A DNA stretch of 64,000 bases from Puniceicoccaceae bacterium Marseille-Q1082. Lineage in GTDB: Bacteria; Verrucomicrobiota; Verrucomicrobiia; Opitutales; Intestinicryptomonadaceae. Below, piece by piece: positions 1-64,000 of this stretch. The position numbers and the translations under genes are program-made. The notes beneath the pieces are model-generated. The model saw only the letters and a list, made by a program, of their open reading frames with translations. It did no database searches and had not been told where the DNA came from. The first letter of the stretch is position 1, and the number at the start of each line of letters is the position of its first letter. The stretch spans positions 733,010 to 797,009 of the forward strand of contig CAJGBI010000001.1 of the NCBI GenBank assembly GCA_904424815.1, given 5' to 3'.

Positions 1-13
1 TTTCCTATTTTGA

Positions 14-427
14 TTATAATCCATCCCAAGATTTCTTTATATATTGAGATTTTACTCTTCCATCGTCTCCAAATATTAAGATTTGTAAATAAAACACTCG
101 TTTATGGGACCTGTAATTTACCCCCCAGCAGTTTGATTTGGAAACAAATTCGTTTTTTAGAATATCATCAGGTTTGTCAAAATACTTATAATTATCACCG
201 TTAATAGCAACTACAATTTTTGAAGTGCCATTATAGATAGATTTTATACCTCCAAGCTTTTTTGCTACATCTTCTTTGCTAAGGCCAACAAAAGATATTT
301 CTCCATCAGGATACCCCCAATCTATACCTGTATAACAATAATATGCAAGAAAAGATAAAAATGCCAACAAAATACATAGAAGTAATAGTGCACTGAACCT
401 CAGAATTATATTAATAGTTGATTTCAT
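14..427 (-). CDS. small membrane-anchored protein, candidate partner/immunity of the RHS tip upstream
   Basis: The 137-residue product has one strong hydrophobic segment (about residues 8-30) after a short basic start, then a polar domain that would face the periplasm. I do not recognise the family. The ATG lies 3 nt after the stop of the RHS tip gene, so the two are probably translationally coupled. This is the usual place for the cognate immunity gene of a polymorphic RHS toxin, but that role is inferred only from position. The sequence is AT-rich compared with the rest of the window. Confidence 0.6.
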   Translation of the reverse strand: MKSTINIILRFSALLLLCILLAFLSFLAYYCYTGIDWGYPDGEISFVGLSKEDVAKKLGGIKSIYNGTSKIVVAINGDNYKYFDKPDDILKNEFVSKSNCWGVNYRSHKRVFYLQILIFGDDGRVKSQYIKKSWDGL

Positions 428-430
428 AAC

Positions 431-1582
431 CTATTTTTCAAATAAATTACTTTTCATCCGATGTGACCAACCAATTGCATCCCAAGGTAATTTGGATGCA
501 TCAAAGTTTCCTCCAGCAATTTCAATTAACTGACTAAGTAGAGAATTGCAGTTTCCAAATTCAGATGATAGAGGTATGGCAGAGTATAGGCTCGAAGTTT
601 CATTAGAATTAAAATTATCCGCGGCATTTAAATATGCATTAACAAAATTCATATTTAAATTTATCGAACCATCTGCACCCGTTACGTTTCCACCTTTAAT
701 TCCCCCTGAATCAGCCGTATTATTATATGTTAGATCGATATAATAACCCATGCCAGCAGGTGAATTAAGATTCGGTACCATGGAATCGCTTTTATATCCG
801 CCGATTGATGAAGAATATGTCCCGTCTGAATTAGAATTAAATTTAGATTTTTGATCTGATGTTAATTGTGAATATTCATTTGAATTTACAGTCAATACAC
901 CGTATGTATGAGTTCCAGCAGGAGATCCGGAGAGTGGCCTCCCATAAACTTCCAAAGTCGCCAAACCCAAAGAATCAATTACTAATGTAGGTACCGCCGC
1001 ATAGAACTGGTTGTTGATACCGTCCGGATAGCCTGCGGGGTCGGAGGAGCGCCAGCGGGCGGTGGAGGCGTCGTAATTGCGGTACGGAAATACATACGCC
1101 TGTAAATCTTCATCGTAGGGCTTACCGGTAAAGCGTGCGGAACGGTCGTGCTGTATGCTCCCCTCGCCGAATATCGTTGTATCTTGGTAGTCCTTTACAA
1201 GATTTCCCTTGGTATCCATACTCCATAATGTCGTTCCCAAAAAGTCGTGCTCGTGGTAGCGCACGCCCTCGTCGGTTTTGCTTAGTATCGGAACTCCGCC
1301 CGATACATGAGGCTCATTCACATATATGTCGCTTCCTCGGCGGATTAACGCCAAGCCGTCCCATACCCACACTTCAGTGCTACCGTCGTGAAAAGTCTTT
1401 TGCGCAAGCATCCCAAACCCGTCGTACGCGAATTTTGTTATCTTCCCCCTGCGGTTTACCTCTATTACCTTATCCAAGTATCCGTATTTGTATTCTACGT
1501 CTATTTCCCCGTTGAGCTTCTCGGAAACAAGCCTCCCCGCCCTGTCGTAAAAGTATTCGCGCTTCCCTTCGGGAGAACTCAT
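431..1582 (-). CDS. headless RHS core fragment with variable C-terminal tip (cassette 1)
   Basis: The N-terminal ~215 residues are the end of an RHS/YD-repeat shell: YD-type motifs, then an ARFTGKPYDEDLQAYVFPYR-type core and a DP-GYPDG-NN-QFYA-PL/SLGLA boundary. The remaining ~170 residues are a unique tip containing a GNCNSLLSQLIEIAGG segment and ending in FEK. The frame stays open upstream to about 1672 (YKYTYDTANQLKE is readable) but has no signal peptide or shell there, so the gene lacks the ~1000 or more residues of a full RHS protein. The ATG used has its purine tract directly abutting it, so it may not be translated. It looks like an orphan tip cassette that could be recombined into a full RHS gene elsewhere. 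Confidence 0.7.
   Translation of the reverse strand: MSSPEGKREYFYDRAGRLVSEKLNGEIDVEYKYGYLDKVIEVNRRGKITKFAYDGFGMLAQKTFHDGSTEVWVWDGLALIRRGSDIYVNEPHVSGGVPILSKTDEGVRYHEHDFLGTTLWSMDTKGNLVKDYQDTTIFGEGSIQHDRSARFTGKPYDEDLQAYVFPYRNYDASTARWRSSDPAGYPDGINNQFYAAVPTLVIDSLGLATLEVYGRPLSGSPAGTHTYGVLTVNSNEYSQLTSDQKSKFNSNSDGTYSSSIGGYKSDSMVPNLNSPAGMGYYIDLTYNNTADSGGIKGGNVTGADGSINLNMNFVNAYLNAADNFNSNETSSLYSAIPLSSEFGNCNSLLSQLIEIAGGNFDASKLPWDAIGWSHRMKSNLFEK
1000..1426 (-). repeat. RHS core direct repeat, copy 1
   Basis: This stretch encodes the RHS core and is nearly identical to 2660-3086, at a constant offset of 1660 bp. Differences are scattered single bases, many at third codon positions. Similarity falls away on both sides, where the cassettes carry unrelated tips and different 5' ends. 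It is a plausible homologous-recombination arm for tip exchange. Confidence 0.85.
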
Positions 1583-1656
1583 CTCCTTTAACTGGTTTGC
1601 GGTATCGTATGTATATTTGTAAACCTTGTAATCTATATACAGGATGTATTTATATT

Positions 1657-2208
1657 TTATTTTATAATAAGACTATATAACCAATAATACTTCTTCCCTA
1701 TGTTATAACTCGATATATAAATTACGTTATTTTTTAAGTTATAATAAGGTCTATACTCAATACGTTCTAAATTCTCAAGATTTGTTCTTATTTTAAGATT
1801 GTATTTCCCTTGATCCTCGCTGATGACAATTTCCATGCTTATATCAGCAAATTGGATCATTGAAGTCGGTTGAACCTTAACAATATCTGCTAATATTGTT
1901 TTTTCATTTTCTTTGCTCATCAAAACCCAATAATGTCCCGAATATTTACTTGGAAGCCTACTGGACCATTGCAAGAGAAGCTTTTCATTGTATAAAATAT
2001 TCTCAACCGACTTTTGTTGCTCTTGCGATATATCCGATTTATTGTTTACCGCAAGTTGTATTGATGGCATATAACATAGTGTTTTTGTATCTATTTTGCT
2101 AAAAGATTCTATATTATTGTTGAAATTATCCAATAAACTATCTTCATTCCCATATATCAATGATACAATGCCGAAAAGACATATATATTGCATTATTATT
2201 CTTTTCAT
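1657..2208 (-). CDS. exported small protein, candidate partner/immunity of RHS tip 2
   Basis: The 183-residue protein has an N-terminal signal-peptide-like segment (MKRIIMQYICLFGIVSLIYG) and a Lys/Asn/Ile-rich mature part. Its ATG overlaps the TGA of the RHS tip gene upstream (ATGA), which implies translational coupling. No family is recognised. It is AT-rich. The position suggests immunity, but export is unusual for immunity to cytoplasmic nucleases; if it is immunity, the toxin may act in the periplasm. The stop codon falls inside the degenerate 5' end of the next RHS fragment. Confidence 0.6.
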   Translation of the reverse strand: MKRIIMQYICLFGIVSLIYGNEDSLLDNFNNNIESFSKIDTKTLCYMPSIQLAVNNKSDISQEQQKSVENILYNEKLLLQWSSRLPSKYSGHYWVLMSKENEKTILADIVKVQPTSMIQFADISMEIVISEDQGKYNLKIRTNLENLERIEYRPYYNLKNNVIYISSYNIGKKYYWLYSLIIK

Positions 2209-3071
2209 TTTTCTATTCCCTGTAATGTAAACGAAGAATATGCTGATTTACTTAAAATACTTGTATTTGTTCTTCCGTTATTTTGATATATAGTTATATT
2301 TGCTAAAAAAGTTTTAGTTCCATCTTCACTTCCATCCGCAGGAAAGGGAAATGGATAATTTAAGCCTAATGTCCACGTTTGAGTTAATGAATTCCCAAAA
2401 CCTAATGGAATATAATCTGATATAATCTTATCGCTACCCATTATTATGTTTCGACCATAAGAAAAAACATCTCCTCTTTCCCTTTCAGATTCAGATCTTG
2501 TTCCAGTTATAGTTACTATAGCACTCGATATAACTTTTACGAATTCACTCTTCCCAATTTCATATTGATAAATACTCTTATCTATTGGAATAACATTACT
2601 AAATGATATTGTAAATGAAGCTAATCCTAGAGGATCTGCGTTATAAGTAGGCACACAAGCATAGAATTGGTTATTTATGCCATCTGGATAACCTGCTGGG
2701 TCGGAGGAGCGCCAGCGAGCGGTGGAGGCGTCGTAATTGCGGTACGGGAATACATACGCTTGCAAGTCTTCGTCGTAAGGTTTGCCGGTAAAGCGCGCTG
2801 AGCGGTCTTTTTGGACGCTTCCTTCACCGAATATCGTTGTATCTTGGTAGTCCTTTACAAGATTTCCCTTGGTGTCGGTACTCCATAGGGTGGTTCCCAG
2901 AAAGTCGTGCTCATGGTAGCGTACCCCTTCGTCGGTTTTGCTTAGTATCGGAACTCCGCCCGATACATGCGGCTCATTCACATATATGTCACTTCCTCGG
3001 CGGATTAACGCCAAGCCGTCCCACACCCACACTTCAGTGCTCCCGTCGTGAAACGTCTTTTGCGCCAACAT
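2205..3071 (-). CDS. headless RHS core fragment with variable C-terminal tip (cassette 2)
   Basis: Residues 1-150 repeat the same RHS core as cassette 1 almost exactly, from MLAQKTFHDGSTEVWVWDGL to the NADPLGLA boundary. The ~138-residue tip after that is unrelated to tip 1 and ends in IEK. The frame is open upstream only to 3125, directly after the TAG of the preceding gene, with KYDGFG readable before the first ATG. There is no ribosome-binding site at that ATG and no export signal. The fragment is thus fused onto the end of the previous unit. I infer an orphan cassette rather than an intact toxin. Confidence 0.65.
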   Translation of the reverse strand: MLAQKTFHDGSTEVWVWDGLALIRRGSDIYVNEPHVSGGVPILSKTDEGVRYHEHDFLGTTLWSTDTKGNLVKDYQDTTIFGEGSVQKDRSARFTGKPYDEDLQAYVFPYRNYDASTARWRSSDPAGYPDGINNQFYACVPTYNADPLGLASFTISFSNVIPIDKSIYQYEIGKSEFVKVISSAIVTITGTRSESERERGDVFSYGRNIIMGSDKIISDYIPLGFGNSLTQTWTLGLNYPFPFPADGSEDGTKTFLANITIYQNNGRTNTSILSKSAYSSFTLQGIEK

Positions 3072-3086
3072 GCCAAAACCGTCGTA
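2660..3086 (-). repeat. RHS core direct repeat, copy 2
   Basis: Second copy of the repeat at 1000-1426, collinear over about 427 bp with only scattered substitutions. Recombination between the copies would delete tip 2 and its partner gene, or swap tips. Confidence 0.85.
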
Positions 3087-3125
3087 TTTTATTCTTATAT
3101 GCGGTTTGTAAGATAAAAAACCGTA

Positions 3126-3620
3126 CTAGTCAAATTTAACAAAAGAAATGAATTTAGGGTTTGTGTTAAACCGTGATATAGAGGAGGACCAACCGAGTAA
3201 ATTTATATCATTTTTCTTCAATTTTACAATAGTGTTTAGCTCATAATAATCAAGTAGTATTCCATCTTTTTTTTCATAAAAATAAATATATACATTTAGC
3301 ATGTTGGAACTTGTATTAAATTTTCCTTTAATAGACACAACATTCTCATTTGAATATATCTTTCTATCTCTAAACTCGCTTTTACTTATTGGATAATACA
3401 ATACCACCTTATAACTTGAACTCTTATCATCCCATTTTAAAAGTATAATTTTATTTATATCTTTATTTTCTTGTGTTTCTATTGGGAAATTTATCTTTGA
3501 GATAATTGATATGCAATTATCCACTTTGTCTCTTAAGTTATCATTCTCGTTTGGAAATAATCCAAACGGAAATGTTAAAATTAATATAAAAAAACTAAGG
3601 ATTCTAAATATATTATTCAT
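3126..3620 (-). CDS. exported small protein, partner of the third cassette
   Basis: The 164-residue protein has a strong signal peptide (MNNIFRILSFFILILTFPFG), then a polar Lys/Ser/Asn-rich domain. Its start is 3 nt past the stop of the short secreted gene upstream, the same spacing as in the two RHS cassettes. I do not recognise the family. General build (signal peptide, similar size, AT-rich) matches the 183-residue protein of cassette 2, but I see no convincing sequence similarity. A role as immunity protein is inferred from position only. Confidence 0.55.
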   Translation of the reverse strand: MNNIFRILSFFILILTFPFGLFPNENDNLRDKVDNCISIISKINFPIETQENKDINKIILLKWDDKSSSYKVVLYYPISKSEFRDRKIYSNENVVSIKGKFNTSSNMLNVYIYFYEKKDGILLDYYELNTIVKLKKNDINLLGWSSSISRFNTNPKFISFVKFD

Positions 3621-3623
3621 ATC

Positions 3624-3950
3624 TTATTTCTCAACTGTTACTGAAAATACCCCAGTTGCATTATATCCCGATATTGAAAAAGAATGTGTATAAGAACCAA
3701 CTCCAACCCTTGTAGTTATTCCACGCTCTTTGTCTTTTGACGTAAATACGCTCTCCTTTGGCAGCTCAAACTCCGATATCTTTTGCCCCTTTATCGCGTC
3801 GTCTATGATTTTACCAACTTCGCTTGATTCCGTGGCATTTCGCGCACGCTGCTCTTCAAGCGTCTCACGTATGAATCTTTCTACCTCGCCTCCGTGTGCG
3901 CACAGCGCAAACAGTGTTAACAATATTACGCTTGATAGAGACGTTTTCAT
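3624..3950 (-). CDS. short secreted protein in the tip position of a third cassette
   Basis: The preferred ATG at 3950 gives 108 residues with a signal peptide (MKTSLSSVILLTLFALCAHG); an in-frame start at 3980 would put ten polar residues in front and is less likely. The mature part begins Glu/Arg-rich (EVERFIRETLEEQRARNATE) and ends with a Ser/Thr/Val-rich segment finishing VEK. Both RHS tips also end in -EK and are followed at once by an exported small protein. It may be what is left of an RHS gene whose shell was deleted, joining signal peptide to tip, or a small effector of its own. Confidence 0.5.
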   Translation of the reverse strand: MKTSLSSVILLTLFALCAHGGEVERFIRETLEEQRARNATESSEVGKIIDDAIKGQKISEFELPKESVFTSKDKERGITTRVGVGSYTHSFSISGYNATGVFSVTVEK

Positions 3951-4046
3951 GGCGTGTCTCATTTGAACACGGTTTATCATAAGCGCTTGATTAAATATGT
4001 CAATAAATTTCTTGAAAACTCCTCAAGCGTTGTTAAGATAATTTAT

Positions 4047-4535
4047 ATGATGATATTAGTACTTGTATTAATTTTTGTCCTGACAACGCATTTGAATGCT
4101 GCGCCTTCACGGGAGTCTCCTACATTGCATAACGAGCAACTAAGAATAGACGGGCAATTATTTAAAAGATTTGGACTCGCATGTTAAACGGCTCTCCGGA
4201 GTTTAAATTTCCAATATACATGGAACACAACATATCAAAATATCAATTCGGTGAATTTGAAAGGTTTTCGCAATGGTGTGTGCCATGCAGACGGAAAAAA
4301 ATACGAACTTTTGTCGGCAAAGTATGACGGGTTAAAGCGGCTTATTTCCCTAAACATAGGCCCGCTATGGCGCGAATTTAAATGCGACGGCGAATCGGAG
4401 ATTCTGACTTCATGGAGACCTCTAAAAGAACGCGAAACTGTATTCGCATACAGAAACGGAATGATATACGCGATTGCCCGCCCCACAATGCCGACTGGGA
4501 AACCTGCATTTTTATTTATTCGCACGCATATATAA
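4047..4535 (+). pseudogene. degenerate gene for a small secreted protein (two frameshifts)
   Basis: A signal peptide starts at 4047 (MMILVLVLIFVLTTHLNA) and runs to a stop at 4185-4187. Coding continues in a second frame (LNGSPEFKFPIYMEHN, about 4184-4275) and then in a third to 4535 (ADGKKYELLSAKYDGLKRL ... PTGKPAFLFIRTHI). Read together the three pieces make one plausible exported protein of about 160 residues. No family is recognised. Alternatively 4251-4535 could be a small intact gene starting at GTG 4251. Two indels or sequencing errors would both explain it. Confidence 0.4.
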
Positions 4536-4644
4536 AACCATAATAGGTAATTTTGCTAATAATAACACTATTTCTTTCCCGTAAAAGCCGCGTTGCGGGA
4601 TTCGGATTTTGACATGCGGTTGGATATTCGGAAAATTTCCCGCG

Positions 4645-5577
4645 ATGGACGAAAAGTATTACAAGGTCATAGGCGCCGACGGGAAGTCGCCGACAACCCG
4701 TTTTGATTATTCGGACTACCTGCCCGAAAGCGACGGGACTCCCGGAAAATGGCTTCCGGAAATTCCGGATAGCCGGTTGCTCTCAGACGGATATTACGCC
4801 TCGAAATACTGGAATATGTGGTATGTGGAAGGCGCGCGGATTTACGAGGTAGAAATGCGCGGAGTCTGCCGCGGAACGGGCGCGGGCGTCGAAAAGCAGG
4901 TGTGTTGCGCCCAGATAAGGCTGATTAGGGACGCCACCGACGCGCTTCTCTCCACCCTGCCCGCCTGCGAATTTCCGCAGCCCAAAGTTTCCGCAAATAC
5001 CGGCGTTTTAAACACCGGCAGCCACAACACGGGCAACTGCAACGTCGGGGATTTCAATACGGGCAACCGCAATACGGGCTCTCTCAACAGCGGTGATTTT
5101 AACACGGGCGACCGCAATTCCGGCATGGACAATGTTGGCGACGGAAATTTCGGAACCGGAAATGTCGGCTGCGAAAATGTAGGGCACTCCAACACCGGAA
5201 ACCGCAACAAAGGCTCATACAACAGCGGAAGCTGCAATGTCGGGTTCGCTAACAGCGGCAGTTTCAATATCGGCAACCGCAATTCCGGCAACTGGAACAT
5301 CGGCAGTCGCCACTGCGGATATTTTAACACGCGCGAACCTTGCGCGTTTATGTTCGACAAGCCGACAAATTTGAAATTTTCGGAAATCCGGCTTCCCAAG
5401 TGGCTGAACTTTCCCAATCCGCGCGAAGCTTTTGAAACCGCAACATCGAAGGAAGTCGAGCAGACCCTTGCCCTGCCCAATTTCGATTTCCAGATCTTTG
5501 AGAAAATCACTGGCATATCAAAATCAGATTTTACCCGCAAGCTTGGGCGCCTTCCGGAAAGCGCAAAGCAAGAGTGA
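4645..5577 (+). CDS. N-x-G pentapeptide repeat protein with DUF7666-like N-terminus
   Basis: From the preferred start at 4645 the protein has 310 residues; an in-frame ATG at 4609 would add 12. Residues 1-110 (MDEKYYKVIGADGKS ... YASKYWNMWYVEGARIYEVEMRG ... AQIRLIRD) resemble the DUF7666 domain of phage and gut-bacterial proteins, by memory of the pattern. Residues ~118-233 are about 23 pentapeptides of the form N-[TSV]-G-x-x, the Pentapeptide_2 type also known from mycobacterial PPE-MPTR proteins; they should stack as a beta-helix. A ~75-residue non-repetitive tail follows. There is no signal peptide, so it is probably cytoplasmic. Function unknown. Confidence 0.65.
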   Translation: MDEKYYKVIGADGKSPTTRFDYSDYLPESDGTPGKWLPEIPDSRLLSDGYYASKYWNMWYVEGARIYEVEMRGVCRGTGAGVEKQVCCAQIRLIRDATDALLSTLPACEFPQPKVSANTGVLNTGSHNTGNCNVGDFNTGNRNTGSLNSGDFNTGDRNSGMDNVGDGNFGTGNVGCENVGHSNTGNRNKGSYNSGSCNVGFANSGSFNIGNRNSGNWNIGSRHCGYFNTREPCAFMFDKPTNLKFSEIRLPKWLNFPNPREAFETATSKEVEQTLALPNFDFQIFEKITGISKSDFTRKLGRLPESAKQE

Positions 5578-5910
5578 TTTTAACGCAAGAGCGAAATACC
5601 GTCGACAACCGAAAGCGCGCATGCATGCCACGCCCTTGCGCCCGCTTGCAGAACAACGTATTATAATTAAAAAAGGCGCCCAAAAACTCGGTTGAAACGC
5701 AGGATATTTTGATTATTCCACAAAAATTTGCCGAGGCGCGTCTTTTAAAAAGTTGCCAACCAAAATGAAAGCGGCGGAACCGTCGCAAGGCGCGCGCCGC
5801 TTTGCGGGCAAATTCAAACCGGCATGTCGGCTGGAAGCGCGCCGGAATATGCGGACGGCAAGCTTTCAAATCGGGGCTCCGGCGGCAAACGCCGCCGCCC
5901 CGATTTAAGC
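5578..5910. other. intergenic region between convergent genes
   Basis: The region separates the repeat protein (plus) from secDF (minus). Apart from the secDF-side hairpin at 5872-5902 I see no convincing gene or site; the short open frames here lack start sites and recognisable products. Confidence 0.6.
5872..5902 (-). terminator. probable terminator of the yajC-secDF operon
   Basis: A strong GC stem (CGGGGC.CCGGCGGC pairing with GCCGCCGCCCCG) lies 9 nt beyond the secDF stop. The downstream U-run on the minus strand is weak (ATTTG), so termination may be inefficient. Confidence 0.5.
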
Positions 5911-8502
5911 CTATTCCCAGGGGCGCTCGGGCATTGGCTCTTCTTTTTCCACTCGGTCGCGATTGCCCTTGTTCCACCAATAAAATACGGGGCTTGCGAT
6001 AAATATCGAGGAGAAAGTGCCCGCCACGATGCCGAGCATGAACACGAGAGAGAAGTCCACGATAATTCCGGTCCCGAAAAGGAAGAGGGCCGCGGCCGCC
6101 AGGAACGTGCTGAAACTCGTGAGAATCGTTCGAGACATCGTCTTGTTAATCGAATAATTGATGATTTCCCTGAGCGTCATCGTGGGCTTGAGCTTGAGCT
6201 CTTCCCTGATTCGGTCGAATACGACGATCTTGTCGTTTATGGAATATCCCATAACCATGAGAATCGCCGCCACCATCGGGGCCGAAAATTGCCCCGTGCC
6301 TATGCCGAACAATCCGAATATGGCATATAGGCCAATAGTTATTACAACGTCATGGAAAGTCGCGACAATGGCGCCGATGCCATAACTTAATTCAAACCTG
6401 AAAGCGACGTATATGAGAATCAACAATAGCGACAGGGCAACCGCTATAAATGCGTCTCGCGTAATTTCACTGCTTACGGCAGCCCCTATGCTCTGTTGGC
6501 TCACGAGTTTCAAATCCGCTTCGGGGAATTTTTGATCCAGCATGTCGAATACGCGCTGCCCTTTTTCGCTCTCAACCTGAAGCACAAGGCGTTCGGAACG
6601 CGTAGCCAAGTCCGTTTGGTACGACGCCTGAATTTCGCCTATGCCTTCATCGGAAGTCGAAGTGCTCAATTCGGTTATTTTTTCAATCGGCAACTTGTGC
6701 TCGGGATTGAAAGAGAGCGACACGATGTCGCCGCCGGTAAAGTCTATGCTGAGGGTTTTATCCCCGCGGTATATGAGAACCGCCACACCCAAAATAACGA
6801 TAGTCCAAGATATGGCGAACGACGCCCTTGCGTATTTTAAATACGGAAAATTTGCGTCGCCCGAAATAATGCCTCTTTCGAGAGCCTTTTTAATCACGTT
6901 GTATTTAACGCAAAGTTCCAGGAGCGCACGGCTTAGTATCAGGCAGCAAAAAAGCGTTGTAAATATACCTATCCCGAGCGTGAGGCCGAACCCTTTGAGC
7001 GGGCCCGTTCCGAAAGCCCAAAGAGCCCATGCGGAAATCAGGGTTGTGAGATTGGCGTCAACAATCGCGGAAAACGCCCTTTCGTAACCGGCGGACAACG
7101 ATGTCCAGAGATTTTTGCCGCGCCGCGACTCTTCGCGCATTCGCTCAAACACGAGAATATTTGAGTCGACCGCCATTCCGAGCGTCAGCACGAGCGCCGC
7201 GATTCCCGGAAGCGTCATCGTCGCCTTAAAGCTCGCGAGCACCCCCACTATTATAAGTATGTTGACGAGCACGGAAATCACCGCGATAAGGCCCATTCCG
7301 CGATATATGAAAATCATGAACAGGATAGTCGCGGCGCAGCCTATCGCGGCGGCAATCATGGAGCTTTCCCTCGCCGTGTCGGCGAGCGACGGGCCTACTT
7401 CGTTCAGCGACGTGCGTTTGAGGCCGACGGCGAGCGGGTTGTTGAGCGCGTTGGCAAGCTCTATCGCCTCGCGCCGCGTAAAGTTGCCGGTTATCGAGCC
7501 CCTGTCTTTGATGACGCTGATTATGTTTGGCGCGCTCATAAGGCGGCCGTCGAGGACGATGGCGAGCGGCTGCTTGGTGCCGGTGCGGTTGTCGCCCTCA
7601 AGAATGGTGCGCGTGATTCTCTCAAAGACTTTTGCGCCCTCGGAAGTGAATTCCATGCCGACGGCAAACTTGTTGGCGTCCTCCATCGTGGGGTAGGCGC
7701 GGCTGATTATGTCGCCGTTGGCCTCGGGTATGCGCTTGACGTACATTGGCTCTTCGACGAGCTTGCCGTTGCGCTCGGTTTCCATAATCATCACTTCGTA
7801 TCCGAGCGGTATTTCAGAAAGCGGAGGCTTTGCCGACGAGGGGCGCGCCGTGCGGTGGACGAGGCGGAATTCGAGCTTCGCGGGGCGGGAGAGCTCTTCT
7901 ATCGCCTCGGGGTTGTCTTTCAGGGAGACGCCCGGCATTTGCACCTCGACCGCCTTTGAACCCATTATTCGGATTGTCGGCTCTGTGACGCCGAGCCCGT
8001 TGACGCGGTTGTTCATGACCGACAGCACGTCTTCGAGCTGTCCGGAGCGCGACTGCTCGTCCTTGTCGAGGTTGGCGTCGTCTATTTCAAGCGTAAAAGA
8101 CACGCCGCCCTGCAAGTCGAGACCCTTTTTGAGCATTCCCTTGCTCTGGCGGTAGAGTTCTTTGAGGAGAATGTCGTTGCGTTTTTTAAGATTGAGAATG
8201 TCGGAAACGTTTACGTCCGGAAAATATTTGTAGAGGTCTACATTCTCGGCGTCGGCGTAGTCTCGGAGGGCGATATACAGAGTCGGCGACTTTGTCTTGT
8301 CCCCCTTTGCCGCGGCCTTGTCGACGCGCGCCTCGGCGGCTTTGAGGATTTTTGCGAATTCGTCCTGGTGGGCGGTGGCGCGGGTTTGTATATAAGTCTC
8401 AAACGGAGTGTCGGAAAACGGCACCATCGCCGAAATCGCCCAGATTATGACGAGGGCGGTTATTATCAGTTTCCACAAAATGCTGCGGTTGATTGCGGAC
8501 AT
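5911..8502 (-). CDS. secDF: protein translocase subunit SecDF (fused SecD-SecF)
   Basis: The 863-residue protein joins SecD and SecF, which use the proton motive force to pull proteins through SecYEG on the periplasmic side. The SecD half has a first TM helix near residue 10, the large periplasmic P1 region (LKKGLDLQGGVSFTLEID) and a TM block with MAVDSNILVFERMREE. The SecF half has GDKTLSIDFTGGD and MGYSINDKIVVFDRIREEL. The start at 8502 is preferred over an in-frame start at 8562 because an AGGAAG site sits about 7 nt upstream and the first TM helix follows at once. yajC lies 69 nt upstream on the same strand. Confidence 0.95.
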   Translation of the reverse strand: MSAINRSILWKLIITALVIIWAISAMVPFSDTPFETYIQTRATAHQDEFAKILKAAEARVDKAAAKGDKTKSPTLYIALRDYADAENVDLYKYFPDVNVSDILNLKKRNDILLKELYRQSKGMLKKGLDLQGGVSFTLEIDDANLDKDEQSRSGQLEDVLSVMNNRVNGLGVTEPTIRIMGSKAVEVQMPGVSLKDNPEAIEELSRPAKLEFRLVHRTARPSSAKPPLSEIPLGYEVMIMETERNGKLVEEPMYVKRIPEANGDIISRAYPTMEDANKFAVGMEFTSEGAKVFERITRTILEGDNRTGTKQPLAIVLDGRLMSAPNIISVIKDRGSITGNFTRREAIELANALNNPLAVGLKRTSLNEVGPSLADTARESSMIAAAIGCAATILFMIFIYRGMGLIAVISVLVNILIIVGVLASFKATMTLPGIAALVLTLGMAVDSNILVFERMREESRRGKNLWTSLSAGYERAFSAIVDANLTTLISAWALWAFGTGPLKGFGLTLGIGIFTTLFCCLILSRALLELCVKYNVIKKALERGIISGDANFPYLKYARASFAISWTIVILGVAVLIYRGDKTLSIDFTGGDIVSLSFNPEHKLPIEKITELSTSTSDEGIGEIQASYQTDLATRSERLVLQVESEKGQRVFDMLDQKFPEADLKLVSQQSIGAAVSSEITRDAFIAVALSLLLILIYVAFRFELSYGIGAIVATFHDVVITIGLYAIFGLFGIGTGQFSAPMVAAILMVMGYSINDKIVVFDRIREELKLKPTMTLREIINYSINKTMSRTILTSFSTFLAAAALFLFGTGIIVDFSLVFMLGIVAGTFSSIFIASPVFYWWNKGNRDRVEKEEPMPERPWE

Positions 8503-8571
8503 ATCGGAGCTTCCTTGGTAATTAAAATGCAAATGCGCGTCGCATTCGGGCGGCGCGCGCAAAACGTGTGG

Positions 8572-8919
8572 TTATTTTTTTTCGGTTTTCTGGGGGTCTG
8601 CGGAGATTTTTTCGGAAATTGCGGACTTCAGAAATTCCACCTTCACGCCGTCGCCGAATTTTATCGTGAACGTCTTTTCCTTGACGTTGGAAATCGTGCC
8701 GCAGGCGCCGCCTATTGTGATAACTTCGTCTCCGGTTTTGAGTTCGGAGATCATTTTGGCGTGCGCCTTCTGCTTTTTGCGCTGCGGGGCGATCATGAGA
8801 AAGTACATCGCCGCGAACATGAGGACTATGAACAGAAGCATCGAAGAGCCCCCGCCCTGCTGCGCGCCTTCGGCCGCCGGAGCCGCCGCCTGCGCAAAAA
8901 GTGTCGATATATAATCCAT
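8572..8919 (-). CDS. yajC: preprotein translocase subunit YajC
   Basis: The 115-residue product has one TM helix (SSMLLFIVLMFAAMYFLMI, about 25-43) followed by the YajC signature PQRKKQKAHAKMISELKTGDEVITIGGACGTI. A Gln/Gly/Ala-rich stretch precedes the helix. YajC is an accessory of the SecDF complex, and the gene sits directly upstream of secDF, the usual order yajC-secD-secF. Length is normal. Confidence 0.95.
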   Translation of the reverse strand: MDYISTLFAQAAAPAAEGAQQGGGSSMLLFIVLMFAAMYFLMIAPQRKKQKAHAKMISELKTGDEVITIGGACGTISNVKEKTFTIKFGDGVKVEFLKSAISEKISADPQKTEKK

Positions 8920-9059
8920 AAAACGTGATAATTAAATTAAGCGCATGATTAAATCCGCGCCGCTATGCCTATGCAAGAAAAAAATTCGCATTTTTGCCGC
9001 GGCGGAGCCCGCCATTTCCGCGCGCAAAGGCGGCGCGAACGCGCCGCTGCCCGCGGCGC

Positions 9060-9096
9060 AAAAAAAGCGGAACCCGATATCTCCGAAGGGTTCCGC
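9060..9096 (-). terminator. rho-independent terminator of the RHH gene
   Basis: On the minus strand a GCGGAACCC / GGGTTCCGC stem with a 12-nt loop is followed by seven T. It lies 58 nt after the RHH stop codon. Confidence 0.8.
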
Positions 9097-9153
9097 CTAA
9101 ATGAAATGCCGCGCGCCCAGCGCCCGTCTCTGCGGGCGTAGGCGCGAAATATG

Positions 9154-9351
9154 CTACTTGATCGTCTTTTTGGGCTCGGCGACATTCGAGAAGTCGCGGG
9201 CGAGATTCTGAAGCGTGTTGGCGATGAAGTTGGAGCGATTGCGGTTGTCGCTTTCCGCCATTTTGTCGATCTGTTCGACGAGCGCTTGAGGCAGACTTAT
9301 TGATATTTGAGTCATGCCGATTGTTTTTCCGGAACCTTTTTTGCGTGCCAT
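9154..9351 (-). CDS. ribbon-helix-helix (CopG/Arc-type) DNA-binding protein
   Basis: The 65-residue protein has the RHH layout: a short beta strand (MTQISISLP), helix A (ALVEQIDKMAES), a turn and helix B (NRSNFIANTLQNLAR). Such proteins bind operators as dimers. No toxin gene lies beside it, so this is not an evident antitoxin; it has its own terminator and an AT-rich upstream region shared with the divergent secreted-protein gene. Its target cannot be told from the sequence. Autoregulation or control of the divergent gene is possible. Confidence 0.75.
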   Translation of the reverse strand: MARKKGSGKTIGMTQISISLPQALVEQIDKMAESDNRNRSNFIANTLQNLARDFSNVAEPKKTIK

Positions 9352-9773
9352 ATATTGTTTTCCCTTGTTTTATTGTTGATCAGTTTCATCTAATTTCGCC
9401 GAATATGAATAAAATCGGATTTTAAATCCCAACATATCCAACGATGAAAGTTCTAATTTTTTTGTAAAAAATGTTCGGAATAAATTTACAGTCAAGTAAT
9501 TTCTTCCGTAAAATTCTCCATTCATTCGGAATTGAATTGTTTTTTTAAGTATATAGGAGAATTAAATATCAAATATAGTGCAATTTATTTTATTCATCGG
9601 AATTTTCTTTGTTAATTAAATTTTTTTAGCAAAAAACCCTCAAATGCGCACTCGTATTAGCAATCGAATGACAGTAAGCGCGCCGGATATTGCGAATCCG
9701 AAAAATCCCCAAAAAACATTTGACTATTTGGGAATTTTTTTTGTTAATAGATAACGAGGGGAGAATTAGTATA
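9352..9773. other. AT-rich intergenic region between divergent genes
   Basis: About 420 nt with no convincing gene. It must hold the promoters of the RHH gene (left) and the secreted-protein gene (right). Short related words recur (TTCGGAATAAAT, TTCGGAATTGAAT, ATCGGAATTTTC) and could be operator half-sites. A weak TTGACT/TTAATA pair, 18 nt apart, precedes the secreted-protein gene. Confidence 0.4.
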
Positions 9774-10550
9774 ATGTCAGGGGGATTTATCGGCAGATTT
9801 CTGGCGGCAATGGCAGCGGCCTCCGCTTTGTCGTGCGCGTTTCCGGCTGCACTTTACGCCGCCGCAAAATCTCCTAAGCCCGCCGCCGCAAAGGCTGACG
9901 CCCCCAAAGCGCCCCGGCCTGCCGCAAAAGGGGCGAAAGCCGCGACGGAACTCAAAATCCCCGAGCCTCCCGCCTCTGTGGGAGAGGCGAAAATTCCCGA
10001 GCCGGACAAGTCGAAAATCGCGGTTCCCGACAAGTCGAAGCTCGTGCGCAGCGTAAAATCTTTCTCCGAAAGGATGAAAGAACTCAACGGCAAAAAGAAG
10101 GACAAGCCCGTAAAATTGCGCAAGCATGTAGTGGACGCGCGCGTCGTGGCGTGGGGGCGCGACGCCGAGAGCGCGGAAAATGCCGCCCTTGACAGCGCGC
10201 GCAGGCTCGTGGGCGGCAAGGGAAAATTTCTCGTAAAGGATTCCGTTTTCTATGCGGATTCCGCAAACAAATATATTTGCGCGGTGCGGATCAATTTCAG
10301 CGACTATATCCCCGAAAACTGGTATATGGAATCCGAAATGTCAACGGGGTTCGGGCGCGACTACGAGCGCGCGTATTCTTCGGCGATGATGAAAGCCATC
10401 GGAAAGGCGAAGAATATTCGCCGCAAAAAGGAATGGGGCAACGCAAAAACCACGACAGAATTGGGCGTAATTCCCTATGACTGCACGTTTTCGTCGATAG
10501 GCAAAGACAAGTACTGCAAGCTGTTTTTCAGATATTTTATGCCGAGATAG
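9774..10550 (+). CDS. exported protein of unknown function, Ala/Pro/Lys-rich N-terminus
   Basis: The start at 9774 follows a good GAGGGGAG site, and the product of 258 residues opens with a signal peptide (SGGFIGRFLAAMAAASALSC ... ALYAA). Residues ~30-95 are low-complexity Ala/Pro/Lys with an imperfect PEPPAS / PEPDKSKI / VPDKSK repeat, probably a flexible linker. Residues ~115-258 form a folded domain (HVVDARVVAWGRDAESAENAA ... FFRYFMPR) that I do not recognise. The gene is monocistronic and divergent from the RHH regulator gene. An in-frame start at 9690 would add 28 polar residues and break the signal peptide, so I reject it. Confidence 0.7.
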   Translation: MSGGFIGRFLAAMAAASALSCAFPAALYAAAKSPKPAAAKADAPKAPRPAAKGAKAATELKIPEPPASVGEAKIPEPDKSKIAVPDKSKLVRSVKSFSERMKELNGKKKDKPVKLRKHVVDARVVAWGRDAESAENAALDSARRLVGGKGKFLVKDSVFYADSANKYICAVRINFSDYIPENWYMESEMSTGFGRDYERAYSSAMMKAIGKAKNIRRKKEWGNAKTTTELGVIPYDCTFSSIGKDKYCKLFFRYFMPR

Positions 10551-11005
10551 CGCGGCGTTTTTTTGCGTTTTTCCGTCCCCGTGCGGCGCGCAGCGGTACG
10601 GCATTTCGGAATTTTGGGTTTGCGGGGCGGGCGCGCGCCGGACTATTTGCGCTATTCCCACGCCGGCGCCCCAGGGCGGACCGGCCGCGTTTTTGTGCGT
10701 GCGCCGCACAAGTTTGCGGTGCGCGCCGAGAACGCTTTCCCCAATGGGCGGGAAATAACGCGAATATATAAATATGCGGACGATTGTAAAATCCGGCGGG
10801 CGCAAAAAAAGCGTTTCAGGCTTTATTTGAAAAAAGTTGGCGGATTGGGGGCGGGGCGAGAAAAAACCGAAACGCAGAGGCGCGGGAGACAGCTCGGGAA
10901 AAGGAATCGGGAGAATTTAACTGTTAAAAGAATTTTTTTATATGTATGTTGTAATTCTTTGGGCAATGGGGTAAGTTCAAAAAAGTAAAGGAGAAATATC
11001 ATAAT
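10551..11005. other. intergenic region upstream of the PEP-CTERM gene
   Basis: About 455 nt. The left half is GC-rich without a recognisable gene; the right half turns AT-rich and ends in an AAAGGAG ribosome-binding site before 11006. The promoter of the PEP-CTERM gene is expected in the AT-rich part, but I cannot pick out -35/-10 boxes with confidence. Confidence 0.45.
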
Positions 11006-12490
11006 ATGAAAATATTGCCCTACTTGACGATAGCTGCATCCGCGCTGCCGGCGCTCGCGCAAACCCCGACTTCGCCGGAAACGGTCTGGCTCGGTATCGG
11101 GCAGGACTGGTCTTTGGACTCGAATTGGAGCGCCGGCCTGCCCTCCGATTCGGTTTCCGCCGTTTTCAACTCCGCGGTCAACAACGGCACCATCGCCAAC
11201 ATAAACGGCGACGCCTATGTAAACGACTTATATTTTTACGACGGATTCGCCCTTGGCAGCAACGGCAATTACGACATCAATATATCGGGCTCTTTGAATG
11301 TGGCGGGAAATTTCTATTACGCCAATTTGAGGACTGCGGTTTGGGGAGGATTGAGGCTCGCGGGCACGGGCTCGAAGCTCGCAATAGCAGGCGACGCAAC
11401 TTTTGAGGCCTCTTCCCTCACCGAAGAACAAAGCATAGCCTACAACAACGGAGCCGTCGACGTCCAAATAGGCAGGGCTGCGTCTTACAACCCGATGTTT
11501 TCCGAAATCTCAATCGGCGGAAATCTGAACATATCCACCGGAAATTCTTCGTACTCCGCCAAAGTTTCCATGGCCTCCGAAACGGTGAACATCGGGGGCG
11601 TCGTAAACCTCGCGAACTCCAATTCCACGTTCGCCGTTTTGAGGGCGACGCTCAACAATCCGGAATATGTCTCAAACCAGACATGGGGTGGATTGACGGG
11701 GTCCGGCATCGTAATGGTTGAGGCCGCCCCATGGTCCGATAACGCGCGGTACGATTCCGTTTTCACCGCCAACATCACCCTCGCCAACAAGAGCGACCAG
11801 ACTTTTACGGGCCAGGTCAAATATGTAAACATCAATGACGGCGGCTATGTCAATACGAGCGCGATTCATCTTACAATGGATGCGGAAAACCCTTCCGCAA
11901 CCCAAACCATGACGCTCGGCGGCTCTGCCGGGTTTACGACGGTATCTGTGAAAAACGGAACCCTTAGATATTCCGCGCCTGCGGCGTCGGAAACGCTCTC
12001 GGTGTCCGGCGGAAAGCTGATTTTGACGAACGCCTCCGTCGCTCAGGGCGATTTGGCGATGAGCGGCGGCGCGTTCGGCGCGGAAAACGGCGGGGCGACG
12101 GTAAAGTCGCTGGCGTGGACGGGCGGCAGCCTCGTGTTCGGCGCCGACGGCTTTTGCGACGGGCTTCCCGACGCCATAACCGTCGAGGGCGCGTTTTCCA
12201 AAAATTCAATCGACAAAATTGCGGTAGACTTTTCGGGCCTCGACGCGGAATCGCTCATAGGCGAGGGACCGATGACTATTCTCACGGCGGGAAGCTACGA
12301 GGGGCTTTCGACTTCCGAAGACGCCGACGAATACTTTACCGCGATAAACCTATACAACGCCTTCGCGAATTTCGAGTGGGACGGCAACAGCCTGACCGTG
12401 GCGTTCTCTCAGGTTCCGGAGCCCGCGGAGCTCGCGGCGGTACTCGGGGCGTTCGCCCTGTTTGCCGCAATCCGCCGCAGGGCGAAATGA
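11006..12490 (+). CDS. PEP-CTERM surface protein with beta-rich repeats
   Basis: The 494-residue protein has a signal peptide (MKILPYLTIAASALPALAQT), a W..DSNWSAGLPSDSVSAVFN segment typical of autotransporter-like beta-helix proteins (G..NWS-G-P), a long Gly/Asn/Ser/Thr-rich beta body, and a C-terminal PEP-CTERM signal: VPEP, hydrophobic helix (AELAAVLGAFALFAAI) and RRRAK. PEP-CTERM proteins are thought to be processed by an exosortase (EpsH/XrtA type), not present in this window, and delivered to the envelope or exopolysaccharide matrix. A clear AAAGGAG site supports the start. Ligand unknown. Confidence 0.85.
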   Translation: MKILPYLTIAASALPALAQTPTSPETVWLGIGQDWSLDSNWSAGLPSDSVSAVFNSAVNNGTIANINGDAYVNDLYFYDGFALGSNGNYDINISGSLNVAGNFYYANLRTAVWGGLRLAGTGSKLAIAGDATFEASSLTEEQSIAYNNGAVDVQIGRAASYNPMFSEISIGGNLNISTGNSSYSAKVSMASETVNIGGVVNLANSNSTFAVLRATLNNPEYVSNQTWGGLTGSGIVMVEAAPWSDNARYDSVFTANITLANKSDQTFTGQVKYVNINDGGYVNTSAIHLTMDAENPSATQTMTLGGSAGFTTVSVKNGTLRYSAPAASETLSVSGGKLILTNASVAQGDLAMSGGAFGAENGGATVKSLAWTGGSLVFGADGFCDGLPDAITVEGAFSKNSIDKIAVDFSGLDAESLIGEGPMTILTAGSYEGLSTSEDADEYFTAINLYNAFANFEWDGNSLTVAFSQVPEPAELAAVLGAFALFAAIRRRAK

Positions 12491-12835
12491 TGCCGGTTTT
12501 TATTTTGACGCCCGCCGGCGCGGAAAACTTTTTTGCACGCCGGTATTTGAACAGAAAATCAAAATGAGCCTAAAATAAATGAACTTGGCTTAACTATGCA
12601 TAGTTCCGCTAAAATTGGGAAATTTGATAAGCCGCTTGTGGGAGTACTTTTTTGCAGGTCAAAATCATTTCCAAACATTTTTGGCGTTTTTTGTTTTACT
12701 ATGGAACTTAAAAACGTATATTTCACGAAAAGGAAAACTTATAGGTAAAATGATTACTTATAAATATCAACGTCGTACGGCATATAAAACTGCCCCGCGC
12801 CACTCTGTGTTTATTCGTTTTACAAGCAAAATCAT
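12491..12835. other. intergenic region, AT-rich, no supported gene
   Basis: About 345 nt. The only notable element is a perfect 14-nt palindrome, AACTATGCATAGTT, at 12592-12605. An open frame at 12615-12839 has no ribosome-binding site and a poor composition and was not called. Confidence 0.45.
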
Positions 12836-12988
12836 ATGATATTTGAATTTATATTTGAATTTATATGTAAAATTATAGCATACGTATATGTTGTAATTTT
12901 TTTTACATTATGTTTTATTGGATTAATAATAACTATATGGGAAATAATAGAAGAAGCCATATGGGGCAAAAGTAATGATTCCCGCTGA
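12836..12988 (+). CDS. possible 50-residue single-span membrane peptide
   Basis: The frame encodes MIFEFIFEFICKIIAYVYVV, continues as a very hydrophobic helix (about residues 10-34) and ends with a charged tail (WEIIEEAIWGKSNDSR). The 5' end lies on a 12-nt tandem repeat (ATTTGAATTTAT twice). There is no clear Shine-Dalgarno site. A strong terminator follows 35 nt downstream, which suggests that a transcript ends here and supports a short gene or small RNA in this AT-rich island. Function unknown; membrane small protein or chance open frame in AT-rich DNA. Confidence 0.35.
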   Translation: MIFEFIFEFICKIIAYVYVVIFFTLCFIGLIITIWEIIEEAIWGKSNDSR

Positions 12989-13022
12989 TAATTCTATCGT
13001 AAATTTTAGTCTTAAAATTCCC

Positions 13023-13052
13023 GCCCGCCGCATGCGGCGGGCTTTATTTTTG
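13023..13052 (+). terminator. strong rho-independent terminator
   Basis: A perfect 20-nt palindrome (GCCCGCCGCATGCGGCGGGC) is followed by TTTATTTTT. It ends whatever is transcribed from the 12500-12990 island, or the PEP-CTERM transcript, before leuS. Confidence 0.8.
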
Positions 13053-13156
13053 ATTGCATCCTGCCGCAAAATCACGGAAAGCGGAGGAGCTCGCGCATAC
13101 CTTGCGCTTGACGCGGCGGGAAAATCAGTCAAAATGTATCTTTACATTTGAAAATC

Positions 13157-15913
13157 ATGGCAGACAAAAACCCCGAGTACGATTTTACAGAAATCGAGAA
13201 GCGCTGGCAGAAAAAATGGGACGACGACAAGACGTTCCACGCCGTGACTTCCGCCCCGTCCAAGAATGGAAAATATTATATTTTGGACATGTTCCCCTAC
13301 CCCTCCGGCGCGGGGCTGCACATAGGCCACCCCGAGGGCTACACCGCCTCCGACATAATCGCGCGCTACAAGTGGGCAAACGGCTTCAACGTCCTGCATC
13401 CGATGGGCTGGGACGCATTCGGGCTGCCCGCGGAACAATACGCGGTAAAGACCGGCACGCACCCGAGCGTCACCACTGCCGCCAATGTGGACAATTTCAG
13501 GAAGCAGATAAAATCCATCGGATTTGCGATAGACTGGCAGAGGGAGATCAACACCACCGATCCCGCGTATTTCAAATGGACCCAGTGGATATTTTTGCGC
13601 CTCTTCAAGAGGGGGCTCGCCTATGTGGACGAAAAGCCCGTCTGGTGGTGCCCCGCCCTCGGCACGGTGCTCGCCAACGAGGAAGTCATAGACGGCAGGA
13701 GCGAAGTCGGCAAATTCCCCGTCGAGCGCAGAAAGCTCCGCCAATGGGTGCTGCGGATTACGGCCTACGCGGACAGGCTCATCGAAGGGCTCAAGGGGCT
13801 CGACTGGCCCAATTCCACAAAGCGCCTGCAATCCAACTGGATAGGCCGCTCCGAAGGCGCGGAAGTAGATTTTGAAATAGCCGATTCCTCCGCCAGGGGC
13901 GAAAAGCTGCGCGTTTTCACGACGCGCCCCGACACCCTGTACGGCGCGACATACATGGTAATCGCCCCCGAGCACCCGCTGCTCGAAAAGCTGACCTCCC
14001 CCGAAAACGCGCAGGCCGTCAAAGACTATGTAAAATCCGTCGCCTCAAAGAGCGACCTCGACAGGACGGACTTGGCAAAGAGCAAGACGGGCGTGTTCAC
14101 GGGCGCTCACGCCGTAAACCCCGTCAACGGCAAGAAAATTCCGATATGGGTTGCCGACTACGTCCTCATGAGCTACGGGACGGGCGCGATCATGGCGGTT
14201 CCCGCCCACGACGAGCGCGACTTCGACTTCGCAAAACAGTTCGGCCTGCCGATAATCCGCGTGATCGACAAAAAGGGCGCGGACGGAAAAGAGCCCGAGC
14301 TGCCCTTCTGCGATGTGGGCGCACTGACGAACTCCGGCGAGATGGACGGGACGCCGTCGCTCGAGGCCAAAGCCAAAATCACCGAAATGCTCGAGCGAAA
14401 AGGAGTGGGCAAGAAGGCGGTGAACTACAAGCTCCGCGACTGGCTCTTCTCGCGCCAGAGGTATTGGGGCGAACCCTTCCCGATAATCTGGACGGAAAAA
14501 GACGCCTACGAGGCGGCGGCGAAGTCGCCCGCGTGGAGCAAAAATATGCCCGAAACCCCCGTGACGTATTCCGACGCGGGCGGAAAGACTCTCTACGCCC
14601 TTCCCCTGCCCGACTCCGCCCTGCCGCTCGAGCTTCCGGAAGTGGAAAATTACAAGCCTTCCGGTACGGGCGAAAGCCCGCTCGCGCACGCCGAAGAATG
14701 GCTGAACGTAAAAATCAACGCCCGGACGGGCGAAGTCCTGCCCGCTTCCGACGCGCGCGCCGCCGGCCCCGAGTGGTTCGCCGGACGCCGCGAGACCAAC
14801 ACCATGCCCCAGTGGGCGGGCTCGTGCTGGTATTACCTGCGCTACTGCGACCCCGACAATCCCGACGCCCCCATAGGCGCCGAGGCGGAAAAATACTGGG
14901 GATACCCCGACTTCTATATAGGGGGCGCCGAGCACGCCGTCCTGCACCTGCTCTACGCGCGCTTCTGGCACAAGGTTCTCCACGACTGCGGAATAGTCCG
15001 CGGCGACGAACCCTTCAAAAGGTTATTCCATCAAGGGATAATATTGGGGCAGCTCGAATACACGGCATACAAATCGCCCGACGGCAAGTGGGTCAGCGCC
15101 CCGGACGCCAAGGAGGGCGATGTTCCCGTAAAGCTCCCGGAATCGGACGTGGAAAAGTCCGGCGGCGGATTCGCGCTTAAAGAGGACAAGTCCGTAATAG
15201 TGGACGCGCGCTCTTACAAAATGAGCAAGAGCCGCGGCAATGTCGTCAATCCCGACGACATAATCGCCCGCTACGGCGCGGACGCCCTGCGCCTCTACGA
15301 AATGTTCCTCGGCCCGCTCGAAGACCAGAAGCCGTGGAACACCAACGGCATAGAGGGCGTGGTGCGCTTCCTTAAAAAGGTCTGGCGCGAGTACGTCGGG
15401 AAGGACGGCGGAATTTCCGAAAAAATCTCCGGCAAATTCAAGGACGACCCCGATCTCCTGAAAGCCCTGCACGAGACTATAAAGAAAGTCGGCGACTCCA
15501 TCGAAACGTTGCGGTTCAACACCGCCATATCGCAGATGATGATTTTCATGTCGGTTTTCCAAAAGCGCGAAAAGGTGTCGCTTGACAGCGCCCGAAAATT
15601 CGTGCAGCTGCTCGCTCCGTTTGCGCCGCACATCGGCGAGGAATTGTGGGAAAGGCTCGGCGGAACGGGTTCTGTGGCGAAGGCCCCGTGGCCAGTCGCC
15701 GACGAGTCAAGCCTCCAATCCGACACCGTAAAGATGGCTGTTCAGGTGAACGGCAAGCTGAGGGGCGAAATAGTCGTGGAAAAATCGCTCGGCAAAGAAG
15801 AGATTGTCGCGGCGGCAAAGTCGCTTGAAAACGTCGCGAATTTCCTCGCCGGAAAAACCGTCGTCAAGGAGATCTGCGTCCCGGGCAAAATCGTAAACAT
15901 TGTGGTAAAATGA
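13157..15913 (+). CDS. leuS: leucine--tRNA ligase
   Basis: The 918-residue class I synthetase charges tRNA-Leu with leucine. The HIGH motif is at residues 55-58 (HIGHPEG) and KMSKS at 688-692. The large CP1 editing insertion ([23 protein letters not shown] ... [17 protein letters not shown]) lies between them, and the C-terminal anticodon/tRNA-binding regions are complete. The ATG at 13157 is preferred over TTG 13148. Its stop overlaps the ATG of the following exported-protein gene (ATGA), beginning a tight operon with lpxI and sufE. Confidence 0.97.
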
Positions 15914-16674
15914 CCCGCGCCGCCGCAATTTTTGTTCTTGCGCTCTCGCCCGTCTGCTCGGCGCTTGCCGCCCAGACGCAGGGGGCCGCCTTTTTCAAGG
16001 CCGTGCGCGATCCCGTAAAAATCTCCCGAAATTCCAAGCCCCTGAAAATCGCCCGCAACTCGACTATTCCCGCAAAAGGGCTGAAAATATCAGTCCCCGC
16101 CGGCGAACTTCTGGGCGTGGCATTTTCAAACGGAGTGTCGGCGGTCGCCGTGGGGCCCGCGGAATTTTCAGTGGACGCCCTGACGCAGGACGCCCCGCCG
16201 TCCGTGTGCGCCCCTGGCGGGCGCGAGTCTCACCCCTCGAAGATGGCGGTTTCAGTTCTGAGCGGAAAACTCGTTTTCTCCGCCTCCGACAGGCTCGAGC
16301 GCAGCGAATTTTCAATTAAGCTTCCCGCCGGCGCCGTCGCCGAAGCGCGCGCTCGCGCCGTAATAGCCGAGGTCGCCCCCGAAGGCGCGAGGCTCGCCCC
16401 CGTCGGCGGCACCGCCCGCATAAAAGCCGGCGGAGAAATATGGGATGTCGTCAAAGACGAAAATTTCGCATACGTTGCGGTCTCCGCATCCGGAAAGGCG
16501 GCCAAACCCGTCTTTGAGCGCGTCTACTCAAGAGAGCGCAGGCGCTTTTCCGAATTGATAAAATCCGCCGAAATCCTGCGCGGGTCCACATTCTTCAAAC
16601 TCGGCAAAGACGGCAAATTTTCGGCGGAAACCGTAATGCCCAAGACTTTTTTCTCAATGCCCGCAAGGCGGTGA
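15910..16674 (+). CDS. exported protein of unknown function, possibly FecR-like
   Basis: The 254-residue product has a signal peptide ([20 protein letters not shown]). The mature part is beta-rich with a pattern loosely like a FecR fold: [20 protein letters not shown], a [13 protein letters not shown] turn and an [20 protein letters not shown] segment. I am not sure of the family. The gene overlaps leuS by 4 nt, and lpxI starts right at its stop, so all are co-transcribed. The neighbours give no clear function beyond an envelope setting. Confidence 0.6.
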
Positions 16675-16676
16675 CA

Positions 16677-17522
16677 ATGGGCTCTCTCTCGAAATTTCTT
16701 CCGGACGGCTTCGACGCCGGAGCTGCTGTCGCGATACTTGCCGGCAAGGGGCGCTATCCCTTTGTGTTGCGCCAAAAGCTGCGCGATGCCGGCGTCCGCC
16801 ACGTGCTTATGGCCTTTGAGGACGAAACCTCCCCCGAGCTGTGGGCGTCTTTCCCCGAATCCGAAAGGTATTGCGCGAATGTCGGCCAGCTCGGGAGGCT
16901 CCTCAAAAACCTGCGTTCAAGCGGCGCAAAATACGCGATAATGGCGGGGCAGATAACCCCCAAAAAGCTATTCAAGGGCATGAAGCCCGACTTGAAGGCG
17001 ATACTCGCCCTGGCGAAGCTCAGGCGCAAGAACGCCGAGACTATTTTCGGCGCGGTCGCCGACGCCCTCGCCGGCATAGGCGTGGAAATGCTCGACGCGC
17101 GCTCTTTCCTCGATTCAGAGCTCGCCCCCCGCGGCCTGTTCTGCGGCGGCAAATGGAGCGTGCCGCAAGACTACGCCGAACATGCAATGCACATCGCCCG
17201 AGAATGCGCGCGGCTGGACATCGGCCAGAGCTGCGTGGTTTCGCGTGGGACGGTGCTCGCGGTCGAGGCCTTTGAGGGAACCGACAAAATGCTCGAGCGC
17301 GTCGCCCAGTTCGAGGCAAAAGACGCCGTATTCGCCAAAACCGTAAAGCCGAGGCAGGACTACCGCTTCGACGTCCCCGTGATAGGCGAGCGCACCGTGC
17401 GCAAGCTCGCGGAAGCCGGCGTGAAAAACGCAGTGGTCGAGGCGGGGTCGGTGATAATCCTCGAATCCGAAAAAGTCAGGGCGCTCGCAAACGAAAACGG
17501 CGTAAAAATTTTTGGAATATGA
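16677..17522 (+). CDS. lpxI: UDP-2,3-diacylglucosamine diphosphatase LpxI
   Basis: The 281-residue protein matches the LpxI (DUF1009) family, which hydrolyses UDP-2,3-diacylglucosamine to lipid X and UMP in lipid A synthesis, replacing LpxH. Visible landmarks are the N-terminal VAILAGKGRYPFVLRQKLRDAG, the IMAGQITPKKLF segment, and the C-terminal catalytic part QSCVVSRGTVLAVEAFEGTD followed by VKPRQDYRFDVPVIG. Start: ATG 16677; a GTG at 16671 overlapping the preceding stop is possible. The stop overlaps the sufE start by 4 nt. Confidence 0.93.
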   Translation: MGSLSKFLPDGFDAGAAVAILAGKGRYPFVLRQKLRDAGVRHVLMAFEDETSPELWASFPESERYCANVGQLGRLLKNLRSSGAKYAIMAGQITPKKLFKGMKPDLKAILALAKLRRKNAETIFGAVADALAGIGVEMLDARSFLDSELAPRGLFCGGKWSVPQDYAEHAMHIARECARLDIGQSCVVSRGTVLAVEAFEGTDKMLERVAQFEAKDAVFAKTVKPRQDYRFDVPVIGERTVRKLAEAGVKNAVVEAGSVIILESEKVRALANENGVKIFGI

Positions 17523-17944
17523 GCGAAAAAGTCGAACGCAAAAAGAGCGCGCTGCGCGAGGAATTCGGATTCTTCGACGATCCGCGCGACACATTCGAAT
17601 ACATCATCGCCAAGACGAAGAGCCTGCCCCGCCTGCCCGACGATCTGAAAAAAGAGGAATACCTCGTCAAGGGATGTGTCTCGAGCCTGTGGCTTGTGCC
17701 GTCATTCGACGGGCGGTCGGGCGAATGTTCATTTAAGAGCGACGCGGACTCCGTAATAACCCGCGGCATCGCCGCCCTCGTATGCGAAGCGTACGGCGGG
17801 CTTGCGCCCTCCGAGATTCTCGAACTCGACCCCGCGATTTTCGACGAGCTCAAAATCGGGACGCAGCTGTCGCCAAACCGGCGCAACGGGCTCGGCCAGC
17901 TCTGCAAGAAAATAGCGGATTTCGCGAAATCGCATTTGGATTAA
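17519..17944 (+). CDS. sufE: SufE-family cysteine desulfurase activator
   Basis: The 141-residue protein has the SufE fold signature with the sulfur-accepting cysteine C53 in LVKGCVSSLWLV and the downstream LGLxxxLSPNRRNGL-type segment (IGTQLSPNRRNGLGQL). SufE takes persulfide from SufS and passes it to the SufBCD scaffold. No other suf genes are in the window. It overlaps lpxI by 4 nt and is the last gene of the leuS operon; 146 nt separate it from exbB. Confidence 0.92.
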   Translation: MSEKVERKKSALREEFGFFDDPRDTFEYIIAKTKSLPRLPDDLKKEEYLVKGCVSSLWLVPSFDGRSGECSFKSDADSVITRGIAALVCEAYGGLAPSEILELDPAIFDELKIGTQLSPNRRNGLGQLCKKIADFAKSHLD

Positions 17945-18090
17945 AATGCTTTCCGGACGTATTAAAAAAAACTCAATAAATGCTTGAATATTTGCGAAAG
18001 ATACAACAATATACCTTAACAAAAGCGCGGTATCGCACGCGCGCTGTTACCCCTATTTTACTTTATTATAACAACAAAGAAATAAATTAG

Positions 18091-18951
18091 ATGAAAAGAA
18101 AAGCACTCTCCGTCCTGTCAATCGCCGCGCTCATATTTGCGAGCGCGGGCATTTCCTTCGCGCAGAACGCCGCTCCGGCCGCTGACGCTCCGGCAAAGCC
18201 CGAAGAGCCCAAAGTGGTAGAAAAGTCCCTCGGCGACATGTGGCGCGCCGGCGGCGTGACCATGTATCCGCTCGGATTCTTCGCGATTCTCGCCACGACC
18301 CTCATAATCTACAATTTCATCGCAATTCGCAAAAAGAAGTTCCTCAACCCCGACGGCGTCAAGAAGGTCGAGGCGTTCGTCAACCAGCTTCAGATAAAGG
18401 AGGCTCTCGACTACTGCGAAAAGAACCCATCCCCCATCACCAATATCATAGGCTGCGGCCTTGCGCGCGCCGACGAGCGCGGCGTGGACACCGACGCGGT
18501 CACCGCCGCAATGGAGGAAGCCTCTGTCGAAGAGTTCGCCAGCCCCTACGTGCTCATCAACTACCTTTCGGTCACGGCGTCCCTGGCGCCGATGCTCGGG
18601 CTGTACGGAACGGTCAGCGGCATGGTCAAGGCGTTCAACACCATCGCGGCCGAAGGCGCGGGCAGCGCGTCGAAGCTTGCCGACAACATCGCGGAAGCGC
18701 TCATCACGACGGCTGCGGGCATGATAGTCGGCATTCCGTCCATGTTCTTCTTCTTCTTCTTCAAGAACAGGTACGGCGCGATTATTTCCTCCACCAGCCG
18801 CATTATCGGCGACCTCGTATTCACCATGAAGATGGCGCTCAAATACGGCCCGCAGGACATATCCGAAATTGAAGCCGACATCGAAGGCTCTCCCGCCGAA
18901 GTTGTCGAGCAGGCCGCCGCGTCCGAGGAAAGCGAAAACAAATCCGAATAA
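18091..18951 (+). CDS. exbB: MotA/TolQ/ExbB proton channel family protein
   Basis: The 286-residue protein has an N-terminal signal peptide (to ~residue 25), a Pro/Ala-rich linker, then the ExbB core: TM1 (~57-79), the cytoplasmic loop, and TM2/TM3 around LSVTASLAPMLGLYGTVSGM and ALITTAAGMIVGIPSMFFFFFF. With ExbD it makes a proton-driven motor that energises outer-membrane transport or envelope integrity. A signal peptide on ExbB is common in Bacteroidetes and PVC relatives. A (TTC)6 tract codes for the Phe run in TM3. Two exbD genes follow, 17 and 2 nt apart. Confidence 0.9.
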   Translation: MKRKALSVLSIAALIFASAGISFAQNAAPAADAPAKPEEPKVVEKSLGDMWRAGGVTMYPLGFFAILATTLIIYNFIAIRKKKFLNPDGVKKVEAFVNQLQIKEALDYCEKNPSPITNIIGCGLARADERGVDTDAVTAAMEEASVEEFASPYVLINYLSVTASLAPMLGLYGTVSGMVKAFNTIAAEGAGSASKLADNIAEALITTAAGMIVGIPSMFFFFFFKNRYGAIISSTSRIIGDLVFTMKMALKYGPQDISEIEADIEGSPAEVVEQAAASEESENKSE

Positions 18952-18968
18952 AACCTGGATTTCTGTAA

Positions 18969-19376
18969 ATGAAAACTTGGAGACCTGCGGAAAACGACGG
19001 CGCGTTCGAGCTCACGCCGATGATCGACGTCGTTTTTCTTCTGATCACCTTCTTTATGACGGTGACCAGTTTTGCTTCCGCGGAAATGATACAGGTTGCA
19101 ATGCCGATTGCCCCGCAGGCGAAAGTGCCCGACGACATAGGCGACAGGCAGTACATATCCGTCACCGAAGACGGCATATATTTCCTCGGGGCTTTCAAGT
19201 CGGACTTGGAGCATATCAAAATCGCGCTTGAAGCAAGAAACGCCAAGGAAGGCTTTAAAGGCGCGTATATCCGCGCCGACTCCCACACGCCCTACAAGTA
19301 CATCGATGAATTGATGAAAACTTGCGCGGACGCCGGCGTTTACAACATTCTCTTTGGAACCTTAAACGACGGTTAA
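18969..19376 (+). CDS. exbD: ExbD/TolR family biopolymer transport protein (first copy)
   Basis: The 135-residue protein begins with a short cytoplasmic tail, then FELTPMIDVVFLLITFFMTV, the single TM helix carrying the conserved Asp of ExbD/TolR that takes part in proton movement. A periplasmic domain of ~90 residues follows (KYIDELMKTCADAGVYNILF). It is 17 nt downstream of exbB. Having two different ExbD proteins after one ExbB suggests a mixed ExbD dimer, which is inference. Confidence 0.92.
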   Translation: MKTWRPAENDGAFELTPMIDVVFLLITFFMTVTSFASAEMIQVAMPIAPQAKVPDDIGDRQYISVTEDGIYFLGAFKSDLEHIKIALEARNAKEGFKGAYIRADSHTPYKYIDELMKTCADAGVYNILFGTLNDG

Positions 19377-19378
19377 AT

Positions 19379-19813
19379 ATGGCGGCCAGACAAAATGATG
19401 TGTTGGAATCGGAAGATAAGTTCGACCTTACTTCCATGATCGACGTTGTCTTTCTGCTTCTGATTTACTTTATGTACCTGCCGATTCAGCAGGAGGCGGA
19501 TTTGATGTTTTCCCTGCCCGCGTATTCCGCGCCCGGGGAAAACGTCGCCCTGCCGAGCGAACAGATGGTGGAAATCAACCCCGACGGCAGCATTGCCCTA
19601 AACGGGGCGCCGATGGACCATCCGGGCGACATAGAGTTCAACGAACTCGCCTCCACCTTGCGCCGCCTGAAACTCAGCGCCGACCGCAGCGGCATCGCGA
19701 CAATCGTCACGATATATCCCGACGCGGACGCGCCGCATCAGGCGTCAATATCGGTTCTCGACGCGTGCGCGAAAGCCGGAATAAAGCAGGTGTCGTTCTC
19801 GGAGGCCGAGTAA
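19379..19813 (+). CDS. exbD: ExbD/TolR family biopolymer transport protein (second copy)
   Basis: From ATG 19379 the product has 144 residues. It shows the same layout as its neighbour (FDLTSMIDVVFLLLIYFMYLP with the Asp in the TM helix, then a periplasmic domain ending DACAKAGIKQVSF) but is clearly diverged in sequence, so the pair is an old duplication or two subfamilies. An in-frame start at 19322 inside the first exbD is rejected. A strong terminator follows. Confidence 0.9.
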   Translation: MAARQNDVLESEDKFDLTSMIDVVFLLLIYFMYLPIQQEADLMFSLPAYSAPGENVALPSEQMVEINPDGSIALNGAPMDHPGDIEFNELASTLRRLKLSADRSGIATIVTIYPDADAPHQASISVLDACAKAGIKQVSFSEAE

Positions 19814-19835
19814 ACGGCAAAGAGATTTTGGAGAG

Positions 19836-19865
19836 AGCCGCCCTATTTAGGGGCGGCTTTTTTTG
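19836..19865 (+). terminator. rho-independent terminator of exbB-exbD-exbD
   Basis: An AGCCGCCC / GGGCGGCT stem with a short TATTTAG loop is followed by TTTTTTT, 23 nt past the second exbD stop. Confidence 0.9.
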
Positions 19866-20232
19866 CTATTTTGCAAAGAATCGAAATCCCGACGAAAACC
19901 TTTTTTAATCTCTCTCCAATTCCTTATCATAGTTTGCAAATCCATTCGTCATTTTAATCGGGCGGCCGCGTACCTGCGAGGGGGGATATTCTCGGGGGAT
20001 TCCTCAGGGCATTTACAGTTCTTGCCTCCAAATGCAATATGCAATTCCAATGTCGTCCTGAAAATTAAAAAACCGATGCGGAATTTTTGCAAATATGCGC
20101 TCGTTTGCAAAAATTAAGCTCCACGGCGCACTTGCGCGCGCTGCCCGCACGATAAGGGCGCGGGACTGCCGCCGCGCGCCCTTCCAAATTTTGGCAGAGC
20201 TCCCCCCAACCCCGCCTTTTCGCACCTCCGAG
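19866..20232. other. intergenic region between convergent operons
   Basis: About 365 nt between the exbD terminator and the end of the WbsX-like gene. I see no gene, repeat or clear terminator for the minus-strand operon in it. Confidence 0.5.
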
Positions 20233-21384
20233 TTATTGCCCCATAAAAACGCGGGCTATCGCGTTCAAGTAGGCATATCCGTTTTCCTCGTCGGGTTCGA
20301 GATAAGTCCCTTCCGTCCACTCGTTCCACGAGTTTATGGTGAGGAGCTTCGGCATTCCGGGCTTGGCGTTTTTGTCGAGCCAGTCCTTCGCCATTCTTAG
20401 CGCTTTCTCAAAATCCTCCGGATTGGAACCCGTCACCATCGGTGCGAATTTTTCAGCCGGATAGCGAGGGTTGGTATCCCATCCGACGGTGACGTTCGGG
20501 AAGTATGTCAGCCCGATGGAATTTTTCCTGTCCCACAAGGCGGTTGCCATAGCCATCCAGTCGCGATACTTCAAGTTGGGTTCGGAGCTTTGAATTTTAT
20601 CCCACGTGCCGTCGTTCCAGCTGTAAACTGTGGTGGAATCTATACCTATTTTTTCGGCGAACTCCTTTGAGACGTCGCTTGTTGTCATGACATGCGCGCC
20701 CCCGAGCCCCGCCTCTTCCGCGCGCTTTTTGAGGTAGTCGAGCCCCGCGCGCGCGTTTTTCTCTCCGCCGACGCCGTCGACGAAATTTTTTATACGGTAT
20801 ATGGAAACGACCGGCTTCCCGCCTATTTTGTAATAGTTGGGTTTTGAAAAGTACATCTCTATCCAGCGGTCGGCGATTCTCTTAAATTCGTCGAGCGGAA
20901 TCTTTGAGTCGTACAGTGGGGGATCGGCTTTCTTGTCGGCCGCCTTATTGTTCCACAAATGGTTCACGTCGTGGTTTGCCCACATTATGAAAAACTTCAT
21001 GCGCCCGCCGTTCGGAGCCTTCAAAAAGCCCTCGTTCAAGGCGTTTTCAAGGAATGGGCGGTTCTGGTACCAATACCAATCGTATATGAACACGTTGACT
21101 CCGGCGGCGAGAGCGGCGTCGATTTTGCGCGCGACGACAACCGGATTTGCCTCGTTTTCATAGCCCCAGAGGGGGACTTTTGGCTGCCTGTGCCCGGGCT
21201 TCTTCGGCACGGCCTCGTAGACGTTTTGCCACTCTCCGCAGCCGTGATCGAATATTCCGAGCTCTTTCCAGCGGGGTTCGGGCTGGTAGGCGGGCCAGAC
21301 GTAGGCGGCGAGGTCGTATTCCGCCGCCGCCGCGCATACGGAGCAGAACATGGCGGCGACCGCCGTCAATTTTATCAGTTTCAT
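20233..21384 (-). CDS. secreted WbsX/GH99-like glycoside hydrolase family protein
   Basis: The 383-residue protein has a signal peptide (KLIKLTAVAAMFCSVCAAAA) and matches the WbsX family (PF14307, GH99-like fold): YDLAAYVWPAYQPEP at the start, the barrel strand GVNVFIYDWYWYQNRPFLENAL, MKFFIMWANHD, and the C-terminal NSWNEWTEGTYLEPDEENG signature. Members act on mannose- or rhamnose-containing glycans or are fused to glycosyltransferases; substrate here is unknown. The start overlaps the stop of the SGNH esterase gene (ATGA), so the two are co-expressed. Confidence 0.85.
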   Translation of the reverse strand: MKLIKLTAVAAMFCSVCAAAAEYDLAAYVWPAYQPEPRWKELGIFDHGCGEWQNVYEAVPKKPGHRQPKVPLWGYENEANPVVVARKIDAALAAGVNVFIYDWYWYQNRPFLENALNEGFLKAPNGGRMKFFIMWANHDVNHLWNNKAADKKADPPLYDSKIPLDEFKRIADRWIEMYFSKPNYYKIGGKPVVSIYRIKNFVDGVGGEKNARAGLDYLKKRAEEAGLGGAHVMTTSDVSKEFAEKIGIDSTTVYSWNDGTWDKIQSSEPNLKYRDWMAMATALWDRKNSIGLTYFPNVTVGWDTNPRYPAEKFAPMVTGSNPEDFEKALRMAKDWLDKNAKPGMPKLLTINSWNEWTEGTYLEPDEENGYAYLNAIARVFMGQ

Positions 21385-22514
21385 TTATTTTTCTCCAAAA
21401 TTTTTTTCGCTACGGGCAATACCGCCTCATACATCGCGTGGAAACCGAGATCCGTCGGGTGGCACTGGTCGACGGTGCACTCGACTATTCCCCCGTACGG
21501 CTCGAAGATTCCGGTGCAATCTATAAAGTACACGTTTTTGTCTCCGGACTTCACGGCGTTCTCGTAGGTCTTGCGGATTACGGCGACCCTGTCGGGAGAC
21601 GGCCACGAACAGCGGGTCATAATTATGACGGGAGTGTCGGGGCGCTTTTTTCTGAAAATCTTAAAAAACCTTTCGTGGGTCTTTTCGAGATGCCGGACGC
21701 TCGGCGCGTTATAGTCGTAATCGTAGACGAAAATCGACATATCGATGTCCCCGATTTTTTCGGCGAGTATGTCCTCGCCCTTAGCGTTGCCGGAAAACCC
21801 GAGGTTGATTTCCTCAGCGTCCAACTCCCTGCAAAGCTTGCCCGTGTAGACGGTAGCCGGTCGAGAGGCGCAGCCGCCCTGCGTTATCGACGAGCCGTAA
21901 AACACTATTGGCTTGGCGACCTTGTGCGGCGCCGGCGGCTTTATCTCCGCCCCCGGCAACACGCCGATTTCCACGCTTTTGACTCCGCAGTATCTGGGCA
22001 TAAACAAGGCGAACTCCCTCATTTTTGAGTCGGGAAAATTCGCCCCGAGCTCCTCGTACGGGACTTTCCCCATTTCGGAAACATTGCGCTGGTGGAAATT
22101 TTTGACAAAAACGTACCGGCCGTTTTCGTCGCGCGCATAGAGGTCGAAGCCGCTCGACCCAGAGCGCGCCATGTGCCCCATTATGCCGCTGCCGTTTGTG
22201 ACGTACCTTACCGCCACGGATTTTGAATCGGTCGCAAACCTTATCGCGAGTCCGGACGTGTGGTTGCACAGCCCCACGACGCCGGGGCTTGCGTTGTCCT
22301 TCGTCACCCCGTCGGGAAGGCGCGAATACGCCCCGCCCTCCTTGCGCCACGGCGCGCCTTCTACTTTGAAGGGTGCGTTTTTTGCGTCGTAGAAACGAAA
22401 TTCGACGCTGCCGATTTTGCGCGGCTCGAAATTCCTGTCTATTTTAGAAATGTCCTGCGCGGCACACTCGGCGCATACGGCAAACAGGACGAGAGGCAAA
22501 ATAAGATTTCTCAT
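21381..22514 (-). CDS. secreted SGNH/GDSL-family esterase
   Basis: With the start at 22514 the product has 377 residues and a signal peptide (MRNLILPLVLFAVCAECAAQ); ATG 22523 is also possible. An N-terminal beta-domain of ~180 residues precedes the SGNH hydrolase domain. Block I is IVFYGSSITQGG (nucleophile Ser), block II INLGFSGNAKGE, and block V QCHPTDLGFHAM, with the Asp-x-x-His pair changed to DQCHPTDLG context. This arrangement is typical of carbohydrate esterases in polysaccharide loci of Verrucomicrobia and Bacteroidetes. It probably deacetylates a glycan that the downstream WbsX-like enzyme handles. Confidence 0.87.
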   Translation of the reverse strand: MRNLILPLVLFAVCAECAAQDISKIDRNFEPRKIGSVEFRFYDAKNAPFKVEGAPWRKEGGAYSRLPDGVTKDNASPGVVGLCNHTSGLAIRFATDSKSVAVRYVTNGSGIMGHMARSGSSGFDLYARDENGRYVFVKNFHQRNVSEMGKVPYEELGANFPDSKMREFALFMPRYCGVKSVEIGVLPGAEIKPPAPHKVAKPIVFYGSSITQGGCASRPATVYTGKLCRELDAEEINLGFSGNAKGEDILAEKIGDIDMSIFVYDYDYNAPSVRHLEKTHERFFKIFRKKRPDTPVIIMTRCSWPSPDRVAVIRKTYENAVKSGDKNVYFIDCTGIFEPYGGIVECTVDQCHPTDLGFHAMYEAVLPVAKKILEKNK

Positions 22515-22571
22515 AAAATCCATTAAATCCAACCCGCAAGGCGTTTCAACACAAAAGAGGGAAAAGGCGGA

Positions 22572-22607
22572 TTAAAAACAAAAAGCGGCTCCTATGCGAA
22601 GCCGCTT
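22572..22607 (-). terminator. rho-independent terminator of the PEP-CTERM gene
   Basis: On the minus strand AAGCGGCT(T) pairs with AGCCGCTT around a GCATAGG loop, followed by TTTTTGTTTTT, 24 nt after the PEP-CTERM stop. Confidence 0.85.
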
Positions 22608-22630
22608 CCTCCGTGTTTTTCGGCGCGCGC

Positions 22631-24010
22631 CTATTTGCGCTTGCGCCGCGCAAACGCCGCTGCAACGGCGGCCATTGCGAATATCGCGGCATAGGCGGCG
22701 GGTTCCGGAACCGTGTATACCAGAGAACCCGAGCCGCCGGAAAATTCTTCGAGCGCGAACGTCCCGCCGAGCCTGTTGCCGCTTTCGTCGTAAGCCACAA
22801 ATATCGCGTCGGGATCAAAAGCGTCCGTGAGATAGCCGTAATCCATTATGACGAGGTACTGCGACGCCAAATCCTCGGCGGAAAATACGACCTTCACTTC
22901 GTCCACCGCCGCAACGGTAAGATTGCCGACTTTCAGCGGGCCGCCGTACACGAGCGAACCCGCGTTGACGGTGAAATCGCCGACGCCTTCGGACGCCGTG
23001 AGCTTCAGGCTTCCCCCGTCGAGGAGAACCGAGTTTACGGCGAGCTCGCTGTTGAATATCAATTCTCCCGAGGAAACGGAGACTTCGCCTATCGTCATAT
23101 CATTTCTGCCCCCGATGACCGCAATGCCGTGCGCGGCGGCGTTGGCAGCCTTGTAAATCGTTATGCTCTGCCTGCCGCTGCCGTTCATCGAAAAGTTCGC
23201 TGTGGACGATACCGAATCCTGCGTGGCGAAAACGCCCTCAAAACTTCCCCCCTTGAACGCTCCGGAAGAATCGTTTGAAAACACGAAGTTTGAAGTCAGC
23301 GAATGGGCGGAAGTCATGTAAACGGCCCTGTTGTTTGAAACGAGCCCCCCGAGGTTTATCGTAAAGAGCGTGCCCGTGGAGTTTTCATTCGCGTCGCTCA
23401 TGTCGAAGGCGTGGTAGCCGGTGTCGGAAAGCGAGCCGTTCCAGTCGAATTGCAGGGCGCCGCCGACTTTCATGCTCGTGCTGCGATAGAGGGAAAAGCG
23501 TGTGGTAAAGTATTTGTCGGTGGAGAGTATCATGTCGCCGCCGACGGTGAAAAAATCCGCCGTTTGGGAGACAAGCCTCAGCTGTTTGATATTAGGATCC
23601 GCAGAGGAATATTCGGAACGCGCGTTTATCGTAAAATCGCCGACGAGCGAGAGCTGCGCCGTCATATTCAACTCCGTATTGACCGTGGCGCGAATTGCGT
23701 AATACGTTGTGGGCTTGTGAAAATCTCCGCGCGCGAAAGTCAACGTCGAACTTCCATTCGTATTTACGCGGTCTATTATTACCATTGCGTCGGCGCCCGG
23801 GAGAGACTCGGGAGCGGTGTATTCGTCCCGGGTAAGGCTCCAATATTGCAGGCTGTTTTCCTGCGTGAGGGGAGCGTAACCGGAGTTGCCGCGCAAGTAA
23901 TAGTCTACAGTGGAGACGCCCTGGGCGGAGAGGGCGGCGGTTGCCAGAGGGAATGCCAGGGAGATGAAGGCATATGAGAGAATATTTGGGATTATGTTGG
24001 TATTTTTCAT
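22631..24010 (-). CDS. PEP-CTERM surface protein
   Basis: The 459-residue protein has an N-terminal signal peptide (to about ALSAQG), a VDYYLRGNSGYAPLTQENSL domain, a Gly/Ser/Asn-rich beta body with recurring G-[DG]-F-[TS]-x-[ND] turns, and a C-terminal PEP-CTERM signal: VPEP, a hydrophobic Ala-rich helix, then RRKRK. It ends in a good terminator and is monocistronic. A deleted paralogue lies just upstream (24385-24690), sharing the YYLR...WSL...LPG-...IIIDR...ARGDF region. Role in surface or matrix attachment is inferred from family. Confidence 0.83.
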   Translation of the reverse strand: MKNTNIIPNILSYAFISLAFPLATAALSAQGVSTVDYYLRGNSGYAPLTQENSLQYWSLTRDEYTAPESLPGADAMVIIDRVNTNGSSTLTFARGDFHKPTTYYAIRATVNTELNMTAQLSLVGDFTINARSEYSSADPNIKQLRLVSQTADFFTVGGDMILSTDKYFTTRFSLYRSTSMKVGGALQFDWNGSLSDTGYHAFDMSDANENSTGTLFTINLGGLVSNNRAVYMTSAHSLTSNFVFSNDSSGAFKGGSFEGVFATQDSVSSTANFSMNGSGRQSITIYKAANAAAHGIAVIGGRNDMTIGEVSVSSGELIFNSELAVNSVLLDGGSLKLTASEGVGDFTVNAGSLVYGGPLKVGNLTVAAVDEVKVVFSAEDLASQYLVIMDYGYLTDAFDPDAIFVAYDESGNRLGGTFALEEFSGGSGSLVYTVPEPAAYAAIFAMAAVAAAFARRKRK

Positions 24011-24330
24011 ATCGCTTTATTTTGGAAGGTTGAAATTGAAATACGGGCGCGAGGGCGAACTTTCAATAGCAAAACTATATTTTTTATTAGACAGTTAAAA
24101 TCCTCACCTCTCTTTTCTCCCGCATTCCGCTTGCATATTTTTTTTATTTTCCGCAAAAAACCGCGCCTCCGCCATTTCTTTCCGCCCGCGCGCGCAAACG
24201 CCGCCCGTCCGAAAAGTTCAGACCAAACCGCCGCAGCATGGACAAACAAAACTCAACCCCATCTCATTTTTGCGCAGATTTGCCGTTTAAAATCCAATAT
24301 GAAACAAAAAATTCTTCCCTTCCATGCCCC
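24011..24330. other. intergenic region between the PEP-CTERM gene and its broken paralogue
   Basis: It holds the promoter side of the PEP-CTERM gene (AT-rich, next to 24010) and the downstream side of the pseudogene. No gene is supported. Confidence 0.5.
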
Positions 24331-24367
24331 AAAAAAAGCGGTTCCCTGCACTGGAACCGCTTTTTTT
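24331..24367. terminator. bidirectional terminator after the PEP-CTERM remnant
   Basis: A7-AGCGGTTCC ... GGAACCGC-T7: the stem is flanked by A7 on the left and T7 on the right, so it works on both strands. It sits 18 nt past the remnant's stop, where an intact gene's terminator would be. Confidence 0.85.
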
Positions 24368-24384
24368 GCAATATATTTGCCGGC

Positions 24385-24690
24385 CTATTTTCCGCGCCTC
24401 GCGAAAGTCGCCGCGGGCGTTGGCAATATACCCGCCGGTATCCTCCACATAGTTTGTCCGGTCTATTATAATGGCGGCGTTGCTTCCCGGAAGGTCGTCC
24501 GGCGTGACCTGCTCGCTCTCCGAAAGGCTCCAAAACGGCTTGCTGTATTCGGGATTTGTCAGGTCGGCATAGTATCCGGAAGCCCGCAAATAATAGTTTA
24601 CCGGCGAGCGGAAACCTCGGAAAATGTCGCAGATGCGGCGGCCGTCAAAATCGGGGCGGCCAACGTTGAAAGTGCTTTAATGGTTCTCAT
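24385..24690 (-). pseudogene. remnant of a PEP-CTERM protein gene (frameshift plus large internal deletion)
   Basis: The ATG at 24690 starts a signal peptide (MRTIKALSTLAAPILTAAAS ...) that meets a TAA at 24600-24598. In the next frame follows VNYYLRASGYYADL, WSLSESEQVTPDDLPGSNA and IIDRTN...NARGDF, clearly paralogous to residues ~35-95 of the 22631-24010 protein. Right after ARGDF the DNA reads, in another frame, ATFARRGK-stop (TAG 24387-24385), which matches the basic tail of a PEP-CTERM signal. The middle ~350 codons are missing, and the terminator remains in place. Confidence 0.75.
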
Positions 24691-24831
24691 AATTACGCTT
24701 TCTGTTAAAGAAAAATTTTTGAAATAAGAAGGCAGTTTCAGTTTGCAAAGAATTTTTTTAAGTTAGCGCACTATCCTGGCTTTCATGGCGCGTGGCGGGC
24801 TTTTCGGGCGGATTTTCGGCGCGCATTGCGC

Positions 24832-24862
24832 AAAAAAAAGGCGAATCCGAAAGGATTCGCCC
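24832..24862 (-). terminator. rho-independent terminator of the GGGtGRT operon
   Basis: On the minus strand GCGAATCC-TTTC-GGATTCGC is followed by CTTTTTTTTG, 26 nt after the stop of the GGGtGRT gene. Confidence 0.9.
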
Positions 24863-24887
24863 TCAAATATATTCCAAAAACTTCGGC

Positions 24888-25889
24888 TTATTTCGAGGAT
24901 TCCTCGACGGCGACCGCGACCGCTACGGTCGCGCCCACCATCGGATTGTTGCCCATGCCGATGAGCCCCATCATTTCCACGTGCGCGGGAACCGAAGACG
25001 AGCCGGCAAACTGGGCGTCGCCGTGCATTCTGCCCATAGTGTCGGTCATGCCGTAGGAAGCGGGGCCAGCCGCCATGTTGTCGGGGTGGAGCGTCCTGCC
25101 CGTGCCGCCGCCGGAGGCCACGGAGAAGTATTTCTTGCCGTGTTCCATCGCCCACTTCTTGTAGGTGCCCGCCACCGGATGCTGGAAGCGCGTCGGATTG
25201 GTCGAGTTTCCGGTGATGGAGACGTCGACGCCCTCGTGGCGCATGATGGCGACGCCTTCGCTCACGTCGTCGGCTCCGTATACGCGAACCTTCGCCTTTT
25301 CGCCCTTCGAGAACGGAGTCTCCTTGACGATTTTGAGCTCTCCGGTGTAGTAGTCGTATTCCGTTTCGACGGAAGTGAAGCCGTTAATGCGCGAAATAAT
25401 GTACGCGGCGTCTTTGCCGAGGCCGTTGAGTATTACGCGCAGGGGCTCCTTGCGCACCTTGTTGGCGGTTTTTGCGATGCCTATTGCGCCCTCTGCGGCC
25501 GCAAACGACTCGTGCCCCGCGAGGAAGCAGAAGCACTTGGTTTCCTCCCTGAGCAGCATTGCCCCGAGGTTGCCGTGCCCAAGGCCCACATCGCGCGAGT
25601 CCGCCACGGAGCCTGGAATGCAAAACGCCTGCAAGCCTATGCCGATGTTTTCGGCGGCTTCCGCGGCGCTCTTTGAGCCTTTCTTGATGGCGATTGCCGC
25701 CCCCGCGGTGTACGCCCAAACCGCGTTTTCAAACGCTATGGGCTGGATTCCCTTGACGATTTCCTCGACGTCGATGCCCTTGTCCTTGCATATCTTTTGG
25801 GCGTCCTCGAGCCCGTCGATTCCGTATTCGGCGAGAACCTTGTTGATTTTGTCTATGCGTCTTTCGTAACCTTCAAATGTTATAGCCAT
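24888..25889 (-). CDS. GGGtGRT family protein
   Basis: The 333-residue protein carries the name-giving motif GGGTGRT at residues 260-266 in SVASGGGTGRTLHPDNMAAG. Other conserved-looking stretches are GLGHGNLGAMLLREETKCFC (~102-121) and GNSTNPTRFQHPVAGTYKKW. Cysteines at 34, 90, 119 and 121 could bind metal. It has no signal peptide or TM helix. The family is known by name from anaerobic bacteria and archaea; I know of no assigned function. The gene lies 9 nt downstream of the IscU-like gene, and a strong terminator closes this two-gene operon. Confidence 0.85.
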   Translation of the reverse strand: MAITFEGYERRIDKINKVLAEYGIDGLEDAQKICKDKGIDVEEIVKGIQPIAFENAVWAYTAGAAIAIKKGSKSAAEAAENIGIGLQAFCIPGSVADSRDVGLGHGNLGAMLLREETKCFCFLAGHESFAAAEGAIGIAKTANKVRKEPLRVILNGLGKDAAYIISRINGFTSVETEYDYYTGELKIVKETPFSKGEKAKVRVYGADDVSEGVAIMRHEGVDVSITGNSTNPTRFQHPVAGTYKKWAMEHGKKYFSVASGGGTGRTLHPDNMAAGPASYGMTDTMGRMHGDAQFAGSSSVPAHVEMMGLIGMGNNPMVGATVAVAVAVEESSK

Positions 25890-25898
25890 GTCAGCCTC

Positions 25899-26606
25899 CT
25901 ATTCCTTGCGCGGGTCGATGACTTTTACTGCGTCTTCAAAGCGTCCCTTGACGGAGACGTTCTTCTCGAAGGCTTCCTTGGGATCCGCGCCCTTGCGGAT
26001 CTGCTCGAGCATTTTCCCGAGGTGCACGGTCTTGTAGCCGATGACTTCGCCGTTTTCGTCGAGGCCCTCTTCGAGGACATACCCCTCCGCCATTTCGAGG
26101 TAGCGGGGGCCCTTGATTTTCGTCGAATACATGGTGCCGACCTGCGAGCGCAGGCCTTTGCCGAGGTCCTCGAGGCCGGCGCCGATGGGCAGGCCGTTTT
26201 CGGAGAACGCCGTCTGGGTGCGCCCGTAGATGATTTGCAGGAAGAGCTCGCGCATGGCGACATTGATGGCGTCGCATACGAGGTCGGAATTGACGGCTTC
26301 GAGGACGGTCTTGCCCGGGAGGATTTCCGCCGCCATGGCCGCCGAGTGCGTCATGCCGGAGCACCCGATTGTTTCGACGAGCGCCTCTTCAATGACGCCG
26401 CCCTTGACGTTGAGCGTGAGCTTGCAGGCGCCCTGCTGGGGGGCGCACCAGCCGATCCCGTGGGTGAGGCCGCTGATGTCGCCGATTTGGGTGGCCTTCA
26501 CCCATTTCCCCTCTTCGGGAATGGGCGCGGGGCCGTGTTTGGCGCCTTTCGCCACGCAGCACATCTGTTGCACTTCGTGCGAGCAATTGTGGTTTGGACA
26601 ACTCAT
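25899..26606 (-). CDS. IscU/NifU-like iron-sulfur scaffold-type protein paired with GGGtGRT
   Basis: The 235-residue protein has a Cys-rich N-terminus (C3, C8, C16, C17), C54 and C61, and an IscU/NifU_N-like core around residues 70-115 (VETIGCSGMTHSAAMAAEILPGKTVLEAV with C82, then C111). This matches scaffolds on which Fe-S clusters are built, but other features of canonical IscU are missing and a ~110-residue C-terminal extension is unusual. Its constant companion, the GGGtGRT protein, follows at once. No cysteine desulfurase is nearby. An Fe-S or redox role is inferred. Confidence 0.75.
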   Translation of the reverse strand: MSCPNHNCSHEVQQMCCVAKGAKHGPAPIPEEGKWVKATQIGDISGLTHGIGWCAPQQGACKLTLNVKGGVIEEALVETIGCSGMTHSAAMAAEILPGKTVLEAVNSDLVCDAINVAMRELFLQIIYGRTQTAFSENGLPIGAGLEDLGKGLRSQVGTMYSTKIKGPRYLEMAEGYVLEEGLDENGEVIGYKTVHLGKMLEQIRKGADPKEAFEKNVSVKGRFEDAVKVIDPRKE

Positions 26607-26689
26607 ATCGCAGTAATTTATTGTTGTTTGTTGCGTAAATAAACTTTCCTAAAATCTCATTCGGCGGCGCGCCATGCAAGCGTTTTTGT

Positions 26690-26726
26690 CAAAAAAAAAA
26701 CGCCGCGCGGGCGCCGGACGCCCGCG
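26690..26726 (-). terminator. rho-independent terminator after the DUF4832-like genes
   Basis: On the minus strand CGCGGGCG-TCCGG-CGCCCGCG is followed by CGGCG and T10, 23 nt beyond the stop at 26749. Confidence 0.8.
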
Positions 26727-26748
26727 GGCGAAAGCGGAGGCTGACGCG

Positions 26749-28116
26749 CTATTTTGCGGAGATTTTTCCGAGATCGAGCGAACCGTCGGGGTTGAGGTTT
26801 TTGACGGCGAAGCGGAAGTCGCGGAATATCTTTTTAGTGTGGTAGATTCGCAGGGAGAGCGAATACGCCTCGCCTGGTTTCAGGGAAACGCGCATGGCGT
26901 CCGAAAATTCAAACTTGCCAGGGAGGATTTTTCGGGGATCCTGCGAGGAAATCGCGTCGAACACGACCTTGCCGGAGGAGTCCCGCAGCTCGTACTTCAT
27001 GCGGTACGGCAGGTATATGCGGGCGACGCCCTTGTTTTCTCCCTTTACCGACACCTCGAGCTTGCCGTCTTCATAGGACACTTCGGCGGACTCCGGAACG
27101 AGGCGCGCGCCGGCGTAAACGCACACTTTGTCGACCGCCGCCCTCTCTTTGGGATCCGTTATCTGCCACGGGTGGAACGGGATCTCGTTGACGAGGGAGG
27201 CGTGGTTATCAAGAATCCAGTCGCAGGAAAAAATTATGTCCCATCCTTTTTCGTGCAGCGAATTCACGTCGCCGAAAAACTCGAAAAATATCGGCTTGTC
27301 CTTCCAAACGTCGCCCATGCGCTCTATTTTGTCATAGGGCGGCTTGCCTATCTAGCGGCCGAAGTGCCACGGAGACCCCACGCCGTCGCGCCGCAACCCC
27401 ACGCGCGGCTTTTTGCGCTTGCCGAGCGCGTATTCGAGAACCTGGAAGTCGTCGGTCATAAAAAATATGTCCGACTTTTTGAAATTTTGCAGGTACATGT
27501 CCGCGTATTTTTTGCGGAGTTCGAGCGAATACATGTTCGGGTCTTCGAGGCCCATGGAGGTGCAGTGCCATTCGCCCCAGTTGCCGAAGCTGCCGAGGTC
27601 GAGCCCGCCGATGCGCGGGTCGCCGTCGTAGCGGGCGGCGAGGGCCTTTATGAATTTTTCATGCTCTTCGAGGAAAATCGGGTCGTCGAAATACGCCGAA
27701 ACGTGCGTTTTGGATTTTCCGCCGTCGGGAGTCTTGTACTCCATTCCCTCGAATTCGTGCCATTTGGCGCCCTTTTGGAAAATCCATTCGGGAGTGGAAT
27801 ACTTGCGCCCGCCGTGGAAGTTGGTGCACATTATGCGGAAGTAGAACGGCAAGCCGTTCTTGGAGAAAAACTCCAGAGCCCTGTCGATCGGCTCCCAATT
27901 GTATTCGCCCTCCACAGGCTGCAGCTTTGCCCATTCAAACCTGAAATATCCCGCGCCGTAATTTACTTTGGTCTTGGGATTGAACCAGAGCGAATTGCTG
28001 GAAAACCCCTGCCCCGGATTCTGGAAAATGTCGGGGTTTTCCTCGAATTTTATCTCCGAGGCGCGGGCGGCGCAGAGCGCGCCGGAAACCGCAAGCGTCA
28101 TCAACAGTTTTTTCAT
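26749..28116 (-). pseudogene. DUF4832-like secreted protein interrupted by an in-frame amber codon
   Basis: The frame runs unbroken for 455 codons except for TAG at 27354-27352 (codon 255), where the adjacent paralogue (28127-29527) has Trp in ...HFKRWIGRWPYENIRNMGD; here HFGR-stop-IGKPPYDKIERMGD. A single TGG-to-TAG change explains it. The N-terminal part has a signal peptide (MKKLLMTLAVSGALCAARAS), the NPGQGF motif and the FRFEWAKLQPVEGEYNWEPI barrel segment; the C-terminal beta domain ends GSLDLGKISAK. The preferred start is ATG 28116 with an AGGT upstream, 10 nt after the paralogue's stop. It is a recent nonsense mutation or a sequencing error; the C-terminal part keeps good coding character. 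Confidence 0.75.
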
Positions 28117-28126
28117 TTTGCGCAAC

Positions 28127-29527
28127 CTATTTTATCAGGATTTTCCCGAGGTCGAGCGACCCGTCGGGATTGAGATTTTTTGCGGCAAAGCGGAAGTCTT
28201 TGAGAACCCCCGCGGGGTGGCGGACGCGCAGGGATAGCGAATACTCTTTCCCCCTTTTGAGCGGGACTTCAAACTCGTCGCAAAATTCAAATTCGCCCGG
28301 GAGGATTTCTCGGGGATCCCGCGCGGAAACCATCTCGGCGGCATCCCCCGAATCTCCGCGCAGCACGTAGACAAATCGGTAAGGCAGGTAGATTTTAGAC
28401 GCCCCTTTGTTTTCCCCGCGAACGCGGATTTTCAATTTTCCGCCCGCGTACGACACATCCGCCGACCGTGGAACGAGACGGGCGCCGGCGAAGAGGTCGA
28501 TGTCGCGCAGAAGCTTTTCCTCGCCGGAGCCCGCCGCTATCTGGCGCGGCGAAAGCGGCCCCTCGTTTACGAGGCACGCATGGTTTTCGAGAACCCACCC
28601 GAGCGAATACGGAATGTCCCAGCCCCTGCCGCGCATCATCTCCACGCTGCCGAAAAATTCGAAAATCGCGGGCATATCTTTCCATATATCGCCCATATTC
28701 CGTATATTTTCATAGGGCCATCTCCCTATCCACCGCTTGAAGTGCGACGGCGAGCCGACGCCGTCGCGCCTTATCCCGACGCGCGGTTTTTCGCCCTTTC
28801 CGAGCGCGTATTCGAGCGTCTCGTGGTCGTCGGTCATAAATATCAGCGGGGTCTTTTTGAAGTTTTGCAGGTACATGTCGGCGTATTTCCTGCGGATTTC
28901 CGGAGAATGCGGGCGCACGTCGGGCTTTTTGAGCCCGAGGCTCGTGCAGTGCCATTCGCCCCAGTTGCCGTAGCTGCCGAGGTCTATGCCGCCGATGCGC
29001 GGGTCGCCGTCGTAGCGGGCGGCGAGGGCTTTTATGAATTTTTCGTGCTCTTTGATGAAAACGGGGTCTCCGAACTCCGGAACCGCGATTTTGACTTTTC
29101 CGTCCGGATATTTTTTATTTTTGCCGGGCTCCTTTTGCATTTCGTGAACGGTATATTTCGCGCCCTTGTCGAACACCCATTTAGGGGTCTGGTAGAACGG
29201 CGGATAACCGGAAGTATTGACGCACATTATGCGGAAGTAGAACGGCAAACCCTCGCGCGAGAAATTTTCCAGTGCGCGGTCGATGGGCTTCCAATCGTAG
29301 ACGCCCTCTTCGGGGTTCAGGCGCGCCCACGTGTAGCGCTCGTATCCCGCGCCGAAATTGACGGAATTTTGCGAGCCCTTCAAGGAGTTGCCGAAACGCA
29401 GCCAGCCCTGCCCCGGGTTCTGAAAGATTTCCGCATTTTCATCGAATGTTTTTCGGGTCTCGAAAGTTCCCGAGACGCACGAGCACAATAGCGCCGACAG
29501 CGCGGCAAACAATATGGATTTTTTCAT
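28127..29527 (-). CDS. DUF4832-like lipoprotein, putative glycoside-hydrolase-like enzyme
   Basis: The 466-residue protein starts with MKKSILFAALSALLCSC, a probable lipoprotein signal with Cys17. The NPGQGW motif and YTWARLNPEEGVYDWKPIDRAL resemble the first strands of the TIM barrel in DUF4832/GH-like proteins. GNWGEWHCT lies at the expected acid/base strand position, and a C-terminal ~130-residue beta domain ends NPDGSLDLGKILIK. GGGGAGGGGAA-type purines upstream give a good ribosome-binding site. Its tandem paralogue follows 10 nt downstream. These proteins occur in gut polysaccharide users; the substrate is unknown. Confidence 0.75.
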   Translation of the reverse strand: MKKSILFAALSALLCSCVSGTFETRKTFDENAEIFQNPGQGWLRFGNSLKGSQNSVNFGAGYERYTWARLNPEEGVYDWKPIDRALENFSREGLPFYFRIMCVNTSGYPPFYQTPKWVFDKGAKYTVHEMQKEPGKNKKYPDGKVKIAVPEFGDPVFIKEHEKFIKALAARYDGDPRIGGIDLGSYGNWGEWHCTSLGLKKPDVRPHSPEIRRKYADMYLQNFKKTPLIFMTDDHETLEYALGKGEKPRVGIRRDGVGSPSHFKRWIGRWPYENIRNMGDIWKDMPAIFEFFGSVEMMRGRGWDIPYSLGWVLENHACLVNEGPLSPRQIAAGSGEEKLLRDIDLFAGARLVPRSADVSYAGGKLKIRVRGENKGASKIYLPYRFVYVLRGDSGDAAEMVSARDPREILPGEFEFCDEFEVPLKRGKEYSLSLRVRHPAGVLKDFRFAAKNLNPDGSLDLGKILIK

Positions 29528-29788
29528 AACATTCCCCTCCCCGTTACACTGTTGAACACGGTATGCGTTTATTAAAAAACAAAAGATAAACCGGCGTCAA
29601 GCGCCAACGCGCGCGGAAGCGGACTTCGCATCATTTTTTCAACCAAAACCGCCCGCGCTAAACCGGCGGGGCGCCGGCGCGCAAAAAAAACGGCAGGAAG
29701 CGGCGGTTGCGCATTCGCAAAACCGCCGCCCGCCGCAAAAACCCGTCTTACGGAGCGGCCGGACGCCCTCGGCAAACGGCGCCGCCGC

Positions 29789-31084
29789 CTATTTTGCCGC
29801 GCGCCGCTCCAGCTCCCTGTGGGCGATATCCCGGCGGAAAAACCCGCCGTCGAACTTCACGGAATCTGCGAGCGCGTAGGCGTTGGCGAGCGCTTCTTCC
29901 AGCGTCTTGCCGAAGCCCGAAAGCCCCAGCACCCTTCCGCCCGCCGTAAGGATTTTGTCGCCCTCGCGCCTCGTTCCGGCGTGGACAATCTGCGAGTTCG
30001 CGGGGACGTTTTCGGGCAGGGAGATCTCGTCGCCCTTCGCGTACTTCCCCGGGTATCCGCGCGCGCACATGACGACCACCGCCGCGAATCCGCTGGCTAT
30101 TTTGACTTTGGACGGGTCGAGATTTCCGCACGCGGCATCGTACATGAGTTCGAGCGGGTCGCTCTCGAGCAGCGGCATCAGCACCTGGCATTCGGGGTCG
30201 CCGAAGCGCACGTTAAATTCCACGACTTTCGGGCCGCCTTTCGTTATCATTATCCCGACATACAGTGTTCCGCGGTAGTCGATACCCTCTTTGGCGAGCC
30301 CCTCGAGCGTCGGTTCCACTATTGTTTTGCGCACGGCTTCGAGAACTTCCGGAGTCGCCACCGCCGCCGGCGCGTATGCGCCCATTCCGCCCGTGTTCGG
30401 CCCCGTATCGCCCTCTCCGACGCGCTTGTGGTCCTGGCTTGCGGGCAGCATCACGTATTTTTGACCGGAGACCACGAGCATTATGCTCGCCTCTTCCCCG
30501 TCCATTTTTTCCTCTACGACGATTTCCCTTCCGCTATCTCCGAACGCGCCGCCCTCGAGCATTTCGCGCGCGGCTGCGGCTGCCTCTTCGCGGGAGGACG
30601 GTATGACGACCCCCTTGCCCGCCGCGAGGCCGCTGGCCTTTATGACGGTCTCAAACGGGGCGGATTTTATGTAAGCCTCGGCCTCCGCCGCGTCCGTAAA
30701 GCTGCGCCCCTCCGCGGTGGGAATTGAGTATTTTTTCAGGAAATCCTTTGTGTACGCCTTGCTCGCCTCTAAAATCGCGCCGTCTTTCGACGGGCCGTAA
30801 ACGGGAATGCCCCGCGCCCTCAGCATGTCGCCGAGCCCCAGCGAAAGCGGGACTTCCGGTCCGCAGATTACGAAGTCGAACCCGTTTTCCTCCGCAAATT
30901 TCGCAAGGGCGGAAACGTCCTCGGCGGGAATCGGGGCGACCTCGCAGTCGCGCTCTATGCCGCCGTTGCCGGGCGCGCACACGAGCCTTTCGAGCATGGG
31001 GGAGCGCTTTGCGGCCAGAACGAGCGCGTGCTCGCGGCCTCCGCTTCCCACAATCAACACCTTTAATTTTTTTCCGGATGCCAT
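29789..31084 (-). CDS. purD: phosphoribosylamine--glycine ligase
   Basis: The 431-residue ATP-grasp enzyme makes glycinamide ribonucleotide, step 2 of purine synthesis. Motifs: KVLIVGSGGREHAL at the N-terminus, CGPEVPLSLGLGDMLRARGIPVYGP, ASGLAAGKGVVIPSS, QDHKRVGEGDTGPNTGGMGAYAPA, and VVEFNVRFGDPECQVLMPLL with the metal-binding Glu and Asn. The start at 31084 (MASGKKLKVLIVG) is preferred to one 33 nt upstream that would overlap the lptG-like gene. The gene begins 1 nt after that gene's stop, so the two are coupled. Confidence 0.97.
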   Translation of the reverse strand: MASGKKLKVLIVGSGGREHALVLAAKRSPMLERLVCAPGNGGIERDCEVAPIPAEDVSALAKFAEENGFDFVICGPEVPLSLGLGDMLRARGIPVYGPSKDGAILEASKAYTKDFLKKYSIPTAEGRSFTDAAEAEAYIKSAPFETVIKASGLAAGKGVVIPSSREEAAAAAREMLEGGAFGDSGREIVVEEKMDGEEASIMLVVSGQKYVMLPASQDHKRVGEGDTGPNTGGMGAYAPAAVATPEVLEAVRKTIVEPTLEGLAKEGIDYRGTLYVGIMITKGGPKVVEFNVRFGDPECQVLMPLLESDPLELMYDAACGNLDPSKVKIASGFAAVVVMCARGYPGKYAKGDEISLPENVPANSQIVHAGTRREGDKILTAGGRVLGLSGFGKTLEEALANAYALADSVKFDGGFFRRDIAHRELERRAAK

Positions 31085-31085
31085 A

Positions 31086-32198
31086 TCAAACAACTTTTCT
31101 GTAAAGCGAGAGCGCAAAGAGCAGCATCGCGATATTCGGAATCGCGGCGGCCCATAGCGGCGGAATTATTCCCCTGCCCCCCACCGCGCCGAGCGCGCTG
31201 TCGAGGACGAAGTACACAAAAAACAGCCCAACCGTCTTGGAGACGCCCACCATGGGGTTCGTCCGCACGCCCGCAACCGAAAACGGAATGGCAATCGCCA
31301 CAACTATTATGCACGCGAACGGGCTGAACCATATGGAATAGGACCTCACGAGGTACGGGACGGCCTCCGGAGCCTCGGCGCTGCCCATAGACTCTATGAG
31401 CGTTTTTGTCTCAAAGAGCGAAAGGTCTTTGGGGCGGCGCATGGACAAAACCATTATCTGCGGCTTTTCGCCGAAATCCCTGAAATACCTCTTGTCGAAC
31501 CCGACAGCCTTCACCGCCTTGTGGGTGTCGGGGTCGAAGTCTATACGCTGGCCGTCGAGAAAAAACCAGCAGTTGTCGACGTCGTCGTAGACGCCCTCGC
31601 GCGCCATCACCCGCGAGACCTCCCGCCCCCGAGTATCGAGCGCGGAGACCGTCACGCCGCGCGCGCGGTTCGTCGCCTGACTGAACGAGTTCATGAACCA
31701 GAGCCTGCCGTCCTTCCTGTTATTGAAGCATAGGGCGTTTACCCTACCCACATCCGAGAGTTCGGCGGTGCGCATCTGTTCGGCGAACCTGATATTGTCG
31801 TAGAGCAGGCGGGAATTTTCCTTGCAGACGGGAATTGTGTGCGCGTTGAGCCACAGCAGCGCGCCCGCCAGCAGCGCGCCCGCAAACCACAGCGAGCGCG
31901 TAATTGCAAAAACATTCAGGCCCGCCGCGCGCATTGCGGTGATTTCGTTGTTGCGGTGGAGGGAGCCGAGCACATATATGAGCGAGAGCAGAAGGCTTAT
32001 CGGGAGGACTACCGGAACGAGCGTGGGAACGAGCAGCGCGTAAAAAAGGAGTATCTGTTCCGTCTCCGCGCCCCAGTTTATGAGCTTGCCGAGATTGTTG
32101 TACATGTCGTGCAGCACGAGAATCCCGAGCGTGACGCCTATGGCGACGACAAATATTTTCAGCCACTCGCAAAAGACGTATCTGTCCAATAGTTTCAT
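31086..32198 (-). CDS. lptG: LptF/LptG-family LPS export permease
   Basis: The 370-residue protein has the LptF/G layout: RYVFCEWLKIFVVAIGVTLGIL as TM1, two more TM helices within residues ~60-120, a periplasmic beta-jellyroll domain (~130-270), and three TM helices at the C-terminus. With LptB it pulls LPS from the inner membrane to the Lpt bridge. No lptB or second permease is here, and I cannot firmly tell LptF from LptG, so the symbol is tentative. The LNRNNEITAMRAAG-type coupling loop (LHRNNEITAMRAAGLNVFAI) is clear. Confidence 0.88.
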   Translation of the reverse strand: MKLLDRYVFCEWLKIFVVAIGVTLGILVLHDMYNNLGKLINWGAETEQILLFYALLVPTLVPVVLPISLLLSLIYVLGSLHRNNEITAMRAAGLNVFAITRSLWFAGALLAGALLWLNAHTIPVCKENSRLLYDNIRFAEQMRTAELSDVGRVNALCFNNRKDGRLWFMNSFSQATNRARGVTVSALDTRGREVSRVMAREGVYDDVDNCWFFLDGQRIDFDPDTHKAVKAVGFDKRYFRDFGEKPQIMVLSMRRPKDLSLFETKTLIESMGSAEAPEAVPYLVRSYSIWFSPFACIIVVAIAIPFSVAGVRTNPMVGVSKTVGLFFVYFVLDSALGAVGGRGIIPPLWAAAIPNIAMLLFALSLYRKVV

Positions 32199-32261
32199 AA
32201 AAATACAGCTGGCGCGATTATTCCGGATTTCGCCGCCTTATCAAATGTTTTCGCCAAAAAA

Positions 32262-32289
32262 ACAAAAAAAACGCGGCGGGCGGCCGCGT
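32262..32289 (-). terminator. rho-independent terminator of the LOG-family gene
   Basis: On the minus strand AACGCGGCC-GCCC-GCCGCGT is followed by T8-GT7, about 20 nt after the stop at 32310. Confidence 0.85.
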
Positions 32290-32309
32290 TTGCGATAAAA
32301 ATTTCCGCC

Positions 32310-33161
32310 TTAAACCTTGCGCAGGTTCATCATCTTTTCGAGCTTGGAGGTAATGATGTTGTATGCCTCCTCCACGGTTTCGGCGTACTCGAAAAAGCCG
32401 AGGTCGGACTTCGTTATGACGTCGGTCTTTACGAGCCAGTCGAAGTCCACAGCGTTTTCCCAGAATTTTTTGCCGAAGAGCACCGTCGGAATGTACGAAT
32501 GCGTCTTGCGGGTTTTCATCAGCGTGAAAACCTCAAAAAATTCGTCGAATGTTCCCGTCCCGCCCGGGAAGACGACAAGCGCCTTGGCGAAAAACAGCAG
32601 CCAAAATTTGCGCATTAGAAAATAATTGAAGTTTATCCATACGCCCCTGTCGAGATACTTGTTGCGCTTCTGCTCGTCGGGAATCACGATGGTGGCCCCC
32701 ACGGGGGTTCCGCCGGCCTTGTACGCGCCCTTGTTGGCCGCCTCCATGATTCCGGGGCCGCCGCCCGTCATTATGTAGAACTTTTCGTCCTCCGGCAAAT
32801 CGAGGCAGTTGGACCATTCCTGCAGCCTGCGCGCGAGCTCTTCGGCGGCAGTGTAGTACTTGGACATTTCGCACGCCATTTTTGCCGCTTCCAGCCCCTC
32901 CTTAGAGCCCGAGCGCTTCTTGGCGGCAGCAAGCTCCTTTCGCGCAACGTCCTCCGGCTTTATGCGCGAGGCCCCGAAAAAGGTTATGGTGTTTTGGATT
33001 TTCTCCTGCTCGAATATAAACGCGGGCATCAGCAGGTCGCGCTGAATGCGCATGAGGCGCTCCGACATCCCCTCGAAAGCGCATTCAATGGGCTGGTCGC
33101 AACTCTTTTCGGCGGCGGTTTCCGGATACTTTTTCACTTCTGCGGCTTTTTTGGATTTCAT
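32310..33161 (-). CDS. LOG-family (TIGR00730-like) nucleotide 5'-monophosphate phosphoribohydrolase-like protein
   Basis: The 283-residue Rossmann-fold protein has both LOG signatures: TGGGPGIMEAANKGAYKAGG and FPGGTGTFDEFFEVFTLMKT. LOG enzymes cleave ribose-5'-phosphate from nucleotides, including cytokinin nucleotides; many are mis-annotated as lysine decarboxylases. An extra ~55-residue N-terminal segment precedes the ITFFGASRIKPED strand, as in the longer family members. The gene follows the IPT/TIG lipoprotein gene by 30 nt on the same strand and ends in its own terminator. Physiological substrate unknown. Confidence 0.85.
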   Translation of the reverse strand: MKSKKAAEVKKYPETAAEKSCDQPIECAFEGMSERLMRIQRDLLMPAFIFEQEKIQNTITFFGASRIKPEDVARKELAAAKKRSGSKEGLEAAKMACEMSKYYTAAEELARRLQEWSNCLDLPEDEKFYIMTGGGPGIMEAANKGAYKAGGTPVGATIVIPDEQKRNKYLDRGVWINFNYFLMRKFWLLFFAKALVVFPGGTGTFDEFFEVFTLMKTRKTHSYIPTVLFGKKFWENAVDFDWLVKTDVITKSDLGFFEYAETVEEAYNIITSKLEKMMNLRKV

Positions 33162-33191
33162 AAATCGGCTTTCGAAAAGTTGGAGATTGCG

Positions 33192-34241
33192 CTATTTGGC
33201 GGACGCGTCCGGCTTCGATATCTCGGGGTTTTCGCCGCCCGCGGGAGCTTTTTCAGCTTCGGCGGGCTCCCCGCCCTCCGCAGAGTCGATCTCGTTTACC
33301 GCCTCCGAAACGCCCGAGAGGAGCTCGTCCTTGGGCTGGGAGGATTTGACGGAAACGGGGATTTTGACTTCGTCGAACCCGACGCCCTGAATGTAGAGGA
33401 AGCCCTCGCCCTCCGCGCCGCCTTTAAGGGCGACGCTGACGCTCGAGCGCCCTTCCGGTACGACGGCCTCGTCCATTATGACGGAACTGGGGATATTGGT
33501 CTTGACGTCTATCGGATAGCCGCCCTCGGGGGCGGTGAAGCCGATGCCGAAAATCACGTTCACGATCTCCCCGCTCTTTATGTCGATTTTCTTGGGGGAA
33601 ACCTGCATTTCGGCGGCGTCGACCCTGAACTGGCCTATCCACATGTCGCCGTCGGAGCCGACGAGCTTGACTTCGTAGTCCTCGCCGGATTTGAGCGGCG
33701 GAACCGTAAAGTTTATCGTCGCCCTCGAAACGTATTCGGTGTCGGCCGGAACCCCGCCTATGACGATTTTGTCGAGCTTGTCAAAACCCCTTCCGAGCAC
33801 GGGAACGACGGTGCCCACCGGCCCCCTCTCGCTTTGGATGGTGACGACGTACCTGCGGACGGGCTCGAGCGTGTAGACTGTGGGGCTCGTGAGGGTGCGC
33901 TCCTGCTCTTCGCTCTCGACGGTGTTTTTTACTTTGTATTTCAGGGTAAAGTAGTACTTGGCGCCCTTCCTGCCTTTGGGCAGGCGGTAGTCGTACTCGT
34001 AAATGCGCTCGTTTTCGAGATTTTTAACGGTTTTCATCGGAATCGTTTTCTCGTCGATTACGATGAAGGGTTCTATGGAGCCGGGGACAATCGAGCCGTC
34101 GTTTATGTGCGCGCTCATGCTGAGAGTGTAAAGCCCCGAGGAGTTTTCGGGCATTCTTTCGGGCGTGAGGTTTGTGAGCCCCGCGCATCCGGAGAGCAAC
34201 AGGGCCGCCGCGGAAAAAACGAGTGATAATTTTTTTGCCAT
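33192..34241 (-). CDS. lipoprotein with IPT/TIG-like domains
   Basis: The 349-residue protein has a lipoprotein signal (LSLVFSAAALLLSGC, Cys19). Residues ~130-210 look like an IPT/TIG Ig fold (GPVGTVVPVLGRGFDKLDKIVIGGVPA ... INFTVPPLKSGEDYEVKLVGSDG), and a second beta domain (~215-295) has MQVSPKKIDIKSGEIVNVIFGIGFTAPEGG. The tail from ~305 is Glu/Ala/Pro/Ser-rich and disordered. It is transcribed away from hemW across a short gap. Probable cell-envelope protein; partner unknown. Confidence 0.75.
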   Translation of the reverse strand: MAKKLSLVFSAAALLLSGCAGLTNLTPERMPENSSGLYTLSMSAHINDGSIVPGSIEPFIVIDEKTIPMKTVKNLENERIYEYDYRLPKGRKGAKYYFTLKYKVKNTVESEEQERTLTSPTVYTLEPVRRYVVTIQSERGPVGTVVPVLGRGFDKLDKIVIGGVPADTEYVSRATINFTVPPLKSGEDYEVKLVGSDGDMWIGQFRVDAAEMQVSPKKIDIKSGEIVNVIFGIGFTAPEGGYPIDVKTNIPSSVIMDEAVVPEGRSSVSVALKGGAEGEGFLYIQGVGFDEVKIPVSVKSSQPKDELLSGVSEAVNEIDSAEGGEPAEAEKAPAGGENPEISKPDASAK

Positions 34242-34293
34242 ATGAGTCGGTTTTGTTTTATTGCATTGATTTTATTAAATAATAGAGCCTCCC

Positions 34294-35427
34294 ATGCAAG
34301 CCATTTTCGAGAATTTCGGAATTTACGCGCACGTCCCGTTTTGCTCGAAGCCGTGCGGGTACTGCCGGTTTTACAAGCTGCGCCCGAAGCCGGAGGACAT
34401 CGCCGAATATGTAAGGGTTTGCGCGGCTGAGGCCGGATCGCTCGCGCGCGAGGGCGTCCCCGAAAAAATCGACACGATGTTTTGGGGCGGCGGAACCCCG
34501 TCCTCGCTCTCGGAGGGCGAAATTGAAAGACTGGCGGAGGCGCTCGGAAGATTCAGGCCGTCGCGGGAATGGACGGTAGAAGTATCGCCGTCGTCCGCGT
34601 CGCGCGGAAAGCTCGAAACGCTTAGAAGAATAGGAGTCACGCGGATTTCCCTCGGGGTGCAGAGTTTCGACGAGGGCGTCTTGCGCTCCCTCGGCAGGGC
34701 GCACACGCTGAATGAGACGCTGAAGGCAATAGACGCCGTGGCTGAGGCGGGATTTGAAAATTTTTCGATAGACCTGATTTTCGGGGCGAAAGGCCAGACG
34801 GAAAGCCAGTGGAGGGCCGACCTGCGCCGCGCCGCCGAATGCCCCGTAAACCACATAAGCGCATACTGCCTCGAATTTGAGAGCGGGACTTCCTGCTGCG
34901 GCGGGATAACCGGCGCCGAAGAAATCGAAAAGCGCGCGAGGGAGGGCGATTTTTTTGAAATCGCCATGGACGAGCTCCCCGCGCTCGGGTTTAGGCAATA
35001 CGAAATATCTAACTACGCGCGCGAGGGAGGTGAATGCCTGCACAACCTATCGACGTGGCACATGGCGCAATGGGCGGGCGTCGGGCCCTCGGCGGCGTCG
35101 CAGTTCGGCGGGTACCGCAGGCGCAACGCCCCGAATTTTGAGAAGTGGAAACTCGGCATAGAAAACTCCGCGCCGGCATACGAGGACGCCGTAAAGCTCG
35201 ACGACGATGAGATGTTCTCGAGCGCGCTTATATTCGGGCTGCGAATGAACGAGGGCGTGGATTTGTCCGTCTTGCGGGCGCGCTTTCCGAAAGCCGACTG
35301 CGGCAGATACGGGGAGAGCATAAAATTTCTCGAGGGGCTCGGGCTGCTTGAAGCGTTGAAAGACAGGCTGCGCCTGACGCGCGCGGGCAGGCTGGTTGCG
35401 GACTCGGTTGCCGTCGAGCTCCTTTAG
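34294..35427 (+). CDS. hemW: HemW-type radical SAM protein
   Basis: The 377-residue protein has the radical SAM motif CSKPCGYC (Cys17, 21, 24) within YAHVPFCSKPCGYCRFYKL. The fourth residue after the last Cys pair is Phe (CRF), as in HemW heme chaperones, not the extra Cys of HemN coproporphyrinogen oxidase. MFWGGGTPSSLS, RISLGVQSFDE and FSIDLIFGAKGQT are further HemW landmarks, and the HemN_C domain is present. HemW inserts heme into respiratory proteins, suggesting that the organism has heme enzymes. The gene is convergent with the NSS transporter genes, 6 nt apart. Confidence 0.92.
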   Translation: MQAIFENFGIYAHVPFCSKPCGYCRFYKLRPKPEDIAEYVRVCAAEAGSLAREGVPEKIDTMFWGGGTPSSLSEGEIERLAEALGRFRPSREWTVEVSPSSASRGKLETLRRIGVTRISLGVQSFDEGVLRSLGRAHTLNETLKAIDAVAEAGFENFSIDLIFGAKGQTESQWRADLRRAAECPVNHISAYCLEFESGTSCCGGITGAEEIEKRAREGDFFEIAMDELPALGFRQYEISNYAREGGECLHNLSTWHMAQWAGVGPSAASQFGGYRRRNAPNFEKWKLGIENSAPAYEDAVKLDDDEMFSSALIFGLRMNEGVDLSVLRARFPKADCGRYGESIKFLEGLGLLEALKDRLRLTRAGRLVADSVAVELL

Positions 35428-35433
35428 CCCGCG

Positions 35434-35622
35434 CTATTTGCGGCGGCCGCAACGGCGCGCGCCCGTCGAAGAGCCGGATTTTCCGCCCGCGGGCTCGGGC
35501 TGCTCCGGAAGTTTTTCGCCCTTCGCGGATTCCGAAAAAAGCACCTTGTACAGGCACCACGCGAAGAGGGCGGTGAAAGAGCCCACCGACAGAATGAAAG
35601 TCGCCCAGCCGCCTAAGGTCAT
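35434..35622 (-). CDS. MetS-like small subunit of an NSS transporter
   Basis: The 62-residue protein has one TM helix (WATFILSVGSFTALFAWCLYK, about 6-26) and a polar, basic C-terminal tail. Its ATG overlaps the stop of the NSS transporter gene (ATGA). This is the arrangement and size of MetS, the small subunit of the MetPS methionine/alanine importer. The tail here (GKSGSSTGARRCGRRK) is unlike that of MetS, so the assignment rests on size, topology and position. Confidence 0.7.
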   Translation of the reverse strand: MTLGGWATFILSVGSFTALFAWCLYKVLFSESAKGEKLPEQPEPAGGKSGSSTGARRCGRRK

Positions 35623-37346
35623 TTTTCAGCCCTCCCGCCGGAAAACTTGTCATATCTGCGCGACATGGAAAGCATCATCGCGTAAAATATGTAAAGCGCG
35701 CCGATTATCGCGACCGCCATTATCGCTACCGGATTGCGCGGGTGCGATTCGGAGCCGACCAGATCGAGAATGTACGGGCTTATAGAGCCGCTGCCGACAA
35801 TCCCGAAGACGTCCTTTGCAAGCCACATCAGAAACACGCCTATCAGCAGCGCGGGGGTCACGTATTTTATGAGGAAGGCGTAAAATTTCGGAAGGCGGAT
35901 CTGCGCGCCTATGTTCGCGAGCCTCATGCCCCGCTCCGCCCCGAAGTGCCACGCAAACAAAATCGTCTGGACTATTGCGAAAAAGTATATCGCCACCTGC
36001 CCCATCCAGAAGTCGAAAGTGTCCATCGCCTTCAAATTCTCCGAAAAGTAGAGCACGAACCCCGATATGAAAAACGCTATCACCCCGAGCAGCAGCGTCG
36101 AAAATTTGCGCTTTATCCTCACCGCCTCCTCTATGAAAGCCATGCTCGGCTGGAGCATTGAAAGAGAGCTCGTCACCGCCGCGAGGAACAGCAGGAAAAA
36201 GAACATGAATCCGAAAACCCACCCGAGCGGAATCTGCGCAAAAAACAGCGGCAGCACTTTGAAGCCGAGATCGAACAGGCTCAGCCCCGCGCCCATCACG
36301 CCCGATATTCCGAAGAACGCCACCGCCGCCGGAACCGTTATCATTCCGCCGAGGCAGACCTCGCAAAATTCGTTGGCGCTGCACGATGTCACGGAGCTTA
36401 GAACTATGTCGTCATTGCGCTTCAAATAGCTTGCGTAGGTCATTATGGCGCCGAACCCGACGGTCAGGCTGAAAAACACCTGCCCCGCCGCCGCTATCCA
36501 GATCGACGGGTTTGAAAGCTGCTCCAAAACAGAAATGCGGCGTATCCGAACCTTTCCTCCGCCCTCCGCGACTTTCTTTTCCGCGGCGCGCATTTCGATG
36601 TCGCCGACGAGCCTCTGCGCCTCGACCCATTTTCCGCCCCTGTCCTCCTCCAACACGACTTTCACCGGATTCCACATGAACCCAAGCCCCTGGTTAATGG
36701 TGCGCTCGGGGTGCTCCGGAGTGACGTCCGAAAGGGTCATCATGCGCGCCACTATCACCACCGCAAGGATGATGAGGGTAGGCATTGCGTATTTGCAAAA
36801 CATCTCTATGCCCCTGGAAACTCCGCGGTATATGAGGACGAAATTCAGCGCGAACGAAAACAAAAAATAGACGAGCACCCCTCCGAACCCGAATTTAAGC
36901 GAACTGCCGTCCGCGCCCGCGCCCACGAAGTCGGCGAAAAATCCGCCGGACTCCCCGAGCGTCTTGAAGTCGAGCGAGCCGAAGAGAAAGTTCGCCGCGT
37001 ACCCGAGGCACCACGCTTCTATGTAGACGTAGTAGCAGAAGATTATCATTGTAAGCAGCGCCCCGACCACGCCGAAGTACGCCATTTTTTTGCTCCCGCT
37101 GAAAAAACCCATTATTCCCGCGGTGGAGTGGTAGCCGTTGGCGCCGCCGTGCCTGCCCATAGCCCACTCGCAAACCGCAATCGGCAGCCCCAGTAGAAAA
37201 AAGGAAATCACATACGCGAGCATGAACGACGCCCCGCCGTACATAGCCACCTGCCCCGGGAATTTCAGAAAATTCCCGAGCCCCACCGCGCTGCCCGCGA
37301 CGGCGAGAATCGCGCCGAGCCTCGAATTCCAGGTCTCAGGCTTCAT
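35619..37346 (-). CDS. sodium-dependent amino acid transporter (NSS/SNF family)
   Basis: The 575-residue protein has about 12 TM helices. TM1 carries the NSS sodium/substrate unwound segment (GSAVGLGNFLKFPGQVAMYGGASF), close to the GNFWRFPYL signature, and TM6 has FSLTVGFGAIMTYASYL. A ~50-residue hydrophilic insert (PVKVVLEEDRGGKWVEAQRL ... KVRIRRISVLEQL) lies just before TM6 and is longer than usual. Substrate is probably a small or branched amino acid; it cannot be settled here. The gene overlaps the olsF-like gene upstream by 11 nt and the MetS-like gene downstream by 4 nt. Confidence 0.9.
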   Translation of the reverse strand: MKPETWNSRLGAILAVAGSAVGLGNFLKFPGQVAMYGGASFMLAYVISFFLLGLPIAVCEWAMGRHGGANGYHSTAGIMGFFSGSKKMAYFGVVGALLTMIIFCYYVYIEAWCLGYAANFLFGSLDFKTLGESGGFFADFVGAGADGSSLKFGFGGVLVYFLFSFALNFVLIYRGVSRGIEMFCKYAMPTLIILAVVIVARMMTLSDVTPEHPERTINQGLGFMWNPVKVVLEEDRGGKWVEAQRLVGDIEMRAAEKKVAEGGGKVRIRRISVLEQLSNPSIWIAAAGQVFFSLTVGFGAIMTYASYLKRNDDIVLSSVTSCSANEFCEVCLGGMITVPAAVAFFGISGVMGAGLSLFDLGFKVLPLFFAQIPLGWVFGFMFFFLLFLAAVTSSLSMLQPSMAFIEEAVRIKRKFSTLLLGVIAFFISGFVLYFSENLKAMDTFDFWMGQVAIYFFAIVQTILFAWHFGAERGMRLANIGAQIRLPKFYAFLIKYVTPALLIGVFLMWLAKDVFGIVGSGSISPYILDLVGSESHPRNPVAIMAVAIIGALYIFYAMMLSMSRRYDKFSGGRAEK

Positions 37347-39213
37347 CCGCCTCGCCTTTCGGAATCTCCACGCCCTCGGTTTTCAAACCGTGGAATTTGC
37401 GGTATTCAACGGTCTGCCGCGCGCCCATGTAAGATTTCAGCAGCTTGGGGTCCGTTTTGAGCATGTCCACCATTATCAGGCCGTCGATGCAGCTGCCGAA
37501 TTCCCTGTCCACGTTGAACGCAAGCAATTCCCCGTCCAATTTCAGGTAGTGTTTCAGGAGGGTCGGAATCCCCTTGTTGTCGAACTCGATTTCCGAGACG
37601 AGGGCCGATATGTGCTCGATGTCGCTTGCGCAGCTCATTAGGGTCTGCCTGTCCACGTTCTTCATGCGCAGCTTCGGGGGCTTCTTCGCCTTGACAAATT
37701 TGGCGAGCTCCTCGGAAGTTCTTTTTTCAGAGAGGAACTGGACTATCAAATCCTTGGATATGGAATTGTACTCCGTGCTTATGCTCACCGGCCCGTAGAG
37801 CGTCCTGTACTGCGGGTGGCGGTAGAGGTATTCGCCGATTCCGCGCCATAGGACCGCAAGCGTCGAGCGCTTCTTCTGGTATTCGCTGACGATAAAAGAC
37901 CTCCCCATCTCGAGCGCGGGGGCGATGCGCTCCATCAGCTCGGGTCGGATTTTGAAGAGCGTGGAGGCGTAGAGCCCCTGGACGCCGATGGAGTTTATTA
38001 TCTTGTCCGTCCGCCCGATTCGATAGGCGCCGGCGATGCGCCTGTTCTCGGAATCCCACATGAACATGTGGAGGTAGTACTGGTCGAACTCGTCGTTGTC
38101 GATGCTCTTTCCGGTGCCCTCGCCGACCTCCCTGAAAGTCTTTTCGCGCAGCCTGCCGATTTCCACGAGCGTCCACTTTATCTGCCACGCCTCAGCGCAA
38201 TACACGCAGATTTTCCCGACGGACACCATTTTGCACGACTCCGGCAGCGCCGCGATCTCCCGCTCCATCTTTTCGGGCGAAATAGGCAAAATGAGCTCCT
38301 GCATTTCCCTCTTCGGGAAAAACTTTTCCATGCTCTTGCGAAACGCCGAAATCTGCTGGGCTGACGCCTTGGTGCCCTTCGTGTTCTTTCCGCCGAGAAT
38401 GTAGGAATTTATGCGCAGCCAGCCGGCGAGCTCCTCGTCGGTCTTGAATCCGGCGATTTTGCGCGGCGGAATGGGAGAGCCCACGCGCATTCTCACCGGC
38501 CCACGTGAGGCCGCGGCAAACATTTCCCTTATCAGAAGCGCCGTGCGCAGGCGCGGGTGGACGACTCCCGCAAGATAGAACAGCGGGGAGTTGCGCGCCT
38601 CGAAGAACACCGGCAGAATCGACGCCCCCATCCGGCGCGCCATCTGGAAAATATTAGTGTTCCACTCGGGGTCGGTGATGCAGCGCTCGCGCAGGCGCAG
38701 GTACGAGACCGTCCCCGACGGGAAAGTCCCGACGCATCCGCCGTTTTTTAGCGTCCTCACAATCTCCTTCATCGCGGAGACGTTTTGCGCCGCCGCCTTT
38801 TTCCCCCCGAACGGGTTGACGGATATGGAGCACTCGTTGATCTCGTCCATAGGCGAGAGCATAGAGTTGAGGATCATCTTGGCGTCCTTGCGCACGCGCG
38901 TGAGAACCGCCCCGAGGATTATCCCGTCCACGCAGCCGAGCGGATGGTTCGAGACCACCACCAGCGGGCCAGCCGCCGGAATTTTAGCGATATCCTCTGG
39001 ATCGGCCTCAAACTTTACGCCGAGAATGTCGATTGCGCGCTCGAAGAAGTTGCGCCCGTCGTCCATAGCGTGGAGGCGGCGGTACGCCTCATCGAGGCGG
39101 CGGAGGCCGAAAAACGATTCCACGGGCTTTTCAACAAGGCCGAAAAGCCGCGCGAGCAGCGGATTTTTTATGCCGGCGCGCAAATTTATGATCTTTTTTC
39201 GACCCTCGCTCAT
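37336..39213 (-). CDS. bifunctional acyltransferase, OlsF-like ornithine lipid synthase
   Basis: From ATG 39213 the protein has 625 residues in two halves. The N-terminal half is a PlsC-type O-acyltransferase: SNHPLGCVDG (His90, Asp96) and TFPSGTVSYLR. The C-terminal half (from ~320) is an OlsB-like GNAT N-acyltransferase: IGRLREKTFREVGEGTGKSIDNDEFD and WDSENRRIAGAYRIGRT. This order matches OlsF, which makes ornithine lipids by N- then O-acylation of ornithine. A further ~130 residues (SDIEHISALVSEIEFDNKGI ... FGSCIDGLIMVDML) belong to the family's C-terminal part. Ornithine lipids, phosphorus-free membrane lipids, or a related aminolipid are the expected product. Confidence 0.8.
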   Translation of the reverse strand: MSEGRKKIINLRAGIKNPLLARLFGLVEKPVESFFGLRRLDEAYRRLHAMDDGRNFFERAIDILGVKFEADPEDIAKIPAAGPLVVVSNHPLGCVDGIILGAVLTRVRKDAKMILNSMLSPMDEINECSISVNPFGGKKAAAQNVSAMKEIVRTLKNGGCVGTFPSGTVSYLRLRERCITDPEWNTNIFQMARRMGASILPVFFEARNSPLFYLAGVVHPRLRTALLIREMFAAASRGPVRMRVGSPIPPRKIAGFKTDEELAGWLRINSYILGGKNTKGTKASAQQISAFRKSMEKFFPKREMQELILPISPEKMEREIAALPESCKMVSVGKICVYCAEAWQIKWTLVEIGRLREKTFREVGEGTGKSIDNDEFDQYYLHMFMWDSENRRIAGAYRIGRTDKIINSIGVQGLYASTLFKIRPELMERIAPALEMGRSFIVSEYQKKRSTLAVLWRGIGEYLYRHPQYRTLYGPVSISTEYNSISKDLIVQFLSEKRTSEELAKFVKAKKPPKLRMKNVDRQTLMSCASDIEHISALVSEIEFDNKGIPTLLKHYLKLDGELLAFNVDREFGSCIDGLIMVDMLKTDPKLLKSYMGARQTVEYRKFHGLKTEGVEIPKGEADEA

Positions 39214-39246
39214 GGAAATAAAGTTTGGCAAACGCCCGCGCGAAAA

Positions 39247-40818
39247 TCAATCCTCTTTGGAGAGTTTGTATTCGAACGAATCTTTGAGCGCCTCCCACGA
39301 CGCGACTATTATGTTGTCCGACGCCCCGACGGTTCCCCAGATTTTCCCGCCGGAGTCCTTGGACTCTATCATGACGCGCGTGATTGCGTTGGTGCCCGCG
39401 CCGCTGTCGATTATGCGCACCTTGAAGTCGGTGAGATCCATCGACTTTATCGCGGGGAATTTTTTGACGAGCGCCTTTCTCAGCGCGAGGTCGAGGGCGG
39501 CAACCGGCCCGTGCGCCTCGGCGACGGTGTGCTCGACGGTTCCGCCGATTTCCAGCTTCACCGTGGCCTCCGACTTCGTGGTTCCGGCGAGCTCGTCGCG
39601 CTCTACTATCGCCCTGTACCCGCGCACCTTGAAATGCGGCTTGTGTTTTTTGAGGCATTTTGCGAGCAATAACCCGAACGACGCGTCCGCCGCCTCGTAC
39701 TCGTACCCGCGAAATTCGAGCTCTTTCAGCTCGTCGAGAAACTCCTTTATGGCGGGGTCTTTTGAGTCTACGTCAACGCCCATGTCGCGCGCCTTCATCA
39801 TAACGGACGCCCTGCCGGACATGTCGCTCACGAGCACGCGGGTCTTGTTGCCTACGAGCGACGGGTCTATGTGCTCGTAGCTGCGCTTTACCTTGTTGGC
39901 GGCGTCGGCGTGGACGCCCCCCTTGTGCGCGAAAGACGACGACCCCACGTACGGAAGGCGGGTGTCGCTGCGCAGGTTCGCCATTTCGTCGACGAACAGG
40001 GAGAGGTCGCGGAGCTTTTTGAGGTTGCCCGCGCAGGAGAGCTCGCGGCCCATTTTGAGGGAGAGGTTGGGGATAATCGTGCACAGGTTGGCGTTGCCGT
40101 TTCTCTCGCCGATGCCGTTGAGGGTGCCCTGCACCATCGACGCCCCGTTTTCGACGCCCAGAAGCGACAGCGCGACCCCGAGGCCGGAATCGTTGTGGCA
40201 GTGGACGCCGACGGGGGTGTCGCCCATAAATTCCGCCGTCCTGCGGACGATCTCCGAAAACGCGCCCATCATCGTCCCGCCGTTCGTGTCGCACAGGCAG
40301 ACGCACTCCGCGCCCCCGCGCTTTGCGGCGGCGAGCGTTTCAAGCGCGTATTCCGGATTGTCGGCGAACCCGTCGAAGTAGTGCTCGGCGTCGTAGATTA
40401 CCCTGACTCCGTTTTTGGAGAGGTACGCCACGCTCTCCTCTATCATTTTGAGGTTTTCCTCCGGAGTGGTCTTGATGACCTCCGTGACGTGCAGAAGCCA
40501 CGTCTTGCCGAAAATTGTCACATAAGGCGTCTTCGCCTCGAGCAGCAGGGCGATCTGAGGGTCGTCCTCGGCGCGGACGTTGGCGCGGCGCGTCGAGCCG
40601 AAAGCCGTTATTTTTGCGTGGGAGAGGCGCAAACTTTTTGCCTGCTCGAAAAACGCCATGTCGCGCGGGTTGGAGCCCGGCCAGCCGCCCTCGATAAAGT
40701 CGATTCCGAAGCTGTCCATTTTTTCGGCGAGCCGCAATTTGGCCGCCACCGAAAGCGAGATTCCCTCGCACTGCGTTCCGTCCCTCAGGGTAGTGTCGTA
40801 TATAAAAACCTTTTTCAT
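39247..40818 (-). CDS. cimA: citramalate synthase
   Basis: The 523-residue protein belongs to the isopropylmalate/citramalate synthase family: FIYDTTLRDGTQCEGISLS, EGGWPGSNPRD, and VGVHCHNDSGLGVA and GTLNGIGERNGNANL around the metal site, then a C-terminal LeuA-like regulatory dimer domain (from ~400). The length and ARDMGVDVDSKDPAI-type linker match CimA of the long type. It condenses pyruvate and acetyl-CoA to (R)-citramalate, a threonine-independent entry to isoleucine. It sits 88 nt downstream of thrC. Confidence 0.92.
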   Translation of the reverse strand: MKKVFIYDTTLRDGTQCEGISLSVAAKLRLAEKMDSFGIDFIEGGWPGSNPRDMAFFEQAKSLRLSHAKITAFGSTRRANVRAEDDPQIALLLEAKTPYVTIFGKTWLLHVTEVIKTTPEENLKMIEESVAYLSKNGVRVIYDAEHYFDGFADNPEYALETLAAAKRGGAECVCLCDTNGGTMMGAFSEIVRRTAEFMGDTPVGVHCHNDSGLGVALSLLGVENGASMVQGTLNGIGERNGNANLCTIIPNLSLKMGRELSCAGNLKKLRDLSLFVDEMANLRSDTRLPYVGSSSFAHKGGVHADAANKVKRSYEHIDPSLVGNKTRVLVSDMSGRASVMMKARDMGVDVDSKDPAIKEFLDELKELEFRGYEYEAADASFGLLLAKCLKKHKPHFKVRGYRAIVERDELAGTTKSEATVKLEIGGTVEHTVAEAHGPVAALDLALRKALVKKFPAIKSMDLTDFKVRIIDSGAGTNAITRVMIESKDSGGKIWGTVGASDNIIVASWEALKDSFEYKLSKED

Positions 40819-40906
40819 TTGAAATTTTTTGATTTAATGCCGAAGTTTTTCGCCCCGCCTCCTTCGCGGGGCCGCGGTATTGCGCCCGCCCGCCGCAGCG
40901 GACGGG

Positions 40907-42265
40907 CTATCTAATGCCGCGCTCGCGTATGAAAGCGCGGATTTTTTCGGCGTCGGCAGGCATGGAGGTCTTGACGATTTTCTCGCGTTTAAGCTTCTCG
41001 AGAATATCCGATTTCGGCTCGAAGCCGAGTGTCTTTTTTATGAGCTCCGGAAATTTCGCGGGGCTTGCCGTCGAGAGCACGACCGCCGGAGAATCGGGCA
41101 AATCCTTGAAGGCGCACGCCGTGTGCGGGTCTATGAGAATCCCGTGCTTATCCCAAACCTCCGAAATCTTGGCGGGAATTTCCGCGTCCGACATTCTGGA
41201 GGCCGAAAAATTCCCGGGGTCGAAGCCCTCGAAAACCCATTTTCCTGTTTTGGAAAATTCCGACATTATCCGGCGCACTTTGGCGGAATCGCCGTTTTCT
41301 GAAAAATATATGAACCGCTCGAAGTTGGAGGCGACCTGAATGTCCATCGACGGGGCGAAGCTCGGCATGACTTCCGACACCTCGTAAACGCCCGTGTTGA
41401 ATAGGCGGAACAGTATGTCGTTCTGATTTGTCGCGACCCTGAAGCCGCCGCAGCGCATTCCGCATTTCCACGCCATCCAGCCGGCGAGAACGTTGCCGAA
41501 ATTGCCGGTCGGAACGGCGAAAACCGCCCTTTCGCGCGCGGACTCGGGGAGCTTCAGCCAGGCGTATATGTAGTAAACGCACTGCGCGAGCACCCGCGCA
41601 AGGTTTATAGAGTTCACCGCGGAAAGCCCCCATTCCGCCTTGAAGGAATTGTCGCCGAAAATCTTTTTAACTATCGCCTGGGCGTCGTCGAAAGTGCCGT
41701 CTATGGCTATCGGAAACACGTTGTCCGCCCCCGTGCACGTCATCTGCCTCTCCTGCAACGGGGAAATTCTGCCCTCGGGATAGAGTATGAAAATGTTTAC
41801 CCCTTTTTTGCCGAGCAGCCCGCTTATGGCGGCGCTGCCGGTATCGCCGCTCGTGGCGCCGAGCACGTTTATTTTGCGGGAAGTTTTGGCGAGCATGTAC
41901 TCGTAGAGGTTGCCCAACAGCTGGAGGGCGAAATCCTTGAAGGCGAGCGTCGGGCCGTGGTAGAGCTCCAGCATCCAAAGGCGGCCGCCGAGCCCGCGCA
42001 GCGGAGCGACCGCCGGATCGTCGAATTTTTTGTAGGACTCGGACACGATTTTTTTCAGCTCCCCGTCCGGAACCCCGTCCGCAAAGAGCCTCAAAAATTC
42101 AAAGCACAATTCGGCGTATCCTAAGCCCTCCCAATTTTTCAACCGCCCGGATATGTCCGGCATTTGCTCGGGCACAAAAAGCCCCCCGTCCGGAGCCAAG
42201 CCCTCCGCGACCGCCTCCAGAAACGAAAGCCTTCCGCCCTCCCCTCGCGTGCTTATGAATTTCAT
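40907..42265 (-). CDS. thrC: threonine synthase
   Basis: The 452-residue PLP enzyme converts O-phosphohomoserine to threonine. N-terminal FISTRGEGGRLSFLEAVAEGLAPDGGLFVP is typical of the long ThrC class. The PLP lysine is in GPTLAFKDFALQLLGN, the phosphate-binding loop in LGATSGDTGSAAISG, and SINLARVLAQCVYYIYAWLKL follows. The gene begins 12 nt after lysC on the same strand, so aspartokinase and threonine synthase are co-expressed. Homoserine dehydrogenase and kinase are not in the window. Confidence 0.95.
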   Translation of the reverse strand: MKFISTRGEGGRLSFLEAVAEGLAPDGGLFVPEQMPDISGRLKNWEGLGYAELCFEFLRLFADGVPDGELKKIVSESYKKFDDPAVAPLRGLGGRLWMLELYHGPTLAFKDFALQLLGNLYEYMLAKTSRKINVLGATSGDTGSAAISGLLGKKGVNIFILYPEGRISPLQERQMTCTGADNVFPIAIDGTFDDAQAIVKKIFGDNSFKAEWGLSAVNSINLARVLAQCVYYIYAWLKLPESARERAVFAVPTGNFGNVLAGWMAWKCGMRCGGFRVATNQNDILFRLFNTGVYEVSEVMPSFAPSMDIQVASNFERFIYFSENGDSAKVRRIMSEFSKTGKWVFEGFDPGNFSASRMSDAEIPAKISEVWDKHGILIDPHTACAFKDLPDSPAVVLSTASPAKFPELIKKTLGFEPKSDILEKLKREKIVKTSMPADAEKIRAFIRERGIR

Positions 42266-42277
42266 AGTCCGGCGGGC

Positions 42278-43495
42278 TTATTGTTTGTCGAGTCCGAAAG
42301 CCGCGTGAAGGGCGTTTGCGGCCTTTTCAGAATCGCCGAGATCTATGCCCACGGAAATCTTTATTTCGCTGGTCGTGATGAGCTGCACGTTGATGTCGTT
42401 GTCGGCGAGCGCCCGGAAGAACTTCGCAGCAACTCCGCTGTGCGAGCGCATTCCCGTGCCCACCACCGAAACTTTTGCGATGTCGCCCGTGAGTTCCGCC
42501 GACGCCCCCTCGAAAGACGAGCAGAATTTGTCGAGCAGCTTTTCGGCCCTCGGAGCGTCGTCCTTGGAAACCGTGAAAGTGAGGTTTGCCCTTCCCTTGC
42601 GGCCCAGATTCTGGACTATCATGTCCACGAGTATGCCGGCCTCGCCGAGCTCGCGGAAGATTTCGGCGGCGGTTCCGGGCTTGTCGGGGATGTCCCTGAC
42701 GGTGACTTTTGTCTGGTTTTTGTCGACGGCGACGCCCGTGATTACGACGTCCTCCATTGATGGCACTTCTGATTTCACGATGGTTCCGGATTCGTTGTTA
42801 AAGCTTGATCTGACTTCAAATACCACGCCGTGCTTCTGGGCGAACTCCACTGAGCGCGCCTGCATGACCTTCGAGCCGAGGGACGCCATTTCAAGGAGCT
42901 CCTCGTACGACATTTCGGGAATTTTCCTCGCGTTTTTGACTATGCGAGGGTCGGCGGTGTAGACGCCGCTGACGTCGGTGTAGATTTGGCACACGTCGGC
43001 TTTCAGGGCGGCGGCGAGGGCGATTGCGGACAAGTCGCTTCCGCCCCTGCCGAGGGTCGTCACGTTGCCGTCGCCGTCGACGCCCTGGAAGCCCGCAACG
43101 ATTACGACCTTGCCGTCGTCGAGGCATTTTTTTATGTCCCCGCCGGTAATTTCGACGATTCTGGCGCGGGTGTGCGCGAAATCCGTGTGTATGCCGGCCT
43201 GGGCCCCCGTGCGGGAGACTGCCTTGACGCCGAGCGAATGGAGGGCCATTGCGGTGAGCGCGATCGTCTCCTGCTCCCCGACGGCGAGCAGCATGTCCAT
43301 TTCCCGCTCGTCGGGCATGGAGTTGAGCGTCTTGGCGCGCGCGATGAGATCGTTGGTCACGCCGCTCCTGGCGGAGACGACGACGACGACCTTGTGCCCG
43401 CCGTCCACGAAAGTCTTTATCCGCTTCGCGACATTGAGAATTTTGTCTGTGTTTCCGACGGACGTGCCGCCGTATTTCTGAACGATCAATGACAT
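42278..43495 (-). CDS. lysC: aspartate kinase
   Basis: The 405-residue protein begins SLIVQKYGGTSVGNTDKILN, the aspartokinase signature, and has VVVVVSARSGVTNDLI and LGRGGSDLSAIALAAAL of the kinase fold. Two ACT domains follow after residue ~260 (ITGVAVDKNQTKVTVRDIPDKPGTAAEIF; VSVVGTGMRSHSGVAAKFFRAL), which bind lysine/threonine for feedback control. An internal start for a beta subunit, as in class-II aspartokinases, could exist at the ATG inside the ACT region but is not shown. It is the first gene of lysC-thrC-cimA. Confidence 0.95.
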   Translation of the reverse strand: MSLIVQKYGGTSVGNTDKILNVAKRIKTFVDGGHKVVVVVSARSGVTNDLIARAKTLNSMPDEREMDMLLAVGEQETIALTAMALHSLGVKAVSRTGAQAGIHTDFAHTRARIVEITGGDIKKCLDDGKVVIVAGFQGVDGDGNVTTLGRGGSDLSAIALAAALKADVCQIYTDVSGVYTADPRIVKNARKIPEMSYEELLEMASLGSKVMQARSVEFAQKHGVVFEVRSSFNNESGTIVKSEVPSMEDVVITGVAVDKNQTKVTVRDIPDKPGTAAEIFRELGEAGILVDMIVQNLGRKGRANLTFTVSKDDAPRAEKLLDKFCSSFEGASAELTGDIAKVSVVGTGMRSHSGVAAKFFRALADNDINVQLITTSEIKISVGIDLGDSEKAANALHAAFGLDKQ

Positions 43496-43720
43496 GTCAG
43501 GCGCCTTTCAGCATTAAAAAAATACCGGCTGAAAATGTGAAAATTTAAGCGGAGAGAATGGCAAATTTCCCCGCTTAGTCAACAAGATATTATTCCTTCA
43601 CGGAGCGCGGAACTCCTTTCCGAAAGGGCGTTTCCCGCGGGAGATTTCCGGCGCAGCGAAAACCGCGGCAGGCGCTTTCATACCCCCGAAATATTTCGGG
43701 AGCGGCAGGGGAATCAAAAT

Positions 43721-45814
43721 TTATTCCGAAACCGTGTAGAGGCTCGGGTCGACGCCCTGCAAAAATCGGCTCGGCTCGCGCATTTCGTAGTTGCCGCCCA
43801 CAACGCTCACGCGCGGGTAGGATATCACGAGGTAGTCCATCGCGCGCGTGGCGGCCACGTAGAACAACCTGCGCTCCTCGTCCACGTCGCCGTCGTCTAT
43901 GCTGCGCTTCGTCGGGAAAAGCCCGTCCGCCGCGCTTATCAGAAACACCACGGGAAATTCGAGCCCCTTCGCCTGGTGGACGGTCATGAGCCTCACCCTG
44001 TCGGAGGAATCCGCCGGCTGCGAGCTCTCTGCCTCGGAAATTTCAAGCGTGACGTTTGCGAGAAAATCCTCCATGCCCGCAAAGCGCGACGCATATTCGA
44101 AGAGCGAGTCGAAATCCTGGCACCTGTCCTCCCAGTCCTCGTAGGCGGTTTTCATGGCGTCGCGGTACCAGCCCGAGCACGCCAGCCTCACGGCTTCCTT
44201 CGGGCCCGAAGGCGGAACGGCGGCGGGCCCGGGAGGCTGCGCCGCCTCCGCGCCCCCGCCATCGGAAATCATTTCGTCAAAAAAGTCCGCCTGCGCGGGC
44301 GCGGCGGGCGGGCGGGCCGTTGCACCCGCCGCTTTCATGGCGTCGAGCGACTTGGAAATTTTTGACAAGTCCGCCGCCATGAGCGCGAACGCCCCGCGCG
44401 CCGCCGACGGAACCTTCGCCAAAACGTCCCTGTGCGAGAGCGCCTCGACTTCCCCGATTCCGCGCTTTTTGGCGGTTTCCGCAATCTTGAAAAATATCTT
44501 CGCAGCAGTCTTTTCGCCGACTTTCGGCAGAAACCTCGCAAACCGCATGAAAGACACCGAATCCCTCGGGTTTGCGGCGAATTTCAGCTGGGCTACGACG
44601 TCCTTGACGTGGGCCTGCTCGAAAAATTTCAAGCCGCTGGTGATGGCGAACGGTATCGAGCGCTGCTGGAGCTGCAGCTGCATGTCCATCGCCTGAAAGT
44701 GCGAGCGGTACAAGACGGCGATGTCGGAGTACGAGCACCGCCCTGCGGAGACGAGCTCCGAAATGGCGTCGCACACCCTCCTCGCCTGCGACACGCCGTC
44801 CATGGCTCGGATTACAAACGGCTTTTCAAACCCGCCGCGCGCGGGCACGAGCGTCTTGCGGTAAGCCTCGTCCGAATCCATTTCGGCGAGTATGGAATTG
44901 GCGAACGCCAATATCTGCGGCGTGCTCCTGTAATTGCGCTCTATTTTGTAGATGTGCGCCGCGGGATACCGGTCGCGAAACTCCAGAATGTTGCCTATCT
45001 CCGCCCCGCGCCAAGAATATATGCACTGCGCGTCGTCGCCGACCGCGCTGATTCTGCCGTGCGAGGCGAGCATGTCGAGAATGTCGGACTGCAGTTTGTT
45101 GGTGTCCTGGTATTCGTCCACCAGAATGTTTTTGAAGCGCTCCGAATATTTTTGGAGGATTTCCGGATTGTCGCGCAAAAGCACATACCAGAGCTCGAGG
45201 AGGTCGTCGAAGTCGCAGGAGTTCGCCGCGCGCTTTTTCTCCGCGTAATATTCGGCGATTTCCTCTATGTCGCCGTAGGGGGATTCGAGCCACGAAAACC
45301 TGTCGGCCATCGCGTCGCGCACTGCGGAGCGCGTGTTGCGGGCGTAGCTTATGATATCGCGCAAAAGCTTCGGCCTCGGGTTGTCCTTGTCGGCGAAATA
45401 CGACGGGAAAATTTCGCTGGCAGAAGCCTTTATGAGCGATTCCGAATCGTCGGAATCGAGAATCGTGAAGTTGGGCGACAGCCCCGCCGCCTCCGCCTCT
45501 ATGCGCAGAAAGCGGTTGCCGAGCGAGTGGAAGGTTCCGCCCCAAAATTCGCGCGCCTCCCTGCCCGTCAGCGCGCAGATGCGCGCTAGCATCTGGCTGG
45601 CGGCCTTGTTCGTGAAAGTAAGCAGCATTATCTCGCGCGGGGAGAGCCCGCATTCGGAGATAAGCCACGCCACGCGGTAGGTCAGCGTGCGCGTCTTGCC
45701 CGACCCCGCGCCCGCGAGCACGAGCGCCGGCCTGTCGCACGGGGAGGTGACTGCGGCGAGCTGGTCGGGGTTGAGCTCGCCTTCAAAATCTATGTCGAGT
45801 CTGCGCACTTGCAA
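43721..45814 (-). CDS. UvrD/Rep-family ATP-dependent DNA helicase
   Basis: The 697-residue SF1A helicase has ELNPDQLAAVTSP (Q motif), AGAGSGKT (residues 34-41), VDEYQDTNKLQSDIL, AVGDDAQCIYSWRGAEIGNI, TVHQAKGLEFPVVFLI and VAATRAMDYLVIS. It is near the size of Rep/PcrA. Between motifs IV and V is an Ala/Pro/Gly-rich low-complexity insert (GATARPPAAPAQADFFDEMI ... PPGPAAVPPSGPKEA) in subdomain 2B. Function in DNA repair and replication restart is inferred from family. PcrA, Rep and UvrD cannot be told apart here. Confidence 0.93.
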   Translation of the reverse strand: MQVRRLDIDFEGELNPDQLAAVTSPCDRPALVLAGAGSGKTRTLTYRVAWLISECGLSPREIMLLTFTNKAASQMLARICALTGREAREFWGGTFHSLGNRFLRIEAEAAGLSPNFTILDSDDSESLIKASASEIFPSYFADKDNPRPKLLRDIISYARNTRSAVRDAMADRFSWLESPYGDIEEIAEYYAEKKRAANSCDFDDLLELWYVLLRDNPEILQKYSERFKNILVDEYQDTNKLQSDILDMLASHGRISAVGDDAQCIYSWRGAEIGNILEFRDRYPAAHIYKIERNYRSTPQILAFANSILAEMDSDEAYRKTLVPARGGFEKPFVIRAMDGVSQARRVCDAISELVSAGRCSYSDIAVLYRSHFQAMDMQLQLQQRSIPFAITSGLKFFEQAHVKDVVAQLKFAANPRDSVSFMRFARFLPKVGEKTAAKIFFKIAETAKKRGIGEVEALSHRDVLAKVPSAARGAFALMAADLSKISKSLDAMKAAGATARPPAAPAQADFFDEMISDGGGAEAAQPPGPAAVPPSGPKEAVRLACSGWYRDAMKTAYEDWEDRCQDFDSLFEYASRFAGMEDFLANVTLEISEAESSQPADSSDRVRLMTVHQAKGLEFPVVFLISAADGLFPTKRSIDDGDVDEERRLFYVAATRAMDYLVISYPRVSVVGGNYEMREPSRFLQGVDPSLYTVSE

Positions 45815-45860
45815 AGCGGCGCGCTGGCGGCGAATCAGCCGGAACCCGCGCGCGGGGATT

Positions 45861-46298
45861 TTAATCCGCTATGGATGCGAGATAGCGCAGGGCCGCCGAA
45901 TACCCAAACGCCCCGAGCCCCGCGACCGAACCCGCGCAGACGGGAGCCGTGAGAGACAAATGGCGGAAGTCTTCGCGCCTTGCCACGTTGGAGATGTGGA
46001 CTTCGACGAATGTCATTCCGGAACCCGCAATGCAGTCGCGCAGCGCGACGCTCGTGTGGGCGAGGGCGCCGGGGTTTATTATGCCGAGCTTCACTCCGGA
46101 ATCGGCGAACCCGTAAATTTTGTCGATTATCGCGCCCTCGCAGTTCGACTGGAAGTCCGCAATCTCCGCGCCGAGTTTTTCGGCCTCCGCGCGGAGCCCC
46201 GAGACGATGTCGGCGAGCGTCGCACGCCCATAGATTTGGGGCTCGCGCTTCCCGAGCCTGTCGAGGTTTGGACCGTTTATGAGGGCGATTGTTTTCAT
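45861..46298 (-). CDS. aroQ: type II 3-dehydroquinate dehydratase
   Basis: The 145-residue protein has NGPNLDRLGKREPQIYG with the catalytic Tyr23, FQSNCEGAIIDKIYG, NPGALAHTSVALRDCI and VEVHISNVARREDFRHLSL, the AroQ dodecamer family signatures. It dehydrates 3-dehydroquinate in the shikimate pathway. Its last residues replace the usual GF-GY-ALRL with GAFGYSAALRYL. It lies 54 nt downstream of nif3 on the same strand. Confidence 0.96.
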   Translation of the reverse strand: MKTIALINGPNLDRLGKREPQIYGRATLADIVSGLRAEAEKLGAEIADFQSNCEGAIIDKIYGFADSGVKLGIINPGALAHTSVALRDCIAGSGMTFVEVHISNVARREDFRHLSLTAPVCAGSVAGLGAFGYSAALRYLASIAD

Positions 46299-46352
46299 TT
46301 TTTTATTTTCGTAAACCTTTAACCGTTTTGAATGCGCATTAGAAGAAAAAAA

Positions 46353-47135
46353 TCACAGGGGGTTGCGCATTTCTATAAAACTGCACTTCAACCCGAACTT
46401 CTTGGCGACGAGCTCCCCGAGGGCCATCACCCCGAACCTCTCGGTGGCGTAATGCCCGCACGGGTAGAGGTTGAGCCCGAGCTCCTGCGCCATGGTGAAG
46501 TGGTATTGCGATAGCTCCCCGCACACGAGGGTGTCCGCGCCGGTTGCGGCGAGCTCCTCCACGCAGCTCCCGCTTCCGCCCGAGCACACCGCGACTTTCT
46601 CCGGCTCGCGCGAGCCGAAGCGAATGGCTTTGAAGGTCTCCGGAAAGAGCGCGCTTAGCCGCCTTTCAAGCTCGTCCCTGCCGCCTTTCGGCGCGGCGGC
46701 GAGAACCCCTATCTTCTCCCCGCAAAAATCGAAGCACCGCGAGAGCGCTTTCAGCCCGAGCGCCTTTGCTATCAGCGCGTTGTTGCCTATTCGCGGGTGG
46801 GCGTCGAGCGGCAGGTGGCAGGCGTAGACCGCGAGGTCGGAATCCGCGAGGGTTTTTATTTTCTCGTAATTGCGCCCCGTAAACGGAATCGGCGGAGACC
46901 AGAACATGCCGTGGTGCGCGACGAGCAAATCCGCGCCCATGTGCGCCGCAAGCTTCATCTCCCCGAGCCCCGCGTCAACGGCGGAGGCTATCGAGCGCAC
47001 TTTCCCGCTGTTGGCGCATTGCAGGCCGTTTTTCGCGCCGTCGTAGTCCTTGAACTCCCCGACGCGCAGGCAGGAGTCCATAAAAGCCGTTATCTCGCCG
47101 AGATCGGCGCACTTTTCTCTCTTCGCGTTTTTCAT
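46353..47135 (-). CDS. Nif3-like dinuclear metal centre protein
   Basis: The 260-residue protein has the NIF3/YbgI metal ligands: LLVAHHGMFW (two His), CHLPLDAH, and CGELSQYHF and PCGHYATERFG near the C-terminus. The family forms hexamers with a two-metal site; it is often called GTP cyclohydrolase 1 type 2, but its true role is unclear. The ATG overlaps the stop of the ThiF-like gene upstream (ATGA). An ortholog of usual length; no inserted PII-like domain. Confidence 0.92.
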   Translation of the reverse strand: MKNAKREKCADLGEITAFMDSCLRVGEFKDYDGAKNGLQCANSGKVRSIASAVDAGLGEMKLAAHMGADLLVAHHGMFWSPPIPFTGRNYEKIKTLADSDLAVYACHLPLDAHPRIGNNALIAKALGLKALSRCFDFCGEKIGVLAAAPKGGRDELERRLSALFPETFKAIRFGSREPEKVAVCSGGSGSCVEELAATGADTLVCGELSQYHFTMAQELGLNLYPCGHYATERFGVMALGELVAKKFGLKCSFIEMRNPL

Positions 47136-47866
47136 GGTTTTTTCGGGATTTGAATTTTTTGGGCGCGCCGCAGCTCGAGCCTTCGGTACGACGCCGAGGA
47201 GAAGTCGAACATTCTAAACTCGCCGATTTCCAGGGGAATGCAGCCCGACAAAAAGCCCGCCGCAGCCCCCGCAGCCCACGCTCCGGCGAGGTGCGCCGCG
47301 GCGGGGAACACCGGCAGACCCGCGGATTTTTCGCGCGCGGCCAAAGGGTCGGAACCGACGCATTTGTCGAAGTAGAAACCGCCGCCGAAAACCATCATCT
47401 GGCAGACGTAGCCCGCGGCGGATGCCAGTATCTCCGGAATTTCCGCGCGCGCGCACGCGGCCGACACCGCAAGGCGCGAGGAAAACGAATCCGTCGCGTC
47501 AATGCAAATGCGGCAGCCTTTCAGAATGGAGGAAAATTTTTCCGAATTATCGAAGGGCTCGCTGAAAAATGAAATCTCGCAGTCGGGATTCAGGGCGGAC
47601 AGCTTCTCGGCGGCAATTTTCGCCTTGGGCTTGCCCACACTGTCCGCCCCGTAGAGCGTCTGGCGGTGGAGGTTGGTCTCCGATACGGCGTCGAAGTCGA
47701 AAACTGCCAGCCGCCCGATTCCCGAAGCCGCCAATAGCGGCAGCGCGCCGCTTCCCACGCCCCCCGCCCCGACGACCGCGGCGGAGGATTCCGCGAGCCT
47801 CCTCTGCCCCTCCTCGCCGAATCCGGCAAGCGCCGTCTGGCGGGCGTATTTTTCAAAAGGGCCCAT
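47132..47866 (-). CDS. thiF: ThiF/MoeB/HesA-family adenylyltransferase
   Basis: From ATG 47866 the protein has 244 residues. VVGAGGVGSGALPLLAASGI is the nucleotide-binding loop and FDFDAVSETNLHRQTLYG carries the conserved Asp, Asn, Arg and Gln. It activates the C-terminal glycine of the sulfur carrier encoded just upstream (thiS) by adenylation. The two CxxC zinc pairs of MoeB/ThiF are absent; only C at FDKCVGSDP remains. A long upstream in-frame extension (to 48115) overlaps thiS out of frame and is rejected. Confidence 0.88.
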   Translation of the reverse strand: MGPFEKYARQTALAGFGEEGQRRLAESSAAVVGAGGVGSGALPLLAASGIGRLAVFDFDAVSETNLHRQTLYGADSVGKPKAKIAAEKLSALNPDCEISFFSEPFDNSEKFSSILKGCRICIDATDSFSSRLAVSAACARAEIPEILASAAGYVCQMMVFGGGFYFDKCVGSDPLAAREKSAGLPVFPAAAHLAGAWAAGAAAGFLSGCIPLEIGEFRMFDFSSASYRRLELRRAQKIQIPKKP

Positions 47867-48075
47867 CAGCCTCCCGCCACGATTTGCATGACCTCCAAAA
47901 CGTCGCCCTCCGAGAGCGCGACTTTGGCAAATTCCTCGTAGCGCATCGCATTGGAATTGTGCTCCACCACACACCGGCGCGGGTTTATCCCGAGCGACTC
48001 TATGAACTCGGCGACCGTCTGGGAGTCGTCGGCGGGGCGCTCCCTGCCGTTGGCCGTGATTTTTATTTTCGACAT
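47866..48075 (-). CDS. thiS: sulfur carrier protein ThiS
   Basis: The 69-residue ubiquitin-like protein starts SKIKITANGRERPADDSQTV and ends in the required Gly-Gly (VLEVMQIVAGG). The stop TGA and the thiF ATG share one base (TGATG), so the carrier and its activating enzyme are coupled. ThiS carries sulfur as a thiocarboxylate for thiamine thiazole synthesis. An in-frame opening far upstream (to 49017) overlaps the GH2-like gene on the other strand and is spurious. Confidence 0.92.
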   Translation of the reverse strand: MSKIKITANGRERPADDSQTVAEFIESLGINPRRCVVEHNSNAMRYEEFAKVALSEGDVLEVMQIVAGG

Positions 48076-48168
48076 GCCGAAAATCTCGCGCCGAAGCCGC
48101 CTTTTGGCAAGCCAAAACGCCTTTTGTGTTTGCAAATGCCCGGGGAAAAGATATAGAATTGGTCGACT

Positions 48169-51100
48169 ATGAAATTTCAGGCCGCAATTTTCTCCGCAAC
48201 GCTCGCGCTCTCGTCCGCGACGCTCTCCGCCCAACAGGAAAGCCCCCTGCGCTTTTACGCCTCGTTCGACAAAGGGTATGAGCCCGACATCGCCCTCGAC
48301 GGCGCCAAAGTCGCCAGAGCGCCGAGCCCCGCGCCGGAAAAGACGGAGGGCAAATACGGCGGCGCTCTCGCATTCCGCCAGAAGTCGGGCGTGGGCGACC
48401 TCTGGTATTCCGTGGGCTCCGCGATGCCGGAGAGCGGCTGGACGGTATGCTGCTGGGTAAACCCCGACAAAATAAGAAAGGGCGACCAACACCGCTCCGT
48501 ATTCAGGACAAACTTCGGGTGGAATTCCGGCAACGTCTACTTGCAGTTTGACAGATGGGGGAGGCTCAACGCATCGTACCTCGACGAAAACAACCGCCAC
48601 AGGGGGCTCGCCGTGAGCGACGCCTCTTTCCCGGCGGGCAGCTGGACGCACGCGGCCCTCGTCTACGACGGCTCGGGAATGAGGCTTTTCATAAACGGCA
48701 ACGAAGCGGTTTACGACCGCAACCTCGGCGGGAAAATAGGCGCCCCCCAGCGGGAGCTCGAAATAGGCGCAATGACCTACTCCGTGTCCGACCAGCTCGA
48801 CGGAGGAATAGACGAATTCAAAATCTTCAACCGCCCGCTCTCCCGCGCGGAAATCGCGGAGGCGATGAATTCTACGCCCGGCAAAAAGCGGCTCGAGCCG
48901 TTTCTCTACGTCCCTTTTGAGGGCAAAATAGACCCGCAGCCCGGCGCGTCCTTCCAATCCGCCGAGACGATTTTCACGGGCGGAAAATTCGGCAAGGGCA
49001 TTAAGATGTCGCGGCACGGATACGACCGCAAGGCCGTCGCGCGCCTTGCGGAAATCGGGGGAATGGCGTCAAAGGAGCAGTCGCTTTTCTTCTATTTTGC
49101 GCCCGACTGGGACGGCGCGGGCGACGAAGGCACGCACGGGCTCGCAGCGGGGGCGTCGGGCTCGCTCAAATTTGAAATCGTAAAAGAGGGGAAGGAAGTA
49201 GCGTTCAAAATATCCTCCGGCGAAGGCGGCGACAAACTCTCCCTGCCGGCCTCCCTGCTGAAAAGGGGCGAATACTCGAGAATATGCTTCGGGTTCGACT
49301 TCAATTCCAAAGAGTTTTACGGCGCGATAGGCGGCGAAAAAGCCGAAGGAAAACTTTCATTCAGCGCGCCCGCGGACATGGGGCGCGGCACGATAATCCT
49401 CGGCGACACCCCCGATTCCGACACCTATTCCAAAACGCAGGCGGAGGGCGTCATAGACGAGCTCATAATGTGCCCCTGCCTCGCTTCCCCCTCCGACCTC
49501 TCGAAAGCCAGAAAGGCGGCGTCGAAAAAATCCGCCTCCGCGCGCTCGGAAAAGCTTAAAATACGCGGAGTGCGCGATTCCGAAAAGGCGATATGGTCTT
49601 TCGACGGCGCGGAAACTTTCAAGACCCCCGCGCGGGAAAAGATCGTCCTGAACGCCCTGTGGAGGTTTTCGCTGCCCGCCTCCAAAGACGAAGGCCCGTA
49701 TTATCTCGCCGTTCCGGGGAGGTACAGCGGCTGGGAAAACGGCAAAAACGACGCTATTTTCCGCCTCCGCGACAAAAACCTCTCCGCGCTCCCCGAGAGG
49801 TTTAAAATGGGCGGCAAGCCCCTGCACGAATACACCGAATCCGTCCTCGAGCGCGCGTTTGTCGCAGACGAAAAGTGGAGGGATTTGGACGTCTCGATGT
49901 TGTTCGAAGACTTCGGAACGTCGCAAAACGCTACTGTGTATTTCAACGGCAGGGAAATCGCGCGCTTCGCGGACGGGTTCGACAACGAGGCAGCCTTGCA
50001 GCCCGCCGACATCCGCTACGGAGACTGGAACTTCGTCACCGTGCGCCTCGAGGACGAGGGCGGAAGGTGGAATTGGCGCGGCATTAAAGGCGACGTCTAT
50101 TTACAGGCAAAGCCCAAGACGCGCATTGAATTTCCCGCCGTGCGCACCTTTGTGAAAGAGGGCAAAATATCCTTAGAGGCCCTCGTGAAAAACAATACGG
50201 GAAGCGCAAAAAAGCTCGTCCTACGAGTCGCGGTCGAGGGCGAAAACGCTCCGGAAAAGCTCGAGAGCGAACCGTTTGAAATAGGCGCCGGAGAGGAAAA
50301 GCAGGTTGCGTTTTCCGCCAAGTGGGAAAACGCGAAACTCTGGGACGTTGACAACCCCTATCTCTACGGCTGCCGCTTCGAGCTGGCTGACGCCGGCGGA
50401 AAGGTTGTCGATTCATGCGAGCCCTTCAAATTCGGGTTCAGAACTTTTGAGATAGACGGCAAAGACTACGTATTAAACGGCAAAAAAATCCATCTCTTCA
50501 ACCACGACTCATGGGGCAACAGCACCGCGACCTACGCCGAGGCTGTAAAGACCGCGCGCACCCTCAAAGAGCTCGGGTACAACTCAGCCCGCGGCCTCTT
50601 TCCCGTCGACGCGAAAGACTCTCACTTCAAAAATATCATACGCGCCTGCGACGAGGAGGGGCTGCTGCTCTTCGTCTGCCTGAAGGGCGTCACCGCCAAA
50701 ACCTACACCTTATGGAACGACCCCAGGGCGCGCGCCGACCTCGAAAAATACATGGCCTCCGCTATACGCAAATGGCGCAACCACCCGTCCAACGTGATGT
50801 ATTTTCTCTCCACGAATTTCCTCGGCTACGGGCTCGACTACCACCCGCTCAAAATGGCCGACGGTTACCTGCCGTCCGGCGACAAAAAGCGCAAGGCGGA
50901 AGTCTGCATGAAGGGCGTCGAGATAATGCGCAAATACGACCCCGACCGCCCGTACTTCTTCCAGGCGGGCGGCAACTTCGGGGAGGTAATAACAAGCAAC
51001 GCCTACTTCTGCTGGTGGCCTCAGACCGAGAAAAACGCGTGGCCGCAGGAGTGGGCGAAAATCGGGAAGAAGCCGCTCCACATAATAGAAACCTCCTTCC

Positions 51101-53157
51101 CCTACATAAACAGCTACTACGGCATGGACAGGTTCGGCGGCCACAAGCCCCTGTTCGCCTACGAGAACGCAGCGCGCTATTTCGGCGACGCCGCCTACGA
51201 AATGCCCGACGCCGACCTCTTCGCCCAGACGGAGCTATCCACCCGCGGCCTCGACTCCCGCGCGTACTACGACACCGAAATCATGCAGAAAGTGAAGTCG
51301 CAAATCCTCTCGGAGACGATAAAATATTGGCGCGGCTTCGGGATGTCCGGCATTTCCCCCTTCGCGGAGCTGTTTTACCTCTACCGCACGCAGTCCGACC
51401 CGCGCGAATGGTACGACGCGAAAGAATACAAAGTGGAACAGTCGGATTTCAGGACTTCCGGCCTGCACCCCGACATGCTAAAAATGCCGTACCTTGCGGA
51501 GTTTGACCCCGAAAAGCCCCTGCCCGCCCGCGACGCGCTAAAAGGCGCGCTCGAGCCCTTCAAGGCCTTTATAGGCGGCACGGAAAGCGAACCCGCCGAC
51601 CAGTCCGCGAACTTTTTTGAGGGCGAAGAAGTATCGAAAACGGCGACGGTGATAAACGACACCCGCCGCGAAATTTCGGCAAAAGTTTCCTGGAGCGCGT
51701 CGGGCGGCGGCGGGGAAATCGCGCGGGGCTCGGAAACGCTGAAGCTCGCCCCCGCCGAAATAGGGAAAATTCCGATAAAATTCGAGCTGCCTGAAACCGG
51801 CAAAGACGCCGAATACTTTATAGAGCTTGCGGCGTCCGCGGACGGCCTCCCCGAATCGCGCGACAGAGTGGGAATAAAATCCTTCAACCGGACGCCGGCG
51901 CCCGCCGGCGCGCGCTGCGCGCTCTTCGGCTCCGACAAGGGGAGCGCGGAAATCCTATCAGCCTGCGGGATAAAATTCTCGGACGCCGCCTCGTCCGGCC
52001 TCGACGGGGCGGACGTGCTTGTGGTGGCGCGCGACGCCCTCGGCGGCGAATTTTTCGATTTCGCGAAAAAAAATTCCCTCGCGGAGCGCGTCAATTCCGG
52101 AAAGCTGTCCGTCCTGTTTCTCGAGCAGAAACCGGAACTTTTAAAACGCATAGGAATCAAGGCGGCTCCCGTGTATTCCAGAAAGGCTTTCCCCAGCGCC
52201 CTCCCTCTGCCGGAGGGCCTGTCGTCGGGCGACTTCTCCAACTGGCGCGGCGACGGAACCCATGCGCCGGACAAGCCTGAGCCCAAGATTTCTATAGAGC
52301 GCGAAAACGAAGTTCCGAGCCCATTCTGGCATTGGAAAAACCTCAACACCGTATCGGCGTACCCGATACAGCGGCCGGAGCTCGGCGACTATAAAATATC
52401 CCTCGTCTGCGGAATGGACCTCGCGTACTCGCCGCTGTTTTTCATATCCTCGGGCAGGGGGGAAATCGCCTTTTGCCAGCTCGAAACGAGCGGCAGGCGG
52501 AGCGAGCCCGCCGCGCGGCGCATCGTGTCCGCCGCAGTGTCGGCCCTGTCGAAAATGCGCTCGAAATCCGCCCCGCCGAAATTCGTTGACGCCGGCGATT
52601 CGGCGCCGGAACGCCTCGCCGCCGAGGTCTTAGCTGGCGCGAACGCGGTCATAGAAAATCCCGACGAAAAAACGCTTGCCGCCTTCGGGGTCTCGCTCGG
52701 GCAGGCGCAAAAAATATCATCTTTCGGAATCGAAAAGGCCGGCAAAAAATACTGGGGCGCGCTGACCCCGCGCGACGCCTTCTTCCGCGTCCCGCAGGAA
52801 GTCCGGACTCTCGAGGGCGGCGGGCTCATACCGCTGACAACCCCCGCCTTCGCCGCCGAAAAGCGCGTCGGCGCGGGAAAGGTCGTATTCCTCAACTTCC
52901 CGAAAAACCCGCTCAAAGGCGAGATGGAACTCGGCAAAAAGCTCGGGAAAAACTCGTCGCACGTATGGAGCGCGCTCGCGCTCCAAAACAGGCTCCTGCA
53001 AATGAAAAACCTCGCCGAAGCCCGTTGCGGGAAGCGTTTCCCGCGGCTCGCCGACAGGCTTGAAAACCCCGACGCCGCGCCGGACGGCAGCCCGCACTTC
53101 CCCTACGCGGGGGATCCGTTCGGGTTGTACGACACCGAATCGCACATCAGGTGGTAG
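48169..53157 (+). CDS. very large secreted LamG / GH2-like glycoside hydrolase
   Basis: The 1662-residue protein has a signal peptide, a LamG/concanavalin-like domain (~30-235; GVDEFKIFNRPLSRAEIAEA-type end: GGIDEFKIFNRPL), a second such domain (~245-450), a GH2 jelly-roll (~500-660), an Ig-like domain and a TIM barrel (~760-1090), then a long beta-rich tail. The barrel has the GH2 start FGFRTFEIDGKDYVLNGKKI and HIIETSFPY, where Glu974 sits at the nucleophile place. At HPSNVMYFLSTNF (872-884) the expected Asn-Glu acid/base pair is missing. It may bind or cleave a galactoside- or uronide-like glycan; activity is uncertain. Confidence 0.78.
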   Translation: MKFQAAIFSATLALSSATLSAQQESPLRFYASFDKGYEPDIALDGAKVARAPSPAPEKTEGKYGGALAFRQKSGVGDLWYSVGSAMPESGWTVCCWVNPDKIRKGDQHRSVFRTNFGWNSGNVYLQFDRWGRLNASYLDENNRHRGLAVSDASFPAGSWTHAALVYDGSGMRLFINGNEAVYDRNLGGKIGAPQRELEIGAMTYSVSDQLDGGIDEFKIFNRPLSRAEIAEAMNSTPGKKRLEPFLYVPFEGKIDPQPGASFQSAETIFTGGKFGKGIKMSRHGYDRKAVARLAEIGGMASKEQSLFFYFAPDWDGAGDEGTHGLAAGASGSLKFEIVKEGKEVAFKISSGEGGDKLSLPASLLKRGEYSRICFGFDFNSKEFYGAIGGEKAEGKLSFSAPADMGRGTIILGDTPDSDTYSKTQAEGVIDELIMCPCLASPSDLSKARKAASKKSASARSEKLKIRGVRDSEKAIWSFDGAETFKTPAREKIVLNALWRFSLPASKDEGPYYLAVPGRYSGWENGKNDAIFRLRDKNLSALPERFKMGGKPLHEYTESVLERAFVADEKWRDLDVSMLFEDFGTSQNATVYFNGREIARFADGFDNEAALQPADIRYGDWNFVTVRLEDEGGRWNWRGIKGDVYLQAKPKTRIEFPAVRTFVKEGKISLEALVKNNTGSAKKLVLRVAVEGENAPEKLESEPFEIGAGEEKQVAFSAKWENAKLWDVDNPYLYGCRFELADAGGKVVDSCEPFKFGFRTFEIDGKDYVLNGKKIHLFNHDSWGNSTATYAEAVKTARTLKELGYNSARGLFPVDAKDSHFKNIIRACDEEGLLLFVCLKGVTAKTYTLWNDPRARADLEKYMASAIRKWRNHPSNVMYFLSTNFLGYGLDYHPLKMADGYLPSGDKKRKAEVCMKGVEIMRKYDPDRPYFFQAGGNFGEVITSNAYFCWWPQTEKNAWPQEWAKIGKKPLHIIETSFPYINSYYGMDRFGGHKPLFAYENAARYFGDAAYEMPDADLFAQTELSTRGLDSRAYYDTEIMQKVKSQILSETIKYWRGFGMSGISPFAELFYLYRTQSDPREWYDAKEYKVEQSDFRTSGLHPDMLKMPYLAEFDPEKPLPARDALKGALEPFKAFIGGTESEPADQSANFFEGEEVSKTATVINDTRREISAKVSWSASGGGGEIARGSETLKLAPAEIGKIPIKFELPETGKDAEYFIELAASADGLPESRDRVGIKSFNRTPAPAGARCALFGSDKGSAEILSACGIKFSDAASSGLDGADVLVVARDALGGEFFDFAKKNSLAERVNSGKLSVLFLEQKPELLKRIGIKAAPVYSRKAFPSALPLPEGLSSGDFSNWRGDGTHAPDKPEPKISIERENEVPSPFWHWKNLNTVSAYPIQRPELGDYKISLVCGMDLAYSPLFFISSGRGEIAFCQLETSGRRSEPAARRIVSAAVSALSKMRSKSAPPKFVDAGDSAPERLAAEVLAGANAVIENPDEKTLAAFGVSLGQAQKISSFGIEKAGKKYWGALTPRDAFFRVPQEVRTLEGGGLIPLTTPAFAAEKRVGAGKVVFLNFPKNPLKGEMELGKKLGKNSSHVWSALALQNRLLQMKNLAEARCGKRFPRLADRLENPDAAPDGSPHFPYAGDPFGLYDTESHIRW

Positions 53158-53160
53158 CGC

Positions 53161-54696
53161 CTATTTGCGCGGCTCATCAAAATCAGGCGCCTGCGAAAGC
53201 TTCCACGACGCCAATGCGAACTCGCGGAACTTGTAGTGTTTCAGCGCCCCTATCGAAATGCCATCGAGCTTCTTTGAATAGGACGCGTCGAACATCGGGT
53301 CGGCCTTTTTCAAATAGGTTATGAGCTGCGCGGCTTCGCCTATGTACGACGGCATTCGAGCGTCCCTGAAAATCACCGGCCGCGAGACGCCGGCGAGCGC
53401 GGAAGAATACGAGTTTATAGACCACACCCCCTCGCCGGTCATAAACAACTTGTCCCACTCGTCCATAAGCATTCTGCAAAGGGCGATATACCTGTCGTTT
53501 CCAGTCTGGCAATGCAGGTCGGCAAAAGCCTTGGCGACGAACGCGTACGTCCTCGAAGACGACTGCGACTGCACTGAAACGTCCGGAATCGACGGCATTT
53601 GGCCCGCTGTCATCAAGAGTATTTCGAGGTAGCCGCCGATTTTTTCCGCGGCGTCCAAATATCTCTTGTCGCCCGAAGCGGACGCCGCGAGCGCGAGAAC
53701 CTGAATGGCCAATGCGTTTTCGGAAGTCACGGCGCTGCGGCCCTTCTCCATCATTCGCCCGTCAGGGCGCGTCATTCCCGCAATCCGATCGGCAAAGGAA
53801 AACAGCCGCGCGGAATCTCCGCCGCCGTTCGGGGAAACGCCCATGTCGAAAAGCGCCCTGGCTATGAGCAGCTTTTCGATCAAAGGGCGCTTCTCGCCGA
53901 ACATTTTTTCAAGTGCGGCCCGGGCTTTTTCGGCGGCCGCCGCCGCGAGCGCCAAGCGCGGGGAAATTCGGCTTATTCTCGCCGCCAGCCTCGCGTTTTC
54001 CGTGACGACCGCCGGAAAATGCGCGGACGTGCCGCGGCTGAAAAAATCGTTTAGCTTTATCGACTCCATCTCCCAGGAGATTCCGCCTCCGGAAAGCCTA
54101 TCCGCGAAAACTGACGCCGCCGGCGGATTTTTTGCCGACAGTAGCGCGGCAAGATTCGACGCCGCGGCGCGGGCGCGCGCCGGATATTTGAAAAACTTTT
54201 CGGCGGCTGCCGACGCCGCCACGGAAACGGGCGGAATCCCCGCGCCGGAGTTTCCGCGCAAGTTTGACGACAGATAGAGCGGCGCGAGGTTCGGGAGGAG
54301 GATTCCTCCCTCCAAATCCACCGGCATTCCGGTTCCGCGTTCGAGAATGGACTGCAAAATCTCGTAGTCGGCCGGCCACTGGCGGGGGTCGAGCTCCACG
54401 ACGTAAAAACACCTGTCGAGAAGCCTTTTGAATCCGGCGTCGGGGACATACTTTTTTGCGCCCTTCACCGTAAAGAACACGAGCTTTCTATTTTGGCGGG
54501 CAAACATTTCGAGCGCATTGCCCCACTCCGCCCTTTCGGAAAATTTTCGGGCGTAAAACGCCGCCTCCGCGCCGGCTGCGCTCCGGCGGATTTCGGACAT
54601 TCTGAACGACGCCGCAGCAGCCGCTAAAAGCGCGCACAAACCGGCGAGGCAGAATATCAGATTCCTCCGTAAACGTTTCACGGGTTGAATTGACAC
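53161..54696 (-). CDS. membrane-anchored YyaL/SSP411-like protein lacking the CxxC
   Basis: The 511-residue protein has one N-terminal TM helix (~12-31). Residues ~50-150 resemble the thioredoxin-like DUF255 domain of YyaL/SSP411 (WGNALEMFARQNRKLVFFTV ... FYVVELDPRQWPADYEILQS ... GMPVDLEGGILLPNLAP) but have no Cys-x-x-Cys. The rest is an alpha-helical (alpha/alpha)6-type region (AADGKRYLDAAEKI-like: SGDKRYLDAAEKIGGYLEIL). The gene is convergent with the GH2-like gene, 3 nt apart. Function unknown; a divergent family member anchored outside the inner membrane. Confidence 0.6.
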   Translation of the reverse strand: MSIQPVKRLRRNLIFCLAGLCALLAAAAASFRMSEIRRSAAGAEAAFYARKFSERAEWGNALEMFARQNRKLVFFTVKGAKKYVPDAGFKRLLDRCFYVVELDPRQWPADYEILQSILERGTGMPVDLEGGILLPNLAPLYLSSNLRGNSGAGIPPVSVAASAAAEKFFKYPARARAAASNLAALLSAKNPPAASVFADRLSGGGISWEMESIKLNDFFSRGTSAHFPAVVTENARLAARISRISPRLALAAAAAEKARAALEKMFGEKRPLIEKLLIARALFDMGVSPNGGGDSARLFSFADRIAGMTRPDGRMMEKGRSAVTSENALAIQVLALAASASGDKRYLDAAEKIGGYLEILLMTAGQMPSIPDVSVQSQSSSRTYAFVAKAFADLHCQTGNDRYIALCRMLMDEWDKLFMTGEGVWSINSYSSALAGVSRPVIFRDARMPSYIGEAAQLITYLKKADPMFDASYSKKLDGISIGALKHYKFREFALASWKLSQAPDFDEPRK

Positions 54697-54723
54697 CCCT
54701 TGCGCCCTTTTGTGCGAACTTTT

Positions 54724-55491
54724 TTACTTCCGCCCGAAAAATGCCTTTGCGACCGCAAGGGCGCACATTGCGGCAGTGTCGCACTTCATTACGTTTTCAC
54801 CGAGCGATGCCGGCAAAAACCCCGCGCGCTCCGCGGCGTCGTATTCAGCGTCCGTCAAATCCCCCTCAGGGCCTATCAGCACGCACACCCTCCCGACGCC
54901 GGACGGAAATTCGCCCTCCATCAATTCTAAAATAGGCCTCGCGTTTTTGCGGAGGCTCGCGACAATCTTCGCGTCGAACCCGCCCGCCGAGGCGAGAAAA
55001 CCAGAAAGCGGCGCGGGGGCGGATATTTCAAATCTGGAAAGGTTAGCCGACTGCTTTACCGCCTCAGCGCATTTTTCCGCCCATTTGCGCGCCTTTTTTT
55101 CGGCGTCCGCCGGATCTATCCTTACGACAGCCCGCGCCGAAGCCAGCGGGAATATGCCCGAGGCGCCGAGCTCCACGCTCTGCCGGATTATCTCGTCGAA
55201 CGCCGCGGACTTGGGCAGGCACTGCGCGACAAATATTTTCGGGGACGGCTCCGGCGGGAAGAGCCTTTCGCGAACCTCGAGCGCGGCGGATTTTTGGGAC
55301 GCCTCCGCTATCGAGCACGCGAACGCGTTGCCGCGCAAGTCGAAAACGTCCGCAAAATCCCCCGCCCGCGCCCGGAGCGCGCCGCATAGGTGGCGGCTCT
55401 CCGCCGGCCCGAGGCGCACAATGTCGCCCGCGCCGACATTTTCGCCGCCGCCGAAATCCGAAAAATCGCAATACGCCCTGAAACCCGACAT
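54724..55491 (-). CDS. rsmE: 16S rRNA (uracil1498-N3)-methyltransferase
   Basis: From ATG 55491 the protein has 255 residues, the usual RsmE size. The N-terminal PUA-like part has ESRHLCGALRARAGD, and the SPOUT knot part has QCLPKSAAFDEIIRQSVELG, VCVLIGPEGDLTDAEYDAAERAG and LGENVMKCDTAAMCAL, which match RsmE motifs (usual form LG..ILR.ETA). It methylates U1498 of 16S rRNA. An in-frame extension to 56646 runs opposite coaC and udg and is rejected. Confidence 0.93.
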   Translation of the reverse strand: MSGFRAYCDFSDFGGGENVGAGDIVRLGPAESRHLCGALRARAGDFADVFDLRGNAFACSIAEASQKSAALEVRERLFPPEPSPKIFVAQCLPKSAAFDEIIRQSVELGASGIFPLASARAVVRIDPADAEKKARKWAEKCAEAVKQSANLSRFEISAPAPLSGFLASAGGFDAKIVASLRKNARPILELMEGEFPSGVGRVCVLIGPEGDLTDAEYDAAERAGFLPASLGENVMKCDTAAMCALAVAKAFFGRK

Positions 55492-55536
55492 GCGAAACAG
55501 CTTGCACTTTGCGCGGCAAATGTAAAAATTTTTTTT

Positions 55537-56112
55537 ATGCAAAATAAGAAGAGGGAATCGCTGGACGGGAAGAATATCGTTCTGGGCGTGTGCAGCTCGA
55601 TAGCGGTATACAAGGCGGCCGAGCTCGCATCGGCGCTCTCGCGCCTCGGCGCCGGCGTGTCGGTAGTAATGACAGAAAACGCCAAAAAGCTCGTCAGCCC
55701 GAGGATATTCCAGACGCTCTCGCGCAACAAAGTACACTCGTCCATGTGGGACGAAATAACCGACTGGAAGCCCGAACACATATCGCTCGCCGAATCCGCA
55801 GACCTCCTGCTCGTCGCTCCGGCGACCGCCAACGCGATAGGCAACTTCGCCCAGGGGCTCGCGCCCGACCTGCTGGCCTCCCTGTACCTCGCGGCGACCT
55901 GCCCCGTCCTCATAGCTCCGGCGATGAATTCCGCCATGTACGCGAACCCGTCTGTAAAGAGAAATATCGAAACCCTCCTGCGCGACGGCGTCAAATTCGT
56001 AGGCCCCGAAGAGGGGTCGCTTGCGTGCGGAACCTCCGGAAGGGGGAGGCTGGCCGAAATCGGCGCGATAATCGACGCCGCCGCGGACATTCTGGAATCT
56101 TCGGAAAACTGA
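55537..56112 (+). CDS. phosphopantothenoylcysteine decarboxylase domain (CoaC-type flavoprotein)
   Basis: The 191-residue flavoprotein matches the CoaC half of CoaBC: IVLGVCSSIAVYKAAELASAL (FMN site), LLVAPATANAIGNFAQGLAPDLL, LIAPAMNSAMYANPSVKRNI with the PxMNxxMY substrate motif, and LACGTSGRGRLAE with the catalytic Cys. There is no CoaB domain and no coaB gene beside it, so ligation of cysteine must be done by a separate enzyme. The start at 55537 has no Shine-Dalgarno site. UDG follows 1 nt after the stop. A UbiX-type role is less likely because of the PAMN and ACG motifs. Confidence 0.85.
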   Translation: MQNKKRESLDGKNIVLGVCSSIAVYKAAELASALSRLGAGVSVVMTENAKKLVSPRIFQTLSRNKVHSSMWDEITDWKPEHISLAESADLLLVAPATANAIGNFAQGLAPDLLASLYLAATCPVLIAPAMNSAMYANPSVKRNIETLLRDGVKFVGPEEGSLACGTSGRGRLAEIGAIIDAAADILESSEN

Positions 56113-56113
56113 A

Positions 56114-57040
56114 ATGAGGGAATTTATCGAGACAATCGCGGACGAGCTCAGGCGCATGCTCGGCGAAGGCAGAGACAGCGTCCCGCTCGACGACGACTCC
56201 GTCAGGATTCTGCGCAGAATGCAGGCGGACGAGCTCGCCGCCGAAAGGCGCTCCGAAATATCCTCCGGAGACGAGCCGGAAGAGGTGAAATTCGCGGGCG
56301 CGGAAGATTTGAAAATAGAGGCAAAAAAAGAATACGCTCCAAAACAGGTAAGAATCGTGGCATCCAGACCCCAAACACGCACAATTCCAGACCCAAAACC
56401 CTTCGAGCTCCCCGACGGTTCCCCATCCGAAAAGTGGGAGGCCCTGCGCGGCATCGTGCTCTCCGACCCCGTGTGCAACGCCCATGTAAAGCCCGGCAAG
56501 AAAGTCGTCTTCGGAACCGGCAACCTGTCGGCGAAAATATTTTTCTGCGGCGAAGCCCCCGGCGCCGACGAGGAAACGCAGGGAATTCCGTTCGTGGGTA
56601 GGGCCGGACAACTGCTCACGAAAATCATTTCCGCTATGGGTCTCAAAAGGGAGGAAGTCTACATCGGCAACATCATGAACTGGCGCCCCGAGATGTCGAC
56701 TTCGCGCGGGAACCGCCCCCCTACGAGCGAAGAAATGGCCTACTGCCTGCCCTATTTGGAAGCCCAGATTGCGATAGTCAGGCCGCAGGTCGTGGTGGCG
56801 CTCGGCAAGACCGCCGTAAACGGGCTTCTCGGCGAAGACCCCAACCGCAAAATGGGTGCAATCCGCGGGAAATGGAGCAAATTCGGGGACTCCGACCTGA
56901 TGATAACATACCACCCGTCCTTCCTATTGCAATACGGCAACAACAATACGATGAAGAGGCTCGTATGGGAGGACATGATGGCGGTGATGGAGCGCGTCGG
57001 GATACCGATCTCGCAAAAGCAGCGCAACTACTTTTTATAA
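56114..57040 (+). CDS. uracil-DNA glycosylase, family 4/5-like, with altered cluster ligands
   Basis: The 308-residue protein has ~110 poorly conserved N-terminal residues, then the UDG fold: FCGEAPGADEETQGIPFVGRAG (catalytic loop), VYIGNIMNWRPE, and MITYHPSFLLQ. Family 4 enzymes bind a [4Fe-4S] cluster by four Cys. Here I see Cys121 and Cys211, but the second (CxxC) position is His124 and the third is Trp190 (usual K-C-RPP). Cluster binding is therefore doubtful. It removes uracil from DNA. Coupled to the coaC-like gene upstream. Confidence 0.85.
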   Translation: MREFIETIADELRRMLGEGRDSVPLDDDSVRILRRMQADELAAERRSEISSGDEPEEVKFAGAEDLKIEAKKEYAPKQVRIVASRPQTRTIPDPKPFELPDGSPSEKWEALRGIVLSDPVCNAHVKPGKKVVFGTGNLSAKIFFCGEAPGADEETQGIPFVGRAGQLLTKIISAMGLKREEVYIGNIMNWRPEMSTSRGNRPPTSEEMAYCLPYLEAQIAIVRPQVVVALGKTAVNGLLGEDPNRKMGAIRGKWSKFGDSDLMITYHPSFLLQYGNNNTMKRLVWEDMMAVMERVGIPISQKQRNYFL

Positions 57041-57263
57041 AGCCCCGCAAATGCAGCCGCGGGGCGGAGGTCCCGCCCGTTCATGGACGTCGCCGCGGCG
57101 CCGGAATTTCGGAAACATATGCGAGCCTCCCCGCGTGAAGTTCGCCTTGCATTCGGCCTGGCAAAGAAAAACGGACTGCCGCCCAACAGCCGGACAAAGG
57201 GCTTGCCGTTCCTATGCAAGCGCCACTGCGCGATTGCGTCTGCGGGCGCGCCCCGCGCGCGGC

Positions 57264-58586
57264 TCACTTCTTCATTGAAAAGACTTTTTCGGCGAAGTTT
57301 AGATATTGCCGCCAATCGTAGCGGGTCATATTGTGCGCGCCGTCCCTGAGGTGGTAGCCCACGTTGTCGCCGATAAAAGGCTTTTCTATGGCGAGGTTGT
57401 CGAGCGTCGGCAGTTTTTTGGCGCCGTAGAGCCGGTAGATTTTCGACGCTTCCGCAAGCCCCATCAGCTCCCCTTTGGGGTCCGCCCAAAAGTCTTTGCT
57501 GGCGCTTGCGACATACAGCGCGCGAGGGGCGACGCACGCGAGCATGTGGTGCTGGTCGATGGGCAGCTCTCCCTCGTTGTCGCGGTACTTGTTGAGGTTT
57601 TTGGAGAACCAGAACGGGAAGAGCGTCGTTATGTGCTTCACGGATTCTCCGAATCTCCGGCGCGACAGGGCCGCCCCCATGTGCCCGGGATTGTTGGCGA
57701 GCACCAGGGCAAAACGCTTGTCGTAGGCCGCCGTGAGTATCGACGTGCGCCCGAGGCGCGAATGTCCGGTGACCCCTACCTTCTCAGCGTCGATTTCCGG
57801 CAGGGATTCGAGCAAGTCGAGCACGCGCGAATTTCCCCACGCCCACGCTACTGTCGCCGGACCGTCGGAAAATCCGGAATCTGCGCCGAATATTTCGTAT
57901 ATGCTGCCCTCGCGCCCGTCCTCTTTTTCCCTGTCGGGATAGACTTCGCAATAATACCAACAGGCGACGGCGAATCCTCGTTCAAGTATTTCCCCAACCG
58001 GCCAGCGCGCCGACGCGCCCCCGCGCTGCGACTCGTGCGCCTTGTGGTCGGTTATTTTTAGATTCGGATAATTGGAATTGCGCATCCAGCACGTCGGCAT
58101 GATTATTTCTTTTTCAGACGTCACCGTGTGGTTGCCGCAGAAGTTCGGGCACACTATCGCCGGAACCGGCCCCTTTGCGCCTTTCGGAATGTAAATGAGC
58201 ACTCCGAACGAGTGCTTCCCGCCCTTGTCCGCCGACTTGACAGCATACTGGCGGCGCAGCGCGAGGCCGCCGAGGGCGTCGTCGGAGGATTCGAGAAGCT
58301 CAAATTCGAGGCTTGCGGGGCGCGGCGGCATGGCGCCGTACATCTGCTCTTCGAGCTGTTTTATGACGTACGGGCGCGCGGCGGTCTCCCAGTCGAGGGC
58401 GGTTTCGATTCTCCCCTTCCCGCCGGGGAGTTCGAGAATGTCGGGAATGGGAAAGAGATTGGTCTTTGATTCGTCGTAATTTTCCCCGCGCGGGCCTACG
58501 AGCTTCGGCGGATTTATAGGATTGCCTTCGGCGAATGCGCAAAGCGCGGCGGAGGCTGCGGCGAAAATCAGGGCGTATTTTTTCAT
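57264..58586 (-). CDS. secreted CE15-like glucuronoyl esterase
   Basis: From ATG 58586 the protein has 440 residues with a signal peptide (KKYALIFAAASAALCAFAEG). The alpha/beta-hydrolase core has the nucleophile Ser276 in VGVTGHSRLGRTSILTAAYD, the GHSRLG form of bacterial CE15, and oxyanion Arg277. HHMLACVAPRALYVASASKDFWADPKGELMG carries the acid residue, and HLRDGAHNMTRYDW the catalytic His. CE15 enzymes cleave the ester between lignin and 4-O-methyl-glucuronic acid of xylan. An in-frame start at 58739 would lack a signal peptide. Monocistronic. Confidence 0.87.
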   Translation of the reverse strand: MKKYALIFAAASAALCAFAEGNPINPPKLVGPRGENYDESKTNLFPIPDILELPGGKGRIETALDWETAARPYVIKQLEEQMYGAMPPRPASLEFELLESSDDALGGLALRRQYAVKSADKGGKHSFGVLIYIPKGAKGPVPAIVCPNFCGNHTVTSEKEIIMPTCWMRNSNYPNLKITDHKAHESQRGGASARWPVGEILERGFAVACWYYCEVYPDREKEDGREGSIYEIFGADSGFSDGPATVAWAWGNSRVLDLLESLPEIDAEKVGVTGHSRLGRTSILTAAYDKRFALVLANNPGHMGAALSRRRFGESVKHITTLFPFWFSKNLNKYRDNEGELPIDQHHMLACVAPRALYVASASKDFWADPKGELMGLAEASKIYRLYGAKKLPTLDNLAIEKPFIGDNVGYHLRDGAHNMTRYDWRQYLNFAEKVFSMKK

Positions 58587-58797
58587 ATTTCGGAATCGAA
58601 TAATAGTTTGCCGCTCAAACGTTTGAGCGAATAAAATAAAAACGGTTTTTTCCCGCGAGTCAAGCGGCAAGTTGAAACAGCAAAAAAAAACGAGGCGGCG
58701 CGCGGACGGCGGCAGGGGCGCAAAAAGCGCGCCCCGCAAAAGCGGAAGCGCGAAATAAAAAAATACAAAAACTCCTATTTTGCCGCAAGCGGCCGCG

Positions 58798-59571
58798 TCA
58801 ATCGGAAGATATGCCCCAGCGCTTGCGCAGATTGCTCTCTATGGGCGAGAACACCGCCTTGTCTATAAGAAGCCCTATCGCGATTACGACGCACATCACG
58901 CCGATTACCTGGTCCATTCTCATGAGCTCCCTGCCGTAGTGCAGCAGCTGCCCGAGCCCGAAGCCCGTGAGGATGGTCACGTAAATTTCCGCTGCCATCA
59001 GCGACCTCCACGCGAACGCCCAGCCCTGCTTCATGCCGCCGATAATGCTCGGCAGCGCAGCGGGGGCTATGACGTGCAGCCACGTGTGGAACCCCCGCGA
59101 GCCCATTGTGCTCGCGGCGCGCAAATATATCGGAGGAATGTTTGCCACCCCGTGCTGCGTGGCGAGTATCAGCGACCACACCGTCCCCATTACGACGACA
59201 AACAGCATAGCGGACTCTTCCTGCCCGAACCACATTATCGCAAGCGGCACCCAGCACACGCTCGGCAAGGCTTGCAGGCCGAGGGCGAGTATGCCGACGG
59301 TATCCTTGAAGATGTTGAAGCGCGAGCACAGCATTCCCGTCGGGATACCTATGCAGAGGCCTATCGCGTATCCCGTGAAAAGCCTTTTGCCCGTCACCCA
59401 TACGGCTTTCGGCAGGGATAGGTCGCAAACCGCGCCCCAAAGGTACATCGCAACCTCCGACGGCGGCGGGAGCATGTATTCGGCGAAGTCGAAAGACCTC
59501 ACCGCAAATTCCCAAATAAGGAGCATTGCGGCAAACGCCGCAACCGAAAACAAAATTCTGCGGGCTTTCAT
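58798..59571 (-). CDS. ABC transporter permease (SsuC/TauC/NrtB family)
   Basis: The 257-residue protein has about six TM helices and the permease EAA-type loop (AASTMGSRGFHTWLHVIAPAALPSIIGGMKQGWAFAW). It forms the inner-membrane channel of a sulfonate/taurine/nitrate-type importer. Its ATG overlaps the stop of the ATPase gene (TAATG). Substrate is set by the binding protein encoded two genes upstream. Confidence 0.92.
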   Translation of the reverse strand: MKARRILFSVAAFAAMLLIWEFAVRSFDFAEYMLPPPSEVAMYLWGAVCDLSLPKAVWVTGKRLFTGYAIGLCIGIPTGMLCSRFNIFKDTVGILALGLQALPSVCWVPLAIMWFGQEESAMLFVVVMGTVWSLILATQHGVANIPPIYLRAASTMGSRGFHTWLHVIAPAALPSIIGGMKQGWAFAWRSLMAAEIYVTILTGFGLGQLLHYGRELMRMDQVIGVMCVVIAIGLLIDKAVFSPIESNLRKRWGISSD

Positions 59572-60377
59572 TATTCTGCCACCTCCCTGCCGTCGGTATG
59601 CTGTTTCAACGCGGCCGTAATTTCGAGCGTATAGGGGCTCAGCGCGGGGTCGTTGATGTCCCTGAGGCGCGGAATGTCTATTTCAAACGTGTTGACAATC
59701 CTCCCGGGATGCGGCGAGAACAGCACGACCCTGTCGCCGAGGCACACGGCCTCGCGGATATTGTGGGTGACGAATATAATCGTCTTTTTGCGCTTCTGCC
59801 ATATCTGCTGGAGCTCGCCGTAGAGCTGCTCCCGCGTGAGGGCGTCGAGGGCGCCGAAGGTTTCGTCCATCAGCAAAATTCGCGGGTTGGGCGCAAGCGA
59901 CCTCGCGAGCGCGACCCTCTGGCGCATTCCGCCGGAGAGCTCGTGTATTGAAGAGTGCGCAAACTTTTCGAGCCCCACGAGGTGCAGGTAAAATTTCGCC
60001 ACCTCCTTGCGCTCGGGGTTCGTGAGGTTGGGCTTGAGTTTCAGCCCGAAGAGCACATTGTCGAAAACGTCGAGCCACGGGAAAAGGGCGTGCTCCTGAA
60101 ACATCACCATGCGGTCGCGCCCGGGGCCGGAAACGGGAGTGTCGTCAACCTTTATCGTCCCGCTGTCGGGCTTGTCGAGGCCGGCGACAAGGTTGAGAAG
60201 GGTGGACTTTCCGCATCCGCTCGGGCCGACGAGGCAAACAAATTCGCCCTCTCCGACTTTCAGGCTGACGTTTTTGAGCGCCTCGACCTTTCCCCTTGCG
60301 GAGTTGAAAGTCTTGCTCACGTCGTCCACGACGAGCTTTGCCGTGACGTTTTCGAGTTCCGCGTGAATGTTGCTCAT
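59571..60377 (-). CDS. ABC transporter ATP-binding protein (SsuB/TauB/NrtD family)
   Basis: The 268-residue ATPase has Walker A GPSGCGKST, Q-loop MVMFQEHALFPWLDVFDNVLFG, signature LSGGMRQRVALARSLA, Walker B ILLMDETFGALD and H-loop FVTHNIREAVCLGDRVV. The ALFPW segment is typical of the sulfonate/nitrate group. The start overlaps the stop of the binding-protein gene by 4 nt. It drives the importer with the two neighbours. Confidence 0.95.
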   Translation of the reverse strand: MSNIHAELENVTAKLVVDDVSKTFNSARGKVEALKNVSLKVGEGEFVCLVGPSGCGKSTLLNLVAGLDKPDSGTIKVDDTPVSGPGRDRMVMFQEHALFPWLDVFDNVLFGLKLKPNLTNPERKEVAKFYLHLVGLEKFAHSSIHELSGGMRQRVALARSLAPNPRILLMDETFGALDALTREQLYGELQQIWQKRKKTIIFVTHNIREAVCLGDRVVLFSPHPGRIVNTFEIDIPRLRDINDPALSPYTLEITAALKQHTDGREVAE

Positions 60378-61354
60378 TTCCGGTTTTGGTCGGCAAAAAT
60401 GTTTTTAATGTCGAATTTCTTTCTGAGGAAGCCGCATTTGTATGCGTCGTCCACGAATTTCTCGAGCTCCCCGTGGTTGACCTCCGCCGTAAAAGTCAGC
60501 CTGGGCCATGCGGCGGCGACGAGCTCCTTGGATATGCTCGCGCCCCCCATCAGCTCGTCGAGCGCCTCCAAGGCGAGCTTCTGCGCCTCGGCGGGATTTT
60601 TGTTTATCCAGTCCGTCAGCTCCCTGTGCGCGGCGACGAATTTTTTTACCAGATCGGCGTGCTCTTTCAAAGTTCTGTTGTTGGTGACGAGAATCGTCGT
60701 CACCGCCTCTTTCTGGTCGAGGAATATTTTCCCGCCGGCGTCCTGCTCGAGGCGCGTGACCCACGGCTCGACCGTCCATACGGCGTCGAGGTCTCCGCGC
60801 TTGAAGAGCATAAGCTGCTCGGGGTTGGGGGTCGGAATCACGCGAGCCTCGCCCGAAGTGAGGGCGACCTTCACGCCGTTGTCGATGAGCCACGCGCGGC
60901 AGGCGACGTCCTGCGTGTTGCCGAGCTGCGGGGTTCCTATGCTCTTGCCCTTGAAATCCTGCGGGCTCTTTATTCCGAGCTTCGGGTTTACCACCAGCGA
61001 CGCCCCGCCGTCGGCGGAGCCCGCGAGTATGCGGATGTCGCGCCCGCGCGTTTTGGCGTAGGCGTTTATGGCGGGGTTGGGGCCGACGTAGGTGATGTCC
61101 ACCGCCCCCGCGAAGACCGACTCCATCGCGCTCGGGCCGGCGTTGAAGAGCATCCACTGGATTTTCACGCCCTTGCCGAGCCGCTCCTCGAACCACCCCT
61201 TGCCGAGCATGCTGAGCCTGTGCGCGACCAGCGCCTGCGCGTGCGATATGTTGGGGAAGTGCCCGACCCGCAGGACGGTTTCGGCGCGCGCGGACGCGCA
61301 TAGGGCGGCGGCGGAGAGGGCCGCGAGTGCGAATTTCTTAAAAATCGATTTCAT
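60374..61354 (-). CDS. ABC transporter substrate-binding protein, sulfonate/nitrate/taurine type
   Basis: The 326-residue protein has a signal peptide (KSIFKKFALAALSAAALCAS) and an NMT1/THI5-like fold: VLRVGHFPNISHAQALVA, the hinge region VDITYVGPNPAINAYAKTRG, KSPQDFKGKSIGTPQLGNTQDVACRAWL, and MLFKRGDLDAVWTVEPWVTRL. The family carries aliphatic sulfonates, taurine, nitrate or thiamine precursors; the residues seen do not settle which. It is the first gene of a three-gene transporter operon, 83 nt downstream of a porin gene on the same strand. Confidence 0.9.
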   Translation of the reverse strand: MKSIFKKFALAALSAAALCASARAETVLRVGHFPNISHAQALVAHRLSMLGKGWFEERLGKGVKIQWMLFNAGPSAMESVFAGAVDITYVGPNPAINAYAKTRGRDIRILAGSADGGASLVVNPKLGIKSPQDFKGKSIGTPQLGNTQDVACRAWLIDNGVKVALTSGEARVIPTPNPEQLMLFKRGDLDAVWTVEPWVTRLEQDAGGKIFLDQKEAVTTILVTNNRTLKEHADLVKKFVAAHRELTDWINKNPAEAQKLALEALDELMGGASISKELVAAAWPRLTFTAEVNHGELEKFVDDAYKCGFLRKKFDIKNIFADQNRK

Positions 61355-61437
61355 TGCGTGCGTATGCCAATAATTGGTTATGGGGCTATTTTTTTTACGA
61401 ACGCCCCGATTTCAAGCATTAAATCCCGCGGGGCGCG

Positions 61438-62712
61438 CTACATTTTCATCTGAAACTGCACGCGCGCCGCGTGCGCCTCCGCGCAGCAAGGCCCCCCCGC
61501 GCCCGCTATCGGGCCCGAAAATTGGGAGTATTCGTAGCCGAACTGGATCTTCAAGTCGTTTCCCCGCAAATACCAGTTTATGCCGGCGTAAAAGTCCTGG
61601 ACTGTGTCGTAGCTTCCGCCGACATTCGGAGCCTGGCGCACTGCGTCGGAGATTTTGATTCCCCTGCCGTCGGTATCGAGCCAGCAATACCTGAAAACCG
61701 GCCCGGCTTTTCCGAAGTCGCCCGCGTCGAATAGGTACTCCGCGCAAACGTTCACCCCATAGGGCGAGCATTGCTCACGGATTCCCGCCGCCGACATCCG
61801 CCCGTCCGCCACCACCGAGCCTATGTATTCCGCCCAGAAATTGAGATTACCCCACGAACCCGCCACATACGGGTTTACGGAGTATATAGCCGAATTGTTG
61901 TCGCGGTTTGCGCTCGACGAATACATCGTGTACGCGCCGATTTTCAGCTTCCACGGATCTTCCGCGCCCTTGAGCGAATACGACGCGCTGAACCAGTACG
62001 CGAGCGAATTGTCTATAAGCTTTGACGACGGCCCGCGCCCGTCCTCGGGGGATAGCTGGTAAGAGTTCGTCACCGAAAGCACGTAGGCGAGCCCCGGGAT
62101 TTGCCGGACGTTGCCGTTCCACCTCACGCCCGCGTAGCGGTTGCCCACGCCCATGCGCGTGGCGCTCGCCGCCCCCGACCAGAACATGGTCGCCGGCGAC
62201 CTTTCTATCGCGCTGAGCTCGAACGAGGACGTGGTTTCCTCGTATATAAACTGCGGCTTCATGTACCCGAGGTACAATGTGCCGTCAATGTATTCGCCCT
62301 CTATGGACTTTGCGACGTAATTGTCTATCAGAAAGCTGTTCGCCTGGGTCCGCGCGAGGTCGACGCCGAACTGCGCCTTCCACCCGCCGCCGAGGTCGGC
62401 GGACGCCTCTATGAATATGCGGCGCGCCAGAAACGACGACGCCCCCGACCCTCCGGAGGCTCCGGAATATCCGGAAATCATGGAGCTGTCCGTCCATTCG
62501 TATTGCAGCTGTATGCGGCTCGAAAGCTTGAGCTTTTTCGTCTCGGGGCGCCGCGGCTCCACGGACGCCGCGGATTTGGAAATCTCCGCGGCTTCCTGAC
62601 GGGTGAGCATTCCGCATTTTACGTATCCGTCAAGAGCCGATTTTTCCGAGGCCGACAGAGCGCATGCGAAGGCGGCTGACGCCGCGATAATGGCGAGTTT
62701 GGGGTTTGGCAT
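61438..62712 (-). CDS. outer-membrane porin, OprP/O-like
   Basis: The 424-residue protein has a signal peptide, then a coiled short helix region (SALDGYVKCGMLTRQEAAEI) and a long beta-barrel pattern: LSSRIQLQYEW, ARRIFIEASADLGGGWKAQFGVDL, YIDGTLYLGYMKPQF, ..., ending KIQFGYEYSQFSG and VQFQMKM. This matches the phosphate-selective porin O/P family. Such porins serve anions. It lies upstream of the sulfonate-type ABC operon, so it may admit the same anionic substrate. The last residue is Met rather than the usual Phe. Confidence 0.8.
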   Translation of the reverse strand: MPNPKLAIIAASAAFACALSASEKSALDGYVKCGMLTRQEAAEISKSAASVEPRRPETKKLKLSSRIQLQYEWTDSSMISGYSGASGGSGASSFLARRIFIEASADLGGGWKAQFGVDLARTQANSFLIDNYVAKSIEGEYIDGTLYLGYMKPQFIYEETTSSFELSAIERSPATMFWSGAASATRMGVGNRYAGVRWNGNVRQIPGLAYVLSVTNSYQLSPEDGRGPSSKLIDNSLAYWFSASYSLKGAEDPWKLKIGAYTMYSSSANRDNNSAIYSVNPYVAGSWGNLNFWAEYIGSVVADGRMSAAGIREQCSPYGVNVCAEYLFDAGDFGKAGPVFRYCWLDTDGRGIKISDAVRQAPNVGGSYDTVQDFYAGINWYLRGNDLKIQFGYEYSQFSGPIAGAGGPCCAEAHAARVQFQMKM

Positions 62713-62922
62713 TTTCGGGGTTTCAGGTTTCGGGCGGGCGGCCGGAATACCGGAATGAAAAAACGCCGACCCGAGGCAGCTTGTCGAAAATCGTTGAAAA
62801 CATCTCCGAATTCATTCAAGCTTCCTCAATTTACACAATCGTTGCGTCGGTTTTTTGCAATCAAATAATTCGCGCGATAAGAACCGCGCGGCCGAATCGG
62901 CCCGAATTTGCGGGCGAAATTT

Positions 62923-64000
62923 ATGGACATCAGAAGCGAAATCGAAACGAAAATAAAATGCGGCGCAATGGACAGGCGCCGCTTTGTCAAAATCATGGCG
63001 GGGGCGGGAGCGGCGACATTCGCCGGAATGGGCGCCGCCCGCGCGTTTTCCAGCGCCGCAAAGGGAAGGATTGCCGTAGTCGGCGGCGGGGCGGCGGGAA
63101 TATCGACCGCGGCGAAGCTTCTGAGGTGGCTTGAAACCCCCGATATCACCATAATCGACCCCTCCGACCTGCACTACTACCAGCCCGGATTCACCCTGAT
63201 TGGCGGCGGAATATACGGCGAGGACGACGTGTATAAAAAGCAGGCGGACTGCATTCCAGAAGGCGCCAAGTGGATAAAGGATTCCGTCGTGGAAATCGAC
63301 CCGTCGAAAAACAGGATATCGACTTTGAAAAACGGAACCGTTCCCTACGATTTTCTCGTGCTCGCGCCGGGAATCCAGATAAACTGGGACGGCGTGGAAG
63401 GCATATCGCGCGAAACCCTCGGCGAAGGCGACGCGCATTGCATCTACGACCACCAGGGCGCTGTGCGCGCGTGGCGGGGAATGCGGAAATTCGCCAAAAA
63501 CGGGGGCAAAGGGCTGTTTTTCGACACCTACACAAAACACAAGTGCGGCGGCGCCCCCAAAAAAATCTGCATGCTGACGGAACATCTGAGCCGCAAACTC
63601 GGGACGCGCGAAAAGCTCGACTTCAATTTCTGCACAGCCTCCCCCGAGCTCTACGACGTGCCGTTTTTCACAAAGAGGCTGCTTGAAATATACAAAGAGC
63701 GCAACATACCCATTTCGACGCGCACGAGGCTCAAAGGCATAGACACTTCCTCAAAAACGGCGTATTTCCAGACGGAAGTCCCGTCGAAGGCTGACCCGTC
63801 CAAGACGGAGACCGTCGAGAAAAAGGAGGGGTACGACTTCATCCACTTTCTGCCGCCGATGACGGCTCCGGATTTCGTCAAGAAGTCGGGGCTTTCGATA
63901 GAGTCCGGCAAAAGGGTTGCCGAGGGCTGGGCGGCCGTGGACAAGCATACCCTCGTGCACCCTAAATACCCCAACATAATCGTGCTCGGCGACGCCTCCG
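62923..64000 (+). CDS. Tat-exported sulfide:quinone oxidoreductase-like FAD protein (3' end outside window)
   Basis: The frame is open from ATG 62923 to the window end (359 codons seen). A twin-arginine-like signal (MDRRRFVKIMAGAGAATFAG) starts at Met16, so ATG 62968 is also possible. FAD-binding RIAVVGGGAAGIS, then DLHYYQPGFTLIGGG, close to the SQR YQPGF motif, and KHKCGGAPKKICML with Cys208 at the redox-Cys place. A Phe-Leu-Pro-Pro segment (FIHFLPPMTAPDFV) also fits SQR. It would oxidise sulfide (or a related sulfur compound) with quinone outside the cytoplasm. Flavocytochrome c sulfide dehydrogenase is the alternative. Confidence 0.83.
   Translation, partial: MDIRSEIETKIKCGAMDRRRFVKIMAGAGAATFAGMGAARAFSSAAKGRIAVVGGGAAGISTAAKLLRWLETPDITIIDPSDLHYYQPGFTLIGGGIYGEDDVYKKQADCIPEGAKWIKDSVVEIDPSKNRISTLKNGTVPYDFLVLAPGIQINWDGVEGISRETLGEGDAHCIYDHQGAVRAWRGMRKFAKNGGKGLFFDTYTKHKCGGAPKKICMLTEHLSRKLGTREKLDFNFCTASPELYDVPFFTKRLLEIYKERNIPISTRTRLKGIDTSSKTAYFQTEVPSKADPSKTETVEKKEGYDFIHFLPPMTAPDFVKKSGLSIESGKRVAEGWAAVDKHTLVHPKYPNIIVLGDAS

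What the first reader, a model, noticed from the sequence alone, without database searches (positions are those of the whole stretch)
431..3950. Tandem array of RHS tip cassettes with coupled exported partner genes
Three units follow one another on the minus strand. Two are headless RHS core fragments sharing an almost identical core but carrying unrelated tips; each is followed at -4 or +3 nt by a small exported or membrane protein. The third is a short secreted protein with the same partner arrangement. Orphan RHS tip/immunity cassettes are established for RHS and CDI loci. What is unusual here is that all three partners have export signals and no full-length RHS gene is in view. The array may be a bank of silent tips.
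Basis: partly seen in the sequence, partly recalled or inferred. Interest (0 to 1): 0.72.

Follow-up and report, generated by a model that had tools for sequence, protein, structure and literature searches.

The report
Displaced RHS tips with immunity bank
A bacterium of the Verrucomicrobia group keeps a row of detached toxin ends, some broken, followed by genes that probably protect against them, and the otherwise unrelated toxin ends of this protein lineage mostly finish with the same amino acid.

Summary
The array is real and longer than reported. Two headless RHS cores in the window (97% aa) and a third just left of it (94% aa) carry unrelated tips. Six more small ORFs with exported-type N-termini follow left of the window, among core scraps and a decayed tip. 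The 'short secreted protein' is the head of a short secreted RHS without its core. I count nine open partner ORFs and three open tips, none attached to a head. Best reading: displaced tip cassettes whose toxins decay while exported immunity genes stay. That is a known kind (Rhs C-terminal displacement, orphan immunity), here in a genus without a detected T6SS sheath gene. Exported partners are the rule: 75 of 95 in this core lineage, 56 of 88 for other RHS of the phylum, background 85 of 257. New: unrelated tips of this lineage end in glutamate, 84 of 99, against 30 of 490 other ORFs and 7 of 98 canonical RHS tips; so do 7 of 7 tips found later. My paper searches listed no report of this tail. 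It may be a delivery or sorting tag; its role is unknown.

The parts
14..427 (-). P1, 137 aa membrane-anchored/exported partner of tip 1
   Evidence: ORF at +3 nt from tip 1; hydrophobic N-terminus; 31% solitary relative at C2:665330-665704
431..1582 (-). headless RHS core + tip 1 (frame open to about 1636, YD repeats included)
   Evidence: Rhs_assc_core 42.3 bits; core 986-1414; no signal peptide seen
434..961 (-). tip 1; relatives in two Lentisphaerota loci; ends Phe-Glu-Lys
   Evidence: cluster with L102 and L123 tips; resemblance to the L155 tip noted by eye and then aligned; end
1657..2208 (-). P2, 183 aa exported partner of tip 2; orphan relatives elsewhere in the genome and in G003, and a relative after a broken tip in G009
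2205..3071 (-). headless RHS core + tip 2
   Evidence: Rhs_assc_core 43.8 bits; core 2646-3074
2208..2621 (-). tip 2; ends Ile-Glu-Lys; a decayed relative lies further along the array
3126..3620 (-). P3, 164 aa exported partner whose tip is reduced to a stub
3624..3980 (-). head (signal peptide + linker) of a short secreted RHS; core missing, joined to what looks like a tip stub ending Val-Glu-Lys
   Evidence: 35.6% identity over 59 aa to the short RHS at C1:308; heads of the same type in G002, G004, G005, G009, G016
4008..4487 (+). broken N-terminal piece of a divergently transcribed larger RHS gene
   Evidence: three tblastn segments in two frames to the N-terminal RHS gene of C1:308; a longer gene (854 aa) stands in the same divergent layout in G004

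Best explanation
The row is an RHS polymorphic-toxin locus after repeated C-terminal displacement. Incoming cassettes [3' end of the core + toxin tip + immunity gene] recombined in at the core and pushed older tip/immunity pairs downstream, each preceded by a partial core copy (shown: direct core repeats with different 5' ends, unrelated tips, one coupled partner each; inferred: the recombination). Displaced tips have no signal peptide or head, so they are probably not exported and are free to decay (inferred). The partner genes keep open frames with exported-type N-termini (shown) and would protect the envelope against tips carried by related strains (inferred). The long proteins of this lineage mostly have a signal peptide, and the genus has no detected T6SS sheath gene, so the toxins probably pass through the periplasm; that would explain why the partners are exported (inferred). 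Tips of this core lineage also share a C-terminal glutamate tail (shown), most simply a tag used in delivery, sorting or processing (inferred).
For: Tandem cores 94-97% aa identical with unrelated tips; synonymous divergence 0.71-0.81 with dN/dS 0.03-0.05, so the copies probably evolved under constraint in separate working genes before they met here. Core scraps between orphan partners at C1:731135-731185, 730404-730518 and 728739-728930, and a decayed tip-2 relative before an open partner. Nine open partner ORFs against three open tips. In G009 a head runs out of frame into tip 2 with the core gone, yet the pieces of the partner are 98.5-99.0% identical in DNA to the G000 orphan, while the PaaK-like protein is 70% identical. 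G003, with no related RHS core detected, holds the same partner at 98.8% DNA. Same-tip pairs share partner clusters in 8 of 45 cases, shuffled mean 0.13, 0 of 2000 shuffles reaching 8. Signal peptide in 12 of 19 long heads. No VipB match in 14 of 14 genus genomes. Glu tail. Published mechanism: PMC2935791 (abstract and one section), PMC5361080 (passages).
Against: No toxicity or protection was tested. Tips 1-3 have no significant Pfam match and no structure could be predicted. No intact head with this core was found in the genome: the C2 gene has an in-frame stop after its signal peptide and the C1:308 gene one in its core, which could also be assembly errors. Counting open partners is biased, since a broken partner is hard to recognise; one scrap between C1:729425 and 729537 may be one, and in the near-identical contig L053 the last partner is truncated and another replaced. 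Two of the nine partners (C1:730560-731135, 729537-730154) fail the crude export rule, though by eye they look like signal peptides. The array partners P1, P3, B, C, D and E have no match in the other 18 family genomes searched, so selection on them could not be measured; the only pair tested has saturated dS (2.56). 37 of 45 same-tip pairs do not share a partner cluster.
Confidence: 0.8

Rival explanations
1. The row is an archive of silent tips kept for use: recombination at the core re-attaches a stored tip to an intact head, changing the toxin a strain shows.
For: Core repeats of about 400 bp at 87-89% DNA identity leave room for recombination; 3 tips are open frames; a short RHS in G002 with unbroken head and core carries a different, short tip.
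Against: No intact head with this core was found in the genome; tips are fewer and more decayed than partners.
Confidence: 0.25
2. The row is plain debris of a dying RHS locus; open frames are remnants that have not yet decayed.
For: Head, core and large-RHS pieces are broken; a near-identical contig has deletions in the same row, a replaced partner and a truncated last partner.
Against: Nine open partners against three open tips; an orphan partner kept at 98.8% DNA between species whose PaaK-like protein is 82% identical; dN/dS 0.125 between P2 and its orphan relative, though saturated.
Confidence: 0.15
3. The exported partners are not immunity proteins but export helpers or anchors of the RHS proteins.
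For: They are mostly exported and lie next to the tips (75 of 95).
Against: They are as diverse as the tips (87 clusters among 101) and follow the tip type more than chance (8 of 45, shuffled mean 0.13); a common helper would be conserved.
Confidence: 0.08
4. The terminal glutamate is a by-product of the start signal of the partner gene (codon GAR next to the stop) and not a protein tag.
For: Many tips overlap or abut their partner's start.
Against: A final Glu is there at every spacing: 31 of 38 overlapping, 29 of 32 at 0-15 nt, 19 of 24 further, 5 of 5 without a partner ORF (35, 30, 20 and 5 for the last two places), with all three stop codons and GAA or GAG; canonical RHS tips, also followed by partners, end in Glu in 7 of 98.
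Confidence: 0.05

Closest known systems
Rhs C-terminal displacement arrays of Enterobacteriaceae (Jackson et al. 2009, PMC2935791; abstract and section 'Displacement of C-terminal tips' read)
   Same: Headless fragments with near-identical core protein and unrelated tips in tandem, progressive decay (there 91.6% aa in Serratia, identical in E. coli; here 94-97% aa).
   Different: Here each tip has a coupled exported partner, orphan partners outnumber tips, no intact parent gene heads the row, and tips end in Glu. Silent sites of the cores differ by 0.7-0.8; the section I read gives no such figure.
Orphan immunity arrays by sequential effector displacement in Vibrio cholerae T6SS (Kirchberger et al. 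2017, PMC5361080; passages read)
   Same: New effector-immunity modules displace old effectors; immunity genes stay behind in a 3' array and move horizontally.
   Different: RHS core cassettes; no T6SS sheath gene detected in the genus; partners carry exported-type N-termini.
Orphan Rhs immunity in Serratia (PMC10539506; passages read) and Bacteroidales interbacterial-defence genes (PMC10470768, PMC12247911; search listings only)
   Same: Standalone immunity genes; in Serratia an orphan Rhs immunity protein was shown to protect.
   Different: T6SS-delivered toxins; function is not tested here.
VgrG2b/Tpe1 metallopeptidase effectors with exported immunity (PMC6899460; passages read)
   Same: Zinc metallopeptidase toxin acting in the periplasm with a signal-peptide, lipoprotein or membrane-anchored immunity protein, as a model for the M91 tips with exported partners seen here.
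   Different: T6SS delivery; I did not test homology between VgrG2b and the M91 tips, and tips 1-3 of the window are not M91.
TANFOR polymorphic toxins of Bacteroidetes (PMC7073777; passages read)
   Same: Sec signal on about 87% of the toxins; a two-step export route is proposed there.
   Different: Different N-terminal domain; there T9SS is proposed, whose usual substrates carry a C-terminal domain; the one-residue tail here is not that domain.

Membership tests
RHS polymorphic toxins | Rhs-associated core domain and YD repeats | tested here: met
   TIGR03696 42.3 and 43.8 bits, cut-off 32.5; PF05593 28 bits, cut-off 22, in unit 1
RHS polymorphic toxins | variable C-terminal toxin domain followed by a cognate immunity gene | tested here: inconclusive
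   Variable tips and coupled partners are shown; toxicity and neutralisation are not
Displaced Rhs tip arrays (Jackson 2009) | tandem direct repeats of the core 3' end with unrelated tips | tested here: met
Displaced Rhs tip arrays (Jackson 2009) | an intact parent rhs gene with the same core upstream | tested here: not met
   Only a core-less head stands upstream; the nearest core with an unbroken head is in G002, 73%
Orphan immunity arrays | immunity-type genes without their toxin next to toxin loci | tested here: met
   C1:731139-731675, 730560-731135, 729537-730154, 728988-729425, 728264-728683; immunity role itself inferred
Orphan immunity arrays | protection against a foreign toxin | not testable with these tools
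   needs a bench test
T6SS-delivered Rhs effectors | T6SS sheath/baseplate genes in the genome | tested here: not met
   VipB PF05943 in 0 of 14 genus genomes, positive in the E. coli control; other T6SS genes were not searched
Recombinase-associated defence islands | site-specific recombinase at the island | tested here: inconclusive
   Recombinase-like ORF, read by eye, only at the sister locus C1:308

The most novel reading that the evidence does not exclude
The C-terminal glutamate (often hydrophobic-x-Glu at the very end; hydrophobic-Glu-Lys/Arg in the window's branch) is a portable tag that a so far undescribed, T6SS-independent RHS delivery route of Verrucomicrobiota and Lentisphaerota reads on any tip. 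Tips that join this core lineage gain it. The row in the window would be the immunity record of past attacks by this route.
Probability: 0.4. Interest if true: 0.85.

Novelty: new variant of a known kind. Interest (0 to 1): 0.6.

Why it matters
The array extends Rhs tip displacement and orphan immunity to a Verrucomicrobiota genus without a detected T6SS sheath gene, with the immunity side probably in the envelope. The 2012 survey of polymorphic toxins (PMC3482391, passages) says all but a few known immunity proteins are cytoplasmic; here 75 of 95 partners have exported-type N-termini, which points to toxins that pass through or act in the periplasm. One C-terminal residue shared across unrelated tips (last residue in 58 of 68 clusters; last two places in 62 of 68), yet rare in canonical RHS tips of the same phylum (7 of 98), is a sharp and cheap handle on how these proteins are delivered: one codon can be changed and the effect on secretion, cleavage and killing measured.

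Tried and rejected
Rejected: that the array is closed within the window (it runs on). That exported partners are peculiar to this locus or this core lineage (canonical RHS 56 of 88). That Glu tails come from codon or coupling effects. That the window protein 3624-3980 is an independent secreted gene. Led nowhere: Pfam and NCBIfam on the window's tips and partners gave nothing significant beyond RHS domains; Pfam on 90 tips gave 12 families, only Peptidase_M91 in more than one tip (4 of 90); NCBIfam on 90 tips gave six single matches, best XopG at 2.6e-5; PDB sequence search with the tip-1 profile gave one match at E 0.22; a search for a shared neighbour gene of long RHS genes gave mostly what look like shadow frames and host genes and no clear delivery partner; the plasmid search gave 22 distant RHS records that I did not follow.

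Limits: the export test is a crude hydrophobicity rule that takes any start in range. Its background is ORFs at least 150 aa long lying over 3 kb from cores, while partners may be 80 aa or longer and are simply the longest ORF in range. By eye it missed signal peptides such as those in L039 and L126. The 99 tips come from 102 after dropping three under 60 aa; four belong to weakly similar cores (L044 three, L168) and none of these ends in Glu, so without them it is 84 of 95. Tips from one genome are not independent, and two or three of the seven later tips come from one genome (L242 and L262, both G266). Own-genome exceptions are the two M91 tips. 'PaaK', 'ACT' and the recombinase are names given by eye. 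The 98 canonical tips come from the best-scoring loci and stretches that I picked, 48 of them from one genome. The 'headless' count includes some frames cut by contig ends.

Full report
Observation. The window is C1:733010-797009 of a 2.70 Mb genome in 3 contigs. Its closest named relatives in the genome scan are Opitutales MAGs, so it is taken to be Verrucomicrobiota; more distant matches are Lentisphaerota, Kiritimatiellae and Victivallis. Its habitat is not known to me. The cores of the two headless units are 97% identical over 143 aa and 88.8% in DNA, and both pass the Rhs_assc_core cut-off. Other RHS loci of the genome match this core at 70% (C1:308) and 40-47% (C2:261-265).

Extent. Left of the window a third core (94%) with a third unrelated tip and a lipoprotein-like partner follows at once. 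After it come five more small ORFs with lipoprotein-, signal-peptide- or membrane-like N-termini down to C1:728264. Of the nine partner ORFs of the row, seven pass the crude export rule and two fail it though they look like signal peptides by eye. Between them lie scraps of core at C1:731135-731185, 730404-730518 and 728739-728930, the last of the C2 type. In front of the open partner at C1:729537-730154 the reading frames show a decayed end of a tip-2 relative, which a profile search also finds (residues 103-143, E 0.0019). In all I count nine open partner ORFs against three open tips. This count is biased, because a broken partner is harder to recognise than a broken core; one scrap near C1:729,500 may be such a piece. 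The order is head stub, tip 2, tip 1, tip 3, then orphans.

Heads. G002 has a relative with unbroken head and core (core 73%), whose tip frame ends after 74 aa. On the other strand at 4008-4487 lies a frameshifted N-terminal piece of a second, divergent RHS gene; G004 has the same divergent layout with an 854-aa RHS. No intact secreted RHS gene was found in the genome: the C2 gene has a stop between its signal peptide and the rest, the C1:308 gene a stop in its core. Sequencing error cannot be excluded for these.

Origin of the copies. Core pairs differ at synonymous sites by 0.71-0.81 with dN/dS 0.03-0.05. Copies made in place would be expected to be nearly identical or to drift freely; these probably evolved under constraint elsewhere before they were brought together. 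The differing 5' ends and the common 3' junction fit insertion by recombination within the core, as proposed for Enterobacteriaceae (PMC2935791, abstract and section on displacement).

Turnover and transfer. A contig in bin G012 is 99.5% identical in DNA over 2742 bp to the flank of this array (PaaK-like protein 100%) but differs in array content and has deletions, one of which truncates the last lipoprotein gene. The bin also holds an 83% copy of the PaaK-like protein, so it is probably mixed. In the other fetched flanks of this site (L054-L062, nine loci of 3.7 to 19.5 kb) the three flank genes match, except that one was not found in L062, and no array gene was found within the stretches held. 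The P2 relative at C1:306 has no room for a tip upstream. G003, in which no related RHS core was detected, holds it at 98.8% DNA over 566 bp among several small ORFs that look exported by eye, while the PaaK-like protein is 82% identical. G009 holds it at 98.5-99.0% DNA in two contig ends (PaaK-like protein 70%), after a head that runs out of frame into tip 2 with the core missing. The toxin side breaks, the partner side stays. Against this stand the truncated and replaced partners of L053.

Partners. In 71 loci from the genome scan plus five own or related loci, 102 tips with a complete core end were read. Of 95 with a next ORF, 75 have an exported-type N-terminus, against 85 of 257 background ORFs (Fisher p 1.2e-14). 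Canonical RHS tips of the same phylum give 56 of 88 (8 more without an ORF, 2 near an end). So exported partners are the habit of the phylum and only somewhat more frequent here (p 0.03). Pairs of tips of one cluster share a partner cluster in 8 of 45 cases, against 0.13 by shuffling. Long RHS heads of this lineage have a signal peptide near a start codon in 12 of 19 cases, and VipB has no match in 14 of 14 genus genomes. A periplasmic route fits both facts. M91-type metallopeptidase tips with exported partners occur in the same genome; an analogous pair, VgrG2b with its exported immunity protein, acts in the periplasm (PMC6899460, passages). The 2012 survey (PMC3482391, passages) describes immunity proteins as cytoplasmic with few exceptions.

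The glutamate tail. Aligning 90 tips (mean column identity 5%) left one invariant Gly column, which I did not pursue, and one near-invariant column, a Glu at the end. Of 99 tips of at least 60 aa, 84 end in Glu and 90 have it in the last two places; in the window's branch it is Phe/Ile/Val-Glu-Lys/Arg (own-genome ends). Without four tips of weakly similar cores it is 84 of 95. Other ORFs of the same loci: 30 of 490 (last) and 61 of 490 (last two); partners: 6 of 101. One vote per tip cluster: 58 of 68 by the last residue, 62 of 68 by the last two places in at least one member, 60 of 68 in all members. Tips with under 150 aa before the core give 47 of 52 and tips of long genes 25 of 27, counted over the last two places. 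A hydrophobic residue two before the final Glu is seen in 60 of 99 against 10 of 490. The tail is present at every partner spacing and with all three stop codons. Canonical cores of the phylum: 4 of 50 and 3 of 48 end in Glu, 14 of 98 have it in the last two places. Of 6 pairs of tip homologues across the two sets one was dropped because it involves a distant core (L168); in the other 5 (4 canonical tips) the member of this lineage ends in Glu and the canonical one does not. A later search gave 54 tips; 47 were already in the first set, and 7 of the 7 others end in Glu (binomial 3e-9 against the background rate, not all from different genomes). The exceptions include both M91 tips of this genome. 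Seven paper searches, of which 62 and 88 asked about C-terminal features, listed no report of such a tail in the titles and abstract starts shown; most subscription papers are not held.

Verdict. The array is a displaced-tip and orphan-immunity row, a known kind in a new setting. The tail shared by the tips is the unexpected part. Shown: array anatomy, decay pattern, transfer, pairing, export statistics, tail statistics. Inferred: toxicity, immunity, silence of headless tips, route of delivery, role of the tail.

Noticed in passing
window:434-442, 2208-2216 and tips of loci L098-L168: Unrelated tips of this RHS core lineage share a C-terminal Glu (84 of 99), rare in canonical RHS tips (7 of 98).
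   Followed up: yes
L199-L201 and L204 (G165:C1:480001-540000, 580001-600000) and L205: Another genome of the phylum carries dozens of headless canonical RHS cassettes in several runs on one contig; 48 distinct tips were read, 31 of 43 with a next ORF of exported type.
   Followed up: partly
L063:9595-14234 (G003): Run of small ORFs that look exported or lipoprotein-like by eye, in a genome without a detected related RHS core; looks like a free-standing immunity island.
   Followed up: partly
L094:7304-7738 (C2:665303-665737): A solitary chromosomal relative of partner P1 (31%), with no RHS query match in the 14 kb stretch; perhaps the ancestor of an immunity family.
   Followed up: no
L093:3054-3968 (G017): Two adjacent ORFs related to the last two orphan partners of the array (21% at E 0.006, and 33%), in another genus and with no RHS query match on that contig.
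   Followed up: no
L010:9686-13115: At the sister RHS locus, a recombinase-like and a transposase-like ORF (read by eye) follow the divergent RHS head.
   Followed up: no
window:4609-5577: Pentapeptide_2 repeat protein (86.6 bits) next to the array, on the other strand.
   Followed up: no
G012: The bin holds a contig nearly identical to the window's genome besides another copy of the same gene, so it is probably mixed.
   Followed up: partly
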